Assembly: GCF_009696175.1 (NCBI RefSeq)
Contig: NZ_VUMM01000008.1
Location: forward strand, 1 to 64,000
Direction of reading: 5' to 3'
DNA length: 64,000 nucleotides
DNA from: Floccifex porci
GTDB lineage: Bacteria; Bacillota_I; Bacilli_A; Erysipelotrichales; Erysipelotrichaceae
Part shown: one piece after another, positions 1 through 64,000 of the stretch
How the letters are laid out: every line of letters begins with the position of its first letter
Position numbering within the stretch: position 1 is the first letter of the stretch
Notes under the pieces: generated by a model
Seen by the model: only the letters and a program-made list of their open reading frames with translations
Databases searched by the model: none
What the model was told of the DNA's origin: nothing
Made by a program: the position numbers and the translations under genes

Positions 1-33
1 AGGGTCTCTTTTTTGTCTTGCCATTTCATTCAT
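1..33 (-). CDS. 5' end of a CDS cut by the window edge
   Basis: Reading leftward, an ATG at 33 (or an in-frame ATG at 24) follows an AAAAAAGGAA stretch and an AGGAG further upstream. The reading frame stays open to base 1, giving MNEMARQKRDP. Too little is visible to assign a family. The start is plausible because it lies just beyond the terminator of the neighbouring operon and has ribosome-binding-like purines in front of it. Confidence 0.4.
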   Translation of the reverse strand, partial: MNEMARQKRDP

Positions 34-72
34 TTCCTTTTTTCTCCTATATCATAGCATAGATAATAATAA

Positions 73-114
73 AAACCGTGAAGTTGATCCGTACGCTCTC
101 AACTTACACGGTTT
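73..114 (-). terminator. Terminator of the argF-bcp operon
   Basis: A long inverted repeat (AAACCGTG plus AAGTTGA against TCAACTT plus CACGGTTT, with one unpaired base) is followed on the minus strand by a T-rich run. It lies directly after the bcp stop codon. The A-rich other side means it could also work in the opposite direction. Confidence 0.85.
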
Positions 115-127
115 ATATTACACTCTC

Positions 128-583
128 CTATTTTACTGTTTCTAACATTTTTTGAGCATCCTGTGCTGCTTTTACTTTATCATTGCTAAAGATTATGATT
201 CCATTTTCATCAATAACATAAGTTGTACGAACGACACCCATATAGGTTTTTCCACACATTTTCTTTTCATGCCATACATCATAAGATGAAATCACATCTA
301 AATTCTCATCTGATAATAAAGTAATATCCAAATTCTGTTTCTGTTCAAAATTTTTATGTGATTTTACAGAATCTTTGCTTAAACCAATGATTTGAATTCC
401 TTTTTCTAAAAATTCTGATTTTAATTGAGAATATGCACAAGCCTGTTTTGTACATCCAGCTGTGTTATCTTTTGGATAAAAATACAATAAAACTTTCTGA
501 CCTTTATAATCACTTAAAGAATGCAGATTTCCATCCTGGTCCTGTAATGTGAAATCCGGTGCTTTACTTCCCACTTCTAACAT
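128..583 (-). CDS. bcp: Thiol peroxidase of the Bcp/AhpC-TSA (peroxiredoxin Q) family
   Basis: A 151-residue cytosolic peroxiredoxin that reduces hydrogen and organic peroxides using thioredoxin-type donors. The active-site stretch FYPKDNTAGCTKQAC places the peroxidatic cysteine at about residue 44 and a likely resolving cysteine at 49, the spacing of the atypical two-cysteine Bcp group. A conserved Arg in VVRTTYVID lies near residue 120. The length is normal for the family. The ATG has an AGGAG six bases upstream and lies one base after the argF stop, so the two genes form an operon ended by the hairpin at 73-114. Confidence 0.93.
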   Translation of the reverse strand: MLEVGSKAPDFTLQDQDGNLHSLSDYKGQKVLLYFYPKDNTAGCTKQACAYSQLKSEFLEKGIQIIGLSKDSVKSHKNFEQKQNLDITLLSDENLDVISSYDVWHEKKMCGKTYMGVVRTTYVIDENGIIIFSNDKVKAAQDAQKMLETVK

Positions 584-584
584 A

Positions 585-1574
585 TCAATCTCCTATTGTT
601 GCCACCATTACTGCTTTAATGGTATGCATACGATTTTCTGCTTCATCAAATACAACACTGTTCTCAGACTGGAAAACTTCATCTTCCACTTCACGGATAT
701 CCAGTCCCAATGTTTCCAACTTTTCTTTGGCAACCTGTGTTTCAAAATCATGGAAAGAAGGAAGACAATGCATAAATAAACAGTCAGGATTATTCGTCAA
801 TTCCATCATTTTCTGTGTCACTTTATATGGACTTAACATTTCCACTCTAGGTTTATATAAACTTTCATCTTCTCCCATACTTACCCAGATATCTGTATAA
901 ATCACATCCGCATTTTTAACCGCTTCTTCCACATTGTGACTCACTTCTAAAATAGCTCCGCTTTTTTCCGCTTCAATCTGACAATACTCCCATACAACCG
1001 GATCAATCTGCAGCTGTTCAGGTCCTAAACATACAAAATGCATTCCCATTTTTACCGCTCCATACATCAGACCATAACAAACATTGTTTCGTATATCTCC
1101 ACTGAATACAAATTTTACCTGTTCCAGTGGTTTATTTAAATGTTCTTCAATTGTTAAGAAGTCGGCTAATGTTTGTGTGGGATGATCCACATCCGTTAAA
1201 CCATTCCACACAGGAATTCCAGAATATTGTGCCAGCAATTCCACTGTTTCCTGTTCAAAACCTCTAAATTCAATTCCATCGTACATTCTACCTAATACTT
1301 TGGCACTGTCTTTAATCGATTCTTTTTTTCCAAATTGAGAGTTATTTAAAAAAGTAACATGGGCTCCTTCATCATAACAGGCTACTTCAAAAGAACAGCG
1401 AGTACGTGTAGAAGTCTTATCAAAGATTAAAACAACATTTTTTCCATTTAAATGTTTTTTAATTGTGCCTTCTTTTTTATCTTTTTTTAATTCTTTCGCC
1501 AAATTTAAAAGATATCGTATTTCCTCTTTTGTATAATCTTTTAATGTTAAAAAATTCCTTCCTTTTAAATTCAT
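585..1574 (-). CDS. argF: Ornithine carbamoyltransferase
   Basis: Transfers carbamoyl between carbamoyl phosphate and ornithine to give citrulline, in arginine synthesis or, in reverse, in the arginine deiminase pathway. The carbamoyl-phosphate loop STRTR lies at about residues 55-59, the HPTQ motif near 133 and the ornithine-binding HCLP motif near 270. The length and the C-terminal VFDEAENRMHTIKAVM are like the longer ArcB/E. coli-type enzymes, so a catabolic role is possible; no other arginine genes are adjacent. The ATG at 1574 is preferred over an in-frame TTG six bases earlier because AGGAG lies eight bases before it. Confidence 0.93.
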   Translation of the reverse strand: MNLKGRNFLTLKDYTKEEIRYLLNLAKELKKDKKEGTIKKHLNGKNVVLIFDKTSTRTRCSFEVACYDEGAHVTFLNNSQFGKKESIKDSAKVLGRMYDGIEFRGFEQETVELLAQYSGIPVWNGLTDVDHPTQTLADFLTIEEHLNKPLEQVKFVFSGDIRNNVCYGLMYGAVKMGMHFVCLGPEQLQIDPVVWEYCQIEAEKSGAILEVSHNVEEAVKNADVIYTDIWVSMGEDESLYKPRVEMLSPYKVTQKMMELTNNPDCLFMHCLPSFHDFETQVAKEKLETLGLDIREVEDEVFQSENSVVFDEAENRMHTIKAVMVATIGD

Positions 1575-1626
1575 AGTCAAAGCTCCTTTTATATGTGACT
1601 ATTCTATCAATTTTGTATTTTAATTT

Positions 1627-3216
1627 CTATAGATGTCTAAAGATTTCTGCTCCTTTTTTAAAGATCCAGGCACGCAAACAAAGAATACATATCAACAAAA
1701 GAATGGAAATTATCCCTGCATATACATATGCTGAAATAGATTTACGCAGTAAAAAATACAATCCTGCAATGACAACTACAACGATCCAGTTTCCAAATAA
1801 AGCCACAAAAGGAGCCATTCCCTGTTTCACAACAGCGGTTTCATTTGTCCATTCCATATTTGGAAATTTTAATCCCAGATAAAGACCATCTAAATCGGAG
1901 AATGTGACAATCAACAGACTATAAACAAAAATAAATAAAGTTTCTAAAATAGAAAACGATAATAACCAGGCCAGTACTCCATCTAAAATCAATAGTGGAA
2001 TTATAGTAAATAAAAAATGCAGATTGAATTTAGCCTTTAAAATATCTATTTCTTTGACTGGACAAGTTTGAACGATCCAAACATTCTTCCCTTCTAAAGA
2101 AACAGAAGGAGCACTAATCATATTGGATGTAGCCACAAATCCAATGATTGTCATGCTGACAATCAGAAGCATAGATGCATCTGGTAAAAAAACCAGCAGT
2201 TCTAAAATCGTATCTTTCTGTAATATACAGACACCAATCAATAAAACTGTAAAAACGGAACCGATTCCTGAATTCAACATATAAGTTGGACTGCTATAGA
2301 AACGAAGCCATTCTTTTTTTAATAAAGTTTTAGAAATAGAACTTTGTTTAATACTCTTTACATTGTATTCTTTTCTTTTCTGTCCTTTATTCATCATTAA
2401 CAAACGATCAAATCCTATCGTAACCAGTGCATAAACAACAATTGTACAAAGAATAGACAACAGTAAAAGAATTCCTGTATATACATAATTTCCATCCGCT
2501 GCTTTTCCTAAAACATATAAAATATATCCTTTATCTTTAAAAGAAACAGCTAAACTCATCACTTTTACAAGCAGATTCTGAAATCCTGATACCAGCTTAA
2601 AATAGAAATAATAATAAATCCCAATAAAACCTAAAGATAAAAATACCACAATCAGTGATTTATTTTTCAAACGAACACTGATTAATGCTACTATCCATCC
2701 TAATAATGTGGATAAAGCCAGTACAAGAAAAGAAAGAGTCATCATTAATACAATTTGACAAATAAAACTGGATACTGTGAATCCAAAACCAATCTGTCCA
2801 ATAATCATAGATGGAATATAGGCCAAAGCCATATATATAAAACCCATAACATATACACCCGTTAAACGAGAAAGAATTAAATCTTTTTTAGGAATAGGTA
2901 AAGACAGCATCAATTCATTATCTTTTGGTAAATACAGACTGGCATAGGTACTAAATACAGAACCAAATACACCCAGAATAATGGATACTAAAGACATAAT
3001 ACAGTAATAGAACCAGTTGATTTTCAACCCTTTAAAGGTTGATACCATCAGACCTGCATAAATACCAATGGCCAAAGCCATAATCAGGCATACAAAAACC
3101 ATCAGGAAACCAAAACCAATTTTTTCACCTTTTGATTTAGCTTTTCCTTTTTTATGATCAAAAAACAAGAAGGAAAAAGATTCTAATAATTGTTTTTTCA
3201 ATAATACTTTCAACAT
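1627..3216 (-). CDS. Large ABC transporter permease (putative ABC-2-type exporter)
   Basis: A 529-residue polytopic membrane protein with about twelve hydrophobic segments in two blocks (roughly residues 30-260 and 310-525) joined by a charged stretch near residues 270-300 (RLLMMNKGQKRKEYNVKS). This resembles the ABC-2-like permeases annotated as putative ABC exporters in Firmicutes. Its ATG lies one base after the stop of the ATPase gene and follows GGAGG, so it is the membrane half of the same exporter. The substrate cannot be told from sequence; lipid, peptide or antimicrobial efflux are all possible. Confidence 0.8.
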   Translation of the reverse strand: MLKVLLKKQLLESFSFLFFDHKKGKAKSKGEKIGFGFLMVFVCLIMALAIGIYAGLMVSTFKGLKINWFYYCIMSLVSIILGVFGSVFSTYASLYLPKDNELMLSLPIPKKDLILSRLTGVYVMGFIYMALAYIPSMIIGQIGFGFTVSSFICQIVLMMTLSFLVLALSTLLGWIVALISVRLKNKSLIVVFLSLGFIGIYYYFYFKLVSGFQNLLVKVMSLAVSFKDKGYILYVLGKAADGNYVYTGILLLLSILCTIVVYALVTIGFDRLLMMNKGQKRKEYNVKSIKQSSISKTLLKKEWLRFYSSPTYMLNSGIGSVFTVLLIGVCILQKDTILELLVFLPDASMLLIVSMTIIGFVATSNMISAPSVSLEGKNVWIVQTCPVKEIDILKAKFNLHFLFTIIPLLILDGVLAWLLSFSILETLFIFVYSLLIVTFSDLDGLYLGLKFPNMEWTNETAVVKQGMAPFVALFGNWIVVVVIAGLYFLLRKSISAYVYAGIISILLLICILCLRAWIFKKGAEIFRHL

Positions 3217-3217
3217 A

Positions 3218-3922
3218 TTATTCCTCCAGTTCCAGAAAGACTTCTTCTAATGAAGTATCTCCTTTTACCTGTTCCATTGTTCCAGAAACGATCCGTTTTC
3301 CATTTTTAATGATTGCGACCTTATCACATAATTTTTCTGCTACTTCCAGTACATGAGTAGAAAAGAAAATTGAACTTCCCTTTAAACACATCTCTTTCAT
3401 TAAATTTTTTAATTGGAAAGAAGCCTTTGGATCCAGACCTACAAAAGGTTCATCCATAATAATCAATTTAGGATCGTGTACCAGAGCCGAAATAATAGCA
3501 AGTTTCTGTTTCATACCATGAGAATATGTACTGATATAAGAAGCTAAATCTTTCTGTATTTCAAACATCTGTGCATACTTCTCTATACGCTCTTTTCTTA
3601 TTTCTTTTGAAATCTGAAAAATATCGGCTATAAAATTCAGATATTGAATTCCTGTCATAAAATTATACAGATCGGGATTATCTGGAATATACGCAATCTT
3701 TGATTTACATCCTAGAGGATCTTTCTTTATATTTATTCCATCCACATAAATATTCCCCTGATCAAAATCTAAAATTCCACAGCAGGCTTTTATTGTTGTC
3801 GTTTTTCCAGCCCCATTATGACCAATAAATCCATAAATTTCTCCTTTTTGAATATGTAGATCTAAATTATCCACTGCCTTTTTATCTCCATATACTTTTG
3901 TCAATCCTTCAATTTTTAACAT
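3218..3922 (-). CDS. ABC transporter ATP-binding protein
   Basis: A 234-residue ATPase that powers the permease encoded immediately downstream. The Walker A motif GHNGAGKTT lies near residues 34-42, the signature YSHGMKQK near 135, Walker B LIIMDEP near 155 and the switch histidine in STHVLEVAE near 190. It belongs to the bacitracin/drug-exporter style of stand-alone ATPases. The start at 3922 is chosen over an ATG twelve bases earlier because GGAGG lies five bases before it. This start falls inside the end of the preceding acetyltransferase gene, a 14-base overlap suggesting translational coupling. Confidence 0.92.
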   Translation of the reverse strand: MLKIEGLTKVYGDKKAVDNLDLHIQKGEIYGFIGHNGAGKTTTIKACCGILDFDQGNIYVDGINIKKDPLGCKSKIAYIPDNPDLYNFMTGIQYLNFIADIFQISKEIRKERIEKYAQMFEIQKDLASYISTYSHGMKQKLAIISALVHDPKLIIMDEPFVGLDPKASFQLKNLMKEMCLKGSSIFFSTHVLEVAEKLCDKVAIIKNGKRIVSGTMEQVKGDTSLEEVFLELEE

Positions 3923-4631
3923 AATTTCCTCCATATTTCATCGGTATAAAACGAATTCCATTTATACATTGAAGTTTATCAATATCATAAAAACCTAAAT
4001 GTTTATAAATATCATGAGCATAGAAAGAAGAATTTACTGTAAATTCTTTCTTTTCATAATCTTTGCTCATATAATAAAACAATCTTTTTCCAATTCCCTG
4101 ATTCATATATTCTTTCTTCACAAAGAAATAAGAAATGTGCTGATACTCTCGAATTGCCAGAACACCAATCAATTCATCTGAAGCATACGAACCATAAAAT
4201 ATTTTATTCTGTGTCTCTTTTAATGTATTCTGAAATTCTATCAAACCTTCTTTCGAATAATCACATCCTTCAAATTCAAGAAAAACATCCCATATTAACA
4301 TTATTGCTTTTTCCATATCCTTTTCAGGAATCTTTTTCAATTCCAGTTCTTTTGTTTCCATTTTATAGATCCATTCAAACAATTCTTTTAATTTCTTTTT
4401 ATTTTCAATATCTTTTACAATGACATACTGACTGTCTTCTTTACAGAATTGATATTCCTGTAAATTCAAGCCATCTTTTTTCTTAATAAAAATCTGATCC
4501 TTGTATAAATAAGCAATCGCAATGCCATTTTTATAAATCGTATAATTTCCTAATTTCTTACAGTAATAAATATCTTTAATTTCAATTAACTGATTCATCA
4601 CATATTGAAAAAAAGAAAAAGATGTACTCAT
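3909..4631 (-). CDS. GNAT-family N-acetyltransferase
   Basis: A 240-residue protein with an N-terminal region of unclear role (about 1-80) and a C-terminal acetyl-CoA-dependent transferase fold. The acetyl-CoA pyrophosphate loop is visible as KEYMNQGIGKRLFYY near residues 175-190, followed by SSFYAHDIYKHLGFY, typical of strand 5 and helix 4 of GNAT enzymes. The substrate is unknown. It is the first gene of a three-gene operon with the ABC ATPase and permease, which might hint at resistance or self-protection, though this is only context. The ATG has AGGAGG nine bases upstream. Confidence 0.82.
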   Translation of the reverse strand: MSTSFSFFQYVMNQLIEIKDIYYCKKLGNYTIYKNGIAIAYLYKDQIFIKKKDGLNLQEYQFCKEDSQYVIVKDIENKKKLKELFEWIYKMETKELELKKIPEKDMEKAIMLIWDVFLEFEGCDYSKEGLIEFQNTLKETQNKIFYGSYASDELIGVLAIREYQHISYFFVKKEYMNQGIGKRLFYYMSKDYEKKEFTVNSSFYAHDIYKHLGFYDIDKLQCINGIRFIPMKYGGNYVKN

Positions 4632-4724
4632 TGAATTAGTCCTCCTGATTTTATTATAAATGAAATACTTATAGAAAATAGGATAAACTTTTAGGACAAT
4701 GTGTTTATTCTTAATAAAAAATAA

Positions 4725-4745
4725 ACCTTACCACAATGGCAAGGT
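4725..4745 (-). terminator. Terminator downstream of the MATE gene
   Basis: ACCTTGCCA pairs with TGGTAAGGT (minus strand) around a three-base loop, followed by TTTATTTTTT. It lies just past the stop of the MATE gene at 4757. Confidence 0.8.
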
Positions 4746-4756
4746 CAATTTATTTT

Positions 4757-6079
4757 TTATTTTTTCGTCCAGGGATAGATCCAATATAAAATTTGAGCAA
4801 TGCATCCAGTAATGATATTGCTTAAAAGCATACTGATCCAGATTCCCATAATTCCCAAATCCGTATATTGAAAGAAAAGAAGAATCAAAGGAATTCGTGT
4901 TCCCCATAATCTTAATATAGATAAAAGAAAACTGATAAATGTATGTCCCGATCCATTAAAAACAGCACATAAATTAAAATACCAGGTACAGAATGGTCCA
5001 GTTAATAAAGTAAAGAACACAAAAGTTGAAGTAATGGATAATAAAGAAGAACTGGCATCCGGTACAAACAGTAAGATTGATGGTTTCATCCAGGCAATTC
5101 CAATAAAGAGAAGTGCAAAAGATAAAATAGTTGTAATCCACATTGTATATCGATAACTTTGTCTGGCTCTTTCCTTTTTTTCAGCTCCCAGATTCTGTCC
5201 AATAAAAGCAGGTAGTACATTGGAAAAGGCAATGACGGGAATATTATATAAATTGGTTAGTTTTTCCCCAATTCCATATCCAGACATCGCAACAGCCCCA
5301 TAATAGACAATATATTTATTCATTAATACAAATCCTAAAGATTCTAAAAACTGACCAATGGCACAAGGCAATGATAATTTTAAAATTTCAAATGAATCTT
5401 TTAAATGAATATGAAAATAAGGTTTTAACTGAGGATGATGAAATAAAGAATATAAAATATATGGAATCACGATCCATTTTGATATAACAGTGGCAATAGC
5501 CGCTCCTTTTACACTTAAAGAAAAGCCAAAAATCAAAAGTGGATCCAGTATTATATTAAAGATAGAAGCCATTGCACTTACAATCATTCCACTTTTACTG
5601 TTTCCACACGATTGCATAATGGCCATATAAATTGTGATCAGAAACAAACCCAGATAATCAAAAGAAAGAATTCTTAAATAATTAAAAGAATCTTTATAGA
5701 TTTCCACAGGAGCTTTTAAATATACTAAGATCCAGTCAGAACAGACAAAAGTAGAAATTGTAAGAATCAGAATAAAGATTAAACTGATATATAGAATCTG
5801 CCAGGAATAAGAACTGGCTTTATCGTATTCTTGTGCTCCATAACGAAAAGATACAATGGCAGTACAGCCTGCTGCCAATCCATTGGCTATACTTAATGCA
5901 CACCATAAAACAGGTGTTACCAGGGAAATGGCCCCTACCGCTAATTCTCCTATTTTTCCTACAAAAAATGTATCCACCAGACCATATAAAGAATTAAATA
6001 CATTTAGTATCATTAAGGGGAAAGCCATTTGAATTAATGATTTTTTTAAATTTCCATTGATTATATCTACATTGCGCAT
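4757..6079 (-). CDS. MATE-family multidrug/sodium antiporter
   Basis: A 440-residue twelve-segment efflux protein. Two homologous halves are visible, each starting with a MATE-type stretch (FPLMILNVFNSLYGLVDTFF near 25 and SLPCAIGQFLESLGFVLMNK near 250), plus PAFIGQNLGAEKKERA near 290. These pumps expel cationic drugs or metabolites by Na+ or H+ exchange. The reading frame is open further upstream, but the ATG at 6079 matches the family N-terminus. No ribosome binding site precedes it; instead an extended -10 box (TGTTATAAT) ends six bases before the ATG, suggesting a leaderless mRNA. Confidence 0.88.
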   Translation of the reverse strand: MRNVDIINGNLKKSLIQMAFPLMILNVFNSLYGLVDTFFVGKIGELAVGAISLVTPVLWCALSIANGLAAGCTAIVSFRYGAQEYDKASSYSWQILYISLIFILILTISTFVCSDWILVYLKAPVEIYKDSFNYLRILSFDYLGLFLITIYMAIMQSCGNSKSGMIVSAMASIFNIILDPLLIFGFSLSVKGAAIATVISKWIVIPYILYSLFHHPQLKPYFHIHLKDSFEILKLSLPCAIGQFLESLGFVLMNKYIVYYGAVAMSGYGIGEKLTNLYNIPVIAFSNVLPAFIGQNLGAEKKERARQSYRYTMWITTILSFALLFIGIAWMKPSILLFVPDASSSLLSITSTFVFFTLLTGPFCTWYFNLCAVFNGSGHTFISFLLSILRLWGTRIPLILLFFQYTDLGIMGIWISMLLSNIITGCIAQILYWIYPWTKK

Positions 6080-6085
6080 GAAGAC

Positions 6086-6094
6086 ATTATAACA
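6086..6094 (-). promoter_or_regulatory. Extended -10 promoter directly before the MATE start codon
   Basis: On the minus strand TGTTATAAT is followed by GTCTTC and then the ATG at 6079. With the usual -10 to start-site spacing, transcription would begin at the A of the start codon. No good -35 box is seen, which fits an extended -10 promoter. Confidence 0.55.
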
Positions 6095-6153
6095 TAGTAT
6101 TCCATTATTGAGTCCAATCTTTCCACATCTATTGTTTTTTATATTCTTTGTTT

Positions 6154-6159
6154 TATAAT
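6154..6159 (+). promoter_or_regulatory. Possible -10 box of the 6.2-kb mini-ORF element
   Basis: TATAAT at 6154-6159 with a weak ATTGTT 17 bases upstream. It would start a short transcript covering the seven-codon ORF at 6223 and ending in the hairpin at 6249-6280. Confidence 0.45.
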
Positions 6160-6222
6160 GAAGCCAGATAAAGAAAGAGATCAACAATAAGACTTAAGCA
6201 AGCAATTGAAAGGAGATAAAGA

Positions 6223-6246
6223 GTGAAAAATAAATTTATTTTGTAA
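6223..6246 (+). CDS. Seven-codon mini-ORF (VKNKFIL), copy 1
   Basis: A GTG-initiated ORF of seven codons ending in TAA, with a near-perfect ribosome binding site (AAAGGAG) seven bases upstream. The stop codon is two bases before the 5' arm of a terminator hairpin. A second copy with the same layout, one residue different, is at 49152-49175. The conservation of ribosome binding site, peptide and stop-to-hairpin spacing argues that translation matters. Either the peptide is the product, or a ribosome sitting at the stop codon melts the terminator. Confidence 0.5.
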   Translation: MKNKFIL

Positions 6247-6248
6247 GA

Positions 6249-6280
6249 GGTCCTTACTTGAAAGAAGAAGAGTAGGGGCC
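6249..6280 (+). terminator. Terminator or attenuator after mini-ORF copy 1
   Basis: GGTCCTTAC pairs with GTAGGGGCC (two G-U pairs) around a 14-base loop, followed by ATTTCTTTTGTCTTT. It begins two bases after the mini-ORF stop codon. Confidence 0.65.
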
Positions 6281-6296
6281 ATTTCTTTTGTCTTTA

Positions 6297-6324
6297 TTGA
6301 AAAAAAGAGGAACTGTTGTATAAT
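6297..6324 (+). promoter_or_regulatory. Promoter of pgi
   Basis: TTGAAA, a 16-base spacer and a perfect TATAAT, 29 bases before the pgi start codon. It lies after the hairpin of the preceding mini-ORF element, so pgi need not depend on read-through. Confidence 0.75.
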
Positions 6325-6352
6325 AAATTTAACTTATATGGAGGATTACAAA

Positions 6353-7936
6353 ATGGTATCATGGAAAGATTTTGATTCTTTATCATCTTATGAAACATTA
6401 CAATCTTTAAAAAATCATGTAGATGTAAAGAAAGAATTATCTGGTGAAAATGGAGCAGAACGTGTAAGAAAATACAACTGTGAAATGGCAGCTGGATTAA
6501 ATTACAATTATGCTTCAAAAGAAGTGGATGAAGTAGTATTAAAGGCATTACAGGAATTATCCGATGAAGCCCAATTAACAGAAAAATTTGAAGAATTATA
6601 TAATGGAGCTATCATCAATACAGGTGAAAATCGTCTGGTTCTTCATCATTTAGCTCGTAATCAGTTAGGAAAAGATGTCGTTGTAGATGGAGTCAATAAA
6701 CGTGAATTCTACGTTTCCCAGCAAAAGAAAGCTGCAGACTTTGCCAATAAAGTTCACAATGGAGAAATCGTGAATGAAAATGGTGAGCCATTCACAACGG
6801 TTGTTCAGATTGGTATTGGTGGTTCGGATTTAGGTCCTCGCGCTTTATATATCGCATTAGAAAACTGGGCAAAAGCCAATCAGACATTTAAAATGGAAGC
6901 CCGTTTTATTTCCAATGTAGACCCAGATGATGCAGCAGCTGTATTAAACGCAACCGATTTAGCTCATGCTTTATTTATTGTTGTTTCAAAATCAGGTACA
7001 ACATTAGAAACCTTAACAAATGAACAGTTTGTCAAAGATGCATTGATTCAGGCAGGATTAGATCCTTCTAAACATATGCTGGCTGTAACCAGTGAAACAT
7101 CTCCTTTGGCAAAGAGTCCAGATTACTTAACAGCTGTCTTTATGGATGATTATATCGGTGGACGTTATTCATCGGTATCCGCTGTTGGTGGAATGGTATT
7201 GTCTCTTGCCTTTGGTCCAGAAGTCTTTGCGCAGATCTTAGAAGGAATGGCAAAAGAAGATCAATTGGCTACTAATAAAAACATTTTAGAAAATCCAGAT
7301 TTACTGGATGCTTTAATTGGTGTCTATGAAAGAAATGTTCAGGGATATCCAGTAACAGCTGTTCTTCCTTATTCACAAGCTTTAGCTCGTTTCCCAGCGC
7401 ATTTACAACAATGTGATATGGAATCCAATGGAAAATCAGTAAACCGCTTTGGACAGCCAATTCATTATGTAACAGGACCTGTTATCTTTGGTGAACCAGG
7501 AACAAATGGTCAGCATTCTTTCTATCAGCTGTTACATCAGGGAACGGATATTATTTCTTTACAGTTTGTTGGATTTAAAAATTCTCAAATCGGAAAAGAT
7601 GTAAATATTGAAAACAGTACAAGCCAACAGAAATTAAATGCCAATGTAGCAGCGCAGATTGTTGCCTTTGCTTGTGGTAAAGAAGATACAAATCAAAATA
7701 AGAATTTTGAAGGTGGTCGTCCTTCAAGTATCATTATTGGAGAACAGTTAACACCAGCTGCTTTAGGAGCTTTACTGGCACACTTTGAAAACAAAATTAT
7801 GTTCCAGGGATTTGTATGGAATCTGAATAGTTTTGACCAGGAAGGTGTTCAGTTAGGAAAAGTATTGGCAAAAAAAGTATTATCTGGAAACAGTGATGGA
7901 GCTTTAAAAGTTTACGCTGATTTATTAAACATCTAA
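6353..7936 (+). CDS. pgi: Glucose-6-phosphate isomerase
   Basis: Interconverts glucose 6-phosphate and fructose 6-phosphate in glycolysis. Sugar-phosphate-binding motifs are visible: GIGGSDLGPRAL near residue 150, SKSGTTLET near 213 and the loop NGQHSFYQLLHQG near 385 with its conserved Gln-His pair. At 527 residues it is of the longer class rather than the roughly 450-residue Bacillus type. The start at 6353 is chosen because the GGAGG eight bases before it lies inside a false upstream ATG at 6338. It is single, with its own promoter, and ends in a strong terminator. Confidence 0.96.
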   Translation: MVSWKDFDSLSSYETLQSLKNHVDVKKELSGENGAERVRKYNCEMAAGLNYNYASKEVDEVVLKALQELSDEAQLTEKFEELYNGAIINTGENRLVLHHLARNQLGKDVVVDGVNKREFYVSQQKKAADFANKVHNGEIVNENGEPFTTVVQIGIGGSDLGPRALYIALENWAKANQTFKMEARFISNVDPDDAAAVLNATDLAHALFIVVSKSGTTLETLTNEQFVKDALIQAGLDPSKHMLAVTSETSPLAKSPDYLTAVFMDDYIGGRYSSVSAVGGMVLSLAFGPEVFAQILEGMAKEDQLATNKNILENPDLLDALIGVYERNVQGYPVTAVLPYSQALARFPAHLQQCDMESNGKSVNRFGQPIHYVTGPVIFGEPGTNGQHSFYQLLHQGTDIISLQFVGFKNSQIGKDVNIENSTSQQKLNANVAAQIVAFACGKEDTNQNKNFEGGRPSSIIIGEQLTPAALGALLAHFENKIMFQGFVWNLNSFDQEGVQLGKVLAKKVLSGNSDGALKVYADLLNI

Positions 7937-7945
7937 AAAAAATTT

Positions 7946-7969
7946 ACCTTCGTATGAAAATACGAAGGT
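7946..7969. terminator. Bidirectional terminator between pgi and deoC
   Basis: ACCTTCGTAT and ATACGAAGGT form a perfect ten-pair stem, with a T run on the plus side and an A run on the other, so it serves the two convergent genes. Confidence 0.9.
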
Positions 7970-7975
7970 ATTTTT

Positions 7976-8683
7976 TTATTCCAATCCTAAAACAACCGGT
8001 ACTGATTTATAGCCAATTCCCATCCGATCGATTCCCATATCAATCAAATCTAAGAAATGATCTTGCGTGCGAATGTGACCACTTCCTTTTATTTTAATCT
8101 GATTTCCCACTTCTTCCATCATCATTTGAATAATCTGACAAGTGGCTCCATGATCATCATGTCCTGTTAAAAACCCTGTACTTGTTTTGATCCAATCCGC
8201 TTTCCCTTTGACAACCGCATGGCAAGCTTTACGAATCTGTTCTTCATTTAATGCCCCGGTTTCAATGATTACTTTACATTCAATTCCTTTTTCATGACAG
8301 ACATTGGCAACCGCTTCAATATCTCTTGATACTTCATCATACAATCCAGCTCGAATCAGACCAAAATTGGCAACCATATCCAATTCTCCTACACAATCGG
8401 ATTGAAGAGCCAATTTTGCCTGCCTGACTTTAGATTCTGTACTGCTATTGCCAAAAGGAAAATCACAGGTAGGTCCTAATTTTGTATTTGTACCTCTCAC
8501 GATTGGCTCACACAATTTCATATATCCAGGAGAGATACAAACTTGAGCAACCTTTAATTCCACTCCTTTTTTACAATAATAGACAATTTCATCAGGAGTA
8601 AATTCAGGTTTCAAAACACTATAATCAATATAAGAAGCCCATTCTTCTAAACTCATTTCTCTTGCTTTTTTTTCTGGTTTCAT
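7976..8683 (-). CDS. deoC: Deoxyribose-phosphate aldolase
   Basis: Cleaves 2-deoxyribose 5-phosphate to acetaldehyde and glyceraldehyde 3-phosphate in deoxynucleoside breakdown. The Schiff-base lysine is visible in DWIKTSTGF, the second catalytic lysine in IKIKGSGHIRT, and the acidic residue in VGELDMVANFG. At 235 residues the length is usual. The ATG has GAGGAG upstream. It follows pyk, but a terminator lies between them, so it probably has its own promoter or depends on read-through. No other deoxynucleoside genes are adjacent. Confidence 0.93.
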   Translation of the reverse strand: MKPEKKAREMSLEEWASYIDYSVLKPEFTPDEIVYYCKKGVELKVAQVCISPGYMKLCEPIVRGTNTKLGPTCDFPFGNSSTESKVRQAKLALQSDCVGELDMVANFGLIRAGLYDEVSRDIEAVANVCHEKGIECKVIIETGALNEEQIRKACHAVVKGKADWIKTSTGFLTGHDDHGATCQIIQMMMEEVGNQIKIKGSGHIRTQDHFLDLIDMGIDRMGIGYKSVPVVLGLE

Positions 8684-8714
8684 AATTGTCTCCTCTATTT
8701 AAGTATAAAAAAAG

Positions 8715-8738
8715 ACTTCTCTATTTTTCAAGAGAAGT
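8715..8738 (-). terminator. Terminator of pyk
   Basis: ACTTCTCT pairs with AGAGAAGT around an eight-base loop, followed on the minus strand by CTTTTTTT. It lies between pyk and deoC. Confidence 0.85.
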
Positions 8739-8745
8739 TTTCATT

Positions 8746-10167
8746 TTATCGAATTTCAATAATTCTTAAATAATCGGTAGCTCCCGGCAGACCAGGTGTT
8801 CCTCCTGTAATAATAATTGTGTCTCCAGATTTACATCCATTTTCTTTGGCAATAATTGTTGCGATGTTTTTCATTCCTGTAGCGGATGAAAATTCACGTG
8901 TCATTACTGGATGTACACCCCAGTACGCATTGATCTGATTGAATGTAGATTTAACAGGAGTGGCTCCAATCAATAAACATTTTGGCTTATATTTAGCCAT
9001 TTTAATGGCTGTCGTTCCACTTTCTGTAAAGGCAATAATCGCTTTTACATCAAATTCTGTTGCCATTTCCGCTACAGATAAACAAATGGCTTCGGATTTA
9101 TCTTTTGGACAAGCTCCTTTTGCCTGACGATAATATCCTTTATAATCAAAATTGTATTCTGTCATCAAAGCGATACGTGCCATCATATCCACGGCTTCCA
9201 CTGGATATTGACCCGATGCCGATTCTCCGGAAAGCATAATACAATCTGTTCCATCATAGATCGCATTGGCCACATCACTGACTTCTGCACGAGTTGGTAC
9301 TGGACTGTTCTGCATACTTTCTAACATCTGTGTTGCGGTTACAACCAGTTTGCGTTTTTCATTGCATTTATTAATGATATCTTTTTGAATGGCTGGAACC
9401 ATTTCCGCAGGTACTTCTACACCTAAATCCCCACGAGCAACCATAATTCCATCGGCTTCATCAATGATTTCATCAATATTCGAAACCCCTTCCTGGTTTT
9501 CTATCTTGGCAATGATTTTAATCTCCATATGATTGAATTCTGCTAACAGTTTACGAATATCCAGAATATCCTGTACACGACGAACAAAGGAAGCTGCAAT
9601 AAAATCAACCCCTTGTTCACATCCAAATCTAATATCTTCAATATCTTTTTCAGATAAATACTCAAATCCTAATTTGATATTTGGTACGTTAATTCCACGT
9701 TTATTTTTAACCATACCACTATTCAGACAACGACAGACAATGTCTTTATCAACAATTTCTTTTACCATTAAATCAATGGCTCCATCGTTTACTAAAATAT
9801 GAGTTCCTTTTTGTACATCTTTATATAATTCTTTATAAGTAATTGAAAATTGAGTGGAAGTACCAACTACATCTTTATAGACAATGGTAATATCGGTATT
9901 CTTTTTAAATTCTACACATCCATTTTCAAAATCCCCTGTACGAATTTCAGGTCCTTTTGTATCAAGTAAAATAGAAACATTTGAATTTAATTCTTTATTA
10001 ATCTCTCGAATCAAATCAATTTTCTTTTGATGTTCTTCATGAGAACCATGAGAAAAATTCATTCTCATTATATCCATTCCAGACTTAACCATTTCGGTTA
10101 AAACTTTTTTATTTTCACTTGCTGGACCAATTGTACAAATAATTTTTGTCTTCTTAATTCCTGCCAT
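8746..10167 (-). CDS. pyk: Pyruvate kinase
   Basis: Converts phosphoenolpyruvate and ADP to pyruvate and ATP. The N-terminal KTKIICTIGPAS, the substrate loop MRMNFSHGSHEEH, the metal-binding MVARGDLGVEVP near residue 235 and the TQMLESM motif are all present. At 473 residues it lacks the extra C-terminal phosphohistidine-type domain found in some Bacillus enzymes. The ATG at 10167 has GGAGG seven bases upstream, and the in-frame start seven codons earlier is less likely. It is followed by its own terminator. Confidence 0.96.
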   Translation of the reverse strand: MAGIKKTKIICTIGPASENKKVLTEMVKSGMDIMRMNFSHGSHEEHQKKIDLIREINKELNSNVSILLDTKGPEIRTGDFENGCVEFKKNTDITIVYKDVVGTSTQFSITYKELYKDVQKGTHILVNDGAIDLMVKEIVDKDIVCRCLNSGMVKNKRGINVPNIKLGFEYLSEKDIEDIRFGCEQGVDFIAASFVRRVQDILDIRKLLAEFNHMEIKIIAKIENQEGVSNIDEIIDEADGIMVARGDLGVEVPAEMVPAIQKDIINKCNEKRKLVVTATQMLESMQNSPVPTRAEVSDVANAIYDGTDCIMLSGESASGQYPVEAVDMMARIALMTEYNFDYKGYYRQAKGACPKDKSEAICLSVAEMATEFDVKAIIAFTESGTTAIKMAKYKPKCLLIGATPVKSTFNQINAYWGVHPVMTREFSSATGMKNIATIIAKENGCKSGDTIIITGGTPGLPGATDYLRIIEIR

Positions 10168-10242
10168 ATAATCCTCCTGCAGATACAATCTGCTTCACAC
10201 ATCATTCATTATCTACAAAAAAATCAGTTAATCAAGAAAAAA

Positions 10243-10273
10243 AACAGTGAAAGCGTTTTCGACTTTCACTGTT
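10243..10273 (-). terminator. Terminator of cls
   Basis: AACAGTGAAAG pairs with CTTTCACTGTT in an eleven-pair stem overlapping the cls stop codon, followed by a run of T on the minus strand. Confidence 0.88.
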
Positions 10274-11774
10274 ATAAAAGTGGTGCAAATAAGCGTAAAA
10301 AATCATCCCACAGATTCTTAATAATTGACTGTTTACAATCTTCTTCCTTCATCTGTTTTGACATTTCCATAGTCTGTTCCATATCCTTTTTTAAAGAATG
10401 AAAGATTGAACTTTGGTAGAAAATGGAATTGCATTCATAATGCAGAAATAGACTTCTATAATCTAAATTCACCGTTCCAATACTGCACAGATCCTCATCG
10501 ATCAGCCATGCCTTTGCGTGCAAGAATCCTGGTGTATACTGATAAATCTGTATTCCTTCTTTTAACAATTGACGGGCAAAAGACATCGTTAACCGATATA
10601 CTATTTTTTTATCTGGAATACCTGGAATCATTATCCTTACATCCACATTTCTTCTTGCCAGAGCACATAAACATTCCACCACTGAATCATCCAGAATTAA
10701 ATAAGGTGTATAGATCCAGATTCTTTTTGTGGCTCTGTAAAAAGTTTCCAGAAGAAATTGACGGCTGGTATGTACTTTATTACTGGGAGAATCATAATAT
10801 GATAAGATATATCCATTATGCTCATTCCTGTTTTCAAAATTCGTCGTCATCTGAATTTTATCATTGCTGATGGAATTCCATATCTGAGCAAACATAAATG
10901 TATAATTATTGACACCATCTCCTGTAATCGAAAATCCGATATCTTTCCAGTGTCCATATTTTTCTTTTACATTAATATACTCATCAGCAATATTGACTCC
11001 TCCACTAAATGCGATTTCATTATCAATGACCAGCATCTTTCTATGATCTCGATTATTCAACTGAAATTTCACAAATATCGCCGGATTAAATGGAATACAT
11101 TTTATACCATATTTATTTAATTCTTTAATATTATGTAAAGAATAAGTGGAAATAGATCCAATATCATCATATAAAACTCTTACATCCACTCCTTCTTTTA
11201 CTTTTTCTTTAAAAATATCCACCATCGAATTTAAAAAGATGCCTTCTTCAATAATAAAATATTCCATATATATAAATTTTTTTGCACCTTTTAAAGCCTT
11301 TAACATATCTGGAAACATTGAATCTCCTAAAGAATAATATTTGCAGTCTTTAATATAATGAACAGGCATCTCATTGTTCTTAGATATAGTATTCAGTGTC
11401 TGAAATAAATGCTCATCTTTCTGTTTGATATTTTCATTTAATTCTTCAGAGGTTTTATCATGTACATCTAAATTCATTTTTGCCTTTTCAATATTTTTAT
11501 TTAAGCGATTGGTACTTCTGGTTTCTCCACATAAAATATACAGCCAGGCACCTAAAATTGGAAAAAGAACAATTAATAAGATCCACATGAGTTTATAATT
11601 GGATTCGGTATAATTGGAAGCAATATGAAGAACAAAAATAAATGCACATATTGATAATACTTCATTGATAAATGGAAAAATATTATTTAACCAGTTTAAT
11701 AACAGTAAATACCAGATGATCTGTAATAATACCGCTGGTAAAATAGTTAAAATACGACTTAATATCCGTTTCAT
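10272..11774 (-). CDS. cls: Cardiolipin synthase (phospholipase D family)
   Basis: A 500-residue membrane enzyme that joins two phosphatidylglycerol molecules to cardiolipin. Two hydrophobic segments at the N-terminus (about 10-65) are followed by two phospholipase D modules with the motifs HRKMLVIDNEIAFSGG near residue 240 and HAKAWLIDEDLCSIGTVNLD near 420, each holding the catalytic His-x-Lys. The ATG at 11774 lies one base after the stop of the TauE-like gene with AGGTG upstream; an in-frame GTG at 11783 is the alternative. It is the last gene of an apparent MarR-TauE-cls operon. Confidence 0.92.
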   Translation of the reverse strand: MKRILSRILTILPAVLLQIIWYLLLLNWLNNIFPFINEVLSICAFIFVLHIASNYTESNYKLMWILLIVLFPILGAWLYILCGETRSTNRLNKNIEKAKMNLDVHDKTSEELNENIKQKDEHLFQTLNTISKNNEMPVHYIKDCKYYSLGDSMFPDMLKALKGAKKFIYMEYFIIEEGIFLNSMVDIFKEKVKEGVDVRVLYDDIGSISTYSLHNIKELNKYGIKCIPFNPAIFVKFQLNNRDHRKMLVIDNEIAFSGGVNIADEYINVKEKYGHWKDIGFSITGDGVNNYTFMFAQIWNSISNDKIQMTTNFENRNEHNGYILSYYDSPSNKVHTSRQFLLETFYRATKRIWIYTPYLILDDSVVECLCALARRNVDVRIMIPGIPDKKIVYRLTMSFARQLLKEGIQIYQYTPGFLHAKAWLIDEDLCSIGTVNLDYRSLFLHYECNSIFYQSSIFHSLKKDMEQTMEMSKQMKEEDCKQSIIKNLWDDFLRLFAPLL

Positions 11775-11775
11775 A

Positions 11776-12546
11776 TCAGGCACCTAAAATATTAAATCCT
11801 ATTACACTGATTCCCAGTATGACAAGCACAATTCCAGTGGCTCGATTTAATGTAATTGCATCCGCTTTATTGGCAAATTTAGCTGCAATACGAGCCCATA
11901 ATAATGTGAATAAAATGCATAAAAGCCAGATATTTACAGGTGGTAAACCACCAATCATAAAATGAGAAAAAGCACCTGTAAAAGCCGTAAAGGCCATAAT
12001 AAAGACACTGGTTCCCACTGCCGTTTTCAATTCATATCCCAATACAGAAGTTAAAATCAGAAGCATCATCATGCCTCCTCCTGCACCAATAAATCCACAG
12101 ATAAAACCAATTAAAATTCCGCAGACAATGGATTGGATGGCTCTTTTCTTTGCACTGGTTTCATTCATCTTTTCTTTTGTTGTCATTACAGGTTTGACAA
12201 TGAATTTAATCCCCAGTAATAAAGTCATAAAAACTGAAAAATTTCCCATTGTTCTGGATGGAACCAGTTTAGCAACATAGCTTCCAACAACGGTGAAAAT
12301 CAAAACGGAAATCATCATGAGAATTCCATTTTTAATATCCAGATTTTTATTTTTGCCATATGTATAGGCCGATATAGCACTAGCCAATACATCCGAGGAT
12401 AAAGCGATTCCCACTGCCATATAAGGTTCCATTCCTAAAAATGAAATTAACATAGGAGAGATCACTGCAGCTGCAGACAAACCTGCAAATCCAGTTCCCA
12501 ATCCCGCTCCCATTCCCGCAAAAAAGGTCACTAATAAAATTTCCAT
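11776..12546 (-). CDS. TauE/SafE-family membrane permease
   Basis: A 256-residue integral membrane protein with about eight segments and the glycine-rich N-terminal AGMGAGLGTGFAGLSAA plus the internal repeat IGAGGGMMMLLILTSVLGY, both hallmarks of the TauE/SafE family. Members export sulfite, sulfoacetate or other organosulfur anions; the substrate here is unknown. It starts two bases after the MarR stop codon, so the MarR protein probably controls it. An ATG three codons earlier overlaps that stop and is less well placed relative to AAAGGA. Confidence 0.88.
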   Translation of the reverse strand: MEILLVTFFAGMGAGLGTGFAGLSAAAVISPMLISFLGMEPYMAVGIALSSDVLASAISAYTYGKNKNLDIKNGILMMISVLIFTVVGSYVAKLVPSRTMGNFSVFMTLLLGIKFIVKPVMTTKEKMNETSAKKRAIQSIVCGILIGFICGFIGAGGGMMMLLILTSVLGYELKTAVGTSVFIMAFTAFTGAFSHFMIGGLPPVNIWLLCILFTLLWARIAAKFANKADAITLNRATGIVLVILGISVIGFNILGA

Positions 12547-12548
12547 AC

Positions 12549-12977
12549 TCAACATCCTTTCATATGTTCTAAATTTTCTTCCAGTTTATGAATCGTTTTA
12601 AAAAAGATTTCTTTTTCATCAGGCTGAATGCCATCAAATAAATTCTGGATAAACAATGTCTGAATCTCATTTCCTTTTTGAATCAATGATTGTGCCTTAT
12701 CCGTCAGCAGCAATCCTGTTTTTCGACGATCTCCTTCAACTGCTTCTCTTAATAAATAACCTTCATGTACCAGTTTATCTACATTGATAGAAACCAGATT
12801 GGCTTTAATACGACGAATCCGCACAATATCCCCAGCCGTTTTATATTTAGGATGGTTTCCAAGAAACATAAGAATATCAAAAGCTGTCTGCGGAAGATTA
12901 AATTGATGACATACAGGTTTACACATATTGTAGTAAATAGAGAAGCAGCGAAACCCCATATCCATATTCTTATCCAT
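12549..12977 (-). CDS. MarR-family transcriptional regulator
   Basis: A 142-residue winged-helix repressor. The recognition region KTAGDIVRIRRIKANLVSINVDK is near residues 44-66, followed by the wing GYLLREAVEGDRRKTGLLLT. MarR proteins bind as dimers and release DNA on binding phenolic or oxidising ligands. It is the first gene of the operon with the TauE-like permease and cls and probably represses it. The ATG at 12977 follows AAAGGAG closely; the reading frame is open nine codons further upstream without a ribosome binding site. Confidence 0.88.
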   Translation of the reverse strand: MDKNMDMGFRCFSIYYNMCKPVCHQFNLPQTAFDILMFLGNHPKYKTAGDIVRIRRIKANLVSINVDKLVHEGYLLREAVEGDRRKTGLLLTDKAQSLIQKGNEIQTLFIQNLFDGIQPDEKEIFFKTIHKLEENLEHMKGC

Positions 12978-13049
12978 ACATATCTCCTTTAATAAATAGT
13001 TCATTTTTGAAGTATTATAGTCCTCTATTCAGATTGCGTCAATAAAAAA

Positions 13050-13065
13050 AGCAGCCGAAGCTACT
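13050..13065 (-). terminator. Terminator of the uracil operon
   Basis: AGTAGC and GCTGCT pair around a stable TTCG tetraloop, followed by seven T on the minus strand. It overlaps the upp stop codon. Confidence 0.88.
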
Positions 13066-13705
13066 TTGTTCCAAATATACGATCCCCAGCATCTCCCAAT
13101 CCTGGACATATATAGGCATTTTCATTTAGTTCCCGATCTAGACATCCCACATAGATTTCTACATCCGGATGTGCTTTTGATAGAGCTTCTAAACCTTCTG
13201 GAGCGGCAATGATACACATAAACTTAATGTGTTTTCCACCTTCTTTTTTGATCTGATCAATGGCATCGATTGCAGAACCTCCTGTTGCCAGCATTGGATC
13301 GGTTACCACAATCAGTCTTTTATCTATTGGCTTTGGAAGTTTACAGTAATATGGATGAGGAATGAAAGTTTCTTCATCTCGATACATTCCAATATGCCCC
13401 ACTCTGGCATTAGGAACAAGTGCCAGGATACCGGAAACCATACCCAGTCCAGCTCTTAAAATGGGAACGATTGCCAGTTTAGGCCCTGCAATATGAGGAG
13501 CCATTGTTTTTTCAAGTGGTGTTTCCACTTCCACCTGTTCAAGTGGTAAATCGGATAGTGCTTCAAATCCTTCCAGCATAGCGATTTCTTCCACAAGCTG
13601 ACGGAATTCTTTTGTGGATGTGTTTTTGTCTCTTAATTTTGAAATCTTATGCTGAATCAAAGGATGTTTAAAAATTGTGATGTTTGAATTTTCATTAAAA
13701 TTCAT
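13061..13705 (-). CDS. upp: Uracil phosphoribosyltransferase
   Basis: Salvages uracil to UMP with PRPP. The PRPP-binding motif [13 protein letters not shown] lies near residue 130 and the uracil-binding C-terminus [17 protein letters not shown] is intact. At 214 residues the length is normal. The start has AAAGGA upstream. It follows the uracil permease gene by 13 bases, so uptake and phosphoribosylation of uracil are co-expressed. No PyrR-type leader structure was recognised in front of the operon. Confidence 0.95.
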
Positions 13706-13718
13706 AAAAGTATCCTTT

Positions 13719-15125
13719 CTATTCAGTCTGATCTGAATTTTTTATAAATACACCACGACTCTGGTCTCCAGCTGGATTTGTACCAAATTCGTAGTCATTT
13801 CCAGGTAAAATCGCATTTAAGATAATTCCTGCAATAGCAGCAATAGCAAGAGAAGTTAATGTGATAGATGTAGAGAAAATGGTAAATGTTAATCCAGAAG
13901 AAAAACCTAAACCACAAACAAATATAACTCCACAAATAATTAAGTTTCTAGATTTTGTCAAGTCTACCTGATTTTCTACAATATTACGAACTCCAATGGC
14001 TGAAATCATTCCATACAGCATAAAGGAAACCCCTCCAATAATAGCCGCTGGCATTGTCGAAATGATAGCAGAAAATTTAGGAATAAACGATAGCGCAATA
14101 GCCAGTCCAGCCGCAATTCGAATGACTTTTGGATCATAGACTTTTGAAAGTTCCAGTACTCCTGTATTTTCTCCATAAGTTGTATTGGCTGGTCCTCCAA
14201 TCAGACCGGCAAACGCAGTAGCCAGACCATCTCCCATCAAAGTGCGATTTAAACCTGGATCGGAAATAAAATTCTGTCCAACCGTTGCCGAAATGGCTGA
14301 CATATCCCCTACGTGTTCCATCATAGAAGCAATGGCAATTGGAGCCATAACCAGGATAGAAGTCACATCAAATTTACATAGCTGAAATTGTGGCAATCCA
14401 ACCCAGCTTGCCTGAGCAACACTGGCAAAATCAATAATGGCACTTCCATCTGGATTACTCATACCTAATGAATTCATGATTAGGGCCACACCATAGGCAA
14501 TGATGACACCCATTAAAATTGGAATAATTTTAAACATTCCTTTTCCCCAGATATTAAATACGACAATTACACCCAAAGCCACTAAAGCCAGAAACCAGTT
14601 TGTAGAGGCATTTGAAATGGCACTGGAAGCTAAAGACAATCCAATACAGATAATAATAGGTCCTGTCACAACAGGAGGCAAAAAGCGCATTACTTTTTTA
14701 ACCCCAACTATTTTAATAATTAAAGCCACAACCAGATACAGCAATCCAGCAATGACAATTCCTCCACAGGCATAAGCTGCTTTTTCATTAGGCCCCATTG
14801 TGGCATACATTCCTGTCTGTAAATTGGCAATGGTATGAAATCCTCCTAAAAAAGCAAAAGAAGATCCTAAAAAAGCAGGTACTTTCATTTTTGTACAGAC
14901 ATGAAACAATAAAGTACCAAAGCCAGCCGCAAATAAGGTAACCGATACGGTCAATCCTTGTGTTAATGGCTGTCCACATGCCTGTTTAAAATAACCCGAA
15001 ACTAGAATAGGTACTAAAATCGTTGCGCCAAACATCGCAAACATATGTTGTATACCTAAAATCATCATTTTCCCTTTTCCTAATTTCGTGGCATCCCGAA
15101 CAACATTTTCTTCATTTTCATTCAT
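13719..15125 (-). CDS. uraA: Uracil-xanthine permease (NCS2 family)
   Basis: A 468-residue twelve-to-fourteen-segment proton symporter for uracil. The family features [18 protein letters not shown] (about 50) and the substrate-site motifs around [12 protein letters not shown] and [15 protein letters not shown] are visible. The latter holds the NxGxxxxT-type residues of nucleobase symporters. The ATG at 15125 has AGGGAG upstream; the frame is open eleven codons further but without a ribosome site. Co-transcribed with upp, which supports uracil over xanthine as substrate. Confidence 0.93.
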
Positions 15126-15164
15126 ATATTTTTCACTCCCTAACAAGCATTCTAGCACAAATAA

Positions 15165-15193
15165 AAAGAATAAGACATAGATTCTTATTCTTT
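15165..15193. terminator. Terminator downstream of degV
   Basis: AAAGAATAAG pairs with CTTATTCTTT in a ten-pair stem. On the minus strand it overlaps the end of the degV-like gene and is followed by TTATTTG. Confidence 0.75.
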
Positions 15194-16057
15194 GTGTTTA
15201 ACAATTAAAGCCACTCCCAAAGCACCTGGTCCTACATGGCATCCAATGCTCATTGTTAAAGGAGCAGAGTAAAATGGCAAATCTGGAAACTGCTCCTGTA
15301 ATTTTAATTTCCATTTTGAAATATCTTCCTCACTCATATAAGTATAAGCCAAACCAAGCGCCAGTTCATGATCCTCATCAATTTCTTTAAATCGAGTATC
15401 GAAATCCTCTTTTAAATGTTCCACCATAATTCGAAAAGCCGATTTCATTCCCCTTGCCTTTGAACAAGTATCCAGTTTTTCTCCCTGGATTGTTAATACT
15501 GGTTTGATATGAAGCATCGATCCCAGTAAAGCCACTGCTGGAGTGATGCGTCCTCCCTTTTGAAGATACTTTAATGTATCCACCGTAATATAAATGGAAG
15601 CATCATAAGCTTCTTTCTCCAATCGCTCTTTAATTTCCTTAGCCCCATATCCTTTTTCAGCCATAGATAAGGCATCCATAACCGATAATAGCTGAGTTAC
15701 CGAAATACGGTGATTGTCCACAACCTGAACTTTGCCATCAAATTCCTGAGCAAACGACATGGCACTTTGACAGGAACCACTTAAAGCACTGGTCATTGGA
15801 ATATAAACAATTTCATCATATTCTTTTAAAATCTCTTCCCACATATTCATTAAAGAAGCAATAGAAGGCTGAGAACTTGTCACATTGGCTCCTTTTTCCT
15901 GCTGTTCATAAAAAAAAGAAACTTCTATATTTTCATTTTCTATATATGTATTCTGATTTATATTAATAGGCATATTCAACATGAAACAATTCATTTCTTT
16001 TGCCTGCTGCAAAGAAATACCAGAATTGCTGTCTGTCATTATAGCAACTTTATTCAT
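15185..16057 (-). CDS. DegV-family fatty-acid-binding protein
   Basis: A 290-residue protein of the DegV/FakB family, which in other Firmicutes bind fatty acids and present them to the kinase FakA. The N-terminal MTDSNSGIS with its conserved Asp-Ser, the central PMTSALSGSCQSA and GGRITPAVALLGSMLHIKPVL are clear family motifs. The start at 16057 has AAAGGAG seven bases upstream. It is transcribed alone, divergently from a TetR regulator. No fakA homologue lies in the window, so the ligand and kinase partner are unknown. Confidence 0.9.
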   Translation of the reverse strand: MNKVAIMTDSNSGISLQQAKEMNCFMLNMPININQNTYIENENIEVSFFYEQQEKGANVTSSQPSIASLMNMWEEILKEYDEIVYIPMTSALSGSCQSAMSFAQEFDGKVQVVDNHRISVTQLLSVMDALSMAEKGYGAKEIKERLEKEAYDASIYITVDTLKYLQKGGRITPAVALLGSMLHIKPVLTIQGEKLDTCSKARGMKSAFRIMVEHLKEDFDTRFKEIDEDHELALGLAYTYMSEEDISKWKLKLQEQFPDLPFYSAPLTMSIGCHVGPGALGVALIVKHKE

Positions 16058-16076
16058 ATTCTTTTCTCCTTTACTT

Positions 16077-16086
16077 AACACGTGTT
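16077..16086. promoter_or_regulatory. Palindrome between degV and tetR genes
   Basis: AACACGTGTT is a perfect ten-base palindrome in the degV leader, next to a TATAAC/TAGAAT -10-like stretch. It could be an operator of the divergent TetR-type regulator, but it is short. Confidence 0.3.
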
Positions 16087-16157
16087 ATAATTCTAACAGA
16101 TGTATAAATAAAAAAACATTACAGATTTTTTAATTTGTCTAAATAAAGGAGAATTTT

Positions 16158-16739
16158 ATGAGTGATTTACGTATCAAAAAAACAAAATCCGTATTAAAAT
16201 CTACATTGATTTCCATGTTAAATGAAAAATCATTTGAAAAAATCAATGTCACTGATATTTGTAAAAAAGCAAATATTTCTCGTATCACCTTTTATTCTCA
16301 CTACAATGATAAATTTTCCATCATTGATGAAATAATAGAAGAATATACCGCAATTGCGAAAATAATCTTTCAGAAAAAACAGATTGAAAATAATAAAAAA
16401 AATAATTCTGTTCAAAGTTACTGTAATATACTGGATACAATATTAGAATTGTTTGAAAAATATCCAAATTTTTTTCAAAATATTACTCCCGATAAAAATC
16501 CATATTTAAGTTTAATTTTATACAATCGGGTTTTAAAAACAGTAGAACTTCACACCATTGAAGAAAGTCATACCCATAAATTAAAATATACACCTAGACA
16601 GATTACAGGCTTTTTGTGTTATGGATTGGCTGGATTTATTAATGAGAGCGAAAACGAAAATATAAACAAAGATAAGATAAGAGAACAGGCTAAAAGAATA
16701 TTAACAGATACCGTTCGTTCTTCTGTTATCATAGAATAG
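16158..16739 (+). CDS. TetR/AcrR-family transcriptional regulator
   Basis: A 193-residue regulator. The N-terminal DNA-binding domain is clear: SFEKINVTDICKKANISRITFYSHYNDKFSII (about residues 24-56) is the TetR helix-turn-helix with its conserved Tyr. The C-terminal ligand domain is diverged. It is divergent from the degV-like gene and may regulate it or itself. The start has AAAGGAG upstream. It ends at a terminator shared with the convergent transketolase operon. Confidence 0.87.
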   Translation: MSDLRIKKTKSVLKSTLISMLNEKSFEKINVTDICKKANISRITFYSHYNDKFSIIDEIIEEYTAIAKIIFQKKQIENNKKNNSVQSYCNILDTILELFEKYPNFFQNITPDKNPYLSLILYNRVLKTVELHTIEESHTHKLKYTPRQITGFLCYGLAGFINESENENINKDKIREQAKRILTDTVRSSVIIE

Positions 16740-16757
16740 TACTTTTCAAATCTTAAA

Positions 16758-16780
16758 AAAGGGTGTATATGACACCCTTT
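16758..16780. terminator. Bidirectional terminator between tetR and the transketolase operon
   Basis: AAAGGGTGT and ACACCCTTT form a nine-pair stem with A and T runs on either side, serving two convergent units. Confidence 0.88.
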
Positions 16781-17741
16781 ATTTTAATATAGATTGAATG
16801 GAATCCACCAAATCATCCGCTGTTAATTTAAATTCTTTCTGAAGAAAATCTGGTGTTCCAACTTGTCCAAACTGTTCATTTACACCATGGCGTTTAAATG
16901 GAATGGATACTTGTGCATCCATTAATACTTCAGCCACGGCACTTGATAATCCTCCTGTAATGGAATGATTTTCAAATGTCACAAGTGCTTTTTTATTTTG
17001 AACTTCTTTAAGAATCAGTTCTGAATCAATTGGTTTAATACAGAACATATCGATAACTTCCACTGAAATACCTTCTTTTTCCAGTTTTTCAGCTGCATCC
17101 AAAGCATCACTGACCAATTGACCTGCACTGATTACCAGTACATCCTTCCCTTGTCTTACAACATTTCCTTTTCCAATTTCAAAAGTAGAACCTGGTTCAT
17201 ATACATTACGAACGGCTTTACGATTGCCACGGAAGTAATGAATTCCTTCCATTTTCGCAAATTCTTTTACCAGCCATTTCGCCTGTACTTCATCGCATAC
17301 ATCACATACAATCGCATTAGGGATGGTTCTCATTAAAGCCACATCTTCCCATGTTGTATGTGTTCCTCCATTAGGGCCTACTGTAAATCCTGGATCAGAT
17401 CCATAAATATTAATTGTATTGTGCGCATAGGCTCCAGATAAGAATACCTGATCAAATACTCTACGTGTCGCAAATGGTCCAAATGTATGAACAAATGGAA
17501 TGTATCCTTCACTGGACATTCCACAAGCCACTCCTACCATATTGGCTTCTGCAATCCCACATTGAATGTAATTGTCTGGATAAGCTTTCTGAATCAGATT
17601 GGTTTTACTGGCACCTGCTAGATCGGCTTCCAGTTGAACCACTTTATCATTTTCTTCAATGGCTTCAATAACCGCATTGGCAATACTTGCTGTCAGATCG
17701 ATTTTTCCCTTTTGATTCCGATTTTCTAATACTTTAAACAT
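16779..17741 (-). CDS. Transketolase, C-terminal subunit
   Basis: A 320-residue protein with the pyrimidine-binding and C-terminal domains of transketolase. The motifs FVHTFGPFATRRVFDQVF and the glutamate-containing QCGIAEANMVGVACGM near residue 62 (the Glu activates thiamine diphosphate) are present. It must pair with the N-terminal subunit encoded directly upstream. The start at 17741 has AAAGGAGG upstream and lies one base after the stop of the partner. Split transketolases are common in Firmicutes and are often found with ascorbate-family PTS genes, as here. Confidence 0.92.
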   Translation of the reverse strand: MFKVLENRNQKGKIDLTASIANAVIEAIEENDKVVQLEADLAGASKTNLIQKAYPDNYIQCGIAEANMVGVACGMSSEGYIPFVHTFGPFATRRVFDQVFLSGAYAHNTINIYGSDPGFTVGPNGGTHTTWEDVALMRTIPNAIVCDVCDEVQAKWLVKEFAKMEGIHYFRGNRKAVRNVYEPGSTFEIGKGNVVRQGKDVLVISAGQLVSDALDAAEKLEKEGISVEVIDMFCIKPIDSELILKEVQNKKALVTFENHSITGGLSSAVAEVLMDAQVSIPFKRHGVNEQFGQVGTPDFLQKEFKLTADDLVDSIQSILK

Positions 17742-17742
17742 G

Positions 17743-18597
17743 TTAGCATTCCTCCTTTGAAATGAATTCCAGTAAAGCTTGTTTTGCTTCATTTGCTGCA
17801 TCATTTATTTCATCGGTATTAAATTTTACCGAATGATTGCTAAACATGTTTTCAAAGTAAGGAACTCCTTGTCCTTTAATGGTATCTAATACAATACAAA
17901 CGGCTTTGTCTTTCACTTCTTTTGCCTGATTAATGGCATCATCAATGGCTTCTATATCGTTCCCTTTGACTTTCTGAGTAAAGAATCCAAACGCTTCCAT
18001 TTTTTTACTGATATCAAATGGATTCATAATATCCTTTGTATATCCATCCAATTGACGCTTATTGTCATCAATGATCACAATACAGTTATTCAGCTTATAA
18101 TTAGCAATATATTGGAATGCCTCCCAGCATTGTCCTTCATTCAGTTCCCCATCTCCAACAATCAAATAGACATAACGATCAATATGACTCTTTTTTAAAG
18201 CCGTAGCGATTCCAGCGGCTGTACTGGTACCTTGTCCTAATGAACCTGTCGTCATATCCACTCCTGGTGTTTTGGTACGATCCGGATGACTTGGAAGTTT
18301 CGTTCCTCCATCGTTTAATGTATATAACCATTCTTTATCAAAGAATCCACTTTCTGCTAAAGCGCTATACCATACAGGTCCAGCATGTCCTTTTGACAAT
18401 ACAACACGATCTCTTTGTTCCCATTTTGGATTAGTGGCATCGTATTGCATCTGTTTTCCATAAAGAACACTCATCAGTTCAACTAAAGAAAGAGACCCTC
18501 CTAAATGCCCATATCCACGATGCTGCAGCATATCCAAAACATCATAACGAATCTTTGCAGCTAATATTTCCAATTGATTCAATGTATTCTTTTCCAT
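17743..18597 (-). CDS. Transketolase, N-terminal subunit
   Basis: A 284-residue thiamine-diphosphate-binding half of transketolase. The His-rich RGYGHLGGSLSLVE near residue 27, SKGHAGPVWYSAL near 70 and the cofactor/metal motif GDGELNEGQCWEA followed by an Asn (near 148-178) are intact. With the C-terminal subunit it moves two-carbon units between pentose and hexose phosphates. It follows the PTS IIB gene, with a hairpin between, so sugar entering through the PTS may be fed to the pentose phosphate pathway. Confidence 0.92.
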   Translation of the reverse strand: MEKNTLNQLEILAAKIRYDVLDMLQHRGYGHLGGSLSLVELMSVLYGKQMQYDATNPKWEQRDRVVLSKGHAGPVWYSALAESGFFDKEWLYTLNDGGTKLPSHPDRTKTPGVDMTTGSLGQGTSTAAGIATALKKSHIDRYVYLIVGDGELNEGQCWEAFQYIANYKLNNCIVIIDDNKRQLDGYTKDIMNPFDISKKMEAFGFFTQKVKGNDIEAIDDAINQAKEVKDKAVCIVLDTIKGQGVPYFENMFSNHSVKFNTDEINDAANEAKQALLEFISKEEC

Positions 18598-18622
18598 AGT
18601 GCCTCCATAAAAATGTTTAATG

Positions 18623-18650
18623 AAAAAGAAGGTTTTACCTCCTTCTTTTT
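18623..18650 (-). terminator. Hairpin between PTS and transketolase genes
   Basis: AAAAAGAAGG pairs with CCTTCTTTTT in a ten-pair stem after the IIB gene. It can terminate partly and so set a lower level for the transketolase genes, or separate two units. Confidence 0.65.
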
Positions 18651-18656
18651 CACTGA

Positions 18657-18938
18657 TTATTGTTTGTCAAAAACTTCTTTTAGTTTTGTTGTGATTTCAT
18701 TCATATCCATTAACTGATTTAAAACAATTTTGTTTGGATATGCTGTCATTTGAGGTGCCAGATCAAAACCAACAACAAATAAATCTGCCAAATCTGGTGA
18801 GATTTCATTTAATGAAGTATGATCCACAGAAACTCCAGTAATCCCTAAGTTTTTTAATGCTTTTTCAACATTCATGCTTACGATCATACTGCTTCCTAAT
18901 CCCTGTCCACAACAACACATAATGCTACGAATAGCCAT
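18657..18938 (-). CDS. PTS IIB component, ascorbate (SgaB/UlaB) family
   Basis: A 93-residue cytosolic phosphocarrier. The phosphorylation loop is MCCCGQGLGSSM, in which the cysteine immediately before GQG (residue 10) is the expected phosphate acceptor; two extra cysteines precede it. It accepts phosphate from the IIA protein and passes it to the sugar bound by the IIC protein. It lies between the IIC and transketolase genes. The substrate could be ascorbate or a pentose/pentitol. Confidence 0.9.
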   Translation of the reverse strand: MAIRSIMCCCGQGLGSSMIVSMNVEKALKNLGITGVSVDHTSLNEISPDLADLFVVGFDLAPQMTAYPNKIVLNQLMDMNEITTKLKEVFDKQ

Positions 18939-18985
18939 GAAAGTATCTCCTTTCTCTATATTAAATAGTTTCCTATTTAAAATGA

Positions 18986-20407
18986 CTATGCTTCTTTGGC
19001 TTCTTTTTTAGGAGCAACAAAGTTATAAACGATAGGTAACAAGAATACTACGATACAAACGATGAATAATCCTGTTCCTTGTACAAATTGAGCAATATTA
19101 CCAAATACGATTCCCATCCATGAGAAGTCAGCGTCTGAGAATGTACAGTTAGCAAAGTTCAAGCTTCCCATAACTGGCATACAGATAGCTGGTAAGAAAG
19201 TGATCAGTAAACCATGCATAAAGCTTCCAAATACACATCCTTTTAATCCACCTTCTGCATTTCCGAATACACCAGCTGTTGCTCCACAGAAGAAATGAGG
19301 AATAACTCCTGGTAAAATTAATGCTACAGGCACAAGCGCTGTATTAATAGCTGCTAATACGAATAAACCAACAATTCCACCTACGAATGAAACAAGGAAT
19401 CCGATCAATACAGCATTTGGAGCATAAGGGAATACAACTGGACAGTCGATTGCAGGAATTGCACCTGGTACCAGTTTTTCAGCAATTCCACGGAATGCTG
19501 GAACGATTTCTCCAACGATCAAACGTACACCACTTAAAATAATATTAACACCACCGGCAAAGCTTAAACCACAAGTAATAGCCCAAACTGCCCAATGTGT
19601 TTGTGTTTCAGCACCAATATTTAATAATCCACCTAAGTTAGGATAAGAAGCTAAAATTGTTTCTGCATCGGCAGATAAAATTCCACGACCTACCGCAACA
19701 GCTGTAACAATTAAGAAGAACACAACCATAGTTAACCCGATGGCAACTGTTGTATCACGTAAGAAAGTTAAACGTTGTGGGAAGTTAACTTCTTCTGTTG
19801 ATTTACTTCCTTTAAATAATTTTCCACATTGTGCAGAGAACCAGTATCCTAAACCACCAAAGTGACCAAATCCTAATTCATCTGTCTTAACAATTTTCTT
19901 CATAGTTGGTTGACAGTAAGCTGGAGAAGCACACATGATGAATCCAAGTAACAATCCACCAGCAATCCATAACTGGAATCCTTCCAATCCACCAACATTT
20001 AAAATAACAGCTAACATACATGCCATATATAATGTATGATGTCCTGTTAAGAAAATATAATGCCATCTAGAGAAACGAGCCAATACGATATTAGCAATCA
20101 TACCAATACACATAACGTAAGCTGTATCTGTAGCAAATGAATTTAATGCCAGTGAAACAATAGCTTCATTGTTAGGAACAACTCCCTGCATATTAAATGC
20201 ATAGTTGAATAAGTCACCGAATGCATTTAATGATCCAGATTGTAAGAATGCAGCACCTGCACTTAACACTAAGAAACCAACGATGGTTTTAACTGTACCC
20301 TTAATAACAACTTCAATTGGTTTTTTCTGTAAAACTAGACCTAACATAGCTAACAAACCAACTAAGATTGCAGGTGTCGATAAAATATTAATAATAAAAT
20401 CTAACAT
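18986..20407 (-). CDS. PTS IIC component, ascorbate (SgaT/UlaA) family
   Basis: A 473-residue membrane channel of the UlaA family with about eleven segments, an N-terminal TPAILVGLLAMLGLVLQKKP and LTGHHTLYMACMLAVILNVGG near residue 120, which match the substrate-site region of ascorbate-type transporters. It translocates and phosphorylates a sugar acid or pentose together with the IIB and IIA proteins. Its companions (split transketolase, no ulaD/E/F decarboxylase or epimerases) suggest a substrate other than, or wider than, ascorbate. Start preceded by GAAGGAG. Confidence 0.9.
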   Translation of the reverse strand: MLDFIINILSTPAILVGLLAMLGLVLQKKPIEVVIKGTVKTIVGFLVLSAGAAFLQSGSLNAFGDLFNYAFNMQGVVPNNEAIVSLALNSFATDTAYVMCIGMIANIVLARFSRWHYIFLTGHHTLYMACMLAVILNVGGLEGFQLWIAGGLLLGFIMCASPAYCQPTMKKIVKTDELGFGHFGGLGYWFSAQCGKLFKGSKSTEEVNFPQRLTFLRDTTVAIGLTMVVFFLIVTAVAVGRGILSADAETILASYPNLGGLLNIGAETQTHWAVWAITCGLSFAGGVNIILSGVRLIVGEIVPAFRGIAEKLVPGAIPAIDCPVVFPYAPNAVLIGFLVSFVGGIVGLFVLAAINTALVPVALILPGVIPHFFCGATAGVFGNAEGGLKGCVFGSFMHGLLITFLPAICMPVMGSLNFANCTFSDADFSWMGIVFGNIAQFVQGTGLFIVCIVVFLLPIVYNFVAPKKEAKEA

Positions 20408-20437
20408 CTTTTTCTCCTTCTAGTTGTAGAATGCGAT

Positions 20438-20881
20438 TTAAGAATTTTCAGAAAAGATTCTATAGATTTCTTTTCCATCTTTCGCATCCAATAATGTTTG
20501 AATCTTTTTCTCATCAGAGAAGATATTTGAAACCGCAACAATTCCTGCCATATGAGATTCTTTGTCTTTTGCGACAAGAGTGACAAGTATGCGAACATCA
20601 TAACCATCCTGAGTAAACTTGATCGGATTCTTTAATAAAGTAACCGCCATCTGGGTTTCATTCACTCCTGAATGATTACTGGCATGGATCAAAGCTAAAT
20701 TTTCACACAGTACATAATAGGGCCCATATTGTTCTGTACTATCAAAAATGGCTTTTTCATATTCCTGTGTACAATATCCTTGTTCAATCATTGATTCACA
20801 GGCAACATGAATCGCTTCTTTCCAATCCTTCACACTTTCTTTAATAAAACAATTCTCTTCTTTCAGCAAATAACTAAGCAT
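20438..20881 (-). CDS. PTS IIA component, mannitol/fructose-like (UlaC type)
   Basis: A 147-residue phosphocarrier that takes phosphate from HPr. The active-site histidine is most likely in ENLALIHASNHSGVNETQMAV near residue 67. The C-terminal domain of the PRD regulator encoded divergently has the matching segment DLVLAHSAIENGVKQLDVSLA, showing common descent. The ATG at 20881 is preferred over one three codons earlier because of its nine-base distance from GAGGAG. First gene of the PTS operon. Confidence 0.88.
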   Translation of the reverse strand: MLSYLLKEENCFIKESVKDWKEAIHVACESMIEQGYCTQEYEKAIFDSTEQYGPYYVLCENLALIHASNHSGVNETQMAVTLLKNPIKFTQDGYDVRILVTLVAKDKESHMAGIVAVSNIFSDEKKIQTLLDAKDGKEIYRIFSENS

Positions 20882-20903
20882 CTCAATCATCTCCTCTTTT
20901 CAC

Positions 20904-21077
20904 TAGCATTATCCTAGACAATCTTTTGCAATACAAGGCCAATTAATTTCTATTTTTTGTGCAACTGTTTATTTTTTGTCGCATTGTTTTGCAAATATGC
21001 AAATGGTTTCACTAATTTGTGCAAAATATGCATTTTTTATGTATTATAATGTTAGACAATTCAGTAAAATTGCACAA
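20904..21077. promoter_or_regulatory. Divergent promoter region with repeated TTGTGCAA sites
   Basis: The PTS operon has a minus-strand promoter TTGTAT-17 bp-GATAAT, and a plus-strand -10 TATAAT lies at 21045-21050. Around them are TTGTGCAA at 20957 and 21017 and its reverse TTGCACAA at 21070, plus TTTTGCAAATATGCAAAT between. These AT-rich dyads with a GTGCAA core are candidate binding sites for the PRD regulator encoded at 21799. Such regulators bind DNA as activators, and no RNA antiterminator target was recognised. Confidence 0.5.
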
Positions 21078-21149
21078 ATATTTGAAACAAAATGGATTCG
21101 ATTTAAACAAACACCATTGATAAACTATTTCATAGAAGGAGGTCTATTT

Positions 21150-21785
21150 ATGGAAGCCTTACCTATATTAATTCTATTAACGCTCTGTTTGTGTTCCATC
21201 GCAATTCCCTTTATAATCCGAAGTTTTATATGGAATTCAATATTAAAAAAGTTATACAATGGTCAATATACAAAAGCCATCGAACAAATGAATCGATCAA
21301 CTTTATATAAATTACTATTTTCTGAATACGAAAGAAATTATAATCTATTAAGAACTTATATATCTCAAAAAGATGTTAAAATGATAAAAACTTTAAGCAC
21401 AGAAATGCTTCATTCGAAACTAAATCCCAAACAAGCTTATCAGGTCGCGAGTCTGACATTCTTCTATTTCATTGAAGCAGAAGATGCTTCCACGTGTACC
21501 GATCTATTAAAATATATTGAAATGAGTGGAGAACCAGAAGAAATCCAATACGATCAAATGCTTTATCGTATTATTATCGAGAAAAAAAGTGAAGACATTG
21601 ACTTCTTAAAATCCATGCTGGAACAAAAAAGTGATAAAAACGATCAGGGGATGCTTCAATATTTTATTGGAATTCAATACTTGAATTCAGGAAATAAAAA
21701 AGAAGCCAGCTTATTTTTAAATAAAGCCAAGAACAATTTAAAAGGAACCCCTTATCACAAAAAGATTAAAGAATTATTGGTTTAA
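21150..21785 (+). CDS. Membrane-anchored TPR-like protein of unknown function
   Basis: A 211-residue protein with one N-terminal membrane segment (about residues 2-25) and a helical, mostly soluble remainder. Its YFIGIQYLNSGNKKEASLFLNKAKNNLKGTPYHKKI resembles a tetratricopeptide repeat. No enzyme motif is visible. The ATG at 21150 has AGGAGG seven bases upstream; the frame is open farther but without a ribosome site. It is the first gene of an operon with the PRD regulator, 13 bases downstream, and might tune that regulator or the PTS, but this is only context. Confidence 0.6.
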   Translation: MEALPILILLTLCLCSIAIPFIIRSFIWNSILKKLYNGQYTKAIEQMNRSTLYKLLFSEYERNYNLLRTYISQKDVKMIKTLSTEMLHSKLNPKQAYQVASLTFFYFIEAEDASTCTDLLKYIEMSGEPEEIQYDQMLYRIIIEKKSEDIDFLKSMLEQKSDKNDQGMLQYFIGIQYLNSGNKKEASLFLNKAKNNLKGTPYHKKIKELLV

Positions 21786-21798
21786 AGGAGGAATGTTC

Positions 21799-23838
21799 AT
21801 GTCAGTAATTTATAACCTTGATAAAAGGTGTCTTGAAATATTAAACATCATCATGTATACATCTGGATACTTAAAAATTCAGGATCTTGCTGATGAACTT
21901 CAAGTTTCAAAACGCAGTGTATATTATGATATTTCAAAAATAAATGAATGGCTGGAATCCAACAACATCGATCCTTTGATTCAAGAAAGAGGTAAAGGAT
22001 TATTGATCAACAAACAACAATCCTTAGCCATTCAAAAAGTATTAAATCAAACAAATGATTCTTTACTGGTCTATACACCAGAAGAAAGAGTTATGATTAT
22101 CATCTGTTATATCATTGTACGTGACCACCCTTTATATATTGATGATTTCATTCAGGAATGTCAGGTTTCTCGAAATACCATCATCAATGATTTAAAAAGT
22201 GTAGATAATTTATTATCAAAATACAGTTTAAATCTAAGTTATGATATAAAATCAGGTTATCGCATCATAGGTGATATCATTAAAAAAAGAGCTTTATTCT
22301 TCATGCTGTTTCCAAATCATTTATGGAGCTACCATGAAAAAAATCAGCTTTTCCAGTCCGATGATGTAAAAAATAAAAAGAATTTATATTTATTAAGATC
22401 CATAGAAAAAGAATTGCAGGCTGAATATGTAACTGGAATCCTTCCTGCATTATCTGTTTTTATATCCAGTATTGAAAATCGTAACGATGAACTTAATTTT
22501 TCCGATATGGATATTGAAGAAATTATTGAAACGAAAGAATATCAGCTTGTTCATGAATATTTTCCAAAATTGAAAAATAGCGAACAAATCTATGTCACTT
22601 TGCATTTATTAGGTTCCCGGCTTCAAACCATTCCCGTTAATGTTATGAAAGAACATGGTGAAACCTATATTATCGCAAAAAATCTGGTAAAAGAATTTGA
22701 ACGTATTTCTTATTTCTATTATGACAAGGAAGAAGAACTCATTAATGCGATCAGTGCACATTTAAAAACATCTTTATATCGCTATCGTTATGGAATTCAA
22801 TTGGGAAATCCAATGTTAGATAGCATCAAAACAGAATACTCTGATTTATTCAACCTTACAAAAAAGGCTTGTTTAACTTTAGAAAAACAATTGGATGTTC
22901 TTATTTCTGATGCAGAAGTTGCCTATTTAACGCTTCATTTTGGTGCTTTCATGCCACAAAAAAAGAAGAATAAAGAACATTTTCGAATTCTAATTATTTG
23001 TCCGAGTGGCATTGGTACAGGAAATATGTTGCGTCAGGAAGTTTCCAATTTAGTTCCTCAGGCAACAGAAATTACCAATTTGCCTTTAAGCAGCTACACC
23101 CCTAACCATGATTTTGATGTAGTTATTTCAACCGTTGTTTTATTGAATGAAAAAAAGCTGATAGTCGTTCATCCTATTTTGACCGATCAGGATCGGGTTG
23201 CGATTCTAAGAAACTGTATGTCAACGGAACCAAGAGCGAAAATGCAGATTGATGACATCATAAACATCGCGAAAAATTATATTCATCCTTCTCAAATCAA
23301 TGATTTTCGTCAGAACCTGCAAGAATATTATTCCAGTATACAAGTACAGAAAGTCCATACAAAAAGACACGGAAACAGTTTGATAAATTTTCTGACACCA
23401 AATCATATTTTATGTATTCATCAAATTGTCGATTGGGAACAGGCAATTCGTATTTCCTGTCAGCCATTGATAGATGAAGACTCGATCACAGAAAAATACG
23501 TTCAATCCATTATCAACGACCAGAAAGAAAAAGGTTTGCACATGTTCTTAGCTGATGATCTGGTATTGGCTCATTCTGCTATTGAAAATGGTGTTAAACA
23601 ATTGGATGTATCATTAGCTACATTTAAAAAACCGATTTATTTTCCAAATGGAAAAGCTGCACGAATCATTATTGTATTATGTGCCAAAGATAAAACAAAA
23701 CACTTTGGTATTTTAAATGATGTTCTGGAAATCTTCTCCAAGAAAAAGAGCATTGAGCAAATTGTTAATTTAGATTCACCTGAAGCAATCCATCGTTATA
23801 TTGAAAACTCTATAAATAAAGGGACAGCCAATCGATAA
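21799..23838 (+). CDS. PRD-domain PTS transcriptional regulator (ManR/MtlR/LicR type)
   Basis: A 679-residue regulator. In order: an HTH_11 domain (QDLADELQVSKRSVYYDISKIN, about 22-45), a second helix-turn-helix (DDFIQECQVSRNTIINDLKSV near 115-135), two PTS regulation domains with conserved histidines (VHEYF, TLHLLG; SAHL, TLHFGAF; about 190-400), an IIB-like domain with ICPSGIGTGN (about 400-490), and a C-terminal IIA-like domain (about 530-679). It senses PTS flux by phosphorylation and probably activates the divergent PTS operon. The start at 21799 is chosen for its seven-base distance from AAAGGAGG; an ATG two codons earlier is too close. Confidence 0.9.
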   Translation: MSVIYNLDKRCLEILNIIMYTSGYLKIQDLADELQVSKRSVYYDISKINEWLESNNIDPLIQERGKGLLINKQQSLAIQKVLNQTNDSLLVYTPEERVMIIICYIIVRDHPLYIDDFIQECQVSRNTIINDLKSVDNLLSKYSLNLSYDIKSGYRIIGDIIKKRALFFMLFPNHLWSYHEKNQLFQSDDVKNKKNLYLLRSIEKELQAEYVTGILPALSVFISSIENRNDELNFSDMDIEEIIETKEYQLVHEYFPKLKNSEQIYVTLHLLGSRLQTIPVNVMKEHGETYIIAKNLVKEFERISYFYYDKEEELINAISAHLKTSLYRYRYGIQLGNPMLDSIKTEYSDLFNLTKKACLTLEKQLDVLISDAEVAYLTLHFGAFMPQKKKNKEHFRILIICPSGIGTGNMLRQEVSNLVPQATEITNLPLSSYTPNHDFDVVISTVVLLNEKKLIVVHPILTDQDRVAILRNCMSTEPRAKMQIDDIINIAKNYIHPSQINDFRQNLQEYYSSIQVQKVHTKRHGNSLINFLTPNHILCIHQIVDWEQAIRISCQPLIDEDSITEKYVQSIINDQKEKGLHMFLADDLVLAHSAIENGVKQLDVSLATFKKPIYFPNGKAARIIIVLCAKDKTKHFGILNDVLEIFSKKKSIEQIVNLDSPEAIHRYIENSINKGTANR

Positions 23839-23845
23839 CTGTCCC

Positions 23846-25129
23846 TTATTTTGTCTGAATTTTTTGTTGTATATCAGTTAATTCCATTAACGTATTATCA
23901 CTGTGATTGATAACAATGCGATATATTTCTGCATCAATTTGCGATATGATTTCATCATATTGAGTAAATAAATCCATTGGTGTTCCTTGCTTCATTACTT
24001 CATCTAACATGATAAACTGAAAGTTAGAATCTCCTGGACTGTCATCGGACAATAAATCCATCGTTTCTTTTGAACTTGCTACGTTTTGTAGAACAGGAAC
24101 TCCCTGAGATAATGTAATAATTTCGTTTTGACATTCTTCACTATATGTTAATTCTTTTAAAAATTCCCATGCAATTTCTTTATTCGAACTAAAACGAGAA
24201 ATCCCCATGGAAAGTGTATTAATTTGAGATGTGTTGTCTCCATGTGTTCCAGCTGGAAGCATAAGAGCATCCCATTCAAAGTTGGAATATTTTTTTACAC
24301 GCCATGGATAGGGTTTATAAGCACGATATTCACTGAATTTCATCGGACAGAAAGCCACTTTTCCCTCATCAAAATCTTGTGAATTAACTTCAATATTTTG
24401 ATTAAGAGCAACTAATTTTTTCATAAAATCTATGCTTTCAACCATTTCTGTAGAATTTAAATGAAGATTTCCATTTTCATCCATAATTTCACAATTATTG
24501 GAATGCGCTGCCAATAACCAGTCATAGCCATAGACACCAAATTGATCCAGATACCCATCTCCATCTGTATCTTTTGTGACTTGTTCACAAATAGTATAAA
24601 AATCAGACCATGTCCATGTATTAACAGGAAAATCAATGTTTTCTTGTTCTAATAATGTTTTATTGACATACATTAAAGTGGGTACACTTTCAAATGGCAA
24701 TGCATATTGACAATCTTTATATTGTCCGGCTTTTAAACTTGATTGATAAAATACATTTTCATTAATTTCATTCATATACGATTCTAAATTCAATAATAAA
24801 CCAGTTTGTGCAAACATATCAAAACTCTCCGAAGGCACCATAAAAACGTCGGGAATATCTTGTTGCAAAGATTTTTCCAGAATCCATTCCACATAGTCAT
24901 CTTTAGTAATTCCAGAAATGAGTTCTACTTTCACATTAGGGTATTTTTTTTCAAAACGTGCAATGGCATTTTCATAGATTTGGTAACAATTGCCATTTGG
25001 AACATCCCAGTTACTACCTGCAAACATGCCAAAAGTTATGGTGATGGTTTTATGGGATTGATAATTCACAAATATTAATGCACTGATAACAATCGCAAAA
25101 GCCAAGCCAATTTTAGTGATTTGTTTCAT
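23846..25129 (-). CDS. Extracellular solute-binding protein (family 1), membrane-anchored
   Basis: A 427-residue MalE-like sugar-binding protein. The N-terminus has one hydrophobic segment but no lipobox cysteine, so it is probably anchored by an uncleaved helix. The body shows the usual NAIARFEKKYPNVKVELISG and later repeats of the family. It is the last gene of a four-gene operon and overlaps the response regulator by 17 bases. No ABC permease or ATPase is nearby, so it likely serves in sensing, not transport, corresponding in position to LevT of the S. mutans LevQRST system. Confidence 0.85.
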   Translation of the reverse strand: MKQITKIGLAFAIVISALIFVNYQSHKTITITFGMFAGSNWDVPNGNCYQIYENAIARFEKKYPNVKVELISGITKDDYVEWILEKSLQQDIPDVFMVPSESFDMFAQTGLLLNLESYMNEINENVFYQSSLKAGQYKDCQYALPFESVPTLMYVNKTLLEQENIDFPVNTWTWSDFYTICEQVTKDTDGDGYLDQFGVYGYDWLLAAHSNNCEIMDENGNLHLNSTEMVESIDFMKKLVALNQNIEVNSQDFDEGKVAFCPMKFSEYRAYKPYPWRVKKYSNFEWDALMLPAGTHGDNTSQINTLSMGISRFSSNKEIAWEFLKELTYSEECQNEIITLSQGVPVLQNVASSKETMDLLSDDSPGDSNFQFIMLDEVMKQGTPMDLFTQYDEIISQIDAEIYRIVINHSDNTLMELTDIQQKIQTK

Positions 25130-25817
25130 ACTGGCCTCGTTCTAAGTTTTTGTCCATTGTTTTTCCACTTTGTAGATACCAGATGGCCAATTGTGTTCGA
25201 TCTCGTAATTGAAGTTTATCTAGAATCACGCTCAAATAGTTTCGAATGGTTCCTTCTGAAAAATGTAAATGCATTGCAATTTCTTTATTTGATAAGCCAT
25301 CCGCTACTTTTTCAATAACTTTCCATTCTGTTTTAGATAAATCAGATACATTTCCTTGTGGACGCAAGACAGGCTCTTGTTTGTTTTCGTGATTCGCCAT
25401 TTCACTGAAAAGTTTGATAGCTTTGGCAGCAACTCTTGGATGGATGATGCTTCCTCCTTCATAAACCGTCTGAATGGCTTTGCTTAATTCATCTAAAGAC
25501 GATCCTTTTAACAAATAGCCACTGGCTCCAAATTTTAAGGCATTATAGATATATTCATCGTCATCAAAAGTCGTTAATACGATGACATTGATTTGTGGAT
25601 ATTTTTCTTTGATAATTTTTGTACAATTAACACCATCCATTTCTGGCATTCGAATATCCATTAAAATTATGTCAGGAATTTCTTTTTCAATGCTGGTTAA
25701 TACATCTTTTCCATTACTGACTAAATCAATGATTTTAAAATTGGGATTGCTGCTTAAAATAATTTTTAAACTTTCACGAAGTAGTTGCTGATCATCAGCG
25801 ATAATAATTTTGATCAT
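25113..25817 (-). CDS. Two-component response regulator (NarL/LuxR type)
   Basis: A 234-residue regulator. The receiver domain has the phosphoacceptor Asp in IILMDIRMPEMDG (near residue 55) and the conserved Lys in GYLLKGSS. The LuxR-type helix-turn-helix VADGLSNKEIAMHLHFSEGTIRNYLSVILDK is near residues 170-200. Its ATG overlaps the kinase stop codon as ATGA. With the kinase and two binding proteins it forms a likely sugar-sensing circuit whose target may be the fructanase gene at 30837. Confidence 0.93.
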   Translation of the reverse strand: MIKIIIADDQQLLRESLKIILSSNPNFKIIDLVSNGKDVLTSIEKEIPDIILMDIRMPEMDGVNCTKIIKEKYPQINVIVLTTFDDDEYIYNALKFGASGYLLKGSSLDELSKAIQTVYEGGSIIHPRVAAKAIKLFSEMANHENKQEPVLRPQGNVSDLSKTEWKVIEKVADGLSNKEIAMHLHFSEGTIRNYLSVILDKLQLRDRTQLAIWYLQSGKTMDKNLERGQYETNH

Positions 25818-27133
25818 GTGATGTCTCCTGTTCTTAATGGAATTTCGGCAATAATAATAAATCCATCGTATCCATATACTTGTAAACGACCTTGTAGAAT
25901 TTCAATTCTCTCTTTCATGTGATGTAATCCAAATCCTTCTTCTATATGCTGACAACCAATTCCATCGTCTTCAATGATGATAACTAATTTGGATTTATTG
26001 TCTTCATACGCAAAAGATACAAAAATATTTTTAGCTTTTCCGTGTCGAATCGCATTAGTCAAGCCTTCTTGTACAATTCGATAAATAACTTCGTCCATAT
26101 CTTGTTGAAAACTAACAGTATCGATGTGATATACAAATTTAATATTCACATTGGATACTGTTTCAAAATCAAGAATCAGTCTTTCTAATGCTTCTTTTAA
26201 AGTAAATCTTTCCAAAGCATCGGGTCTTAATTTTTCAACCGAACGACGAACATCGGTTAAACCTTGACGAGCGGTTTGCGATAAAATTGATAACTGTTTT
26301 TTGGTAGCTTCTTTATCTATGTCCATAATCACAATGGCTGCATCAATTCCTACAGATAGTCCTGTTAATGTATGTCCCAAAGTATCATGGATTTCACGAG
26401 CCAATCGATTTCGTTCTTTGGTTTCTCCCATTTTTTCTTGTAGAATCGCATATTCTTCTAATTGTTTATTTAAATTTTGGAGTTCTTCATTCAAAGCTTT
26501 GATACGCTTGTTTTCATCTAATTCAAAAACCATTATTGAAAAGATTTCCAAAATAAAGAGAATCATATTCAATGTATTTAATGCACTATCAATAAAATTC
26601 AAAACCAATTTCCCTTTACTGGAATACCATAAAATATATTCACTTAAAGGAATGGGATGAATAATAGGTAATATATTGGAATTGGATATCATATATAATA
26701 AAATAGCCAATCCTAAAAATATATATAAGTCTTTATTGTCTCTGTGCTGATATAAAATAAAAACAATGAAAAGTAATACAATGGAATTACTTGAAAGCTG
26801 TAAAAAGTAAACAATCAAAGCGCAACACACAAAAGATAAACTTGTTAGTATTCGACTTTGTATAGGCGTAGTTGTATTTCTTTTTTCAATAAACATAAGT
26901 GCAACAAATAGAAAAAAGAAAATATTTACTAATACGATAGTTTGTGTATAAGAAAAATATGGAATAGCGCCTATGGTTTGAATAAATTCACTGGCTTGCT
27001 GGGTAGCAATTATTTTATTTGTCGTAGCATAAATAACCATTCCAATAAATTCTATATGAATGAAATTGATACAAACTAAAACCAGAAATAAGACAAAAAT
27101 AAAATGTTTGTAATTCATTTTTTTCGTATTCAT
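25814..27133 (-). CDS. Sensor histidine kinase (HisKA_3 type)
   Basis: A 439-residue kinase with about six membrane segments in residues 10-200, a short coiled coil, then the dimerisation helix REIHDTLGHTLTGLSVG with the phosphorylated His near 245, and the ATPase domain with N box QEGLTNAIRHG near 350 and G box IEDDGIGC. The start at 27133 overlaps the stop of the upstream binding-protein gene as TAATG, with GGGGTGG before it; a GTG nine bases upstream is less likely. It lacks a large outer domain, so ligand sensing probably comes from the associated binding proteins. Confidence 0.92.
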   Translation of the reverse strand: MNTKKMNYKHFIFVLFLVLVCINFIHIEFIGMVIYATTNKIIATQQASEFIQTIGAIPYFSYTQTIVLVNIFFFLFVALMFIEKRNTTTPIQSRILTSLSFVCCALIVYFLQLSSNSIVLLFIVFILYQHRDNKDLYIFLGLAILLYMISNSNILPIIHPIPLSEYILWYSSKGKLVLNFIDSALNTLNMILFILEIFSIMVFELDENKRIKALNEELQNLNKQLEEYAILQEKMGETKERNRLAREIHDTLGHTLTGLSVGIDAAIVIMDIDKEATKKQLSILSQTARQGLTDVRRSVEKLRPDALERFTLKEALERLILDFETVSNVNIKFVYHIDTVSFQQDMDEVIYRIVQEGLTNAIRHGKAKNIFVSFAYEDNKSKLVIIIEDDGIGCQHIEEGFGLHHMKERIEILQGRLQVYGYDGFIIIAEIPLRTGDIT

Positions 27134-28107
27134 TATTGCCACCCCGCCAATGAAAAGTCATTAATGTTTTCGGATGTAATCAAGGTTACTGAGATTTTTG
27201 TTTCATTTGTTTTTAATGGTTTCTTTTCCAGTAACTGGTATGCAATTTCAATGGCTTTCTGTCCCATTTGAATAGGAAATTGAGCCGAAGTGGCTCGCAT
27301 TTTTCCATCTTTAATTAATACCTTTGTTTCAGGCGTTCCATCCACTCCATAAACCAGTACATCTTCTCTTCCATAATCTTCTAAGGCAGCCATAGCACCT
27401 AAAGCACTTGGATCATTTAAAGCCATTATCACATCAAAAGAAATGTCTTCATTTAATATAGAAAAAATACATGGCATCGCATTTTCCAATTGGCCTTCAC
27501 ATTCTTTCCTGGCAACTATTTTATATTCAGGATGCGATTCAATGGTATCCACAAAACCTTGAATACGAGACGAACCCGAAGCTGTTTGTGAATGTTCTAA
27601 TAATACTATATTCGCACTTTCTTTTTGTGTCATCATGTCTTGTGCAGCTAAAACACCAGCTAAATAATTATCCGATGTAACTGTATAACTGACATAGTCA
27701 TTGGAATCTAAATTCGTATCTACGGCAATGACAATAATACCTTTTTTTCGACATTCTTCTAATACGTCATGGAGTTTTGTATTATCAATAGGATTGACAA
27801 ACAAAACATCGATATCCATTTGAATAAGACGTTGAATGTGTTCAATTTGTTTGTCTACACTTAAAGCAGGATCCATTGTATAAAGTACATCCCCTCTTTG
27901 TTTGATTTCATTTTCAATTTCATCGTTAACGACTTCAAAAAATGGGTTATTCATCGTCATATATGTAGCCCCAAATTTAATAGGTTCTTTTGTTTGATTT
28001 TGTAAAAAAAAGAAAGATGATTTTTGTAGAAAAGAGTATCCTGTTAATACAAGTAATAAAGATATAACAACAATCATACATTCAATAATTCTAAATTTGT
28101 CTTTCAT
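27133..28107 (-). CDS. Periplasmic-binding-protein-like sugar sensor (RbsB family), membrane-anchored
   Basis: A 324-residue protein with one N-terminal membrane helix (about residues 8-27) and a type I sugar-binding fold: NNPFFEVVNDEIENE near 55, IDVLFVNPID near 97, VIAVDTNLDS near 123 and VYGVDGTPETKVLI near 262. It is first in the operon and is translationally coupled to the kinase gene. No transporter genes accompany it, so it is likely the ligand receptor of the kinase, like LevQ in S. mutans or XylFII in clostridia. It has no ribosome binding site; its -10 box ends seven bases before the ATG. Confidence 0.87.
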   Translation of the reverse strand: MKDKFRIIECMIVVISLLLVLTGYSFLQKSSFFFLQNQTKEPIKFGATYMTMNNPFFEVVNDEIENEIKQRGDVLYTMDPALSVDKQIEHIQRLIQMDIDVLFVNPIDNTKLHDVLEECRKKGIIVIAVDTNLDSNDYVSYTVTSDNYLAGVLAAQDMMTQKESANIVLLEHSQTASGSSRIQGFVDTIESHPEYKIVARKECEGQLENAMPCIFSILNEDISFDVIMALNDPSALGAMAALEDYGREDVLVYGVDGTPETKVLIKDGKMRATSAQFPIQMGQKAIEIAYQLLEKKPLKTNETKISVTLITSENINDFSLAGWQ

Positions 28108-28114
28108 ATTTTTT

Positions 28115-28143
28115 ATTTTATCAATGTCTTTTTATCAATGCAA
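28115..28143 (-). promoter_or_regulatory. Promoter of the four-component sensing operon, apparently leaderless
   Basis: On the minus strand TTGCAT, a 17-base spacer and TAAAAT end seven bases before the ATG at 28107. Transcription would start within one base of the start codon. Confidence 0.6.
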
Positions 28144-28246
28144 CTAAACGTAATTGCACATTATTTTTACCAAACAATATTTCTTTTAATAATTAATGTT
28201 TCATTTTAGTTTTCTTTTATTAATAATAATGTGAAGGAGCGGTTAT

Positions 28247-29590
28247 ATGGAACGATTTATTTTAAATGATTTACTGAAATGGAAGAATTCCAACTATCGT
28301 AAGCCATTAATTTTAAAAGGTGTTAGACAAGTGGGAAAAACTTGGATTTTGAAAGAATTCGGAAAGCGTTATTATGAAAATACAGCTTATTTCAACTTTG
28401 ATGAAAATGAAGAATATAAACAGTTTTTTGAAACTACAAAAGATGTAAATCGTATTTTACAAAATCTTATGATGGCCAGTGAACAGAAAATTATTCCAGA
28501 AAAAACTCTCATCATCTTTGATGAGGTACAAGATTGTCCAAATGTTATTAATTCCATGAAATATTTTTGTGAAAATGCACCACAATATCATATTGCCTGT
28601 GCCGGTTCTTTACTTGGAATTGCTTTGGCAAAGCCTTCTTCTTTTCCAGTTGGAAAAGTTAATTTCATGCAAATTGATCCTATGACGTTCACTGAATTTT
28701 TATTAGCGAATGGCGATAGAAATTTAGTTGAATATTTAGAATCTGTGGATTCTATTGAACCCATCCCTGATATTTTTTTCAATCTTTTATACGAAAAATT
28801 AAAAATGTACTATGTAACAGGTGGTATGCCCGAATCTGTTAAAATGTGGACAGAAGCAAGAGATATTGAAGCTATGCAGAAAGCTTTATCCGATATCATC
28901 AGGGCTTATGAACGTGATTTTGCAAAACATCCAAATGTCAAGGAATTTCCAAAAATTTCCATGATATGGAAATCCATTCCATCTCAATTATCCAGGGAAA
29001 ATAAAAAATTTATCTACAAAGTTGTTAAAGAAGGAGCAAGGGCTCGCGAATACGAAAATGCTTTGCAATGGCTGGTTGATGCCAGATTGGTTCAAAAAGT
29101 CTATCGTAGTACAGCTCCCGGTCTTCCAATTTCAGCTTATGACGATCTATCTGCTTTTAAAATTTATTTAGTTGATGTTGGATTGCTTCGTCGTTTAGCA
29201 CAGCTTGCTCCTACTTCTTTTAAAGAAGGCAATCGTCTTTTCACTGAATTCAAAGGTGCATTGTCTGAAAACTATGTTCTACAAACTTTAATAACACAAT
29301 TTGAAGTTATGCCTCGCTATTGGACACAGACGAATCCTCCTTATAAAGTAGATTTTCTTATTCAACGTGAAAATGATATTTTTCCAGTTGAAGTAAAATC
29401 CGAAGCGAATACATCCAGCAAGAGTTTAAAGAAATTCAAAGAATTATTTCCTGATAAAGTAAAACTGCGTATACGTTTTTCTCTTGACAATCTAAAACTA
29501 GATGATGATGTACTAAATATTCCACTATTTATGGCCGACCAAACAAATCGAATCATTGGATTGGCATTGAAACAAAAATATAATGTTTAA
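28247..29590 (+). CDS. AAA ATPase with DUF4143 C-terminal domain
   Basis: A 447-residue ATPase. Walker A is in LKGVRQVGKTWILKEFG near residue 24, Walker B in TLIIFDEVQDC near 90 and sensor 1 in HIACAGSLLGIAL near 120. The C-terminal half has the DUF4143 and endonuclease-like stretch YKVDFLIQRENDIFPVEVKSE near residue 370 (Asp...Glu-x-Lys, PD-(D/E)XK-like). Such genes are very common in gut bacteria, occur in many copies and have no agreed function. The start has AAGGAGC upstream. It is a single gene with its own terminator. Confidence 0.88.
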   Translation: MERFILNDLLKWKNSNYRKPLILKGVRQVGKTWILKEFGKRYYENTAYFNFDENEEYKQFFETTKDVNRILQNLMMASEQKIIPEKTLIIFDEVQDCPNVINSMKYFCENAPQYHIACAGSLLGIALAKPSSFPVGKVNFMQIDPMTFTEFLLANGDRNLVEYLESVDSIEPIPDIFFNLLYEKLKMYYVTGGMPESVKMWTEARDIEAMQKALSDIIRAYERDFAKHPNVKEFPKISMIWKSIPSQLSRENKKFIYKVVKEGARAREYENALQWLVDARLVQKVYRSTAPGLPISAYDDLSAFKIYLVDVGLLRRLAQLAPTSFKEGNRLFTEFKGALSENYVLQTLITQFEVMPRYWTQTNPPYKVDFLIQRENDIFPVEVKSEANTSSKSLKKFKELFPDKVKLRIRFSLDNLKLDDDVLNIPLFMADQTNRIIGLALKQKYNV

Positions 29591-29596
29591 AACTAA

Positions 29597-29625
29597 ATGA
29601 TGAAGACATTTTTGGTCTTCATCAT
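29597..29625 (+). terminator. Terminator of the DUF4143 ATPase gene
   Basis: ATGATGAAGAC pairs perfectly with GTCTTCATCAT, followed by TTCTTTT. Confidence 0.87.
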
Positions 29626-29696
29626 TTCTTTTAAATTCTTTTGTAACAAACTGTATTTTAATATGTCATAGAGATGAAAGAAAAAGAGGTGTAGAA

Positions 29697-30151
29697 ATGG
29701 ATGATTTTGAATAGATTACTGTGATTATTTTGATGTTGTTTTTCGATTTGTTCTTACTTTATGTAAAGATGAATCCTTAGCAGAAGAAATTACACAGGAA
29801 ACTTTTTTAAGGCTCTAAAGAAAATTGATTCATTTCGAGGGGATTGTAAAATAAATGTCTGGCTTTGTCAGATTGCTAAAAATACATATTATACATTAGC
29901 CAAAAAACAAACTCGTTATGCAGATTATTCTTTAGGACAAATTCCATTTGATGAATCCATTGAAGAAAAAAAGATCAAAAAAAGAACAAGTTCTTCAAAT
30001 TTATAAAATAATTCATGAGATGGAAGAACCCTATAAAGAAGTATTTTGGATGCGAACTTTTTCGAATTTATCTTTTAAAGATATTTCTTTATTCTTTGGT
30101 AAAACTGAAAGCTGGGCTCGTGTCACGTATAATGTGCAAAATGTAAAATAA
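29697..30151 (+). pseudogene. Broken ECF-type RNA polymerase sigma factor
   Basis: Three successive frames together encode a sigma-70 ECF protein. After MDDFE a TAG stop interrupts. Region 2 continues as DYCDYFDVVFRFVLTLCKDE and SLAEEITQETF. A frameshift near 29808 leads to ALKKIDSFRGDCKINVWLCQ, and another near 29985 leads to region 4, EEPYKEVFWMRTFSNLSFKDIS and FFGKTESWARVTYNVQ. A ribosome binding site (AAAGAGG) and ATG at 29697 remain. At least one stop and two frameshifts separate it from a working gene, although the following anti-sigma gene is intact. Sequencing error in A/T runs could explain the frameshifts but not the stop. Confidence 0.85.
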
Positions 30152-30164
30152 AGGAGGTGTTAAA

Positions 30165-30806
30165 ATGAAATATCCATGTTCTATTATTCAAGATTTACTT
30201 CCGTTGTATGTAGATGAAATCTGTAGTGAGGAAAGTAAAAAAATTGTCGAAGATCATCTGTCTCAGTGTTCAATTTGTAAAGAAATATATGATTCTATGT
30301 GCAATTTGAAACAAGAAGATATTCATGATTATCATGAATCTCAAAGAATTAAATCTTTGAAACAGGTTAAGAAAAAAATACTTTATAAACAAATTTTAAT
30401 TGGATTATCTTCTATTGTTTTATTATTTGTTCTCGGTTTTGGAATTATGACAGGTTTAAAAAATGAAATTGAAATTGTGAATCCAGATAATTGTGTTTCT
30501 GTTTCTATGATCAATGGTTCTCTAACAACTCGTCTTCAAGGGAGTCGCATTTATGAAGCTACCATTAAAAGAGTTTCAATTTCTTCAAAAGATTATTTAT
30601 TCTTTTTTGTTAAGAATTCACAATGGGATGCATTAACTACGAATGAAGAAATATATTCTGAATTAATTCTATGTCCAGAAGATAAAAATGCAGATGAAAT
30701 TGATGAAGTCTATTATTTTGCAGGAGATTATGAAGGTATTGAGTCAATGAATGAAATAGATCTCCAAAAAATTATTCAAAATTCCAAGCTTCTTTGGAAA
30801 AAATAA
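30165..30806 (+). CDS. Anti-sigma factor with zinc-finger (zf-HC2) domain
   Basis: A 213-residue membrane protein. The N-terminal zinc motif is His-x3-Cys-x2-Cys in DHLSQCSICKEIYDSM (near residues 30-45), one membrane helix spans about residues 72-95 (LIGLSSIVLLFVLGFGIM), and the rest is extracellular. It would hold the neighbouring ECF sigma factor at the membrane. Since that gene is broken, this protein has lost its obvious partner. The start has AAAGGAGG upstream, 13 bases after the end of the sigma pseudogene. Confidence 0.85.
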   Translation: MKYPCSIIQDLLPLYVDEICSEESKKIVEDHLSQCSICKEIYDSMCNLKQEDIHDYHESQRIKSLKQVKKKILYKQILIGLSSIVLLFVLGFGIMTGLKNEIEIVNPDNCVSVSMINGSLTTRLQGSRIYEATIKRVSISSKDYLFFFVKNSQWDALTTNEEIYSELILCPEDKNADEIDEVYYFAGDYEGIESMNEIDLQKIIQNSKLLWKK

Positions 30807-30830
30807 GGATCCGGATAATTCCAGATCCTT
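30805..30830. terminator. Bidirectional terminator between anti-sigma and fructanase genes
   Basis: AAGGATC and GATCCTT pair at the base, with GG/CC above one mismatch. It lies between the two convergent stop codons. Confidence 0.75.
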
Positions 30831-30836
30831 TATTTC

Positions 30837-33800
30837 TTATTTACGATGTTTCTTTTTGTAGACTAAAATACTTGCAATACCTGCTAAACTAGAAACCATA
30901 GCTGTTGTCCATACTTTTAAGTGTGATGTTACACCTGTGTTTGTATCTTTTTTATTGGATTGACTTTCTTTATCATTAGAAGGTTTTGGATCTTCTTTTT
31001 GTTTCTTAACTAAAGCATTTTTAGCTTCCTGTAAATCTTTAATACAAGCATCGATTTCTTCCTGTGTACCAGATTTCAGATAACTTTGTGCATTTTGAAG
31101 TACTTTTTCCAAATTCTTCCAAGACTTAGATGTATATTCATCTTTATTTAAAGTAGAGATATCCATTGCTTGTTTTAAAGCCTGTACATTTACCAATTGT
31201 TTTTTAGCTTCTTCAATGGATTGAATATGTTGTGCTATTTCTTCCTGTGTACTTGTTTCATCTCCTAATGCTTGTTTCGCATTATAGATGGCATCTTTAT
31301 AAGCTTGTGCACTCTGTGTTGTATAGTTTTCTTCGACAATTGTTTCTTCTACAAGACTTGTTAAAGTATTCCAGCTGCTGTCTTTGACTATAAAATTCTT
31401 AAAGGAAACATTTCCATCCCATAATCCCAATCCAACATGTGGATTTTCATTGAAGAAATCCATTGTGGAATCAAAAGTATGTTCAATGACTTTCTGATTA
31501 TCAATGATTACGATAATTTGATTGTTTGTCTTTTGAATCTGTACATGATGATATGCATTGTCATTGATGGCTTTGTCTAATGTTCCTGTGGCATAATTTC
31601 CACCACCAAAGGCAAACAGACGAACTTCTGTTCCATTTGTGAGCTGAACTGAATAAGCACCTCCATTATCATGTGGATTGCTTCCATTTGGCGCAGCTAC
31701 AAACGCATTGACCAGTCCCTTATCGTATTTAATATCAAAGGCGATTGTGTATTCACGGGAAGCCAGTGGAGACTGTGATAAATAGTAGTCATTATTTCCT
31801 GTATTAGACACTTTTAATTCATCTTCTTCAATTGTCCAGTTACCAGATACACCTTCTAAGTCTTTAACATTTGTCTTAAAATTATTATTCGCAACCGTTA
31901 CTTTAATTTCTTTTGTGATATCACCGGCTTTAACTGTAATAGTGGCTTCTCCTTTTAAGATACCTTTTAATGTAATGACACCATTTTCAATGGATGCTTT
32001 TACGATCTTGGAATCAGAAGATTCTACACTGATTTCACTTTCGACTTCCGTTGGTACCAGCCATGCATTGATTGTTGCTGTATCAGAAGTATATAGATGT
32101 ACATTTGTGCTACTTAAACCAATATCCACTGGTTTTGTTGGTGTCTGTTTATCTGTCCAGATGGTTTTCATTGGATACACTGTTATATCCGCTTTACTAT
32201 CCTGTCCTAATGAATAAACTTCTAATCCATTACTTGTAGCAGATGGGAAAATCTGTGCAGCTCCTGTTACACTGTAATTGGATGTGAAGGCTTCTACACT
32301 GGAACGATCAACATAAATATGTAAATCAATGCTTCCATCGCTGTTTCTTGTCACATTGGATTGATTCATCACATTCAGACTGGAACGAATGATCGTTCCT
32401 GACTGGCTTCGATCAATGGTGAATGTCTCATTGTTCAAATTGTATTTGATAACTGTCTTTTCACCATTTCCAACACGTACATTGAATCCAACTTCTGTTG
32501 TTGCTTCTCCTGGCATAAAATGCGCTACAATTTCATAAGAAGATTCATTGAAATCTTTGAATAAATCATTGGAGGCACTGATTGTTTCGTTATTCAATGT
32601 AATAGCTTTTTTAGTATCTCTTAGACTTTCATATTCTTTGACTGGTGTTTGTGTCAGAATATAATTTCCATTGGAATCCATTGTTAATCCAAGTTGCAGA
32701 TTTAAATTGAACGTTCCATTGAAATCCTGTCCCACTGTATTCGCTACTGCATTACAGAAGCCATCTGCCCATGTATTCATCCAGTTAAGTTCCACCAATT
32801 CTGGAATTGTTGGATTTTCTTTTGTTCCAAAGTCTTGTACATAATATGTCATTGCCGCATAGGAATCATTTCCAAAGTTCATGATTCCATCACTTGTTTT
32901 ATAGGCTTCATCCGGTACAAATGTCCATTTTCCATCCACTTCTTTAAAATCACCGATCTTGTAGTAACGTCCACCTCTGGATAATACCCATTTTGTTTCT
33001 TCCTGATATTGGATTGGATATAAATCCGGGCATTCTGTATGTAGATCAGCATAAGTGGATTCACATTCCCAGTTAATCAAATCAGTTGAAGAATAAATAC
33101 GAAGTGGTCCACCAGCTACAACCATAAACCATTTATTTTCATATTTGAATACTTTTGGATCTCTGAAGTCTGGTACATTCAATGGATCGTTGACCCAGTC
33201 GGCTACAACTAAATCTGTTTTTGTCCATGTGTTTCCATCTTTTGAAGTTGCAACTTTAATTCTTTGCCCATTTCCATCCGCTGTAATGAAGGCAATCAAT
33301 CCACCTGTATTATCTTCAAATAAACCAGATGTGTTATTTTCATCTACGACGATACATCCAGAGAACATGGCACCATTGGCATCTGGATACAGCGCAATAG
33401 GCTGATCTGTCCAGTGAATCAAATCTGTACTAGTGGCATGGGCCCAATGCATAGGTCCCCATACTGTATCATCATAGAACTGATAGAACATATGATAAAC
33501 CCCATTGTAGTATACTAAACCATTTGGATCATTCGCCCATCCTTCTTTAACTGAATAATGATACTGGTCTCGATACGTTTCATTGTAGTAGATTTCATCA
33601 TCTTTATAGCGATGCACATTCACTCGATAGACAACTTGTGCACTCATTCCATCTTTTTCAGCCGTTGAAATAACTGTTAAATAATTAATACCATCTTTGA
33701 TTGGAATACTATCATTAGTTGTATATTGATTTCCATTTTCATCTTTAATAATGACAGAATCATTTCCTGTACAATTCAATTTTACCGATTCTACTTCGTG

Positions 33801-36146
33801 TTCTACATATTGAAGAAGCATTGGTTCTGTTGAACGGAACTGTGAAGAATCCGTAATGGCACGAGTTCCTTTGTCTGTTTCCACTGTAATATTGGACAAC
33901 AATGGATTAAAGCTATCATCAAATTCTTTATAGTATGTATTCTGGAAAGTGACTTTTGAATTAAAGTTCAACAATCCAAAGTAACCAGAAGTCAATATCG
34001 TTGTCTGTCCTAAATTGTCTCTTTGAAGTGTATAGTCTCCCAGACTGGCTACTAACTGGTCATTGACATAATATAGAATCCATTCATTATAGGCGACAAC
34101 TTTTAATGTATACGTATCCGCTTTTCCCACTGTTTTTTCAGCAATCAGCTGATTGGCGTTATTAGCCTGCCAGCGCCAGAACTTGACATTTCCATTTTCG
34201 GCATTGACATTGACCGCATAAGCTTCTTTTGTAGATAAATCGTTATTGCTTCTGAATACTAAAGCTGCACACCCTTTATCAGAATCAAATTTGATATCTG
34301 TCTGATACACAAAATTTGTTCCTGTTACTTCTGAAACCAGGAAAGCATCTCCCTTATCTGTGGCATCGCTATATAAACCATTTTCATTAATTTCCCATGT
34401 TCCATTGTTATAAGCCAGATTACTTAGATTTGTTTTAAATCTTTCATCCAATTCCAGACTTGTCAAATCACTTGAGAAATCGCTACGATCAAGGAACTGT
34501 ACATTGGAGAATGTTGCCTGAGAATTAAAGGACAATAAACCAACATAGCCACCTTCCCAGTTGGAAATTGTTCCTGTAATTGTAGAAACATTAGAGGAAC
34601 CGACATTATTAAATGAATATGTAAATTCTCCTGTTTTACTCATTTCCACTTTTAAATGAAGAGGCTGACTGATATCAATATTCATATTATTTTTGGTCTC
34701 ATTTGTCATACCTGTATCACTGAAGCCCGTACCAAAAACACGGAAGAAATCATTTTTCCCCATTCTTTGAGAATCCAAATTAGCACAATACCATTTCATG
34801 CCTGGATTCGATTTATTTTGAACACCAAATACCAGCCCAGCAGATTGAATGGCATTTGTTCCAGTAAACTGTAAATCCGCTTCCCAGATAAAGTCATTGG
34901 CCTTTTCTGTATCCAACATCGCAAAGTGATCGCCACCTGAATTTGCCAGTGTGATATTATTTCCATCAACTGTCATTGGACTCGATCCAACATTGACAAA
35001 ATTGGTTTCGTATGGAGAAGCCTCTACTGGCGTTGTCATTGTAATATTGGAAAAAGAAGCACTGCTATCAAATGCCAAAGCCCCTAAATATCCACCTGTA
35101 TAATTTGTGAGTGTAGTAGATACTGTATGCGTATTAGCATCATTATTTCCCACTGAGAAAGTGACAATACCTTCTTCCGTTACATCCAGTTTCATATGAA
35201 TTGGTTGTGTTTTGTCAATATCTTTAATTGGTGTATATGAATTGTTTTCTCCAATACCTGCACCATTCACACTGAATACACGAATCTGTCCAGCTCCGTT
35301 CAGATCATTAAAATTAAAGTTTGCACCTAACCAGCTGGCACCTGGATTATTGAAATCCTGAATTCCAAAAGTTAAAGCGGCACAGCCTCCATTGATCAGA
35401 TTGACATCAGCTTCGTATGTAAAAGCTTTTACAGATTCTACTCCACTTAACAGGGCATGTGCATCTCCTGGTAACCCATAGATGGTTGTCCCTTCTACAT
35501 TGGCATAACCTTGTTTTAATGAATCTCCCTGAATAAGGATATTCGAGAACTCAGCCGTGGAGGAATAGGTCATAAAACCAAAATCTCCACCATTATAATT
35601 GTCATTTAAATCGCCTTCACAGACTAATTTGTCATTGATGAAATACTGTAAATGTTTATTTTGTACAACTACTTTCATATTAAATGTTGACGTTAAATCA
35701 ATAGAATTGTCTTTAAAAAAAGTATTCGCACTTCCATTTTTCCCAGGACAACCCAAATCACTATCAAGTCCATATCCCCAAACACGTGCTGGAACGTTCC
35801 AGTCAATTTTTCCATGGACATTGGCTTTTAATGAATCATTTGTATTGTCACTTCGTATTCCAAATACCAAAGCAGCGGATTGTTGTTCATTTGGATTGGT
35901 AAAAGTAACATCGGCACTGAATGTAAAATTGGTTTGTCCCTGTACCGTTGCCAATCTTAGAAAATTATCTCCTCCATTATTTTCGATAACCACTTTAGGA
36001 ATTCTAGATTCTAGACTTAAAACATTTTGTGTTTGTGTACTTTTTGCCTTATTTTCCTGGGCATTCAGTACGATAGGCGTATATACAATCATTCCATTTA
36101 ACAACATGGAAGCGGATATGGCCCCTTGTAAAGCTTTTTTTAACAT
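30837..36146 (-). CDS. Giant cell-wall-anchored GH32 fructanase (levanase/inulinase type)
   Basis: A 1769-residue exoenzyme that should cleave fructans. Order: signal peptide (about 1-30), four related concanavalin/LamG-like modules (about 45-760, each with an AALVFG or AALTFG strand), a cadherin-like sandwich (about 765-845), the GH32 domain with nucleophile Asp873 in WANDPNG, Asp996 in FRDP and acid/base Glu1038 in TECPDLY, a Big_2-type Ig domain (about 1340-1430), a fifth sandwich module, two FIVAR-like helical repeats (about 1610-1715), and a C-terminal DTNTG, membrane helix and KKKHRK tail resembling a sortase signal. The DTNTG lacks the usual LPxTG Leu-Pro. Start preceded by AAAGGAG. 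Confidence 0.9.
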   Translation of the reverse strand: MLKKALQGAISASMLLNGMIVYTPIVLNAQENKAKSTQTQNVLSLESRIPKVVIENNGGDNFLRLATVQGQTNFTFSADVTFTNPNEQQSAALVFGIRSDNTNDSLKANVHGKIDWNVPARVWGYGLDSDLGCPGKNGSANTFFKDNSIDLTSTFNMKVVVQNKHLQYFINDKLVCEGDLNDNYNGGDFGFMTYSSTAEFSNILIQGDSLKQGYANVEGTTIYGLPGDAHALLSGVESVKAFTYEADVNLINGGCAALTFGIQDFNNPGASWLGANFNFNDLNGAGQIRVFSVNGAGIGENNSYTPIKDIDKTQPIHMKLDVTEEGIVTFSVGNNDANTHTVSTTLTNYTGGYLGALAFDSSASFSNITMTTPVEASPYETNFVNVGSSPMTVDGNNITLANSGGDHFAMLDTEKANDFIWEADLQFTGTNAIQSAGLVFGVQNKSNPGMKWYCANLDSQRMGKNDFFRVFGTGFSDTGMTNETKNNMNIDISQPLHLKVEMSKTGEFTYSFNNVGSSNVSTITGTISNWEGGYVGLLSFNSQATFSNVQFLDRSDFSSDLTSLELDERFKTNLSNLAYNNGTWEINENGLYSDATDKGDAFLVSEVTGTNFVYQTDIKFDSDKGCAALVFRSNNDLSTKEAYAVNVNAENGNVKFWRWQANNANQLIAEKTVGKADTYTLKVVAYNEWILYYVNDQLVASLGDYTLQRDNLGQTTILTSGYFGLLNFNSKVTFQNTYYKEFDDSFNPLLSNITVETDKGTRAITDSSQFRSTEPMLLQYVEHEVESVKLNCTGNDSVIIKDENGNQYTTNDSIPIKDGINYLTVISTAEKDGMSAQVVYRVNVHRYKDDEIYYNETYRDQYHYSVKEGWANDPNGLVYYNGVYHMFYQFYDDTVWGPMHWAHATSTDLIHWTDQPIALYPDANGAMFSGCIVVDENNTSGLFEDNTGGLIAFITADGNGQRIKVATSKDGNTWTKTDLVVADWVNDPLNVPDFRDPKVFKYENKWFMVVAGGPLRIYSSTDLINWECESTYADLHTECPDLYPIQYQEETKWVLSRGGRYYKIGDFKEVDGKWTFVPDEAYKTSDGIMNFGNDSYAAMTYYVQDFGTKENPTIPELVELNWMNTWADGFCNAVANTVGQDFNGTFNLNLQLGLTMDSNGNYILTQTPVKEYESLRDTKKAITLNNETISASNDLFKDFNESSYEIVAHFMPGEATTEVGFNVRVGNGEKTVIKYNLNNETFTIDRSQSGTIIRSSLNVMNQSNVTRNSDGSIDLHIYVDRSSVEAFTSNYSVTGAAQIFPSATSNGLEVYSLGQDSKADITVYPMKTIWTDKQTPTKPVDIGLSSTNVHLYTSDTATINAWLVPTEVESEISVESSDSKIVKASIENGVITLKGILKGEATITVKAGDITKEIKVTVANNNFKTNVKDLEGVSGNWTIEEDELKVSNTGNNDYYLSQSPLASREYTIAFDIKYDKGLVNAFVAAPNGSNPHDNGGAYSVQLTNGTEVRLFAFGGGNYATGTLDKAINDNAYHHVQIQKTNNQIIVIIDNQKVIEHTFDSTMDFFNENPHVGLGLWDGNVSFKNFIVKDSSWNTLTSLVEETIVEENYTTQSAQAYKDAIYNAKQALGDETSTQEEIAQHIQSIEEAKKQLVNVQALKQAMDISTLNKDEYTSKSWKNLEKVLQNAQSYLKSGTQEEIDACIKDLQEAKNALVKKQKEDPKPSNDKESQSNKKDTNTGVTSHLKVWTTAMVSSLAGIASILVYKKKHRK

Positions 36147-36216
36147 TTCTTCTCTCCTTTAAATGTAATATTTGTTAATATTATTGTAATTTTATTCAAT
36201 TTTCATTTAAAGTTAA

Positions 36217-36247
36217 GTTTGTCACAAACAAAGATGACATTTGTCAT
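36217..36247. promoter_or_regulatory. Two inverted repeats upstream of the fructanase
   Basis: GTTTGTCACAAAC (36217-36229) and ATGACATTTGTCAT (36234-36247) are adjacent dyads about 75-100 bases before the fructanase start. They are candidate binding sites for the response regulator or for catabolite control; neither matches a site I can name. Confidence 0.4.
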
Positions 36248-36255
36248 AAAAAAAA

Positions 36256-36276
36256 GGACTGCTCTTTTGGCAGTCC
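36256..36276 (-). terminator. Terminator of the OYE-dehydrogenase fusion gene
   Basis: GGACTGC and GCAGTCC form a perfect seven-pair stem followed on the minus strand by eight T. Confidence 0.9.
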
Positions 36277-36284
36277 AGATAGTT

Positions 36285-39200
36285 TTATTCAAAGCCTAAT
36301 TTTTCTCTTAATTCATGATAGATGTCATATCCACTGTATTCCATCTTAATTGTGTAATCATCTGTTTCTGGATGAATTGGCCACCATACTTGTCCTAAGA
36401 ATGGATTGTATTTTGCCTGTTTTCCATATGTCCATTCTTCCTTCAGACATTCTGGACACCAGTGACCACCTTGTACAACCGCATTGATTGACATTTCAAA
36501 TTCATAACCTTCTGCACTCTTCCATTTAATTGGTGTATAAATGTCTTTGATTTCAGTGGCAAGACATTGACCACCTCTAAATTCTGCAATGCCTTTCAGA
36601 TCTTCGATTGTCAATTCTTCAATTTTCTTAGATTCATCGTATCCATGATTTAAATATGTAACTTCTTCACTTGGATGATACAATTTGAAATGATCCCAGT
36701 CTGGAATGGCTTCTAATTGTTCTTTTGAACCAAAGAAAGCTTTGATCCAGTCTTCTTCATTATTTTCGATCATCCAGTATGTACCCATACGTTTACGACC
36801 AATCATTTTATTGTTTTCTTTCATCTGTTCAGCGGTTGGAAACATTGCTCTAATCATTGGATTACGAGCCATTCTTGCCATTTCATCTTTTACAGAACCC
36901 CAGTACTGATCAGCTGGAATGCATCTGAAATGAAGAATGTCATCCAAATCTTTTGAATCTGAATAATATTGTCCATGGAAGTTATATTTGGCAATACGAT
37001 TTAAATCATGGATGTCTTTTAATCCAATACCAAATGCAGATAAGTTAATATCCATTAATTCCCATGTAGTTAAACGATATCCTTCTCCACTGCTTAAATT
37101 GTAAGCTTTACGCCAGAAAGATTCAGGAACCCAGTCTTCACATAAATTAGCCATACAAATTCCAGATTCAATGGAAGTTGCCCACTCTAATACGTTATTT
37201 GGTGGCTGATGCGTAATGATTGGTAAGCTTCCTGCTGCCTGATTAGAAGGATGCTGTCCTGTCTGACGAATACTTACCCAATGTTTCAATCCACTATCAA
37301 ATAATGCCATTTCAGAGAATACTTTACTTAATGCATAGTAATCAAATATAGAAGGACAAATTGGATCTCCTACACGACCAAACTGGATTGGATCGGCTCT
37401 ATGTCCTGTCATCGCAACCGTACCTACATAGGCAAAGTGAACTTTGTCTGGGTCTGGCTGTGCCTTAATGGCTTTAATAATATTTAAAGTGGATCCAATA
37501 TTTGTATATAGAGTTTCTTTTGGATGATCGTCTGCCATAGGAGAAACCATAGCTCCGATATGCAGTACATAATCCGCTCCAGTTACACATTTTAGAATGG
37601 TGTCATAATCGGACATATCTCCCCAGACAACTTCTAAGCTTGGCTGACGATATTTCTTCATTAAATCTCTATTTTTCTTAGAATCACGTACTAAAGCACG
37701 TACATTGAAACGAGAAGAACGAGCCAGTAACTGTTTTAATGTTTCCTGTCCCATCGTTCCACTGGCACCTGTGATAAATACGACTTTATTTGGTTTTAAT
37801 GCATCTCTATGAACATCTTCTTTATCAAATGTCATCGCAACATCAAAGGCTTCTCTTACAGCATTTAATGCACGTCTTGGACCATATGCATCTCCTACAC
37901 AGAAATATGCCACTTCATTGTCATAACATGCCTGTTCCAGTTCAGAAGTTTTTCTTGATTTAGAACCAATGGATACAATGGCATAATCACAGTCAAAACT
38001 CATTTCCTGATTGTCTTTTATACCAATGACTTTTCCATCTTCAATGGCTTTTACTTTAATATCTGTTACAGGAACAATACCCGCTCCATAAATGCTTTCC
38101 ATCACACAAGTTTTACGAACGGAACCTAGATCCGATGCGATAGCTGGTAACATTTCCAGAATAGTAACTTTACATCCTCTGGCAGCTGCATATTCAGCCA
38201 CTTCACATCCAACCAGTCCACCACCAATCACAACGACATTTCCTTTTACTTCTTTATCCCCTGCCAGTACTTCATGCGAATTGTATACAAAGTCTAAATC
38301 ATTTCCTGGAATATTTAATTGAATTGGAGTGGCTCCAATGGCATTAATGAAAGAATGAGGCTTAATTTCAGAAATTGTTTCTGGTGTAACAGGCGTATTT
38401 AAACGAATATCGATACCCATCTTCTGAGCCTGTTTACCCATACGAATAACGGCATCGCTCATTTCTTTTTTACGAGGTGCTTTTCCTGCTAAAATAAACT
38501 GTCCACCTAAAGTATCTGTACTTTCCATTAAAATTGGATTGTGTCCTCTACGTTTTAATGTTAAAGCAGCTTCCAATCCAGCAATTCCTCCACCGGCAAT
38601 CAATACCGTTTCAGGTTTTGTGACTGGAATGATTTCACATTCTTTTTCTCTTCCTAAAGCCGGATTCAATAAACATGTAACCTGAGGAATGTCCATATTT
38701 TCAAATCCATCGTAACATCCCTGATCGCATCCAATACAATAAGTGATTTCATCCAGACGATTTTCTTTTACTTTATTTAAGAATTCTGGATCGGCATACT
38801 GGGCACGGCACATAACCACCATATCCACTTTATCTTCTTCCAGAGCTTTTTCAGCAATTTCTGGTGTATTGATACGACCTACACCAATGGTAATCATTCC
38901 GGTTCCTTTACGGATCTTAGCTGCATTATCAATATTGAATCCCTGTGGAGTATCAATCGAAGGAACTTCGTATTTAATCGCTGCTGAAGAGAAGTTTCCT
39001 CTGGAAACATTTAATACATCTACACCGGCTTCTTTTGCCCAGTTACAGAATGTAATGGTATCTTCAATGGTCATACCATTTTCAAGATAATCATCCTGTG
39101 CATCAATACGCATAAATAAAGGCATATCTTCTGGAATATTTTTACGAATTTCTTTAATGCACTCCAATGGGAATCGAGCACGATTTTCCAGAGAACCACC

Positions 39201-39758
39201 ATATTCATCCTGTCTATGATTAAAGAAAGCACTTAAGAATGTATGTGGTAAATAATTATGAGCACAATGGAATTCCACACAATCATATCCTGCCTGTACG
39301 GCACGAGCCGCTGCTTTTCCAAAACATTCTTCAACTTCTTTAATCTGATCTAAAGTGATTCCTGGAAGTGTAATCTGTTCAGAAACAGGCATATCACTGG
39401 ATACCAGGATCTGAGCAGTCTGATCACTACCAACTGCCAATCCTCCTTGCCACAGCTGAATGCACGCTTTTCCTCCTGCTTCATGGATGGCATCCACTAA
39501 TTTCTTATGTCCAGGAATGTACATATCTTCACTGATCGATAAGAAATTTCTTGGAGCGGATGGTGTATGAACGGAACTGACTTCCACACAGTTTAATCCA
39601 CTTCCTCCTTTTACACGTGCAACATGATAATGAATCAATTTGTCTGTCACAAAACTTCCCTGTTTTCCAGAAAATTTTGTACCTGCTGCAGAATATACCA
39701 CTCGATTTTTAAGTGTTAATCCGCGAATCTGAATCGGTTCAAACATTTTTTCAAACAT
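36285..39758 (-). CDS. Fusion of Old-Yellow-Enzyme-type flavin/iron-sulfur reductase and NAD-dependent epimerase/dehydrogenase
   Basis: A 1157-residue fusion. Residues 1-650 match the 2,4-dienoyl-CoA reductase/BaiCD group: an FMN TIM barrel with HCAHNYLPHTF near 186 (catalytic Tyr), four Cys for a 4Fe-4S cluster (341, 344, 348, 362), FAD motif LIAGGGIAGLEAA near 387 and NAD(P) motif VVIGGGLVGCEVAE near 500. Residues about 655-1000 are an extended SDR with FITGASGTMGQ and Tyr-x3-Lys in YYALSK. The last 150 residues carry CPEC and aromatic motifs I do not recognise. It probably reduces an enone-type C=C and acts on a neighbouring ketone or alcohol; steroids, bile acids and plant enones are guesses. 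Divergent MerR gene. Confidence 0.85.
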   Translation of the reverse strand: MFEKMFEPIQIRGLTLKNRVVYSAAGTKFSGKQGSFVTDKLIHYHVARVKGGSGLNCVEVSSVHTPSAPRNFLSISEDMYIPGHKKLVDAIHEAGGKACIQLWQGGLAVGSDQTAQILVSSDMPVSEQITLPGITLDQIKEVEECFGKAAARAVQAGYDCVEFHCAHNYLPHTFLSAFFNHRQDEYGGSLENRARFPLECIKEIRKNIPEDMPLFMRIDAQDDYLENGMTIEDTITFCNWAKEAGVDVLNVSRGNFSSAAIKYEVPSIDTPQGFNIDNAAKIRKGTGMITIGVGRINTPEIAEKALEEDKVDMVVMCRAQYADPEFLNKVKENRLDEITYCIGCDQGCYDGFENMDIPQVTCLLNPALGREKECEIIPVTKPETVLIAGGGIAGLEAALTLKRRGHNPILMESTDTLGGQFILAGKAPRKKEMSDAVIRMGKQAQKMGIDIRLNTPVTPETISEIKPHSFINAIGATPIQLNIPGNDLDFVYNSHEVLAGDKEVKGNVVVIGGGLVGCEVAEYAAARGCKVTILEMLPAIASDLGSVRKTCVMESIYGAGIVPVTDIKVKAIEDGKVIGIKDNQEMSFDCDYAIVSIGSKSRKTSELEQACYDNEVAYFCVGDAYGPRRALNAVREAFDVAMTFDKEDVHRDALKPNKVVFITGASGTMGQETLKQLLARSSRFNVRALVRDSKKNRDLMKKYRQPSLEVVWGDMSDYDTILKCVTGADYVLHIGAMVSPMADDHPKETLYTNIGSTLNIIKAIKAQPDPDKVHFAYVGTVAMTGHRADPIQFGRVGDPICPSIFDYYALSKVFSEMALFDSGLKHWVSIRQTGQHPSNQAAGSLPIITHQPPNNVLEWATSIESGICMANLCEDWVPESFWRKAYNLSSGEGYRLTTWELMDINLSAFGIGLKDIHDLNRIAKYNFHGQYYSDSKDLDDILHFRCIPADQYWGSVKDEMARMARNPMIRAMFPTAEQMKENNKMIGRKRMGTYWMIENNEEDWIKAFFGSKEQLEAIPDWDHFKLYHPSEEVTYLNHGYDESKKIEELTIEDLKGIAEFRGGQCLATEIKDIYTPIKWKSAEGYEFEMSINAVVQGGHWCPECLKEEWTYGKQAKYNPFLGQVWWPIHPETDDYTIKMEYSGYDIYHELREKLGFE

Positions 39759-39785
39759 AGTAAAACCTCCTGTATATCTAATTGA

Positions 39786-39816
39786 ATTATAAAATATACA
39801 GTTTATGGAGTGTCAA
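39786..39816 (-). promoter_or_regulatory. MerR-type promoter of the fusion reductase (19-base spacer)
   Basis: On the minus strand, consensus TTGACA and consensus TATAAT are separated by 19 bases instead of 17. This overlong spacing is the signature of promoters activated by MerR proteins that untwist the DNA. The MerR gene is divergent. The region shares TTGACACTC with the promoter at 54969-54999. Confidence 0.7.
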
Positions 39817-39892
39817 ATATCAATTTTAATGGCATAATCAGTTGATTTTTAGGAATTATATGAAATCGCTTTCAATTTTAGACTTTAAAACC

Positions 39893-39908
39893 ATACACTA
39901 TAGTGTAT
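39893..39908. promoter_or_regulatory. Perfect 16-base palindrome at the merR promoter
   Basis: ATACACTATAGTGTAT overlaps the -10 TATACT of the MerR gene, with a weak GACTTT box 19 bases upstream of that -10. It could be the operator for autoregulation. Confidence 0.55.
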
Positions 39909-39928
39909 ACTATTATTAGAAGGTCATT

Positions 39929-40900
39929 ATGAAAATACAGGAAGTCAGTCAGAAAACACAAATCAGTAAACGAAACATTCATTTCTATATTCAGGAAGGT
40001 TTGATTACTCCAGATATCGATTCTGGTAATGGATACTATGATTTTAAAGAAAAAGAAGTGCAGCAGTTAAAATTAATTCAACTGTTCAGAAATGCACAGC
40101 TTCCTCTTTCAACCATACGATTCATCTTAAAAGAACCTTCTACAACTTCTTTTTATATCAGTCAATATCTGCATACTTTAAATCAGCAGAAAAAGTATCT
40201 TGAAAAGAATATTGAAAGTATGAACTATATTCTTCATCATTTACCTTTACAGATTCATTTTGATAATTTATATCAGGTCGTACAACAGGCTAACATTCCC
40301 AATCAAAAAGAAGAAATTGAAAATCAGAAAGATTATTCTTTGATTACTCGCTTTTTATGGTCTCGTTTTATCCCTGAAGGAATACAGAATGATTTTCATG
40401 AATTTCTATGGGCAAAAATCAATCGCTTAGCCCAAGAAGATTCAACAGGTGATTTTAATACTTTATCGAATTATTTAAATACTTTAGATGCCAGTGAAAT
40501 TGAAACTCTATTTACAGATAATTATAAACATTATGAATTTGCGGTTGGTTTGGATGAACAGGGTTGTTTAGAATATGCATTAAAATTAGAAGAAAAAATA
40601 AAAAGAAATCTAAAAGAAAATCAGTTAATTTATATATGGAAGCAGGATTATTATTCTTTTTATTTACCAAATATAAGATTGTATGATTCAAAGAATTTAC
40701 AGGATATTATTGTTCAGATTTCACCTTTTTTTAAACAGTATGTAAAAAACATTCATTTTGTCTGTTCAAAAGTTTATGAAAATAAAAAACTGATGAAAGA
40801 AATGGAAGAAACATTGTCTCCTTATTTAGATCTTCATCAGTATCATCATGCAGCCATTGAAGCTTTTGGTTCTTTAGATACAGTACAGAATCGCAATTAA
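39929..40900 (+). CDS. MerR-family transcriptional regulator, long form
   Basis: A 323-residue regulator. The MerR DNA-binding domain occupies residues 1-70: IQEVSQKTQISKRNIHFYIQEGLITPDIDSG with the wing GNGYYDFKEKEVQQLKLIQLFR. A coiled coil follows (about 80-100). The C-terminal 220 residues are unlike common MerR ligand domains and look all-helical. It probably senses the substrate of the fusion reductase encoded divergently and activates the 19-base-spacer promoter. Ribosome binding site AGAAGG. Its end overlaps the convergent PAQR gene by 27 bases. Confidence 0.87.
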   Translation: MKIQEVSQKTQISKRNIHFYIQEGLITPDIDSGNGYYDFKEKEVQQLKLIQLFRNAQLPLSTIRFILKEPSTTSFYISQYLHTLNQQKKYLEKNIESMNYILHHLPLQIHFDNLYQVVQQANIPNQKEEIENQKDYSLITRFLWSRFIPEGIQNDFHEFLWAKINRLAQEDSTGDFNTLSNYLNTLDASEIETLFTDNYKHYEFAVGLDEQGCLEYALKLEEKIKRNLKENQLIYIWKQDYYSFYLPNIRLYDSKNLQDIIVQISPFFKQYVKNIHFVCSKVYENKKLMKEMEETLSPYLDLHQYHHAAIEAFGSLDTVQNRN

Positions 40901-41530
40901 ATGCACTATACTTGCCAGAATAATGAATATATGCCAGGTAAAATGAAAAAATCTTTTATTGGGATGAGCATAAAAGAATGTCCCGATTGTATATAATATA
41001 CCTCCTATAACGATTAATATTAAAAATAAAGGATGGCATTCTCGAATCAAGGTTGGCAAGATAAAAAGTGCAAGCCATCCCATGATCATATAAATACACA
41101 TGCTTAATTTAGGATGTGCATTATTCGAAATGGATTTCAATAAAACTCCCGATATTACCATGAGCCATTCAATTGATAATACAAGATAGCCAATCCAGTT
41201 ATGTAAGACAATTAAACAGATCGGTGTATAGGTACCTGCAATTGCCAATAAAATCATAATATGATCTAATTTTCGAAACACAAATTTATGAGTGGTTTCA
41301 TATGGCATAGTATGGTATAAACAAGAGCCCATAAACATAAAAAATAAACAAATGAAATAAATAGATATTCCAGCTGCCTGTAATGCACCTCCCTGCAGAT
41401 AAGCTCTTATTGAATAATAAGGCAGTGTAAACAACAATAAAAGAGCCATAACGCCATGACTGATGCTGTTTCCCACTTCTTCACCAAAACCAAGATGAAC
41501 CGTGTGTTTCATGCTTTCATTTTTTTCCAT
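40874..41530 (-). CDS. PAQR-family membrane protein (hemolysin III/YqfA-like)
   Basis: A 218-residue seven-segment membrane protein. The zinc-site residues are visible as SCLYHTMPYETTHKF with LDHIMILLAIAGTYTP near residues 70-100 and the C-terminal FTWHIFIILASIVHL. Family members are putative metal-dependent hydrolases; the label hemolysin III is historical. No ribosome binding site precedes the ATG. A strong promoter ends six bases before it, so the mRNA is probably leaderless. The 3' end overlaps the convergent merR gene. Confidence 0.88.
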   Translation of the reverse strand: MEKNESMKHTVHLGFGEEVGNSISHGVMALLLLFTLPYYSIRAYLQGGALQAAGISIYFICLFFMFMGSCLYHTMPYETTHKFVFRKLDHIMILLAIAGTYTPICLIVLHNWIGYLVLSIEWLMVISGVLLKSISNNAHPKLSMCIYMIMGWLALFILPTLIRECHPLFLILIVIGGILYTIGTFFYAHPNKRFFHFTWHIFIILASIVHLIAILYCI

Positions 41531-41536
41531 AATGAC

Positions 41537-41564
41537 ATTATAGCTCTATTTTTTTGAAATACAA
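41537..41564 (-). promoter_or_regulatory. Strong promoter abutting the PAQR start codon
   Basis: TTGTAT, a 16-base spacer and perfect TATAAT on the minus strand, then GTCATT and the ATG at 41530. This is the best supported leaderless arrangement in the window. Confidence 0.7.
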
Positions 41565-41566
41565 TT

Positions 41567-41734
41567 TTAGTGATTTTTATTTGAACGTATCCCAAAATAA
41601 ATACAGGCAATCACCATAACGATACTGACAACCAGCATCGTACGATCTTTAATGGTGTAACTTCCAATGGCTGCAGCTAAAAAACAGATGGCAGCTACAT
41701 AATATAAGATTCCTGACTTCAGTATTTTTTTCAT
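41567..41734 (-). CDS. Small two-helix membrane protein
   Basis: A 55-residue protein made of two hydrophobic helices (about 6-25 and 30-48) with a charged KSGI... start and RSNKNH tail. No family recognised. The ATG at 41734 overlaps the stop codon of the upstream hydrolase as ATGA, and AAAGGA lies upstream, so translation is coupled. It may be a membrane partner of the hydrolase, which is inference. Confidence 0.65.
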   Translation of the reverse strand: MKKILKSGILYYVAAICFLAAAIGSYTIKDRTMLVVSIVMVIACIYFGIRSNKNH

Positions 41735-42465
41735 AGTAATCCTTTCTCTTTTATCCACTTCATGACATAATCGATACATTCATATACTTTTGCATAATCC
41801 CCTGTTTTGGCATTTAATGTATGATTGGCTCCTTCAATTTCAAATCGATCGGTCTTATTTTCCAGACTGAATCTATAACTGATTGCAGGATCAATAGTTG
41901 GATCGTCTTTTCCAATACACACCAGTATAGGACCTTCATAATTCAAAATGACTTCTTTTTGAATTTCCACTAATTCTTTTTTAAATCTTTCAAATAAAAG
42001 CTCCACTCTTCCATCACTTGGACGAATCAGACAATATCCATCTTTCATTTCAGGAACCAGTAAATCGGATAAATCTTTTCCATCCTGTAAAGCTCCGTTA
42101 ATAGTAATGAGACAGGAAACAGGTAAATCACTTGAATATACCGCAATCCTTCCACCTAAACTGTGTCCTAATAATCCTATATGTGAAAACCCACATTCTT
42201 CTTTTAGATAACGAAAAGCTTCTTTTACTTCTTCCAGCATAACTTTCAAGCCATAATTTTCTCTGGAAAATCGATTTTCGCCCATGCTGCAGAAATCAAT
42301 TCTTGCACTTGAAATTCCATTTTCTTCAAATTTCTGAGCAAATTTTGAAAATAAATATCCATCTCCTTCTTTAAAAGCCATAAATCCATGAAGCATTAAT
42401 ATACATAAAGAAGATGAATCGGATTCACTTTCTGTAATCACCATTGGTAAATCATGGTCTTTCAT
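41731..42465 (-). CDS. Alpha/beta-hydrolase (serine esterase family)
   Basis: A roughly 244-residue hydrolase. The oxyanion and nucleophile motifs are LMLHGFMAFKEGDG and GLLGHSLGGRIA (Ser), with Asp in GKDDPTIDP and His in GANHTLN, completing a triad. It resembles dienelactone hydrolase/peptidase S9-like esterases; the substrate is unknown. The ATG at 42465 fits the family start but has no ribosome binding site. A GTG at 42489, in frame, lies seven bases after a TTGTAT-16 bp-TAGAAT promoter and might be a leaderless start. Operon with the 55-residue membrane protein. Confidence 0.82.
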   Translation of the reverse strand: MKDHDLPMVITESESDSSSLCILMLHGFMAFKEGDGYLFSKFAQKFEENGISSARIDFCSMGENRFSRENYGLKVMLEEVKEAFRYLKEECGFSHIGLLGHSLGGRIAVYSSDLPVSCLITINGALQDGKDLSDLLVPEMKDGYCLIRPSDGRVELLFERFKKELVEIQKEVILNYEGPILVCIGKDDPTIDPAISYRFSLENKTDRFEIEGANHTLNAKTGDYAKVYECIDYVMKWIKEKGLL

Positions 42466-42596
42466 TTTAATAAATATTCTTTTTTCCACATAGATTATTC
42501 TACACTTATTCTTTAAAAATACAAAAATTATATCCATTTTATACAAAACGAATTCTAAATCATGATATAATTTGACAAGAAAAGGAAGGAAACGAA

Positions 42597-43055
42597 ATGT
42601 CTGATTCACTATTTATTTTAGTCGCTTCTTTACTCAGTAATGTTGTAGCACAAATATCAAAAATGTTTGTTTATTATTATAGAACCGGAAAATGGGATAT
42701 TCACTGGTGTCTGGCAAGTGGAGGATTTCCATCCAGCCACAGTTCCACTGTTACCACTTTAAGTCTATGTGTTGGCTTTATAGAAGGCTTTGGTTCTTCT
42801 ATATTTGCGATTACCTGTGTTTTTTCTTTTATTGTAATGTATGATGCCTGCCATGTACGTTATTATACAGGGAAAAATATTGAATTGACCCAGCAGCTCA
42901 TAAAAGATTTAAGTACCATGATGGGACTTCGTTTCGATGATCCCATTTATCAGGAAAAACTGAAAACCATTCTGGGACATAAACTGGTTGAAGTAGTCGG
43001 TGGATTTATACTGGGACTGATCATTGCTTTGATCTTATGGCCATTCTTTTCGTAA
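42597..43055 (+). CDS. DUF212/YuiD-family membrane protein
   Basis: A 152-residue membrane protein related to the acid phosphatase/vanadium haloperoxidase superfamily. The conserved SGGFPSSHSSTVTTLS near residue 40 and DACHVRYYTGKN near 82 are family hallmarks, with three to four membrane helices. The function is not settled; some relatives may act on lipid phosphates. Ribosome binding site AAGGAAGG. Divergent from the hydrolase and followed by its own terminator. Confidence 0.85.
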   Translation: MSDSLFILVASLLSNVVAQISKMFVYYYRTGKWDIHWCLASGGFPSSHSSTVTTLSLCVGFIEGFGSSIFAITCVFSFIVMYDACHVRYYTGKNIELTQQLIKDLSTMMGLRFDDPIYQEKLKTILGHKLVEVVGGFILGLIIALILWPFFS

Positions 43056-43071
43056 GCATGTTAGACATGCT
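43055..43071 (+). terminator. Terminator of the yuiD-like gene
   Basis: AGCATGT pairs with ACATGCT around a three-base loop, followed by seven T. Confidence 0.85.
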
Positions 43072-43152
43072 TTTTTTATTGACATGAATGACAATATTAC
43101 ATATAATACTTCAAAATAGAATAGTTCATATTTGAACTAATAGGAGGTTTTT

Positions 43153-43599
43153 ATGTCCGATAATTTTATTGAAAAATTTGATGATTTAGTAATTGAACAA
43201 TATTATGAAAATAAAAATACCATCCGTGATTTTTTTGAACGGACAAGTATGAATGAATACGTTGCTCTAAAAGAAATATCAAAACATCACAACGATGAAA
43301 AGATTTATTTAAAAGATCTGGCAAAGACTATGCAGATTTCGTATCAGGCTTTAGCTCAAATCATTCGAAATTTAAAAGATAAAGGATATGTGAACTGGAC
43401 TTATGATGGAGATGGAAAAGAAGGCACATACATTGAAATCAGTGAAGATGGTTTAAATTTATTATCCAGTCAGAAAGAATTCTTAAAACAATATTACAGT
43501 AAAATTTTAAAAGTATTTGGAAAAGATAAATTATTCCAGCTTTTATCTTTGTTGCACGAACTTCAGATGGTCATGCACGAAAACAGAGGAGATGAATAA
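43153..43599 (+). CDS. MarR-like transcriptional regulator
   Basis: A 148-residue winged-helix protein. IYLKDLAKTMQISYQALAQIIRNLKDKGYVNW (about 55-87) is the helix-turn-helix and the wing follows as DGDGKEGTYIEISEDG. Long flanking helices suggest MarR-type dimerisation. It lies one base before the citrate synthase gene and should regulate it, possibly in response to a metabolite. Ribosome binding site AGGAGG. Confidence 0.8.
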   Translation: MSDNFIEKFDDLVIEQYYENKNTIRDFFERTSMNEYVALKEISKHHNDEKIYLKDLAKTMQISYQALAQIIRNLKDKGYVNWTYDGDGKEGTYIEISEDGLNLLSSQKEFLKQYYSKILKVFGKDKLFQLLSLLHELQMVMHENRGDE

Positions 43600-43600
43600 T

Positions 43601-44935
43601 ATGGATATGAATAAATTAAACGAATATACAAAAAAACAGGAAGAAATCTGTATCAGAAATGATTATGTATCCCCTATTGTCTTTCAGGAATATGGAGTAA
43701 ATCGTGGTTTAAGAGATGAAAACGGAAAAGGTGTTTTAACCGGCTTAACACATATTTCGGATATTGTTTCTTCTCATACTGTTAATGGAAAAAAAGAAGC
43801 CTGTGATGGACAGTTATGGTATCGTGGATATCGTGTTGAAAATCTGATTCATGATTTAAAAGAAGATGAATATGGATATGAAAAAATTGCTTATTTATTA
43901 TTGATGGGTCAGCTTCCTGATAAAGAACAGGAAAAAGAATTCACAAAATTATTAGGACAATGCAGAACTTTACCTACGAATTTTACAAGGGATGTCATTA
44001 TGAAAGCACCAAGTGAAGACATTATGAATTCTATGACAAAAAGTATCTTAACACTGGCTTCCTATGATGAAAATGTAAAAGATACAAGCATTTCCAATGT
44101 ATTGCGTCAATGTATCCAGCTGATTGCTGAATTCCCATTATTGGCCATCTATGGATACAATGCGTACAATCATTATGAAAAATATGGGAGCATGTTTATT
44201 CATCATCCCGATCCAAATCTATCCACTGCAGAAAACATTTTAATGATGTTAAGACCAGATAAAAAGTATACAAAAACAGAAGCCAAAGTACTGGATACGG
44301 CTTTAATTCTTCATATGGAACATGGTGGAGGAAACAATTCCACTTTTACTACCCGTGTTGTCACTTCTTCTGGTTCCGACACCTATGCGACCATCAGTGC
44401 CGCTATGTGTTCTTTAAAGGGACCAAAACATGGAGGAGCCAACTTTAAAGTCATGGAAATGATCGAAGATATAAAAAATCATGTCAGCGATACCAGTGAT
44501 CCAGATCAGGTAAAAACATATCTGGAAAAGATCGTTGATAAAGAAGCATTTGATCATAAAGGATTAATTTATGGAATGGGTCATGCCGTTTATTCAATAT
44601 CCGATCCAAGAGAAAGAGTCTTTAAATCTTATGTTGTTGAACTAGCAAAAGAAAAAGGAAGAGAAAAAGATTTGATGTTGTATGAAAACATTGAAAACAC
44701 TGCACCTGAAATCATCGCCAGAAAGCGTAAAATCTATAAAGGGGTTTCTCCAAATGTGGATTTCTATTCTGGTTTTGTTTATGAAATGTTAGGCATTCCA
44801 CAGGAACTGTATACCGCAATGTTTGCCATTGCCCGTATTGTAGGATGGTCCGCTCACCGTATTGAAGAATTGATCTGTATGGACAAAATCATACGTCCAG
44901 CTTATATGAGCATCATGGAAAAGAAAGAAAATTAA
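43601..44935 (+). CDS. gltA: Citrate synthase
   Basis: A 444-residue enzyme that condenses oxaloacetate and acetyl-CoA. The catalytic His regions are HMEHGGGNNSTFTTRVV (near 245) and GMGHAVYSISDPR (near 320), and the catalytic Asp is in NVDFYSGFVYEMLG (near 385). It is of the longer type I-like anaerobe form. No other citric-acid-cycle genes are close, so it probably provides citrate for glutamate synthesis. The ATG at 43601 lies one base after the MarR stop with AGGAG nine bases upstream; the next Met two codons on is an alternative. Confidence 0.92.
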   Translation: MDMNKLNEYTKKQEEICIRNDYVSPIVFQEYGVNRGLRDENGKGVLTGLTHISDIVSSHTVNGKKEACDGQLWYRGYRVENLIHDLKEDEYGYEKIAYLLLMGQLPDKEQEKEFTKLLGQCRTLPTNFTRDVIMKAPSEDIMNSMTKSILTLASYDENVKDTSISNVLRQCIQLIAEFPLLAIYGYNAYNHYEKYGSMFIHHPDPNLSTAENILMMLRPDKKYTKTEAKVLDTALILHMEHGGGNNSTFTTRVVTSSGSDTYATISAAMCSLKGPKHGGANFKVMEMIEDIKNHVSDTSDPDQVKTYLEKIVDKEAFDHKGLIYGMGHAVYSISDPRERVFKSYVVELAKEKGREKDLMLYENIENTAPEIIARKRKIYKGVSPNVDFYSGFVYEMLGIPQELYTAMFAIARIVGWSAHRIEELICMDKIIRPAYMSIMEKKEN

Positions 44936-44975
44936 AGTTGATAACGCATACATTCAATGTAAGCGTTTTGACAAT

Positions 44976-45037
44976 TTGACAATTATTCTGAATATGTTTT
45001 AATGAGTCCATAAGGGTAAAACCTTATGGATTTTTTT
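44976..45037 (+). terminator. Terminator of the citrate synthase operon, with an embedded promoter-like sequence
   Basis: TCCATAAGG and CCTTATGGA form a nine-pair stem (45007-45030) followed by seven T. Just before it, TTGACA-16 bp-TTTAAT (44976-45003) looks like a promoter whose start would fall inside the stem. The promoter may drive the small ORF at 45075. Confidence 0.7.
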
Positions 45038-45074
45038 AAAAATAACTTCATATATAGATGGAAAGGAGAACTTT

Positions 45075-45161
45075 ATGTTTCTAATTACTTCAACAATCGC
45101 ATTCACTATGATGATTTCAACAGGTATGATTTTAAGTCATCTTTTCAATGAATGCCTATAA
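45075..45161 (+). CDS. Very small hydrophobic protein (28 residues)
   Basis: ATG with a strong AAAGGAG seven bases upstream, 28 codons and TAA, then immediately a bidirectional terminator. The product starts MFLITSTIAFTMMISTGMIL and is a single membrane helix with a short SHLFNECL tail. Ribosome binding site, size and terminator suggest a real peptide gene. A type I toxin-like or membrane regulatory peptide is possible, but no antisense RNA was recognised. Confidence 0.5.
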   Translation: MFLITSTIAFTMMISTGMILSHLFNECL

Positions 45162-45190
45162 AAAAATACAACTTGATGTTGTATTTTTTT
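45161..45190. terminator. Bidirectional terminator
   Basis: AAAAAATACAAC pairs with GTTGTATTTTTT between the 28-codon ORF and the convergent 118-residue protein gene. Confidence 0.85.
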
Positions 45191-45546
45191 TAATCTTCAA
45201 ATGTATGATATGTAATAATGACACGAGCGGTTTCTTTAAATCTCTGGTTCTTTTTAAAATCTGCTTTTCCATCAATAGATATGGATTCAACCGATCCCTG
45301 TCTGGTCAATAATCCCATTCTCAAATCTTTCTGTTCCAGCAATACAATATCTTTAAATCCATACGCTTCCATTTCATCAAAAACCTGTTCATAATTTTTA
45401 CGATAGTAATCCTGTGCACTAAAAGGAATACGAATCATAGGGATATCATTATTTAACTGTCGACTGATTTCATTGATTCCCTGGTCCACAACCTGAACCG
45501 CAGTTTCACAAATATCTTTAAGATTCGATAATAAATCTTTTGCCAT
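45190..45546 (-). CDS. Conserved-looking protein of unknown function
   Basis: A 118-residue soluble protein. It begins with an amphipathic helix (LSNLKDICETAVQVVDQGINEI), then mixed alpha/beta sequence ending in RFKETARVIITYHTFED. No motif for an enzyme or DNA binding is visible. The ATG at 45546 has AAAGGAG nine bases upstream; a TTG two codons earlier is the alternative. It is a single gene facing the 28-residue ORF. Confidence 0.6.
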   Translation of the reverse strand: MAKDLLSNLKDICETAVQVVDQGINEISRQLNNDIPMIRIPFSAQDYYRKNYEQVFDEMEAYGFKDIVLLEQKDLRMGLLTRQGSVESISIDGKADFKKNQRFKETARVIITYHTFED

Positions 45547-45722
45547 TTTCAAAATCTCCTTTATTCAATAGTAATTTAGAATTTATTAGAATGCAAGTCA
45601 TGCAATTTTATATATTTGTGTGAATAATATATGATTAAATAAAATTCCACAATTCACAAAATTATTATCATTTTTCACATCTTTTAACATAAATGTAATG
45701 TATTTTTGCGTTAGCTTTATTT

Positions 45723-45820
45723 TAATATAGAATCATCAAAGGAAACATAATAAGACCTTTGATAAAATCTTCATACTCTCTTCTCTAAACTGAAAGGCTC
45801 ATGGAAACATGAGTCTTTTT
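45723..45820 (+). ncRNA. Small RNA candidate A (family of three)
   Basis: A -10 TAATAT (45723-45728) is followed seven bases later by stem 1 ATCAAAGG/CCTTTGAT (45735-45742 and 45756-45763), an AU linker, the single-stranded TTCATACTCTCTTCTCTAAA (45770-45789) and a terminator GGCTCATG-GAAA-CATGAGTC with five T. No ORF is present. The transcript would be about 85 bases. The same architecture appears at 45900-46008 and 47877-47988, with stems that differ in sequence but still pair. Confidence 0.72.
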
Positions 45821-45899
45821 GTTTAGAATAAGCCATATTTTTACATAATTTTACACAAAAAAAACAAACCATTTCGATAATAAAACTAATTGATTCCAA

Positions 45900-46008
45900 T
45901 ATAATAGAATCATCAAAGAAATGATTTCTTTGAAAACATAATTTTTTTATTTCTCTTCTCTAATTTGAAATAAAGCATTCAATTTTGAATGCTTTATTTC
46001 ATTTTTTT
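45900..46008 (+). ncRNA. Small RNA candidate B (family of three)
   Basis: A perfect TATAAT (45900-45905), stem 1 TCAAAGAA/TTCTTTGA (45913-45933) with a five-base loop, linker, single-stranded TTCTCTTCTCTAAT (45951-45964) and a perfect 13-pair terminator AAATAAAGCATTC/GAATGCTTTATTT with a T-rich tail. It shares AGAATCATCAAAG just after the -10 box with copy A. It lies between copy A and the glycine riboswitch. Confidence 0.72.
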
Positions 46009-46061
46009 CTTGTCAACTAAAAAAAATTATGGTATTTTTTGAACATTAAGTGTGAACAGAT

Positions 46062-46204
46062 GTTTACAGAAAACAAGCAATTGCTGACCCAAGGGTTTAA
46101 AATCTCAGGTAAAAAAGACTGTAAACGGATCATACTCTGGAGACATCCATTTGGAGGCCGAAGGTGCAATGCGCATGCAGAATCTCTCAGGCAAAAGGAC
46201 AGAG
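46062..46204 (+). ncRNA. Tandem glycine riboswitch, first aptamer degenerate
   Basis: The second aptamer is canonical: P1 CTCTG (46135) pairs with CAGAG (46200), with GCCGAAGGTGCAA and CTCTCAGGCAAAAGGACAGAG as conserved core. Ahead of it GTTTACAG (46062) pairs with CTGTAAAC (46119) and encloses GACCCAAGGGTTTAAAATCTCAGGTAAAAAAGAC, a weak match to the same core. So two aptamers in series, the first diverged. It controls the AGCS symporter gene downstream through the hairpin at 46236-46259. Confidence 0.88.
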
Positions 46205-46235
46205 AAATTATTCGATTTTCTTTTCGTGTGAATTT

Positions 46236-46266
46236 GTGTGTATGCATCTATGTACACACACTTTTT
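46236..46266 (+). terminator. Expression-platform terminator of the glycine riboswitch
   Basis: GTGTGTA pairs with TACACAC around a ten-base loop, followed by TTTTTATTTT, 20 bases before the symporter ribosome binding site. Ligand state of the aptamer would decide whether it forms. Confidence 0.75.
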
Positions 46267-46287
46267 ATTTTGAGGAGGAAGTATAAT

Positions 46288-47751
46288 ATGATTGAAACGA
46301 TTAATTCTTTTTTAAATGGAATCGTATGGGGACCGATTGGTCTATGTCTGTTATTTCTTGCAGGTGTCTGGATGACAATTGTGAACAGAGGATTTCAGAT
46401 CACCCATTTTGCACACTGGATGAAACAAACCATTGGTGCCATTTTTAAAGATTCTCATGTAAGAGCTCATACCGAAAAACACGACAAACAGATCAGCCAG
46501 TTTCAAAGTCTATGTACAGCACTGGCTGCCACTATAGGAACTGGAAACATTGTAGGGGTTTCAACTGCGATTATCAGTGGAGGACCCGGTGCCATTTTCT
46601 GGATGTGGATCATGTCAATTCTGGGAATGATGACCAACTATTCAGAAAACGTTCTAGGTATTTTTTATCGTATCAAAAATAAAAAAGGAGAATGGTCTGG
46701 AGGTGCCATGTATTATCTGGTCAATGGACTGGGTGCAAAAAAAGGATGTAAGACATTGGGAAAAATACTGGCTTTATTATTCAGCTGTTTTTGTATCTTG
46801 GCTAGCTTTGGGATTGGAAACATTGCCCAGGTCAATTCCATTTCTGGAAATTTATTTTCTGCCTTTTCCATTCCAACCTATATTACAGGAATTCTCCTTG
46901 TATTCTTAACCGGAATTGTTGTCATTGGAGGAATCAAAAGAGTGGCTCTGGTAACCGAAAAACTGGTTCCATTTATGGCCGTCATTTATATATTAGGTGC
47001 ACTTGGAATTATTGCCATTCACGGAAACAGGATTCCCGCTGCTTTTCTTTCCATATTTAAAGGAGCTTTTGGTCTTTCTTCTATTAAAGGAGGAATTTTA
47101 GGCTATGGTTTAAAAAGTGCCATTGTATGGGGATTTAAAAGAGGAGCTTTTTCAAATGAAGCTGGTTTAGGATCTTCGGTCATGGTTCATTCCAGTTCCA
47201 ATGTGAAAGAACCTGTACAACAAGGTATGTGGGGAATCTTTGAAGTCTTTGCCGACACCATTGTTGTATGTACATTAACAGCTTTAGTTGTCCTGACAAG
47301 TGGATTCTTTGATTTAGAAACAGGTAAACAGATTGTAGATATTTCTGCTTCTTCCCTTGTTGGACAAGCCTTTGGAAATGTTTTCGGACCAATTGGACCG
47401 ATGTTTATTGCCATTGCGATATTGATGTTTGCCTTCTCTACTGTTTTAGGATGGTCCCATTATGGTGGTAAAAGTGTTGAATATTTATTAGGTGAAAAAG
47501 CCGTCGTATTTTATCATCTGATATTCTGTGGAATGTCCTTTTTCTCCAGCACAATGGACCTTACACTTGCCTGGGATCTGTCCGATACTTTTAATGGACT
47601 TATGATGATTCCAAACTTAATAGGAGTCCTTGCCTGTTCTGGTACCGTTATGGCTATCACAAAAAACTATACCGATCGAGTCTTTAAACAGAAAGATATC
47701 AAACCTATGTATTCTGCTTATCCAGAAATACAAAAGGAACAAGAATCCTAA
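46288..47751 (+). CDS. Alanine/glycine:cation symporter (AGCS family)
   Basis: A 487-residue, roughly ten-segment sodium symporter. Family motifs: FQSLCTALAATIGTGNIVGVSTAI near residue 70 (substrate/sodium loop), GGPGAIFWMWIMSILGMMTNYSEN near 95 and AFSNEAGLGSSVMVHSS near 290. The glycine riboswitch in front identifies glycine as the controlling ligand and probably a substrate. The ATG at 46288 has GAGGAGG upstream. The frame is open to 46039, but that part is the riboswitch and is not coding. Confidence 0.93.
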   Translation: MIETINSFLNGIVWGPIGLCLLFLAGVWMTIVNRGFQITHFAHWMKQTIGAIFKDSHVRAHTEKHDKQISQFQSLCTALAATIGTGNIVGVSTAIISGGPGAIFWMWIMSILGMMTNYSENVLGIFYRIKNKKGEWSGGAMYYLVNGLGAKKGCKTLGKILALLFSCFCILASFGIGNIAQVNSISGNLFSAFSIPTYITGILLVFLTGIVVIGGIKRVALVTEKLVPFMAVIYILGALGIIAIHGNRIPAAFLSIFKGAFGLSSIKGGILGYGLKSAIVWGFKRGAFSNEAGLGSSVMVHSSSNVKEPVQQGMWGIFEVFADTIVVCTLTALVVLTSGFFDLETGKQIVDISASSLVGQAFGNVFGPIGPMFIAIAILMFAFSTVLGWSHYGGKSVEYLLGEKAVVFYHLIFCGMSFFSSTMDLTLAWDLSDTFNGLMMIPNLIGVLACSGTVMAITKNYTDRVFKQKDIKPMYSAYPEIQKEQES

Positions 47752-47770
47752 AACACAGTTCGCTGTGTTT
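47751..47770 (+). terminator. Terminator of the glycine symporter gene
   Basis: AAACACAG and CTGTGTTT pair around a TTCG tetraloop, followed by a T run, immediately at the stop codon. Confidence 0.9.
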
Positions 47771-47876
47771 TTTATTTTCCCAAATTCTTTTATATTTAAC
47801 CCATTTTTACCAAATTCATATAAAAAACTCACAAAGTATAACACAATCATAAGATAGTTTTACGATAACTTTATCC

Positions 47877-47988
47877 TATTATAGAATCAACAAAGGGGAT
47901 AGAAAATAATAGGTAAGGCCCTTTGTTCAAAATAAATTTTTCATACTCTCTTCTCTAAAAAGAAAAAGCACTCTTCGGAGTGTTTTTT
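47877..47988 (+). ncRNA. Small RNA candidate C (family of three)
   Basis: TATTAT (47877-47882), then AGAATCAA, stem 1 AACAAAGGG/CCCTTTGTT (47889-47927) with a 21-base loop, linker, the same 20 bases TTCATACTCTCTTCTCTAAA as copy A (47940-47959), and a terminator CACTC-TTCG-GAGTG with a T run. A and C also share TTTRCGWTARCTTTAT just upstream of the -10. The terminator is shared with the convergent gene at 47990. Confidence 0.72.
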
Positions 47989-48944
47989 CATTTTATAATA
48001 TCACAATGTTCTAAAACCCAGCTTAATCCTAATATTCGATCCTGATCTTCAAAAGAAACATATACTTTATTTCCTTCCTGTTTATAGATTATTCCTTCTT
48101 TATATACGGGGTGAATCACAATACGATCCAGATAACCTTTTTCCATCTCTTCTTTTTCCAATGTAAAATAAGCATAGGCTCTTTCCCTTGAGCAATCCCA
48201 GGCATCGTATATTTTATATTCTCCATTGATTTTCTTTAAACAGGTAATATGGTTTTTTCCTGTATACAACAATACAGGTCCCTGTAAATCTTTTATTTTT
48301 TTAGAAAACTGGTAAACATTTAAAACATTCGCTAAAGGTTTATGTTTTATAAAATGATTGATTTCCAGTACTTTTTCAATGACTTCTATATGATTTAAAT
48401 GAATTCGATTCATTTTATAAGCCACTATCGCAATTTGATCCAGTGCCTCGTGCCAGTTGATATTCAAACTATGACTGATTGCTCGTATCGAACAGTCTTC
48501 GCTTAGATTTCCATTTGGATTGGGATTGGAATATTGAAAAGTAGAAGTAGATGTATTTTCATGTTTTAAAATATTATATTGATAGTCATAATGAAAATCT
48601 TTTATATACATCTCATATTCTTCAAATGGATCTAAATATTCTGGATTTATAATTCCATACAAAATTCCATGAACAAAAGCATAATAATGACTTCCTCTTT
48701 TCAGTAAAGCATATCCTTTATAATCTTTAGGATCATGAAAACTATATCCCATTTCCTTTAATAAACATTTTTTATTTTTTTCATCTTCACTGGGACCATT
48801 TCCATATTTATGTAATACATCAATATAAGAGTCAAACATTGTCTTCCATTTACAATTTTCTAATATTCCTATCGCATTTAAACATTCAAAAAAAGAACTT
48901 TCTTCTTTGATTTTTGGACAAATGGTTTTATAAATATATTTCAT
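47988..48944 (-). CDS. Putative papain-like cysteine peptidase-fold protein
   Basis: A 318-residue soluble protein without signal peptide. Near residues 146-160, NGNLSEDCSIRAISHSL resembles the active-site helix of C39/papain-fold enzymes (Cys151), followed by GKNHITCL (His232) and YDAWD (Asp247), a plausible Cys-His-Asp triad in the right order. The N-terminal 140 residues are unassigned. It may be a peptidase, amidase or deamidase; I do not recognise the family. The ATG is six bases after TAAAAT and has no ribosome site, so it may be leaderless. Single gene. Confidence 0.6.
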   Translation of the reverse strand: MKYIYKTICPKIKEESSFFECLNAIGILENCKWKTMFDSYIDVLHKYGNGPSEDEKNKKCLLKEMGYSFHDPKDYKGYALLKRGSHYYAFVHGILYGIINPEYLDPFEEYEMYIKDFHYDYQYNILKHENTSTSTFQYSNPNPNGNLSEDCSIRAISHSLNINWHEALDQIAIVAYKMNRIHLNHIEVIEKVLEINHFIKHKPLANVLNVYQFSKKIKDLQGPVLLYTGKNHITCLKKINGEYKIYDAWDCSRERAYAYFTLEKEEMEKGYLDRIVIHPVYKEGIIYKQEGNKVYVSFEDQDRILGLSWVLEHCDIIK

Positions 48945-49021
48945 ATTTAAATTTTACATCAACTATTCCATATTTCTAGCCAACTTTTCCACTTTTCTTT
49001 TATATTTTAAATTTTATTGTA

Positions 49022-49151
49022 TATTATAAGTGAAAAGAAAGAAGGACAGACCGATGTACAAATAAGATTCCTATCTATATAGAAATACCAGATATAGATA
49101 GATGAAAAGATAGAGGTATTCCATATAGATTCGAAAAGAAAGGAGAAACAG
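49022..49151 (+). other. Structured leader of mini-ORF element copy 2
   Basis: After a TATTAT -10 (49022), a three-codon ORF (ATG TAC AAA TAA, 49054) follows AAGAAGGA. Then CTATCTATAT (49071) pairs perfectly with ATATAGATAG (49092); alternatively part of it plus AATACC (84-89) pairs with GGTATT and ATATAG at 49115-49128. The two pairings exclude each other, as in attenuators and riboswitches. No downstream gene on this strand is within reach. Confidence 0.45.
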
Positions 49152-49175
49152 GTGAAAAACAAATTTATTTCATAG
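49152..49175 (+). CDS. Seven-codon mini-ORF (VKNKFIS), copy 2
   Basis: GTG-initiated, seven codons, TAG stop, AAAGGAG six bases upstream. Six of seven residues equal those of copy 1 at 6223, although synonymous and spacer bases differ. As in copy 1, the stop is exactly two bases before the terminator stem. Confidence 0.5.
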   Translation: MKNKFIS

Positions 49176-49177
49176 AA

Positions 49178-49214
49178 GGTCTCAACGTTATAATAAGAAC
49201 AGTTGGGACCTTTT
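49178..49214 (+). terminator. Terminator after mini-ORF copy 2
   Basis: GGTCTCAAC pairs with GTTGGGACC (one G-U pair), extended by inner GTT/AAC, followed by TTTT. Confidence 0.78.
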
Positions 49215-49221
49215 AATATGT

Positions 49222-49755
49222 CTATTCGGTTCTTTCAAAACCAAAATCGATCCATTTCCAGATTGTTGTTTCATCATCTGGATCGGTTAGTACCAGTTCA
49301 TGATTTCTAATCTCCCAGTTTTTAATGTTTGGCCGTAAAGAAGAAGACATCCATTTTGAATGAATGGAGTCATTTTGTATTGTGAATACATATAAGTGCT
49401 GAGAAAAATGTAAAGTATCATTTGTATCCCAGAAAGGAGAATAATCCCCATAATTGGTTCGATTCCATACCAGCATCAACAATTCTTTCACTCCATCCTG
49501 ATCAATATCATCTATTTTTATATCCGATATAAACCATTCTCGATCAAATTCATACGTTTCGTTTTCAAACTGTATGATTGCCTGTTTATTCTTTAACTGG
49601 TAGATTTCTTTTATTCCATCCTGATTCAAATCCATTGAAAGATTTATGTTTTTCCATTGAATATAGGATGGAAGAAAAAATCCACGAATATAAAGAATTG
49701 TTGCGAGTATCGCAACAATTCCAAATATTGATAGTATTTTAATAAGCGTTCGCAT
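49222..49755 (-). CDS. Membrane-anchored protein with calcium-loop repeats
   Basis: A 177-residue protein with an N-terminal membrane helix (about residues 4-24) and two DxNxDG or DxDxDG loops (DLNQDGIKEI near 41 and DIDQDGVKELL near 85), as in FG-GAP or dockerin-like calcium loops. The rest is beta-rich. The exact family is unknown. The start at 49755 lies inside the end of the DUF3160 lipoprotein gene (17-base overlap), so the two are translated together and probably both sit on the outer membrane face. Confidence 0.6.
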   Translation of the reverse strand: MRTLIKILSIFGIVAILATILYIRGFFLPSYIQWKNINLSMDLNQDGIKEIYQLKNKQAIIQFENETYEFDREWFISDIKIDDIDQDGVKELLMLVWNRTNYGDYSPFWDTNDTLHFSQHLYVFTIQNDSIHSKWMSSSLRPNIKNWEIRNHELVLTDPDDETTIWKWIDFGFERTE

Positions 49756-51832
49756 AATATGTCTGCCATTCTGGTAATTGTGGTGGATTATCATATTGAT
49801 CAAGCATTTCTCTCCACTGTTGATCAGTTAAACGATTGGAAATTGGCTGTTCAAATTCATAGAAAGAATAAACCGTTCCTGAACAGATACGAATCTGACC
49901 ATCAAAATAAACCGCAACATAAATAATGGATGGTTTTCCTGTGGCTACTTCCAAACATGTACCATTTGGATCGGTGGCAATATCACTGATCAGGGCAGAA
50001 GGATGATCCATGCTTCGATAATATTCTTTGGTTCCATCGTCCACTGTTTTTGTCCACAGATGTTCTAACTGTCCACCATAAGAACGAATCAGATCAAATT
50101 CTTCCTCACTCGGCATTTCTCCCTTTAATTCTTTTTCAGCAATAACCTGAAGCTTAGAAGCCAGATCCTGCAGATATTCCAGATATTCTTTATCTTCACT
50201 GTTTAATGCATTGTATTTTTCTAAACCGGTAATCATAGCTCCTGTCAGATTTTTGATATTTCCGAATACTTCTGGTTCGCATTCTACATATCCACGATCG
50301 TCTGGTTTTTCATCCATACCAGCTCCACCCATTTCAGCCATAACCTGTTTTGCGTACAATACACTGTCATGTTTTAATTCGGTATAGCTTCCTAAGAAAG
50401 TGGAAAGATTTTTTCTGGCCCATTGTTCACTTCTCATGAATTTTGGATATCCTTCTTCTTTAGTAACCAGTAATGGTTTTAGCGTAGCTAACCAGGCACT
50501 GTACATGCTGGAAGCCCATTGTTGATCCGTTGTCTTTTCTAAATCGGATTTTACCTTTTCCATCTGATCATCATAATTTGGATAAATGGATACACTTTCT
50601 TCTAAAATATCACTGGCAACTTCAGATCCTAAAGCACTGGCAACGTCCAAAGAAGAAGGAAGCATACGCTGATCTCCATTGGAAGATTCTTTCACATTTC
50701 GATATACCAGCTGCTGTAAAATAGAAGCATCAAAAGTAAATCTCTGACCAAGAATACGACATCCCTTTGTCGTTTCTTCTATTTCCTGATCTTCCATTAC
50801 TACCATTCCATTGATTTGTGGAGCCGGCATATTTTCTGTTGCTTCTTTATAAGCTTTCCATCCTTTATCATTATCCAGTAAAGAAGAAACAGATACATCT
50901 TTACCATACGCCTGTTCAATCACTGGATAATATTCATAATAAGTGGCATCATCGCTTTCTCCAGCAAAGAAAGATGTAATGGTATAAATTGTATCCCAGG
51001 AAGTAAATCCTACTTCATTCAGTGAAAGCATTGATAATAAAGCACTTCGATTTAAATCATCGTCACTTTGAACAAATGTCATCTGTCCATACCACATCAT
51101 CGCTTTAAAATACTGCTGCAGAATTTGTGATTCTGTATAATACCCTCGTACAGTAAACTGACTGTAATCCTGCATATATTCATATTCGTCTGTTGTAAAG
51201 ATTGGAGACAAGAAGACTCCACTGGCTTCATTGATTAAATTTACTTCTTCATATGCTCTTTGGGATATTTCTGCAGGTGCATTTCCAGTTAATGCCAAAG
51301 CCACCGCATAATAATCTACATTTCGACTGGCTGCACTTTCCCATTCACTTCCCTTTAATTCATCATATTGTTTTAAAGACGCTTCATACATATTCATAGA
51401 GAACTCTGCAATGTTCTGATATAAGGTGGATGTTTCCAGTCCTTTCTGCAGATAGGCATAATACAAATGGAAAGTATGCAGTAATGAATCAGTTGTCACA
51501 AAATTAGGAATGTATGCGTATCGATTGGATTCATACAGATCAAAAAATTCATCATTATAGGCTTTTGTCACAACAAAATAATTTTCCGATAAAGCACTTT
51601 TCCATTCCTCACTCATATAATTATAATTTTTTCCATTGATCGCATTGGAAAGATCCGCTTCCAGTTTATAATCGTCATCTACTAGTGTTTTGTAATCATA
51701 TTCTTCACTAATATTTTCCAGAAGCATAGGTCTTGTCATAGAAGTTGTCTGAGCCTGTGAACTTCCTTTGCCTGAACAGCCTGTCATCAAAGAAAGAGCC
51801 AGCACCATAGAAATGATCTTTTTTGTTTTCAT
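49739..51832 (-). CDS. DUF3160-family lipoprotein
   Basis: A 697-residue surface protein with a lipoprotein signal: hydrophobic helix and lipobox LMTGC with the lipidated Cys near residue 19. The stretch FVTTDSLLHTFHLYYAYLQK near residue 110 and the C-terminal SALISDIATDPNGTCLEVATGKPSIIYV match DUF3160 proteins, whose function is unknown. No catalytic motif recognised. It forms a two-gene operon with the calcium-loop protein. Confidence 0.83.
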   Translation of the reverse strand: MKTKKIISMVLALSLMTGCSGKGSSQAQTTSMTRPMLLENISEEYDYKTLVDDDYKLEADLSNAINGKNYNYMSEEWKSALSENYFVVTKAYNDEFFDLYESNRYAYIPNFVTTDSLLHTFHLYYAYLQKGLETSTLYQNIAEFSMNMYEASLKQYDELKGSEWESAASRNVDYYAVALALTGNAPAEISQRAYEEVNLINEASGVFLSPIFTTDEYEYMQDYSQFTVRGYYTESQILQQYFKAMMWYGQMTFVQSDDDLNRSALLSMLSLNEVGFTSWDTIYTITSFFAGESDDATYYEYYPVIEQAYGKDVSVSSLLDNDKGWKAYKEATENMPAPQINGMVVMEDQEIEETTKGCRILGQRFTFDASILQQLVYRNVKESSNGDQRMLPSSLDVASALGSEVASDILEESVSIYPNYDDQMEKVKSDLEKTTDQQWASSMYSAWLATLKPLLVTKEEGYPKFMRSEQWARKNLSTFLGSYTELKHDSVLYAKQVMAEMGGAGMDEKPDDRGYVECEPEVFGNIKNLTGAMITGLEKYNALNSEDKEYLEYLQDLASKLQVIAEKELKGEMPSEEEFDLIRSYGGQLEHLWTKTVDDGTKEYYRSMDHPSALISDIATDPNGTCLEVATGKPSIIYVAVYFDGQIRICSGTVYSFYEFEQPISNRLTDQQWREMLDQYDNPPQLPEWQTYYANAY

Positions 51833-51919
51833 ACCTCTTATATTATCTATTCTGATGATCTTAAATAGATTTCTCCTTTCTTTTATTATAAAACGAATAA
51901 GACGATCTTTCTTGTTTTT

Positions 51920-53785
51920 TTATATTTCTATTCTCTTTTTTATATATTCCTGTAACTTTTGATCCACACAATAAATATAACACCCCTTCATTCCTCGAGT
52001 CATTAAAGTTCGATACGTGTTTTTAATGATTTCATCTGCTTTTTGTCTTGCCAGACATTCATTTTCTTTTGTCAGTTTTTTTAATCCTTTTATAGACTGA
52101 TCGCTGTTTGCTCTTTTGGAAGGATCCGTTACAATATGACCCTTTTCATAACGAAGATCCAATCCAATGATCACACCTACATAATCAAATTCAAGACCTT
52201 GGGTGGTATGGATACAGCCTGCTTCATGAATGGAATCGGGATTGGTCGCAAAAGATTTTCCATTATCCAAATTCCAGCTGATGGAAAAATCACCAATCTG
52301 TATATCATGATAATCCGTATCTTTTCTAAATTTTGAAGGCCATTCCCAGCAATATCCAGCTAATATTCTAGACCTATGATTTTCTTCATTTTTCTGAATG
52401 ATTTTCTTCTGCATTTCCAAAGGATCCTCAAATACCTGAAAATCATAATCAAATTCTTTTATACTGAAATTGGCTGTCTGTCTTATTTCCAGTACATCAT
52501 CCAGCCAGGCAAGATATCCATTGGATCCATTACAGCGAAATTGTGATTTTAATTCCATATAAGTGATTTCTGACTTTTCTTTTTCCGCCCATTTTTCTAT
52601 TTCAGAAACAGAACCAATATCTGACATTGTCACTCTCTGACTTTCGTCTATAAAAAATACCGAACACATAGAACAATGAATGATTTCTTTGATCTGATTT
52701 TCTCCCTTATTATGAAACATACCGGATTTCTCATTTAAACGATGGGCTTCATCCACCAGTAAAGTATGAATCTGATTTTTTCCAATTTCTGTATAAGCAC
52801 CCGATCCTTTAAATAAATTATCCACACTGCATTTTTTGATCGTTCCTTTTAATTTTTCAGCATAAACATTTCTTGGAGCACTGTTTTTGGAAACATATTG
52901 AACAAACTGATCCAGTTGTGTCAATTTTGACAACAGTTGAATCGCAATGACACTTTTTCCTGTTCCAGGTCCACCCTGACAGATAATGGTTCTTTTTGTA
53001 TGATCTTTCTGACATCTCATTGATAATTTTATAATATTTTCATATACAACCTGTTGTTCATCGATCATTATAAATTCTTTATTTCCCTTTAACATAGAAG
53101 CAATGGAATTCTGTAAACTTTTAGAAGGCTTAATTTTTCCATGATCGATTTCATATAATATTTCTTTCTGATCCCCTGTTTTAATAAACGATTTAATAAA
53201 TGAACGTAAATCTTTGACCTGTCCTTTTGTGAAAGCTGGCGCCTGGTTTAAATATTCTTCATATTGAACATCATCTAAAGGATCTTTGTCTTTTCGAATG
53301 TAATTATGCAGGTAAGTACAAGGCTTTAATTCGATCTTTTTTTCCTGTACACTGGCATTGTAATCCATGATCAGCTGTGCATAGGACCAGGCCTGGTACG
53401 AAGGATGAACCACATCTCTTCTGGCATGCCCTGTATAAGTAGAAACCAGAGATGTATCCTCTACTTTTTCTAAATGCTGCCATTGTTTCAGTTCGATCAC
53501 AACCATTCTAGGCTGATTTTTATCATTGTATCCCGAAATCATAAAATCCACCCGCTTGGAAGTCTGGGGAATATTATATTCGATCGCAATTCCTGAATCT
53601 GAAGGAATATTTGGATCGTTTAATACTTTATACATATATTCTAAAGAATTTGACCAGGAATTGTATTCACTTTCACTGGTGTGACGTCCCATCTTTCTAT
53701 AAATCGTTTCTTTGATTTCATCCGCAATCGAATCTTCTTCTACACTTTGAATAAAATCCGTTTTGATTCCCTGATAAACTAACAT
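51920..53785 (-). CDS. DUF2075 helicase/ATPase with N-terminal PD-(D/E)XK nuclease-like domain
   Basis: A 621-residue protein. Residues 1-150 hold a restriction-endonuclease-like motif: Asp80 in KRVDFMISG and Glu98-x-Lys100 in VVIELKQW. A superfamily I-like helicase follows: Walker A GGPGTGKSVIAI near 268, Walker B LLVDEAHRL near 350, motif III-like FFIDESQRVT, and EAGCIHTTQGLEFDYVGVI near 510. The gene is single with a weak AGGGA ribosome site. The combination is typical of stand-alone DNA-handling or anti-phage proteins, but no defence genes flank it and the role is not known. Confidence 0.8.
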   Translation of the reverse strand: MLVYQGIKTDFIQSVEEDSIADEIKETIYRKMGRHTSESEYNSWSNSLEYMYKVLNDPNIPSDSGIAIEYNIPQTSKRVDFMISGYNDKNQPRMVVIELKQWQHLEKVEDTSLVSTYTGHARRDVVHPSYQAWSYAQLIMDYNASVQEKKIELKPCTYLHNYIRKDKDPLDDVQYEEYLNQAPAFTKGQVKDLRSFIKSFIKTGDQKEILYEIDHGKIKPSKSLQNSIASMLKGNKEFIMIDEQQVVYENIIKLSMRCQKDHTKRTIICQGGPGTGKSVIAIQLLSKLTQLDQFVQYVSKNSAPRNVYAEKLKGTIKKCSVDNLFKGSGAYTEIGKNQIHTLLVDEAHRLNEKSGMFHNKGENQIKEIIHCSMCSVFFIDESQRVTMSDIGSVSEIEKWAEKEKSEITYMELKSQFRCNGSNGYLAWLDDVLEIRQTANFSIKEFDYDFQVFEDPLEMQKKIIQKNEENHRSRILAGYCWEWPSKFRKDTDYHDIQIGDFSISWNLDNGKSFATNPDSIHEAGCIHTTQGLEFDYVGVIIGLDLRYEKGHIVTDPSKRANSDQSIKGLKKLTKENECLARQKADEIIKNTYRTLMTRGMKGCYIYCVDQKLQEYIKKRIEI

Positions 53786-53822
53786 ATTGTTTTCCCTTTT
53801 TTATTTATTTTATCACAAAAAA

Positions 53823-53841
53823 GCTCAGGTAGTTCCTGAGC
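53823..53841 (-). terminator. Terminator of the 2,4-diaminopentanoate-dehydrogenase-like gene
   Basis: GCTCAGG pairs with CCTGAGC around a five-base loop, then six T on the minus strand. Confidence 0.9.
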
Positions 53842-54930
53842 CTATTTAGAAGTTACATATTCATTTAAATCTTTAATACAGTATAAATTATAAGGATACT
53901 GATCGGTTGTGATATACCCTGCTGGAGCATCAATCAGTTGAGGAATACGATTGATGATCGTTCCACAAGTCAGTTCAACCGTTGCCGGTTTATTACAGAT
54001 CAAAGTGGAATCCGGTTCTCCTTGCAGTGTCCATTGATTGATATCGTATTCATCTTTCGAATAGACTTTTCCCACACAAGCCGTTTCTAAAGTAATTCCT
54101 TCTTCTGTAGTCGTTGTCACAATCGCTTTCATTCCCGTTGCCTGTCCAGCTGGAATCACTCTTCCTAAAGTGGAAGAATATAAATCTTCTGGATACGTTG
54201 TTGGAATGCATTTCTGTGTTTGGGAAACAATATGAAGTCCCAATTTACTTGCCAGCCAGCCATTCTGATTCCACATGTAAGAAGGAACATATTCTCCACT
54301 TTCCACAATGGCTTTCATCTGGTCATGATCATAATCATTATACGCTCCAATTGTCTTATTGAATTCTTCAATGCTTAATCCAGCTCCATGTCCCTGTGCC
54401 AAAGCAATACCATAATCCTCTACATTATACCAGGATTCTCCAATGATCTTATTGACTGTATATTGAGAACCCATATAATTAGTAACCATTGTTCCCCAAT
54501 ACAAATCACAGTAACCAACACCAGTTAAAGTACAATTTCCTTCTTTTGCCAAAGCATCCAGTTTCTTAGTCAGATCTGGAGAAGAATTCCAAGGATATAA
54601 GGCTTCTTCACAAGTGGTGATCGCATTGACACCATTTTTCGCACAGATCGTAAAAATATCTTCCAGTTCCGCTACCGTTGAACGCGTTGCGATAATACAT
54701 ACATCTGGTTTTAGATCCGCAATCATTTTTTCCGCTTCACTGGCAGCACTAACCTTAATTCCTGTTTCTGGATATCCATCTCCTACAATATCCGCTGCAT
54801 CTTTTCCAATTACCGCTGGATTCATATCAAATGCACCCAGTAAAACAGCTCCTTTACCAATCGCATAACGAATCAGATATTTCGCCATTTTCCCACAACC
54901 ATATTGTACAAACGTAATTTTTCTTTCCAT
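53842..54930 (-). CDS. 2,4-diaminopentanoate dehydrogenase-like oxidoreductase (DapB-type NAD(P) fold)
   Basis: A 362-residue enzyme with an N-terminal Rossmann fold (VQYGCGKMAKYLIRYA near residues 7-23, then GAFDMNP) of the dihydrodipicolinate reductase family. The ITTCEEALYPW and GTGVGY-like TLTGVGYCDLYWG stretches are as in 2,4-diaminopentanoate dehydrogenase (Ord) of ornithine fermentation. The other ornithine-fermentation genes (oraE/S, ortA/B) are absent, so it may act on another amino acid. Ribosome site AAAGGAG. The promoter has a 19-base spacer and the gene upstream encodes a MerR protein. Confidence 0.75.
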   Translation of the reverse strand: MERKITFVQYGCGKMAKYLIRYAIGKGAVLLGAFDMNPAVIGKDAADIVGDGYPETGIKVSAASEAEKMIADLKPDVCIIATRSTVAELEDIFTICAKNGVNAITTCEEALYPWNSSPDLTKKLDALAKEGNCTLTGVGYCDLYWGTMVTNYMGSQYTVNKIIGESWYNVEDYGIALAQGHGAGLSIEEFNKTIGAYNDYDHDQMKAIVESGEYVPSYMWNQNGWLASKLGLHIVSQTQKCIPTTYPEDLYSSTLGRVIPAGQATGMKAIVTTTTEEGITLETACVGKVYSKDEYDINQWTLQGEPDSTLICNKPATVELTCGTIINRIPQLIDAPAGYITTDQYPYNLYCIKDLNEYVTSK

Positions 54931-54968
54931 TTTTATAAATCTCCTTTCCTTTTTTTCTTATTATTATT

Positions 54969-54999
54969 ATTGTAATGTCTAATCCAGCAAGAGTGTCAA
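54969..54999 (-). promoter_or_regulatory. MerR-type promoter (19-base spacer) of the dehydrogenase gene
   Basis: On the minus strand TTGACA, 19 bases and TACAAT. The -35 box begins two bases after the end of the MerR gene. Start and spacer length match the promoter at 39786-39816 (both begin TTGACACTC). Confidence 0.65.
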
Positions 55000-55000
55000 G

Positions 55001-55837
55001 TTAAAAAGAAACAGGAACTTGTAAACGAAAAAACATCGATCTTCTACCTTCTTCAAAAATATTCATTTCATATAACACTTCACAAATACAATTTCCAGTG
55101 ATCGTATAATTCTTTTCTATACAATATTCAAGTAATTTTTTCGCATACTCTTTTTCTTTATTAAAATCATCAATATAAATACAGGCATACATTCCATTTT
55201 CAATCTGTATTACATCTTTCTGTAAAGGAAAATAATCATCCACAAATATAAAAATATTATGAGATTCATAATGTTGATGGATAAAATCATTCTTTTTTAA
55301 TAAAGTACCTGCATTACAGTAATAAATTTGTGGCAATTGATGATCAATTAAAGTATTCTTTAAATCATTTAAGATTGATTCATACGTTTCAATATCATAA
55401 TCATAAAAATTAATGGGCGTATACATCGAATAAATTCTTCTTGTATTGATATATTCTAAAGTAATGGTTCCATCTTTAGGAGATTTACGATATCGTTCCA
55501 TACTATAAATGGTGCGTTTTAAAGCCGAACGTTTTAATTTCAGATCTTCAATTTCTTTTTCTGTCTGCTCTTTCTTACGAATTAAAATTGCCTCTATTAA
55601 ATTTAAATCTTTCTGATCCAATGTCTCTTTAATTTCTTTTAGATTCATCCCCAGTTCTTTCATATACTGGATCATATTCAATCGAGCATTCTGATTAATA
55701 TCATAATATCGATAATTTGTCTGAGAATCGACATAGATTGGTTTTAATAAGCCCATTTCATCATATAAACGCAAAGCCGATATACTTACATGATTCATCT
55801 TACTCATTTGTCCAATGCTTAATAATTGTTTTTCCAT
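55001..55837 (-). CDS. MerR-family regulator (BltR/BmrR-like, with effector-binding domain)
   Basis: A 278-residue regulator. The MerR DNA-binding domain is residues 1-70 (LLSIGQMSKMNHVSISALRLYDEMGLLKP then NYRYYDINQ), followed by a coiled coil and a C-terminal GyrI/effector-like domain (about 110-278). It probably activates the dehydrogenase gene just downstream and may respond to a drug or amino-acid-like ligand. The ATG at 55837 is six bases after TATAAT and has no ribosome site. A terminator of the MATE gene lies just before. Confidence 0.85.
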   Translation of the reverse strand: MEKQLLSIGQMSKMNHVSISALRLYDEMGLLKPIYVDSQTNYRYYDINQNARLNMIQYMKELGMNLKEIKETLDQKDLNLIEAILIRKKEQTEKEIEDLKLKRSALKRTIYSMERYRKSPKDGTITLEYINTRRIYSMYTPINFYDYDIETYESILNDLKNTLIDHQLPQIYYCNAGTLLKKNDFIHQHYESHNIFIFVDDYFPLQKDVIQIENGMYACIYIDDFNKEKEYAKKLLEYCIEKNYTITGNCICEVLYEMNIFEEGRRSMFFRLQVPVSF

Positions 55838-55854
55838 ATCTTTATTATAAAACA

Positions 55855-55879
55855 AAACTCTCATGTTAGATGAGAGTTT
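55855..55879. terminator. Terminator of the second MATE gene
   Basis: AAACTCTCAT pairs with ATGAGAGTTT, followed on the minus strand by TTGTTTTATAAT; the last bases double as the -10 box of the MerR gene. Confidence 0.82.
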
Positions 55880-55897
55880 CAGATTTTTTCTAAAATA

Positions 55898-57292
55898 TTA
55901 ACCAATTCGTTTTTCCCATTTCTTTATTTCTGTCTGTACAAATAAGAAACCAATGATTGAAGAAATAATATCCGATATAACGGCTGCCCATAACATAGAG
56001 ACAATGTTTTTGGTGATGGTTGCGATCAGAATGGAAACGGGAACAAAAATAATGACATCACGTAATAAAGCCAGTATTGTAGATTTCAGACTGTTTCCCA
56101 TTGACTGTAAAATAATGGAGGCTGATTTAATATAACATGTCAACAAAATACCACCTAAGAATATACGAATACATAGACGAGCGTATTCCATATATTCAAC
56201 TGTATTATGACTTCCAAATAAAAAGATAATGGCATCCGGTGCCAATTCAAAAATCAAGAAAGAAATAGCTCCTACCATTAAAACCAGTTTTGTGATCAGA
56301 AGAATGGTTTCCTTCACTCGTTTGATATTGCCAGCTCCCATATTAAAGCCAATAATGGGCTGACCACCAAGACTGATACCAATTACGATGGAAACCACAA
56401 TTCCAAATACTTTCATAACAATTCCAACCACCGCAAGAGGGATAACCGCTCCATAAGCCACTCCTGTGCTGGCAATGGTTCCATATCCATACTTAGTCAA
56501 TAGATTGTTGTTTACCGCAATAATGACAACGATAGAAAGCTGAACGATCAGGGAAGCCATTCCCACTGTAACAATGCGTAGTGTCGTCCTTCCTTCCAAT
56601 TGAATGGACTTTTTCTCAATCTTAAAATTTTTGGCCTTTAAAAGGTACAATACACTCATAATAAAGGTAAGAATCTGACCCATGATTGTCGCAATGGCCG
56701 CTCCCTTTACACTCATATTTAAGCCAAAAATCAACACAGGATCCATAATCAGATTGGTGATGGCCCCCGCTAACGTACAACCCATCGCAAATTTAGGAGA
56801 TCCATCGGCTCGAATGGAACCATTGATTCCCTGTCCAATCATATAAAAGGGAATACCGGCACAAATGATATTAAAATAGTCTGTGGCATATCCGTAACAT
56901 TCCACTTCCTCTGGATTTCCTCCAAATAAACCTAAAATACTGGTTTTAAACAGAAATCCAATGAGACAAAGAAAAATGGATAAAACAATCAACAAAAACA
57001 ATCCATTTCCTACATTTTTATTTGCCTGTTTGGAATCCTTTTTCCCAAGGGCAATACTGAAACCAGCTGCCGCTCCATCTCCAATCAACAATGCCAATCC
57101 CAGCGCAAATACTGTAAATGGATATACAATGTTTGTAGCTGCATTTCCATAAGCTCCTGCAGAGCTCCATCCAATAAAAATCTGATCGACAATATTATAC
57201 AATGCCGCTACGACCATACTGATTACACAGGGAATAGAGAATTTTCTTACTAAGCTTCCTATGTTTCCATTTTCTAAATTCATTTCTTCCAT
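55898..57292 (-). CDS. MATE-family efflux protein
   Basis: A 464-residue twelve-segment pump. N-terminal IGSLVRKFSIPCVISMVVAALYNIVDQIFIG and the internal GQPIIGFNMGAGNIKRVKET near residue 310 are characteristic. It is only distantly similar to the MATE protein at 4757. The likely function is export of cationic drugs or metabolites using sodium or protons. The ATG has GAGGTG upstream. A terminator-like hairpin with a short ORF lies in the leader (57329-57394), so expression may be attenuated. Confidence 0.9.
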   Translation of the reverse strand: MEEMNLENGNIGSLVRKFSIPCVISMVVAALYNIVDQIFIGWSSAGAYGNAATNIVYPFTVFALGLALLIGDGAAAGFSIALGKKDSKQANKNVGNGLFLLIVLSIFLCLIGFLFKTSILGLFGGNPEEVECYGYATDYFNIICAGIPFYMIGQGINGSIRADGSPKFAMGCTLAGAITNLIMDPVLIFGLNMSVKGAAIATIMGQILTFIMSVLYLLKAKNFKIEKKSIQLEGRTTLRIVTVGMASLIVQLSIVVIIAVNNNLLTKYGYGTIASTGVAYGAVIPLAVVGIVMKVFGIVVSIVIGISLGGQPIIGFNMGAGNIKRVKETILLITKLVLMVGAISFLIFELAPDAIIFLFGSHNTVEYMEYARLCIRIFLGGILLTCYIKSASIILQSMGNSLKSTILALLRDVIIFVPVSILIATITKNIVSMLWAAVISDIISSIIGFLFVQTEIKKWEKRIG

Positions 57293-57328
57293 AATAAGAA
57301 CACCTCATTTCTATCCTGAAATGAACAA

Positions 57329-57394
57329 CAAAAAAAAGCGCAGATCCATAATTGGACTTACGCTGATTTGCTACTCATTACAAAAGAAATTCTA
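57329..57394 (-). promoter_or_regulatory. Possible attenuator in the MATE leader
   Basis: On the minus strand TTACGA-17 bp-TAGAAT (57389-57394) precedes ATG AGT AGC AAA TCA GCG TAA (57378), whose stop lies in the 5' arm of a hairpin (AGCG...CGCT, ten of eleven pairs, 57337-57364) with eight T. The next 45 bases lead to the MATE start. A stalled ribosome on the six-codon ORF could prevent the hairpin. The ORF has no ribosome binding site. Confidence 0.5.
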
Positions 57395-57609
57395 ACATAA
57401 TTTATTTTTCTTCGTAAGTTTTTTTGCTTAAAACACCTTGTAAAACTATTCATTTATATACTAAATCGAATTCTTTTTAAATCTCAGATATCTATAGATT
57501 ATCCATTTCGTTTGGTATGCCTCAATGATTCCTCCAACAACCATATATAATACCTAGACTATAAGATACTTTTGAAATAAATTAATTCCTTCCTTCTTTT
57601 TTTCTACCA
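57395..57609. other. Non-coding stretch between MATE and thioredoxin-like genes
   Basis: AT-rich, no convincing gene. On the minus strand a 27-codon frame (57461-57544) reads MVVGGIIEAYQTKWIIYRYL and may be the end of a vanished gene; it has no ribosome site. Confidence 0.4.
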
Positions 57610-58002
57610 TTAAAATCCCAGCTTTCCAAGCAGTTTAATGACTTCCACACTCTTTAAAACCTTACCCATTGATACAACCTTCTCATTCACTACAATTGCA
57701 GGCATACTCATCACACCAAAAGTCATAACCTTTTCCATATCCGTAATATATTCTACTTCAATTTCAAGTCCAAGTTCTTCTACCGCTTTCTTTACATTCT
57801 CAAACTGCTTATGACAGCTCTTACAACCGGCACCAAGAACCTTAATGCTTGTAATCTTATTATCTTTATCACAAATGTTTTCTTCTTGTTGATTGTTACA
57901 ACAACACGATGAGGCTTCATGTGCAGCTGCTTTTCCATTGCAGGCACAAGCAGGCTCTACCTTAACTTCTTCTTTTTTCTTTCCTGATCCAAATAATGAC
58001 AT
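57610..58002 (-). CDS. Thioredoxin-like redox-active disulfide protein with cysteine-rich N-terminus
   Basis: A 130-residue protein. The C-terminal 80 residues are the redox-active disulfide protein 2 family (CKSC motif in VLGAGCKSCHKQFENVKKA and a cis-Pro in MSMPAIVVNEKVVSMG). The N-terminal 50 residues carry CACNGKAAAHEASSCCC and CDKD clusters that could bind metal. It is the last gene of an arsR-permease operon and may bind or reduce the metal handled there. Ribosome site AGGAGG. Confidence 0.86.
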   Translation of the reverse strand: MSLFGSGKKKEEVKVEPACACNGKAAAHEASSCCCNNQQEENICDKDNKITSIKVLGAGCKSCHKQFENVKKAVEELGLEIEVEYITDMEKVMTFGVMSMPAIVVNEKVVSMGKVLKSVEVIKLLGKLGF

Positions 58003-58017
58003 AATCTTTTCCTCCTG

Positions 58018-59016
58018 TTAAATCAGTAAATATTGAAATGCATTAAAAGCATAACCGACAATTATGATCCCTACCGTACAGATTCCTATGAAAAGGCCTA
58101 AAAGTTTTGGTCGGATTGCTTTTTTTAACATGATCATAGATGGAAGAGACAGTGTGGTTACTCCCATCATAAAGGACAGAACAACACCCAGTCTTGCACC
58201 TTTAGAAAGCAACGCTTCTGCAATCGGAATACATCCAAAAATATCTGCATATATTGGAACTCCTGCAATTGTGGCAATGATGACACCAAATGGATTAGAG
58301 ATTCCAAGAAATTTCACTATAATATCTTCTGGTATCCAGTTATGAATGATGGCTCCAATTCCAACACCAATAAGAATATATGGGAAGACTTTTTTAAATG
58401 TTTCTGCAACTTTCTCTTTCGCATATTTTATTCGATCTTTAACTGTTAGTTGTTCCTGTGGAATATCGATTTGTTTCGCATTTCTTATAAATTCTTCCAC
58501 CTGATTTTCAAGATGAAGTTTTTCAATAAGGGTTCCACCAGCAACCGCAACTACAAGACCAAGCAATACATAAACTATCGCCACTTTAATCCCAAAAATA
58601 CTCATCAAAAGCACTAAACTTCCCAGATCCACCATCGGTGATGAAATAAGAAAGGAAAATGTCACGCCAAGTGGCAGTCCAGCACTGGTAAATCCTATAA
58701 ACAATGGTATCGAAGAACAGGAACAAAAGGGTGTCACAGTCCCAAGTAATGCTGCAATACAGTTAGCCCAAATGCCATGAAATCGGCTCATAATCTTTTT
58801 ACTTCTTTCCGGAGGAAAATAACTCTGGATATAGGAAATCATAAATATCAGAACGCATAAAAGAATCGTAATCTTGATTCCATCATACAGAAAGAATCGA
58901 ATGCTTCCTCCAATCTTTCCTTCCATGTTCATTCCTGTTGCTGCTAATAACACTGCGATTAACTGATTCAGCCATTTCATCCCCAGTATTTGTTCCATAA
59001 TAAAAGAACCTATCAT
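58018..59016 (-). CDS. YraQ/ArsP-like (DUF318) membrane permease
   Basis: A 332-residue permease with about eight to ten segments. FCSCSSIPLFIGFTSAGLPLGVTFSFLISSPM near residue 95 holds the conserved Cys-rich motif of the ArsP/SO_0444 family, which export organoarsenicals or other soft metals. The start at 59016 has AAAGGGG upstream; an ATG two codons earlier is closer to it. It starts just before the end of the ArsR gene and is followed by the thioredoxin-like gene, so the operon is metal- or metalloid-responsive. Confidence 0.88.
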   Translation of the reverse strand: MIGSFIMEQILGMKWLNQLIAVLLAATGMNMEGKIGGSIRFFLYDGIKITILLCVLIFMISYIQSYFPPERSKKIMSRFHGIWANCIAALLGTVTPFCSCSSIPLFIGFTSAGLPLGVTFSFLISSPMVDLGSLVLLMSIFGIKVAIVYVLLGLVVAVAGGTLIEKLHLENQVEEFIRNAKQIDIPQEQLTVKDRIKYAKEKVAETFKKVFPYILIGVGIGAIIHNWIPEDIIVKFLGISNPFGVIIATIAGVPIYADIFGCIPIAEALLSKGARLGVVLSFMMGVTTLSLPSMIMLKKAIRPKLLGLFIGICTVGIIIVGYAFNAFQYLLI

Positions 59017-59318
59017 GAACATCCCCTTTCTTTCCTGTCACAACACTTCACACAAGTCAGGCTATCTATAAACGCCTTATAATCCTTCAATGTATCACAG
59101 TTTAAAGAATAGTAATGTCTCTTTCCTTCTCGACGATCCTTTACAAGATTGCATTCAACCAGAAACTTCATATGATGAGATAACGTTGGCTGCGTAATCT
59201 CAAACTTCTCTAAAAGTTTACATCCACATTTTTCACCATCCGATAGCATCTGAACAATCTCAAGTCTATTCGCATCTCCAAGTGCTTTACATATAAGTGC
59301 TACATCCATTGCTTTCAT
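59013..59318 (-). CDS. ArsR-family metalloregulatory repressor
   Basis: A 101-residue winged-helix repressor. The metal-binding-type motif KCGCKLLEKFEITQPTLSHHMKFL lies near residues 32-54, and the pair of Cys (CVKCC) at the C-terminus could also bind metal. The start at 59318 has GAGGTG six bases upstream; the frame is open further. It overlaps or abuts the permease gene. Two matching operator-like sequences lie in front. Confidence 0.9.
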   Translation of the reverse strand: MKAMDVALICKALGDANRLEIVQMLSDGEKCGCKLLEKFEITQPTLSHHMKFLVECNLVKDRREGKRHYYSLNCDTLKDYKAFIDSLTCVKCCDRKERGCS

Positions 59319-59329
59319 GCCAATCACCT

Positions 59330-59385
59330 CACATTGATATTTATCTATGTGTATATTATCACTCACATAGATATTCGTCAATGTG
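59330..59385 (-). promoter_or_regulatory. ArsR operon promoter with two operators
   Basis: Two 22-base imperfect palindromes (59330-59351 and 59364-59385) are the same sequence on opposite strands, with outer arms CACATTGA and TCTATGTG. Between and under them lies TTGACG-17 bp-TAATAT (minus strand). One site covers the -35 box and the other the initial transcript, ideal for repression. Confidence 0.72.
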
Positions 59386-59407
59386 TTTTAAAACATACTC
59401 CAATAAA

Positions 59408-59439
59408 AAAGAACATTAGTCAATATTCTAATGTTCTTT
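59408..59439. terminator. Terminator of the 85-residue protein gene
   Basis: AAAGAACATTAG and CTAATGTTCTTT form a twelve-pair stem, overlapping the stop codon of the gene and followed by T on either strand. Confidence 0.85.
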
Positions 59440-59685
59440 TTTCTTTTCAATCAAACTACCAAAACACAATCCAATCAACATTCCTAAAGATAGCCCTATA
59501 CCAATATTAACAATTTCCAATGTTCCTAATAAAGAACCAAAACACATTCCCAGTGCCATACCTGTTGTACTATAATTGTTTTCTGAATTTGATTTTGATC
59601 GAAATGCGAAAAATACAGCTAATACCAATCCTATAATAATAAATGGCAAAGCAGCATGTATAAAATCATAAATCATATATTTCAC
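59428..59685 (-). CDS. Small membrane protein with glycine-zipper-like repeats
   Basis: An 85-residue protein with an N-terminal helix (about 7-28), a soluble SKSNSENNYSTT linker and a second hydrophobic region in which TGMALGMCFGSLLGT and GLSLGMLIGLCFGSLIEK are two copies of a GMxxGxCFGSL motif. The internal repeat suggests oligomer formation. No family assigned. Ribosome site AGGTG. It is single, next to the U32 peptidase gene. Confidence 0.65.
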   Translation of the reverse strand: MKYMIYDFIHAALPFIIIGLVLAVFFAFRSKSNSENNYSTTGMALGMCFGSLLGTLEIVNIGIGLSLGMLIGLCFGSLIEKKKEH

Positions 59686-59767
59686 CTGCTTTCTAAATTT
59701 ATTTTATAGAAAATAACTGTTTCTAAAAGTCATTCTTTGCAGTGATATGTGTTTAAATTTAAGATTT

Positions 59768-61996
59768 CTAAGCAATTTCCTTATTAAAATGACCTCTTGT
59801 ATCGGTATTCTGATTAAAAACAGATCGATTAGATCCCGCTAATTTTTCTTTTGCGATTTGAAGAATCTTTATTGTTTCTTCTTTTGATTCAATCGTAAAA
59901 TTTAAACGGAATGCTTCTACATGTTCAATGTGATTCATTTCATCCAGTAAATTTAAAATTTTTCCATTTAATAAAGTCGTTGTACAATCTTCATGAGATA
60001 CAATTGGAAACGATCCATATTCATCTTTTAATTCATATTGTTTCTTTTTACAATTTCCACATTGATTTAATTTCTTTAAAGGACAATAATTGGTAAACAT
60101 TAAAGGAGCTCTACCATATACAATCATTTCTAAAGATGGATAACCATCGTTTTCATTATAATATGCCTGAATACAGTCTTTAATCTGTTTTTCATTCATT
60201 TCATAAGATAAAGTAACACGTTTCGCCTTTAATGCATGCAATTGATAAATACTTGCAGAATTTACTACATTTAAAGAATAATCACTAATAAATGGATTGG
60301 TATCTTTATATTTATAAATCCCACCATATCCACCAATCAATAATTCTCCTTCTTTTTCTTTATATTCATTCTGATTTCTTCGAATGACATTCTGATAATA
60401 AATGGTTTCAATTCCCGCTTCTTTACAAGCTTCATACTGATCTGAATTCATTACACTGGCTGTTAAATACGGTTTCTTTTCTGGAAATGAAATCTTTTCT
60501 TTTTTGATTTCTTCTTTGACTCTTCGATCTTTACTCTTTAATTTTAATTCATACAAACCATTCACAATTTCTCTACGAGCCTGATTTAATAATTTAACAG
60601 GAATGAATACATTATATCCTTCAAATTCTACATGACCCAATTGAAATACCGTTTCCTTTAATTTTGAAAACTGTTTAACAATCTGTTCCTGTCCAGTTGG
60701 ATTGTTTTGAGCACTTTCTAAGATTTCTTCACTTTGATAAATATATTGTACATTTAAACCATTGGCTTCAATAATTAAATTGGATTGTGGATAAGCATAC
60801 ACTTTAATATCCAGATCAAATCGTTTAAATTCTTTTATTTCTTTTAAAGAATTGTAATACTGTATATCTTTTGTTTTATAAACTTTATCCCCAATTGAAC
60901 ATTTTTCTTTAATTTTTATATAACAGATATCATTGGATTTATTAATAAGCTGATTCTTTTCATCATATAATTTAATAACAGATAAATTAATATCTTCATT
61001 TTTATGATCAATACGAATGATATCATTCTGATTCAATGGAGAATGTAAAGTAATTTCATATTTTCCTTTTATATAATTTGAAATATATCCAATTTCATAT
61101 CCATAATTATTCGGTCTAAGAATATTCGTAATGTTCTTTTTATCTTCATGAAACATATATCCTTTTGTGTATGTACGATTAAACGTTTTATTTAAATTGT
61201 TTATATCTACTTCTTGTCCATCTAAAGCCTTACGATAGATGGAAACAACATTACTGACATATTCCGGTTCTTTCATTCTTCCTTCAATTTTCAAAGAATC
61301 AATCCCTTTTAAATCATCAATGTGTTTGATTGTATTTAAATCTTTCATAGATAAGATATAACTTTTTCCTAAAGAAGTATTTGTGGATGTATCGATGCAA
61401 TCGTATAATTTACGACAGGAACCAACACATCTTCCACGATTTCCAGAACGATATCCAATTAATCCAGACATTAGACAGTTTCCTGAATAAGATACACATA
61501 AGGCTCCATGAATAAAGACTTCAATGGGAACACTGGATTTTCTTCGAATTTCTTTTACTTTTTCAATCGGAACTTCTCTTGATAATACAACTCGTTTGGC
61601 ACCCAATTCTTTAAAGAATAAAGTTCCTTCTAAATCATCAATTCCCATCTGCGTAGAACAATGCGCTTCTAAATCCATATAATGATCTACGATTTCATTA
61701 AATACAGCTAAGTCTTGAACAATAACTCCATCTACACCGGTTTCATTTAATAATTTAACCTGTTCTTTCATATCCTGTATTTCATCCTGAAATACAATGG
61801 TGTTCATTGTGACATATACTTTTACATTTCGTAAATGACAATACGAAATAGCTTCTTTTAAAGATTCTAAATCAAAATTAGAAGAATAGGCACGGGCACC
61901 AAAACGCTGCATGCCTAAATAGATCGCATCACATCCATTTGAAACAGCTGCTTTTAATGCATCCATATTTCCAGCAGGGGCTAATAATTCACTCAT
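59768..61996 (-). CDS. U32-family peptidase with DUF3656-like extension
   Basis: A 742-residue protein. The N-terminal 300 residues are the U32 fold (ELLAPAGNMDALKAAVSNGCDAIYLG, then EVFIHGALCVSYSGNC and EGRMKEPEYVSNVVSIYRKA), and the C-terminal part carries Cys residues (CPLKKLNQCGNC) that could hold an iron-sulfur cluster. Members include collagenase-like proteins and RNA-modifying RlhA/TrhP, so it may modify RNA rather than cleave collagen. Ribosome site GGAGG. Single gene. Confidence 0.88.
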   Translation of the reverse strand: MSELLAPAGNMDALKAAVSNGCDAIYLGMQRFGARAYSSNFDLESLKEAISYCHLRNVKVYVTMNTIVFQDEIQDMKEQVKLLNETGVDGVIVQDLAVFNEIVDHYMDLEAHCSTQMGIDDLEGTLFFKELGAKRVVLSREVPIEKVKEIRRKSSVPIEVFIHGALCVSYSGNCLMSGLIGYRSGNRGRCVGSCRKLYDCIDTSTNTSLGKSYILSMKDLNTIKHIDDLKGIDSLKIEGRMKEPEYVSNVVSIYRKALDGQEVDINNLNKTFNRTYTKGYMFHEDKKNITNILRPNNYGYEIGYISNYIKGKYEITLHSPLNQNDIIRIDHKNEDINLSVIKLYDEKNQLINKSNDICYIKIKEKCSIGDKVYKTKDIQYYNSLKEIKEFKRFDLDIKVYAYPQSNLIIEANGLNVQYIYQSEEILESAQNNPTGQEQIVKQFSKLKETVFQLGHVEFEGYNVFIPVKLLNQARREIVNGLYELKLKSKDRRVKEEIKKEKISFPEKKPYLTASVMNSDQYEACKEAGIETIYYQNVIRRNQNEYKEKEGELLIGGYGGIYKYKDTNPFISDYSLNVVNSASIYQLHALKAKRVTLSYEMNEKQIKDCIQAYYNENDGYPSLEMIVYGRAPLMFTNYCPLKKLNQCGNCKKKQYELKDEYGSFPIVSHEDCTTTLLNGKILNLLDEMNHIEHVEAFRLNFTIESKEETIKILQIAKEKLAGSNRSVFNQNTDTRGHFNKEIA

Positions 61997-62034
61997 AAAG
62001 TTCCTCCAAACAATTATATGTAGTATATCAAATT

Positions 62035-63021
62035 TTATTGAATTTTACTTCGTACTTCCATTAAAATTTTACCTAATTGATTTTTCCCTTTCCATTTTAA
62101 TGGATTCAAACAATTGGAATCTTCTTTTGACAATCCAATTCCCCAAATATTATCAAAAGGACTGGCTTCAACCAGTATTTTATCTTTGGTTTCAATCAAT
62201 AATTTTTTCAGATCTATATTCTGTGTAAATTTAGCATAATTGGCATTGTATACAATTTCATGACAATTTAAATCCCATACATCTGAATCAAAATTATGAA
62301 CAAGTTTTCCATAAGCTTTACATTTTGATGGATCTTTTTCCTTTAGTATTAAAGAATAATATTCCAGATCATGGAACAGTAATGCTTTTTTAGCCATCAT
62401 ATACTGTTCACAGCTTGAATAAGAAATTCCTTCAATGGTAAAAGAAGAAGGATACCACTGACTTAAATATCCATATTCTTCATATTCATGCCAGAAAAAC
62501 AGATATTCATCCTTTTTTATTATATTTATACCAATTTGATAAATAGAATCGCTTAATACCGCAAAGATCACTTTCATTTCTAAATCTTTATGATCCTCAA
62601 AGAAAGCTTCAATTGCTTTGATTGCAATTTGCCATGCTTCTTTAACCGGATAAGAATATATACCCGTTGAGATTAAAGGAAAAACAATGGAAGTACAATG
62701 ATAAGAATTGGCCAGAGACAATGAATTGTAGTAACAATCATATAATTGTCTTTGTTGATAAGATTTTCCATTATAAATAGGACCCACTGTGTGAATAATA
62801 TATTTTGCCTTTGAATGAAAACCAGGAGTTATGACAGCCTTTCCTGTATCACAATGACCAATTTTAGAACAGGCACTAGTCAGTTCTTTTGAACCAGCTG
62901 CTTTAAAAATAGCTCCACAGACACCCGAACCTTCTTTTAACCATTCATTAGCCGCATTAACGATCGCATCTGCCCTTATCTCTGTAATTCCTTTTTTTAA
63001 AATTTCAATCTGATTTAACAT
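62035..63021 (-). CDS. Macro domain-NADAR fusion protein
   Basis: A 328-residue fusion. Residues 1-165 are a macro domain: ADAIVNAANEWLKEGSGVCGAIF (N22-A-A-N25 adenine/ribose site, loop 1) and FPLISTGIYSYP (loop 2, about 114-125). Residues 175-328 are a NADAR (YbiA-like) domain: FFWHEYEEYGYLSQWYP, SSCEQYMMAKKA with Glu205, EASPFDNIWGIGL (285-297) and W310-KGKNQLG. Both domains bind or remove ADP-ribose, the NADAR type from guanine in DNA or RNA. No ADP-ribosyltransferase toxin is adjacent. Ribosome site AGGTGATAAT. Single gene. Confidence 0.9.
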   Translation of the reverse strand: MLNQIEILKKGITEIRADAIVNAANEWLKEGSGVCGAIFKAAGSKELTSACSKIGHCDTGKAVITPGFHSKAKYIIHTVGPIYNGKSYQQRQLYDCYYNSLSLANSYHCTSIVFPLISTGIYSYPVKEAWQIAIKAIEAFFEDHKDLEMKVIFAVLSDSIYQIGINIIKKDEYLFFWHEYEEYGYLSQWYPSSFTIEGISYSSCEQYMMAKKALLFHDLEYYSLILKEKDPSKCKAYGKLVHNFDSDVWDLNCHEIVYNANYAKFTQNIDLKKLLIETKDKILVEASPFDNIWGIGLSKEDSNCLNPLKWKGKNQLGKILMEVRSKIQ

Positions 63022-63050
63022 ATTATCACCTGATTAAAGGATAACATAAA

Positions 63051-63081
63051 AAGAACAACATATTCACAGATTGTTGTTCTT
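63051..63081 (-). terminator. Terminator upstream of the macro-NADAR gene
   Basis: AAGAACAACA pairs with TGTTGTTCTT and is followed by T on the minus strand. It closes the cluster of small membrane-protein genes further upstream. Confidence 0.82.
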
Positions 63082-63235
63082 AATTTGTTCCTTTAATTTT
63101 TTTTATTTCTTTTTTTAACTATACATAATAAATATTTAAAAATGTAAACAAGAAATAGATAATAAATGTCATCCAGAATAGATTTTATTTTTTACTATAT
63201 TTATAAAAATATTTAATAAATATAAAAGTAAAGAG
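63082..63235. other. Non-coding AT-rich stretch
   Basis: Nothing recognisable; very AT-rich with many stops in all frames. Confidence 0.4.
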
Positions 63236-63667
63236 TCAATCAAAAACTGACTGAATAAATAATATATGCTGTGTAATTAACAGATAGAAACAGGAAATTC
63301 CTTCTTCAAATAATATAGAAGAAGGAATAGCACATATTATATTTGAATACCACCTATGATCTTTATAAAAATACAATAATATACTTCCTATATCACATAT
63401 AAAGGAATAAAAATCCTAATACATATTTCAATCCATAATTACTGCATGTCATAGAAAACATATATAAAAACGTATGAATAAAAGCCTATTTATGAGAATG
63501 GCTCTTAATGGTAATCATCGTAATACTTACAATCCAGCATCCAAATAAAGTAGAAATGGAACTAAGACTTAAAAACAATCCTAATCAAAGAAATCACTTA
63601 ATCGAGTTATCACTCCAACCAGGATTCCCAATAAAATCCAGCTTATAATTTCTTTCTTTTTAACCAT
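63236..63667 (-). pseudogene. Decayed membrane protein (DUF6518-like)
   Basis: Minus-strand reading gives MVKKKEIISWILLGILVGVI and TRLSDFFD, a stop/frameshift near 63588, LFLSLSSISTLFGCWIVSIT, a TAG stop after KSHSHK, AFIHTFLYMFSMTCSNYG, a frameshift near 63395, then DIGSILLYFYKDHRW and a last hydrophobic stretch to TGA at 63236. This order resembles gut-bacterial proteins of the DUF6518 kind (four or five helices). It overlaps the end of the 63643 gene, so it was once the last gene of an operon. Confidence 0.65.
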
Positions 63668-63822
63668 AACATCTGATTTATTCCTAATATCAATTGAATG
63701 ATCATTAAAATATTAAAAAGACAAGCCGATTCTAAATTTCCATATATATAATTCAACACACTCACAAATCCAAAACAAAAGGAACCAATTAAACTACATC
63801 CAATCACAATATATCTATTCAT
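63643..63822 (-). CDS. Small two-helix membrane protein
   Basis: A 59-residue protein with two hydrophobic segments (about 2-24 and 35-52) and a KRKKL tail. The start at 63822 is chosen over the ATG three codons earlier because AAAGGA would be too close to the latter. Its start overlaps the end of the preceding 34-residue ORF, and its end overlaps the DUF6518-like pseudogene. No family assigned. Confidence 0.6.
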   Translation of the reverse strand: MNRYIVIGCSLIGSFCFGFVSVLNYIYGNLESACLFNILMIIQLILGINQMLWLKRKKL

Positions 63823-63919
63823 AATTATCATTCCTTTTCATTTTTATAATTTTAAATACAGCTAAAACACTTACGAATACAGCACTTACTTTTAAAAGAA
63901 TCATTAACATTTTTTTCAT
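63815..63919 (-). CDS. Small single-helix membrane protein (34 residues)
   Basis: ATG at 63919 with AAGAAGGA five bases upstream, 34 codons, TAG overlapping the start of the next gene. The product has one hydrophobic helix (MLMILLKVSAVFVSVLAVFK) and a charged tail. Ribosome site and coupling to the next gene support it. Confidence 0.6.
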   Translation of the reverse strand: MKKMLMILLKVSAVFVSVLAVFKIIKMKRNDNYE

Positions 63920-63975
63920 TTTTATCCTTCTTTCTATTTTTATATTAAAATTTACTTAATATTAATAAGTGATTG

Positions 63976-63993
63976 GTGTACGAAACAGTACAC
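63976..63993. promoter_or_regulatory. Inverted repeat upstream of the small membrane-protein operon
   Basis: GTGTAC, six bases, GTACAC. Such a dyad resembles TetR-type operators. It lies 57 bases before the first start codon; the controlling regulator would be outside the window. Confidence 0.35.
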
Positions 63994-64000
63994 TGAATAA

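Follow-up and report, generated by a model that had tools for sequence, protein, structure and literature searches.

The XylFII-LytSR system of Clostridium beijerinckii is a two-component pair modulated by a membrane-linked binding protein, and in Bacillus subtilis a single regulator, LevR, controls both a man-family phosphotransferase system (PTS) and a levanase, encoded by levDEFG-sacC. LevQRST, which has been studied mainly in oral streptococci, is among the few known signalling systems in which two binding proteins serve as co-sensors; in the tooth-decay bacterium Streptococcus mutans it turns on the digestion of fructans. In this species the levTSRQ operon is followed by levDEFG, which encodes a man-family PTS; the binding proteins LevQ and LevT are tethered to the membrane and no ABC transporter is encoded nearby, and in 2011 similar operons were reported from just six other species (PMC3043104). 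The kinase LevS belongs to the HPK7 class and LevR is a NarL-type regulator (PMC3353171), while fruA requires a 14-bp dyad at −72 to −59 that is the likely LevR target (PMC9241797).

In this study, we revisited a four-gene operon of Floccifex porci, which lies in the window, that is, the whole stretch of 64,000 nucleotides analysed (contig NZ_VUMM01000008.1, positions 1 to 64,000). We consider it highly likely that the operon encodes a four-component sensor of the LevQRST type, which responds to fructose and/or breakdown products of fructan and drives the fructanase gene next door and a PTS operon in trans. On the minus strand, from position 28107 to 23846, there are four overlapping open reading frames:

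27133..28107, minus strand: gene 1 (LevT position), RbsB-like binding protein, predicted to be extracellular (Pfam Peripla_BP_4, E 5.5e-51)
25814..27142, minus strand: gene 2 (LevS position), HisKA_3 histidine kinase (HisKA_3 8.8e-19, HATPase_c 1.9e-7)
25113..25817, minus strand: gene 3 (LevR position), NarL/LuxR-type response regulator (Response_reg 3.5e-28, GerE 6.5e-16)
23846..25129, minus strand: gene 4 (LevQ position), MalE-like binding protein, predicted to be extracellular (SBP_bac_1/8 3.4e-28)

A preliminary description had read these genes as an RbsB-like and a MalE-like protein, anchored by one helix each, that enclose a kinase and a regulator in a single coupled operon devoid of transporter genes. 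The Pfam domains bear this out, as do the overlaps of 10, 4 and 17 bp; no transporter genes were found inside the four-gene operon, no ABC permease genes near it and no known RNA elements between 23 and 37 kb of the window. The products of genes 1 and 4 each have a single hydrophobic N-terminal helix without a lipobox, and a loose lipobox pattern is found in none of 37 gene 1 homologues and in 4 of 37 gene 4 homologues. The gene 2 kinase has approximately five to six hydrophobic membrane segments and is the sole HisKA_3 kinase in the home genome (2.02 Mb, 98.8% complete); its phospho-acceptor block, REIHDTLGH, is invariant across 16 aligned homologues. For gene 3 the best NCBIfam match is NarL, and among 37 homologues the residues D8, D9 and D54 are invariant and the helix-turn-helix SEGTxRNYxSxxLxKLxLRDRTQLAIW is nearly so.

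Kinase homologues with 31–48% identity are present in about half of the 59 relatives from the order of the window, the Erysipelotrichales, and also in Breznakia and in five Anaerostipes/Lachnospiraceae genomes. The order binding protein–kinase–regulator–binding protein is identical in 37 of 37 copies read, which comprise the window, 30 others of its order, Breznakia and the five Anaerostipes/Lachnospiraceae genomes. A man-family PTS with the order IIA-IIB-IIC-IID adjoins the sensor genes in 32 of the 35 copies with enough flanking DNA; it is missing there in Breznakia (L007), G015 (L041) and G242 (L142), and also in the window. In five relatives (L005, L045, L047, L050 and L058) a GH32 gene adjoins the sensor unit. 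From these neighbourhoods it follows that the unit consists of the sensor and a man-family PTS, sometimes with a fructanase, and the window operon, judged against its relatives, has been left without its usual PTS neighbour. A gene for an IFSDVDGTLL-type (HAD-like) phosphatase also recurs beside the sensor/PTS unit (L005, L044, L054, L058, L141, L143 and others), at times divergent from it and with the operator region in common.

In the class and phylum samples, no LevS-like match from outside the order of the window pointed to a four-gene operon, and none of the matches in these samples was streptococcal. The more distant kinases looked at in the class sample (L140, L144 and L145) have no binding-protein genes beside them and were not considered further. 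When plasmids were searched for the LevQRST of streptococci or Lactobacillus salivarius, the kinase was matched only in part and the binding proteins that turned up were unrelated; a model of Streptococcus LiaS had no match in 395 genomes. One plasmid protein deserves separate mention: WP_338802811.1 of Butyrivibrio fibrisolvens plasmid pNP243 (L109:5664-8876; 1070 aa) combines a GGDEF diguanylate cyclase domain with PTS EIIC and RbsB-like domains, an architecture that would suit a sugar sensor for c-di-GMP built from a PTS permease and a binding protein; its annotation names no more than a subunit of a fructose PTS.

The giant GH32 fructanase that had been placed beyond the promoter end of the operon is indeed there; it begins 2.7 kb past the 5′ end of the operon, on the same strand. 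The gene and its promoter region contain the following features:

30837..36146, minus strand: GH32 fructan hydrolase of 1769 aa, secreted, predicted target gene (Glyco_hydro_32N 6e-51, 32C 4e-24)
36189..36216, minus strand: candidate fructanase −35/−10 (TTAACT, 16 bp, TAAAAT; consensus scan, 9 of 12 matches, the number of such sites being near chance expectation)
36212..36225, minus strand: degenerate second site GTGACAAACTTAAC with the left half-site kept, 22 bp downstream of the operator start
36234..36247, minus strand: putative LevR operator ATGACAAATGTCAT in the fructanase promoter, one of two exact copies in the 2.02-Mb genome
36256..36276, minus strand: intrinsic terminator of the gene upstream of the fructanase

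The protein has N- and C-terminal GH32 domains with the catalytic motifs NDPNG, FRDPK and ECPD, its nearest solved relatives are exo-inulinases (8i12 among them), and it is the sole GH32 protein encoded in the home genome. Positions 36217-36247, which had been suggested as the binding site of the regulator, contain the perfect ATGACAAATGTCAT followed, 22 bp downstream, by the half-site. The putative operator is located directly past the terminator of the upstream gene and directly before the candidate −35 element. Between the sensor operon and the fructanase lie an AAA_14/DUF4143 ATPase gene (28247-29590, plus strand), which matches the PADLOC candidate family PDC-S01 (E 5e-184), and a decayed ECF sigma-factor gene (29660-30164, plus strand), of which recognisable fragments remain in shifted frames, with stops; the latter adjoins an intact zf-HC2 anti-sigma-like gene (30165-30806, plus strand).

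The second perfect copy of the palindrome in the home genome is found on another contig (C12, L072:7173-7186), where it is followed by a gene for a small membrane protein, a small gene that matches no Pfam family and the genes of a man-family PTS in the order IIA-IIB-IIC-IID, so that two extra small genes stand between operator and PTS. This PTS shares 79–84% identity with the one that adjoins the sensor operon in G024, and the two genomes have in common a block running from dnaK-dnaJ through the PTS to a glycosyltransferase gene (L072:3313-7186 versus L043). The four sensor genes are inside this block in G024 only, whereas the home copy lies beside the fructanase. We would therefore amend the preliminary description by a second probable target, the man-family PTS on the other contig. 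Both targets, the GH32 fructanase and the levDEFG-type PTS, are predicted from the operator only, and the regulon would then correspond to that of S. mutans, whose two known targets are fruA and levDEFG. The suggestion that a fructan-sensing circuit is likely is thereby well supported, since the same rare 14-bp site fronts both the sole fructanase and the levDEFG-like PTS.

In the mechanism that we propose, the tethered products of genes 1 and 4 would bind extracellular fructose or fructan fragments and, within the membrane, influence the kinase. This in turn would phosphorylate the gene 3 regulator, presumably at D54, and the regulator would contact the palindrome ATGACAAATGTCAT, usually together with a weaker site 21–23 bp downstream. 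It would then activate the adjacent fructanase gene and, in trans, the man-family PTS operon, whose products would import the released fructose, while fructose freed by the fructanase could be sensed again and give rise to positive feedback.

The nature of the ligand is the point at which this mechanism has its strongest competitor, namely that the operon belongs to the LevQRST family but senses something else, for example mannose or an oligosaccharide, with the fructanase as one of several outputs. The AlphaFold model of the gene 1 product (mean pLDDT 92.8) has a helix at residues 2-38 followed by a type-I binding-protein fold; its best match in the PDB is the ribose-binding protein 2ioy, and its nearest solved relatives by sequence are ribose-binding proteins too. 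N53, D130, R181, N231, D256 and Q276 are conserved in 36–37 of 37 homologues, and F56, which aligns with the ribose pocket, is almost invariant in the family as well; in RbsB, the positions of these seven residues have pocket roles. The RbsB arginine beside the conserved aspartate is T, A or S in the gene 1 family, and because of this replacement the sugar should differ from ribose, although sequence does not fix which one it is. Taken together, this suggests a working monosaccharide site with an altered preference. A distant relative, PDB 2x7x, also matches gene 1 by sequence (E 6.8e-18), and we take it to be BT1754, a hybrid two-component sensor of Bacteroides thetaiotaomicron. In BT1754, fructose is bound by an RbsB-type extracellular domain and drives genes for fructan use (PMC3404733). 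For gene 4, the model (mean pLDDT 88.1) shows a long N-terminal helix and then matches oligosaccharide-binding folds; the nearest solved sequence is an arabino-oligosaccharide-binding protein, and others bind cyclo-gluco- and other oligosaccharides. As the fold matches of both proteins are spread over many sugars, the fold leaves the ligand undecided. Our best guess is that gene 1 takes fructose and that gene 4 takes either a fructo-oligosaccharide or fructose. The kinship of gene 1 with ribose-binding proteins and of gene 4 with binders of other oligosaccharides, and the lost arginine, would suit another ligand, as would the response of S. mutans LevQRST to mannose as well (PMC3043104). However, the only exact operators in the genome stand at the fructanase and at a mannose-family PTS, and GH32 adjoins the operon in five relatives, so that we regard a different ligand as unlikely.

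A less probable explanation, which we consider doubtful, is that the palindrome is the site of another conserved regulator of fructose genes and that the four-component system controls something else. The distribution of the putative shared operator, ATGACAWWTGTCAT, bears on this directly. When levD-like promoters were compared side by side, ATGACAAATGTCAT or ATGACATTTGTCAT was seen in nearly all of them. With at most one mismatch, the palindrome is present upstream of 29 of 31 levD-like, 4 of 6 GH32 and 12 of 38 levT-like genes, compared with 11 of 657 other genes, and several of these 11 have their intergenic region in common with a lev gene. For each gene, 320 bp of upstream DNA and 60 bp of the gene itself were scored, and some closely related genomes are included in the counts. 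An unbiased k-mer comparison, from which near-duplicate genomes had been removed, returned TGACAAATGTCA as the top 12-mer (17 of 24 versus 6 of 657). The commonest arrangement in relatives includes a second, weaker site 21–23 bp downstream. Across 60 genomes we counted 37 occurrences of the perfect pattern, as against 4 of the pattern read backwards, and perfect sites are found in 21 of 29 relatives that have the kinase but in 3 of 30 that lack it (p 1e-6), where all of them are inside open reading frames. The home genome has exactly two, at the GH32 promoter and before the levDEFG-like PTS operon. In favour of another regulator, the palindrome was not found at the promoter of the window sensor operon itself within three mismatches, and, since the sites are mostly at levD, they accompany both the PTS and the kinase. 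On the other hand, their presence tracks the kinase, they are found at levT promoters too, and the home genome and G015, both without an adjacent levDEFG, carry the site at a PTS elsewhere; in addition, the recognition region of gene 3 is nearly invariant, like the palindrome. We did not find the palindrome in the literature searched on the LevQRST system.

A few further sites should be mentioned here. In the Lachnospiraceae genome where GH32 adjoins the operon (L005), the site is a poor one with three mismatches, which, like the missing PTS neighbour of the window operon, counts against our reading. In G560 (C111, L151:5591-5604), a perfect palindrome lies 31 bp before a different pair of HisKA_3 kinase and NarL-type regulator, which is divergent from an ABC transporter operon. 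Breznakia pachnodae (L007:13320-13360) has the near-copies ATTACATTTGTCAT and, about 22 bp further on, GTTACATTTGTGAA; these stand between the end of the sensor operon and a PTS_EIIA_2 gene, which takes the place of a man-family PTS. The strict consensus of the cre site for CcpA was found in 4 of 31 levD and 2 of 6 GH32 upstream regions and was absent at the window promoter, and because of this rarity and absence we make no claim on cre sites.

That an orphan sensor operon and a fructanase are neighbours by chance is very improbable. Two unrelated genes and the decayed sigma-factor gene do intervene; however, the single HisKA_3 kinase and the single GH32 gene of the genome are 2.7 kb apart, the GH32 gene has an exact operator, and the same adjacency recurs in the five relatives named above. 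XylFII-LytSR, which had been put forward as a comparison, shares with this locus a membrane-linked binding protein beside a two-component pair, but it has a LytS-type kinase, a regulator of another class and one binding protein, whereas the HisKA_3 kinase, the NarL/GerE regulator and the two binding proteins found here rule out a three-component sensor of that type for practical purposes.

How the LevQRST-type sensor and its PTS came to be separated can be approached from the protein trees. In the PTS tree, the home genome joins G024 (82% identity), while in the sensor tree it joins G015 and Breznakia, both of which have no adjacent PTS, and shows 47% identity to G024. We have dropped the claim of a horizontal replacement of the sensor operon, as sensor identities just as low (44–60%) are seen in other pairs of genomes whose PTS are similarly close. 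Relocation and replacement of the operon are inseparable because sequence change is much faster in the sensor proteins than in the PTS. In G015, a perfect site (C14, L104:6559-6572) is located about 170 bp before a mannose-type PTS of the order IIAB-IIC-IID, and as its sensor operon is without the usual PTS, it is possible that the regulon has been rewired. A broader reading, for and against which we see the balance as even, is that sensing of the LevQRST type is widely distributed among Erysipelotrichales and gut bacteria of the Anaerostipes type and uses one near-invariant operator, that sensor operon and PTS have come apart in a branch to which the home genome, Breznakia and G015 belong, with the regulon acting in trans, and that the targets are the fructanase here and other PTS types elsewhere, sensor and targets being exchangeable as modules.

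The LevQRST kind of system is itself already known, and what is added here is the predicted operator and the split arrangement of sensor and PTS. With this architecture in about half of the sampled relatives of the order, and with a sharply defined 14-bp operator, the fructan response of these bacteria should be predictable from sequence, and the way in which a single kinase is governed by two binding proteins can be tested directly in this system.

Compared with the described systems, the window operon agrees best with LevQRST of S. mutans. The likeness that had been pointed out extends to the gene order, to an HPK7/HisKA_3 kinase with approximately five membrane segments, to the NarL-class regulator, to the helix tethers of both binding proteins in the absence of an ABC permease nearby, to the PTS neighbours seen in relatives and to the two targets, a GH32 fructanase and a man-family PTS, which here are predicted from the operator. 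A dyad of 14 bp before the promoter of the fructanase gene is another common feature; it would lie near −65 to −52 relative to a predicted start here and is at −72 to −59 for fruA, a likeness in length and position. All the properties of LevQRST that can be read from sequence are thus present except for the adjacent PTS, which is what leads to a LevQRST-type reading; we infer the kinship with the streptococcal system from architecture. The differences are that the PTS here is on another contig with its own operator, whereas it is adjacent in S. mutans, and that the fructanase here adjoins the sensor operon. BT1754 resembles gene 1 in its RbsB-type extracellular domain but is a single hybrid protein with a fused sensor domain, another kinase and regulator architecture and no second binding protein. 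LevR of B. subtilis, in spite of its name, is a sigma-54 activator with PTS regulatory domains and is unrelated to the NarL-type regulator of the window.

Follow-up and report, generated by a model that had tools for sequence, protein, structure and literature searches.

Predicted small RNAs with strands that fit ribosome-binding sites form a promoter-defined family in Erysipelotrichales, with a CssR-type protein as candidate regulator

Within a 64,000-nucleotide stretch of the Floccifex porci genome (contig NZ_VUMM01000008.1, positions 1 to 64,000; hereafter the window), one layout recurs three times around a glycine-controlled symporter gene, raising the question of what these loci encode, what controls them and whether they belong to the symporter. 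An earlier note, made from the letters alone, had described each copy as a -10 box, the heptamer AGAATCA, a stem, a CU-rich block and a terminator. The -10 boxes, stems, CU blocks and terminators are indeed where it had placed them, and the whole loci cover 45723-45821 (copy 1), 45900-46007 (copy 2) and 47877-47989 (copy 3), with the parts listed in Table 1. Judged by this layout of promoter, 5' hairpin, unpaired CU-rich strand and terminator, the three copies are predicted to be stand-alone small-RNA genes. AGAATCA does precede the stems, but rather than acting in the RNA it is more likely a promoter discriminator; if transcription begins some 6-7 nt downstream of TATNAT, the 5' end of the RNA would be AUCAAAG or AACAAAG, at the base of the stem. 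The block said to share 20 bases between two copies is identical in copies 1 and 3 over 19 nt (UUCAUACUCUCUUCUCUAA), with UUUCUCUUCUCUAA in its place in copy 2. The pattern AGAATCA..TCTCTTCTCTAA has three sites in the whole 2.02-Mb genome, all of them window copies, and none in the reversed control. At the gathering threshold of Rfam, the only match at the window copies was a glycine riboswitch at 46127-46212. This riboswitch scores 58 bits with RF00504 and 66.9 bits with RF03166 (glycine-GGAnGA), below the cut-off of the latter, and a Na/alanine-type symporter gene (PF01235) lies downstream of it at 46288-47751.

Table 1. Parts of the three window copies, and the further copies in the same genome.
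Feature	Position	Strand	Basis or remark
Copy 1 regulator box TCACATCTTTTAACA	45675..45689	+	candidate site; TCACA position-locked upstream of stem core
Copy 1 -10 element TAATAT	45723..45728	+	conserved column in alignment of 19 promoters
Copy 1 5' hairpin AUCAAAGG/CCUUUGAU	45735..45763	+	folds; own-arm preference
Copy 1 predicted RNA	about 45735-45821	+	
Copy 1 open strand UUCAUACUCUCUUCUCUAA (anti-start codon and anti-SD)	45770..45788	+	folds: unpaired or partly paired
Copy 1 intrinsic terminator	45790..45826	+	stem and U run
Copy 2 regulator box TTACATAATTTTACA	45841..45855	+	half-sites at -73/-63, about one turn further upstream
Copy 2 -10 element TATAAT	45900..45905	+	
Copy 2 5' hairpin UCAAAGAA/UUCUUUGA	45913..45933	+	folds; arm-swap test
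Copy 2 predicted RNA	about 45912-46007	+	
Copy 2 open strand UUUAUUUCUCUUCUCUAA, without CAU beside CU block	45946..45963	+	
Copy 2 intrinsic terminator with U run	45967..46007	+	folds
Copy 3 regulator box TCACAAAGTATAACA	47829..47843	+	candidate site; direct repeat in upstream alignment
Copy 3 -10 element TATTAT	47877..47882	+	
Copy 3 5' hairpin AACAAAGGG/CCCUUUGUU	47889..47927	+	folds; arm-swap test
Copy 3 predicted RNA	about 47889-47988	+	
Copy 3 open strand UUCAUACUCUCUUCUCUAA	47940..47958	+	
Copy 3 intrinsic terminator	47962..47989	+	folds
Copy 4	G000:C4:~6960		stem GUAAAAG/CUUUUAC
Copy 5	G000:C14:13848		found with R1
Copy 6	G000:C12:24601		found with R1

Alignment of the sequences upstream of the genus copies revealed a direct repeat, TCACA-N5-TNMCA. 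In nearly every genus member of the initial set, its half-sites lie at -62 and -52 relative to the stem core (copy 2 has TTACA and a shifted repeat). The repeat stands about 45-60 bases upstream of the predicted start and is followed by a TANNAT -10 element, with no good -35 box. Searching the genus with the box and TANNAT alone turned up additional loci, copy 4 among them, that resemble small-RNA genes but differ in stem and strand, and the family is best defined by this promoter, TCACA-N5-TNMCA plus TANNAT. A sequence-only promoter model (R1; 18 promoters, 89 positions) was used for wider searches. The pattern AGAATCA..CTCTTCTCT, on the other hand, searched across the family, found true copies in the genus only, because stems and strands change beyond it; a scan of contigs likewise gave true matches solely in the genus MAGs E4_26, SUG1822 and S22M_St_77, the others being chance, and AGAATCAN{3,33}CTTTG, a looser pattern, gave too much noise. 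Many promoters also carry YCCATAAT, resembling another half-site, at about -82 relative to the stem core (45655-45665 in the window is one example), which suggests more than one regulator dimer per promoter.

The earlier note had spoken of a family of three and had suggested looking for homologues in related genomes. These turned up across the family Erysipelotrichaceae and in a second family of the order. Eleven copies with the shared CU strand occur in the five genomes of the genus, and R1 brings the genus total to at least 25 copies in five species, six of them in F. porci itself (three beyond the window copies); two copies in G002 and one in G004 are of the UUCCCUUUCUUAA type. At E<=1e-4, R1 matched 154 of 276 genomes, many of those compared being fragmentary MAGs, and 42 of the 61 genera of Erysipelotrichaceae; at 1e-5, five genomes of the second Erysipelotrichales family matched. 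As the E-values of R1 are rough, matches were judged by the downstream sequence, which is invisible to the model. By eye, about 44 of 46 inspected matches outside the genus were small-RNA-like with a C/CU-rich strand; these 46 were the better-scoring ones, so that the rate may be lower for weaker matches. An intrinsic terminator lay within 130 nt in 87% of the 46 (10-11% of control positions), a G-less C-rich 16-mer in 61% (control 8-11%), and terminator, C-rich strand and 5' hairpin together in 54% (control 0.5-0.7%). One genome, G075, has six near-identical UUCAUAUCUCUCUCC-type copies on separate contigs (L153, L178-L182).

The 5' hairpin is kept while its sequence drifts, as follows from an arm-swap test on the 42 distinct stems of 70 members: arms of the same stem paired at -8.8 kcal/mol and swapped arms at -5.0 (s.d. 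0.32), and 0 of 5000 permutations did as well. The compensating stem changes reported earlier hold across unlike copies, but not for the core of the CAAAG class, where CAAAG/CUUUG is invariant, only edge pairs change (on both sides in few cells), and the only clear two-sided change is U-A to A-U, in copy 3 and its G003 orthologue. Compensation becomes strong only when unlike copies from the F. porci genome are added (GUAAAAG/CUUUUAC, UUGAGC/GCUCAA, AGAUAA/UUAUCU). In several loci (L143, L144, L146, L150) the hairpin loop AAGGGA/AAGAGA could pair with (U)CUCUU/CCCUU just 5' of CAUA, and loop and strand partner show matching changes between genera; a pseudoknot gating the strand is possible.

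Which regulator might read the box? Among eight genes with OmpR-type DNA-binding domains in the F. porci genome, one (G000:C34:81602-82258), beside its histidine kinase gene and glmM, encodes a CssR-type protein whose DNA-binding domain scores 103 bits against the solved CssR (PDB 7cx5), the next best reaching 64 bits; NCBIfam failed to separate the OmpR-type regulators, all scores being below cut-offs. The gene was detected in 252 of 273 genomes, with 68-100% identity among the full-length matches listed. Its co-occurrence with R1 is uninformative, since nearly all genomes have the gene and most of those without it are fragmentary MAGs; some fragmentary genomes in which no CssR-like gene was detected (G001, G076, G205, G221, G229, G241 and G198) nevertheless have R1 matches. 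The CssR box of Bacillus subtilis is TTTTCACA (PMC6749698), and CssRS activates htrA genes (PMC12826053). Here, four of the five genus htrA promoters contain the half-site TCACATAATTT or TCACATATTTT, at a level that 0.3-0.6% of 200-nt windows reach; these are half-sites only, and the full R1 model gives no score on the genus htrA promoters. In one genome of the second family, G290, the htrA promoter itself is the top R1 match. A search for the box upstream of cssR, and of the other OmpR-type regulator genes, gave nothing. We consider it probable that a CssR-type response regulator controls the family promoters.

Another OmpR-family protein (PhoP/PhoB-type, WalR-type or VanR-like) could drive the same small RNAs in response to phosphate or cell-wall signals, a reading that we hold to be unlikely. 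PhoP and WalR boxes are likewise TTNACA-like direct repeats, but with an 11-bp period, against 10 bp here. One of the eight OmpR-type genes follows phoU, and a box TCACATAATTTTCCA stands at a gene for an NlpC/P60 protein with choline-binding repeats; proteins other than CssR are nearest to the phoU-linked and to one VanR-like regulator. CssR is favored both by the link to htrA and by the solved DNA-binding domain that comes closest.

The strand that follows the hairpin reads as the complement of a translation start. Its commonest cores are UUCAUACUCUCUUCUCU in the genus Floccifex and UUCAUAUCUCUCUCC in other genera, which on the opposite strand give AGAGAAGAGAGUAUGAA and GGAGAGAGAUAUGAA, the latter consisting of a Shine-Dalgarno (SD) sequence, a 6-nt spacer and AUG. 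G content in the open-strand region is 6%, against 14% in the window. UCAUA is present in 39 of 70 members (shuffling expects 11, maximum 22), and CAU in 24 of 25 genus members and 28 of 45 others. Pairing the CU-rich strand with ribosome-binding sites (RBSs), a check proposed in the earlier note, revealed a preference for them over coding stretches among 50 window genes, with mean binding of the copy-1 strand at -8.9 and -4.8 kcal/mol, respectively. In the five copies that carry UUCAUA, shuffling this part alone weakened the fit, with 1-4 of 60 shuffles doing as well; when the whole strand was shuffled, 6-19 of 150 did as well in these copies, a moderate remaining effect, so that CU composition accounts for part of it. 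RBS pairing is fairly good for shuffled CU seeds too, and individual targets cannot therefore be named. These features suggest a strand that fits RBSs, often with UUCAUA set to meet AUG, and hence translational repression. The symporter RBS (at about 46263-46295) ranks near the top of the 50 window genes in predicted pairing with the strands of copies 1 and 6.

If instead the strands mimicked the 16S 3' tail or covered SD sequences broadly, with no defined mRNAs, the RNAs would be generic dampers of translation. CCUCCUUUCUA, CUCCUUUCUA or CUCCUUUCU does occur in several members' strands, as in the 16S 3' tail, and the strands pair with many RBSs; yet UUCAUA is conserved beside the CU block, its base order improves the fit, and hairpins and strands diversify among copies. 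We hold this reading to be improbable. We regard it as very improbable that the copies are cis-acting leaders or attenuators of neighboring genes, although the glycine-controlled symporter gene is preceded by copies 1 and 2, and its G003 orthologue by one copy. Every copy has a terminator of its own, the gene following copy 3, its G003 orthologue or copy 4 runs towards it, the glycine riboswitch is distinct from the copies, and neighbors vary among members; the leader reading was rejected on these grounds. The tie to the symporter is incidental, as other members lie elsewhere and several converge with a neighboring gene. Mobile or repetitive, MITE-like remnants devoid of RNA function were rejected as scarcely credible, since despite multiple copies, near-identical in G075, bodies, stems and terminators vary while promoter, strand and pairing are kept, and the distribution is order-wide.

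The idea at the heart of the earlier note, a real small-RNA family with an RBS-covering CU strand, is thus well supported computationally by homologues across family and order, the conserved promoter, the arm-swap test, the preference for RBSs and the lack of an Rfam match. Having computed gene layout, promoter, hairpins, strand, terminators and conservation, we infer from them the transcription, regulator, signal, repression and its targets as follows. On balance the three loci are probably sibling small RNAs of one stress regulon, under CssR-type control and blocking RBSs. The phosphorylated CssR-type regulator would bind TCACA-N5-TNMCA, some 45-60 bases before the start, and activate a promoter with a TANNAT -10 element and no good -35. 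Each RNA of 85-110 nt would start at the base of a protective 5' hairpin, followed by an exposed C/U-rich, G-poor strand and an intrinsic terminator. The strand UUCAUA-N-CUCUCUUCUCU or UUCAUAUCUCUCUCC, as the complement of SD, spacer and AUG, would base-pair with the translation start regions of certain mRNAs and keep ribosomes from entering. These mRNAs would be blocked when the envelope/secretion stress system is on, the same system raising HtrA.

The earlier note knew of no named family that fits, and neither the window copies nor 20 further loci brought any Rfam small-RNA family up to its gathering score; a permissive scan of 45600-48050 (E up to 5) likewise gave nothing relevant. Close functional precedents had nonetheless been missed. 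Streptococcal csRNAs (ccn genes) were found through a response-regulator repeat and terminator in intergenic regions (PMC3091779); there are 2-6 per genome, with two stem-loops around an unpaired anti-SD/anti-AUG strand (PMC3091779, PMC4507080), CAU in 53 of 61 and sizes of 51-202 nt (PMC3091779, PMC4507080, PMC12826053), and their regulator CiaR controls htrA too (PMC12826053). In Listeria, LhrC1-5 are multicopy RNAs induced by the two-component system LisRK that bind RBSs through CU-rich motifs (PMC4132741), and their induction requires the promoter region upstream of -53 (PMC4132741). The Erysipelotrichales plan parallels both, but box and candidate regulator are different and sequence kinship is not detectable. 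It shares with CiaR-csRNAs the direct repeat upstream of an intergenic promoter, the stem-loop, the unpaired anti-SD strand, the terminator and the several copies per genome, but the box is TCACA-N5-TNMCA, with a 10-bp period, rather than TTTAAG-N5-TTTAAG (found with <=2 mismatches in 0 of 49 family promoters), the candidate regulator is CssR-type, order and sequence differ, and some genera have C-rich loop hairpins and UAUCCCCUUA strands. With LhrC it shares multicopy RNAs whose CU-rich strand fits RBSs, and a two-component regulator (a candidate one here), but the CU motifs of an LhrC RNA are redundant and number three, spread over hairpin, single strand and terminator, against one in the linker of the window copies, the regulator differs, and there is no Rfam-level similarity. 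Lacking the CiaR box and any Rfam match, the Erysipelotrichales RNAs fall outside both known families on the features tested. B. subtilis CssRS resembles the present system in the CssR-type DNA-binding domain, the TTTTCACA-like half-site and perhaps htrA as target; no small-RNA arm of CssRS was found in the literature searched, nor, in the open-access literature, any report of these RNAs in Erysipelotrichales.

Apparently, then, this is a large and undescribed family of small regulatory RNAs in Erysipelotrichales gut bacteria, which are common and whose post-transcriptional control seems hardly described. We lean slightly towards an order-wide regulon of secretion or envelope stress, in which a highly conserved CssR-type regulator would act mainly through rapidly diversifying anti-RBS small RNAs, as a third and apparently separate design of the CiaR-csRNA/LisR-LhrC type; the strand types CUCUUCUC, UUCCCUUUC, CUCUCUCC and UAUCCCCUUA may serve different target sets. 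If so, an htrA-controlling two-component system with multicopy anti-SD small RNAs would recur in Streptococcus and Erysipelotrichales, with LisR-LhrC as a related case, posing the question of convergence or an old Firmicutes strategy for shutting down the translation of chosen proteins under envelope stress. Since one promoter rule locates small-RNA genes in at least 42 genera, the whole regulon can be tested together.

Protein genes may belong to the regulon as well. An 89-aa ORF with no Pfam match, with orthologues at L126 1209-1478 (-) and L127 1595-1864 (+), bears a TCACA-N5-TNMCA-type box in its promoter in two species and is likely a protein member. In the F. porci genome, the gene at L095 1641-2888, preceded by TCACATAATTTTCCATAATTT, encodes the secreted protein with choline-binding repeats and an NlpC/P60 domain mentioned above, possibly a cell-wall hydrolase in the regulon.
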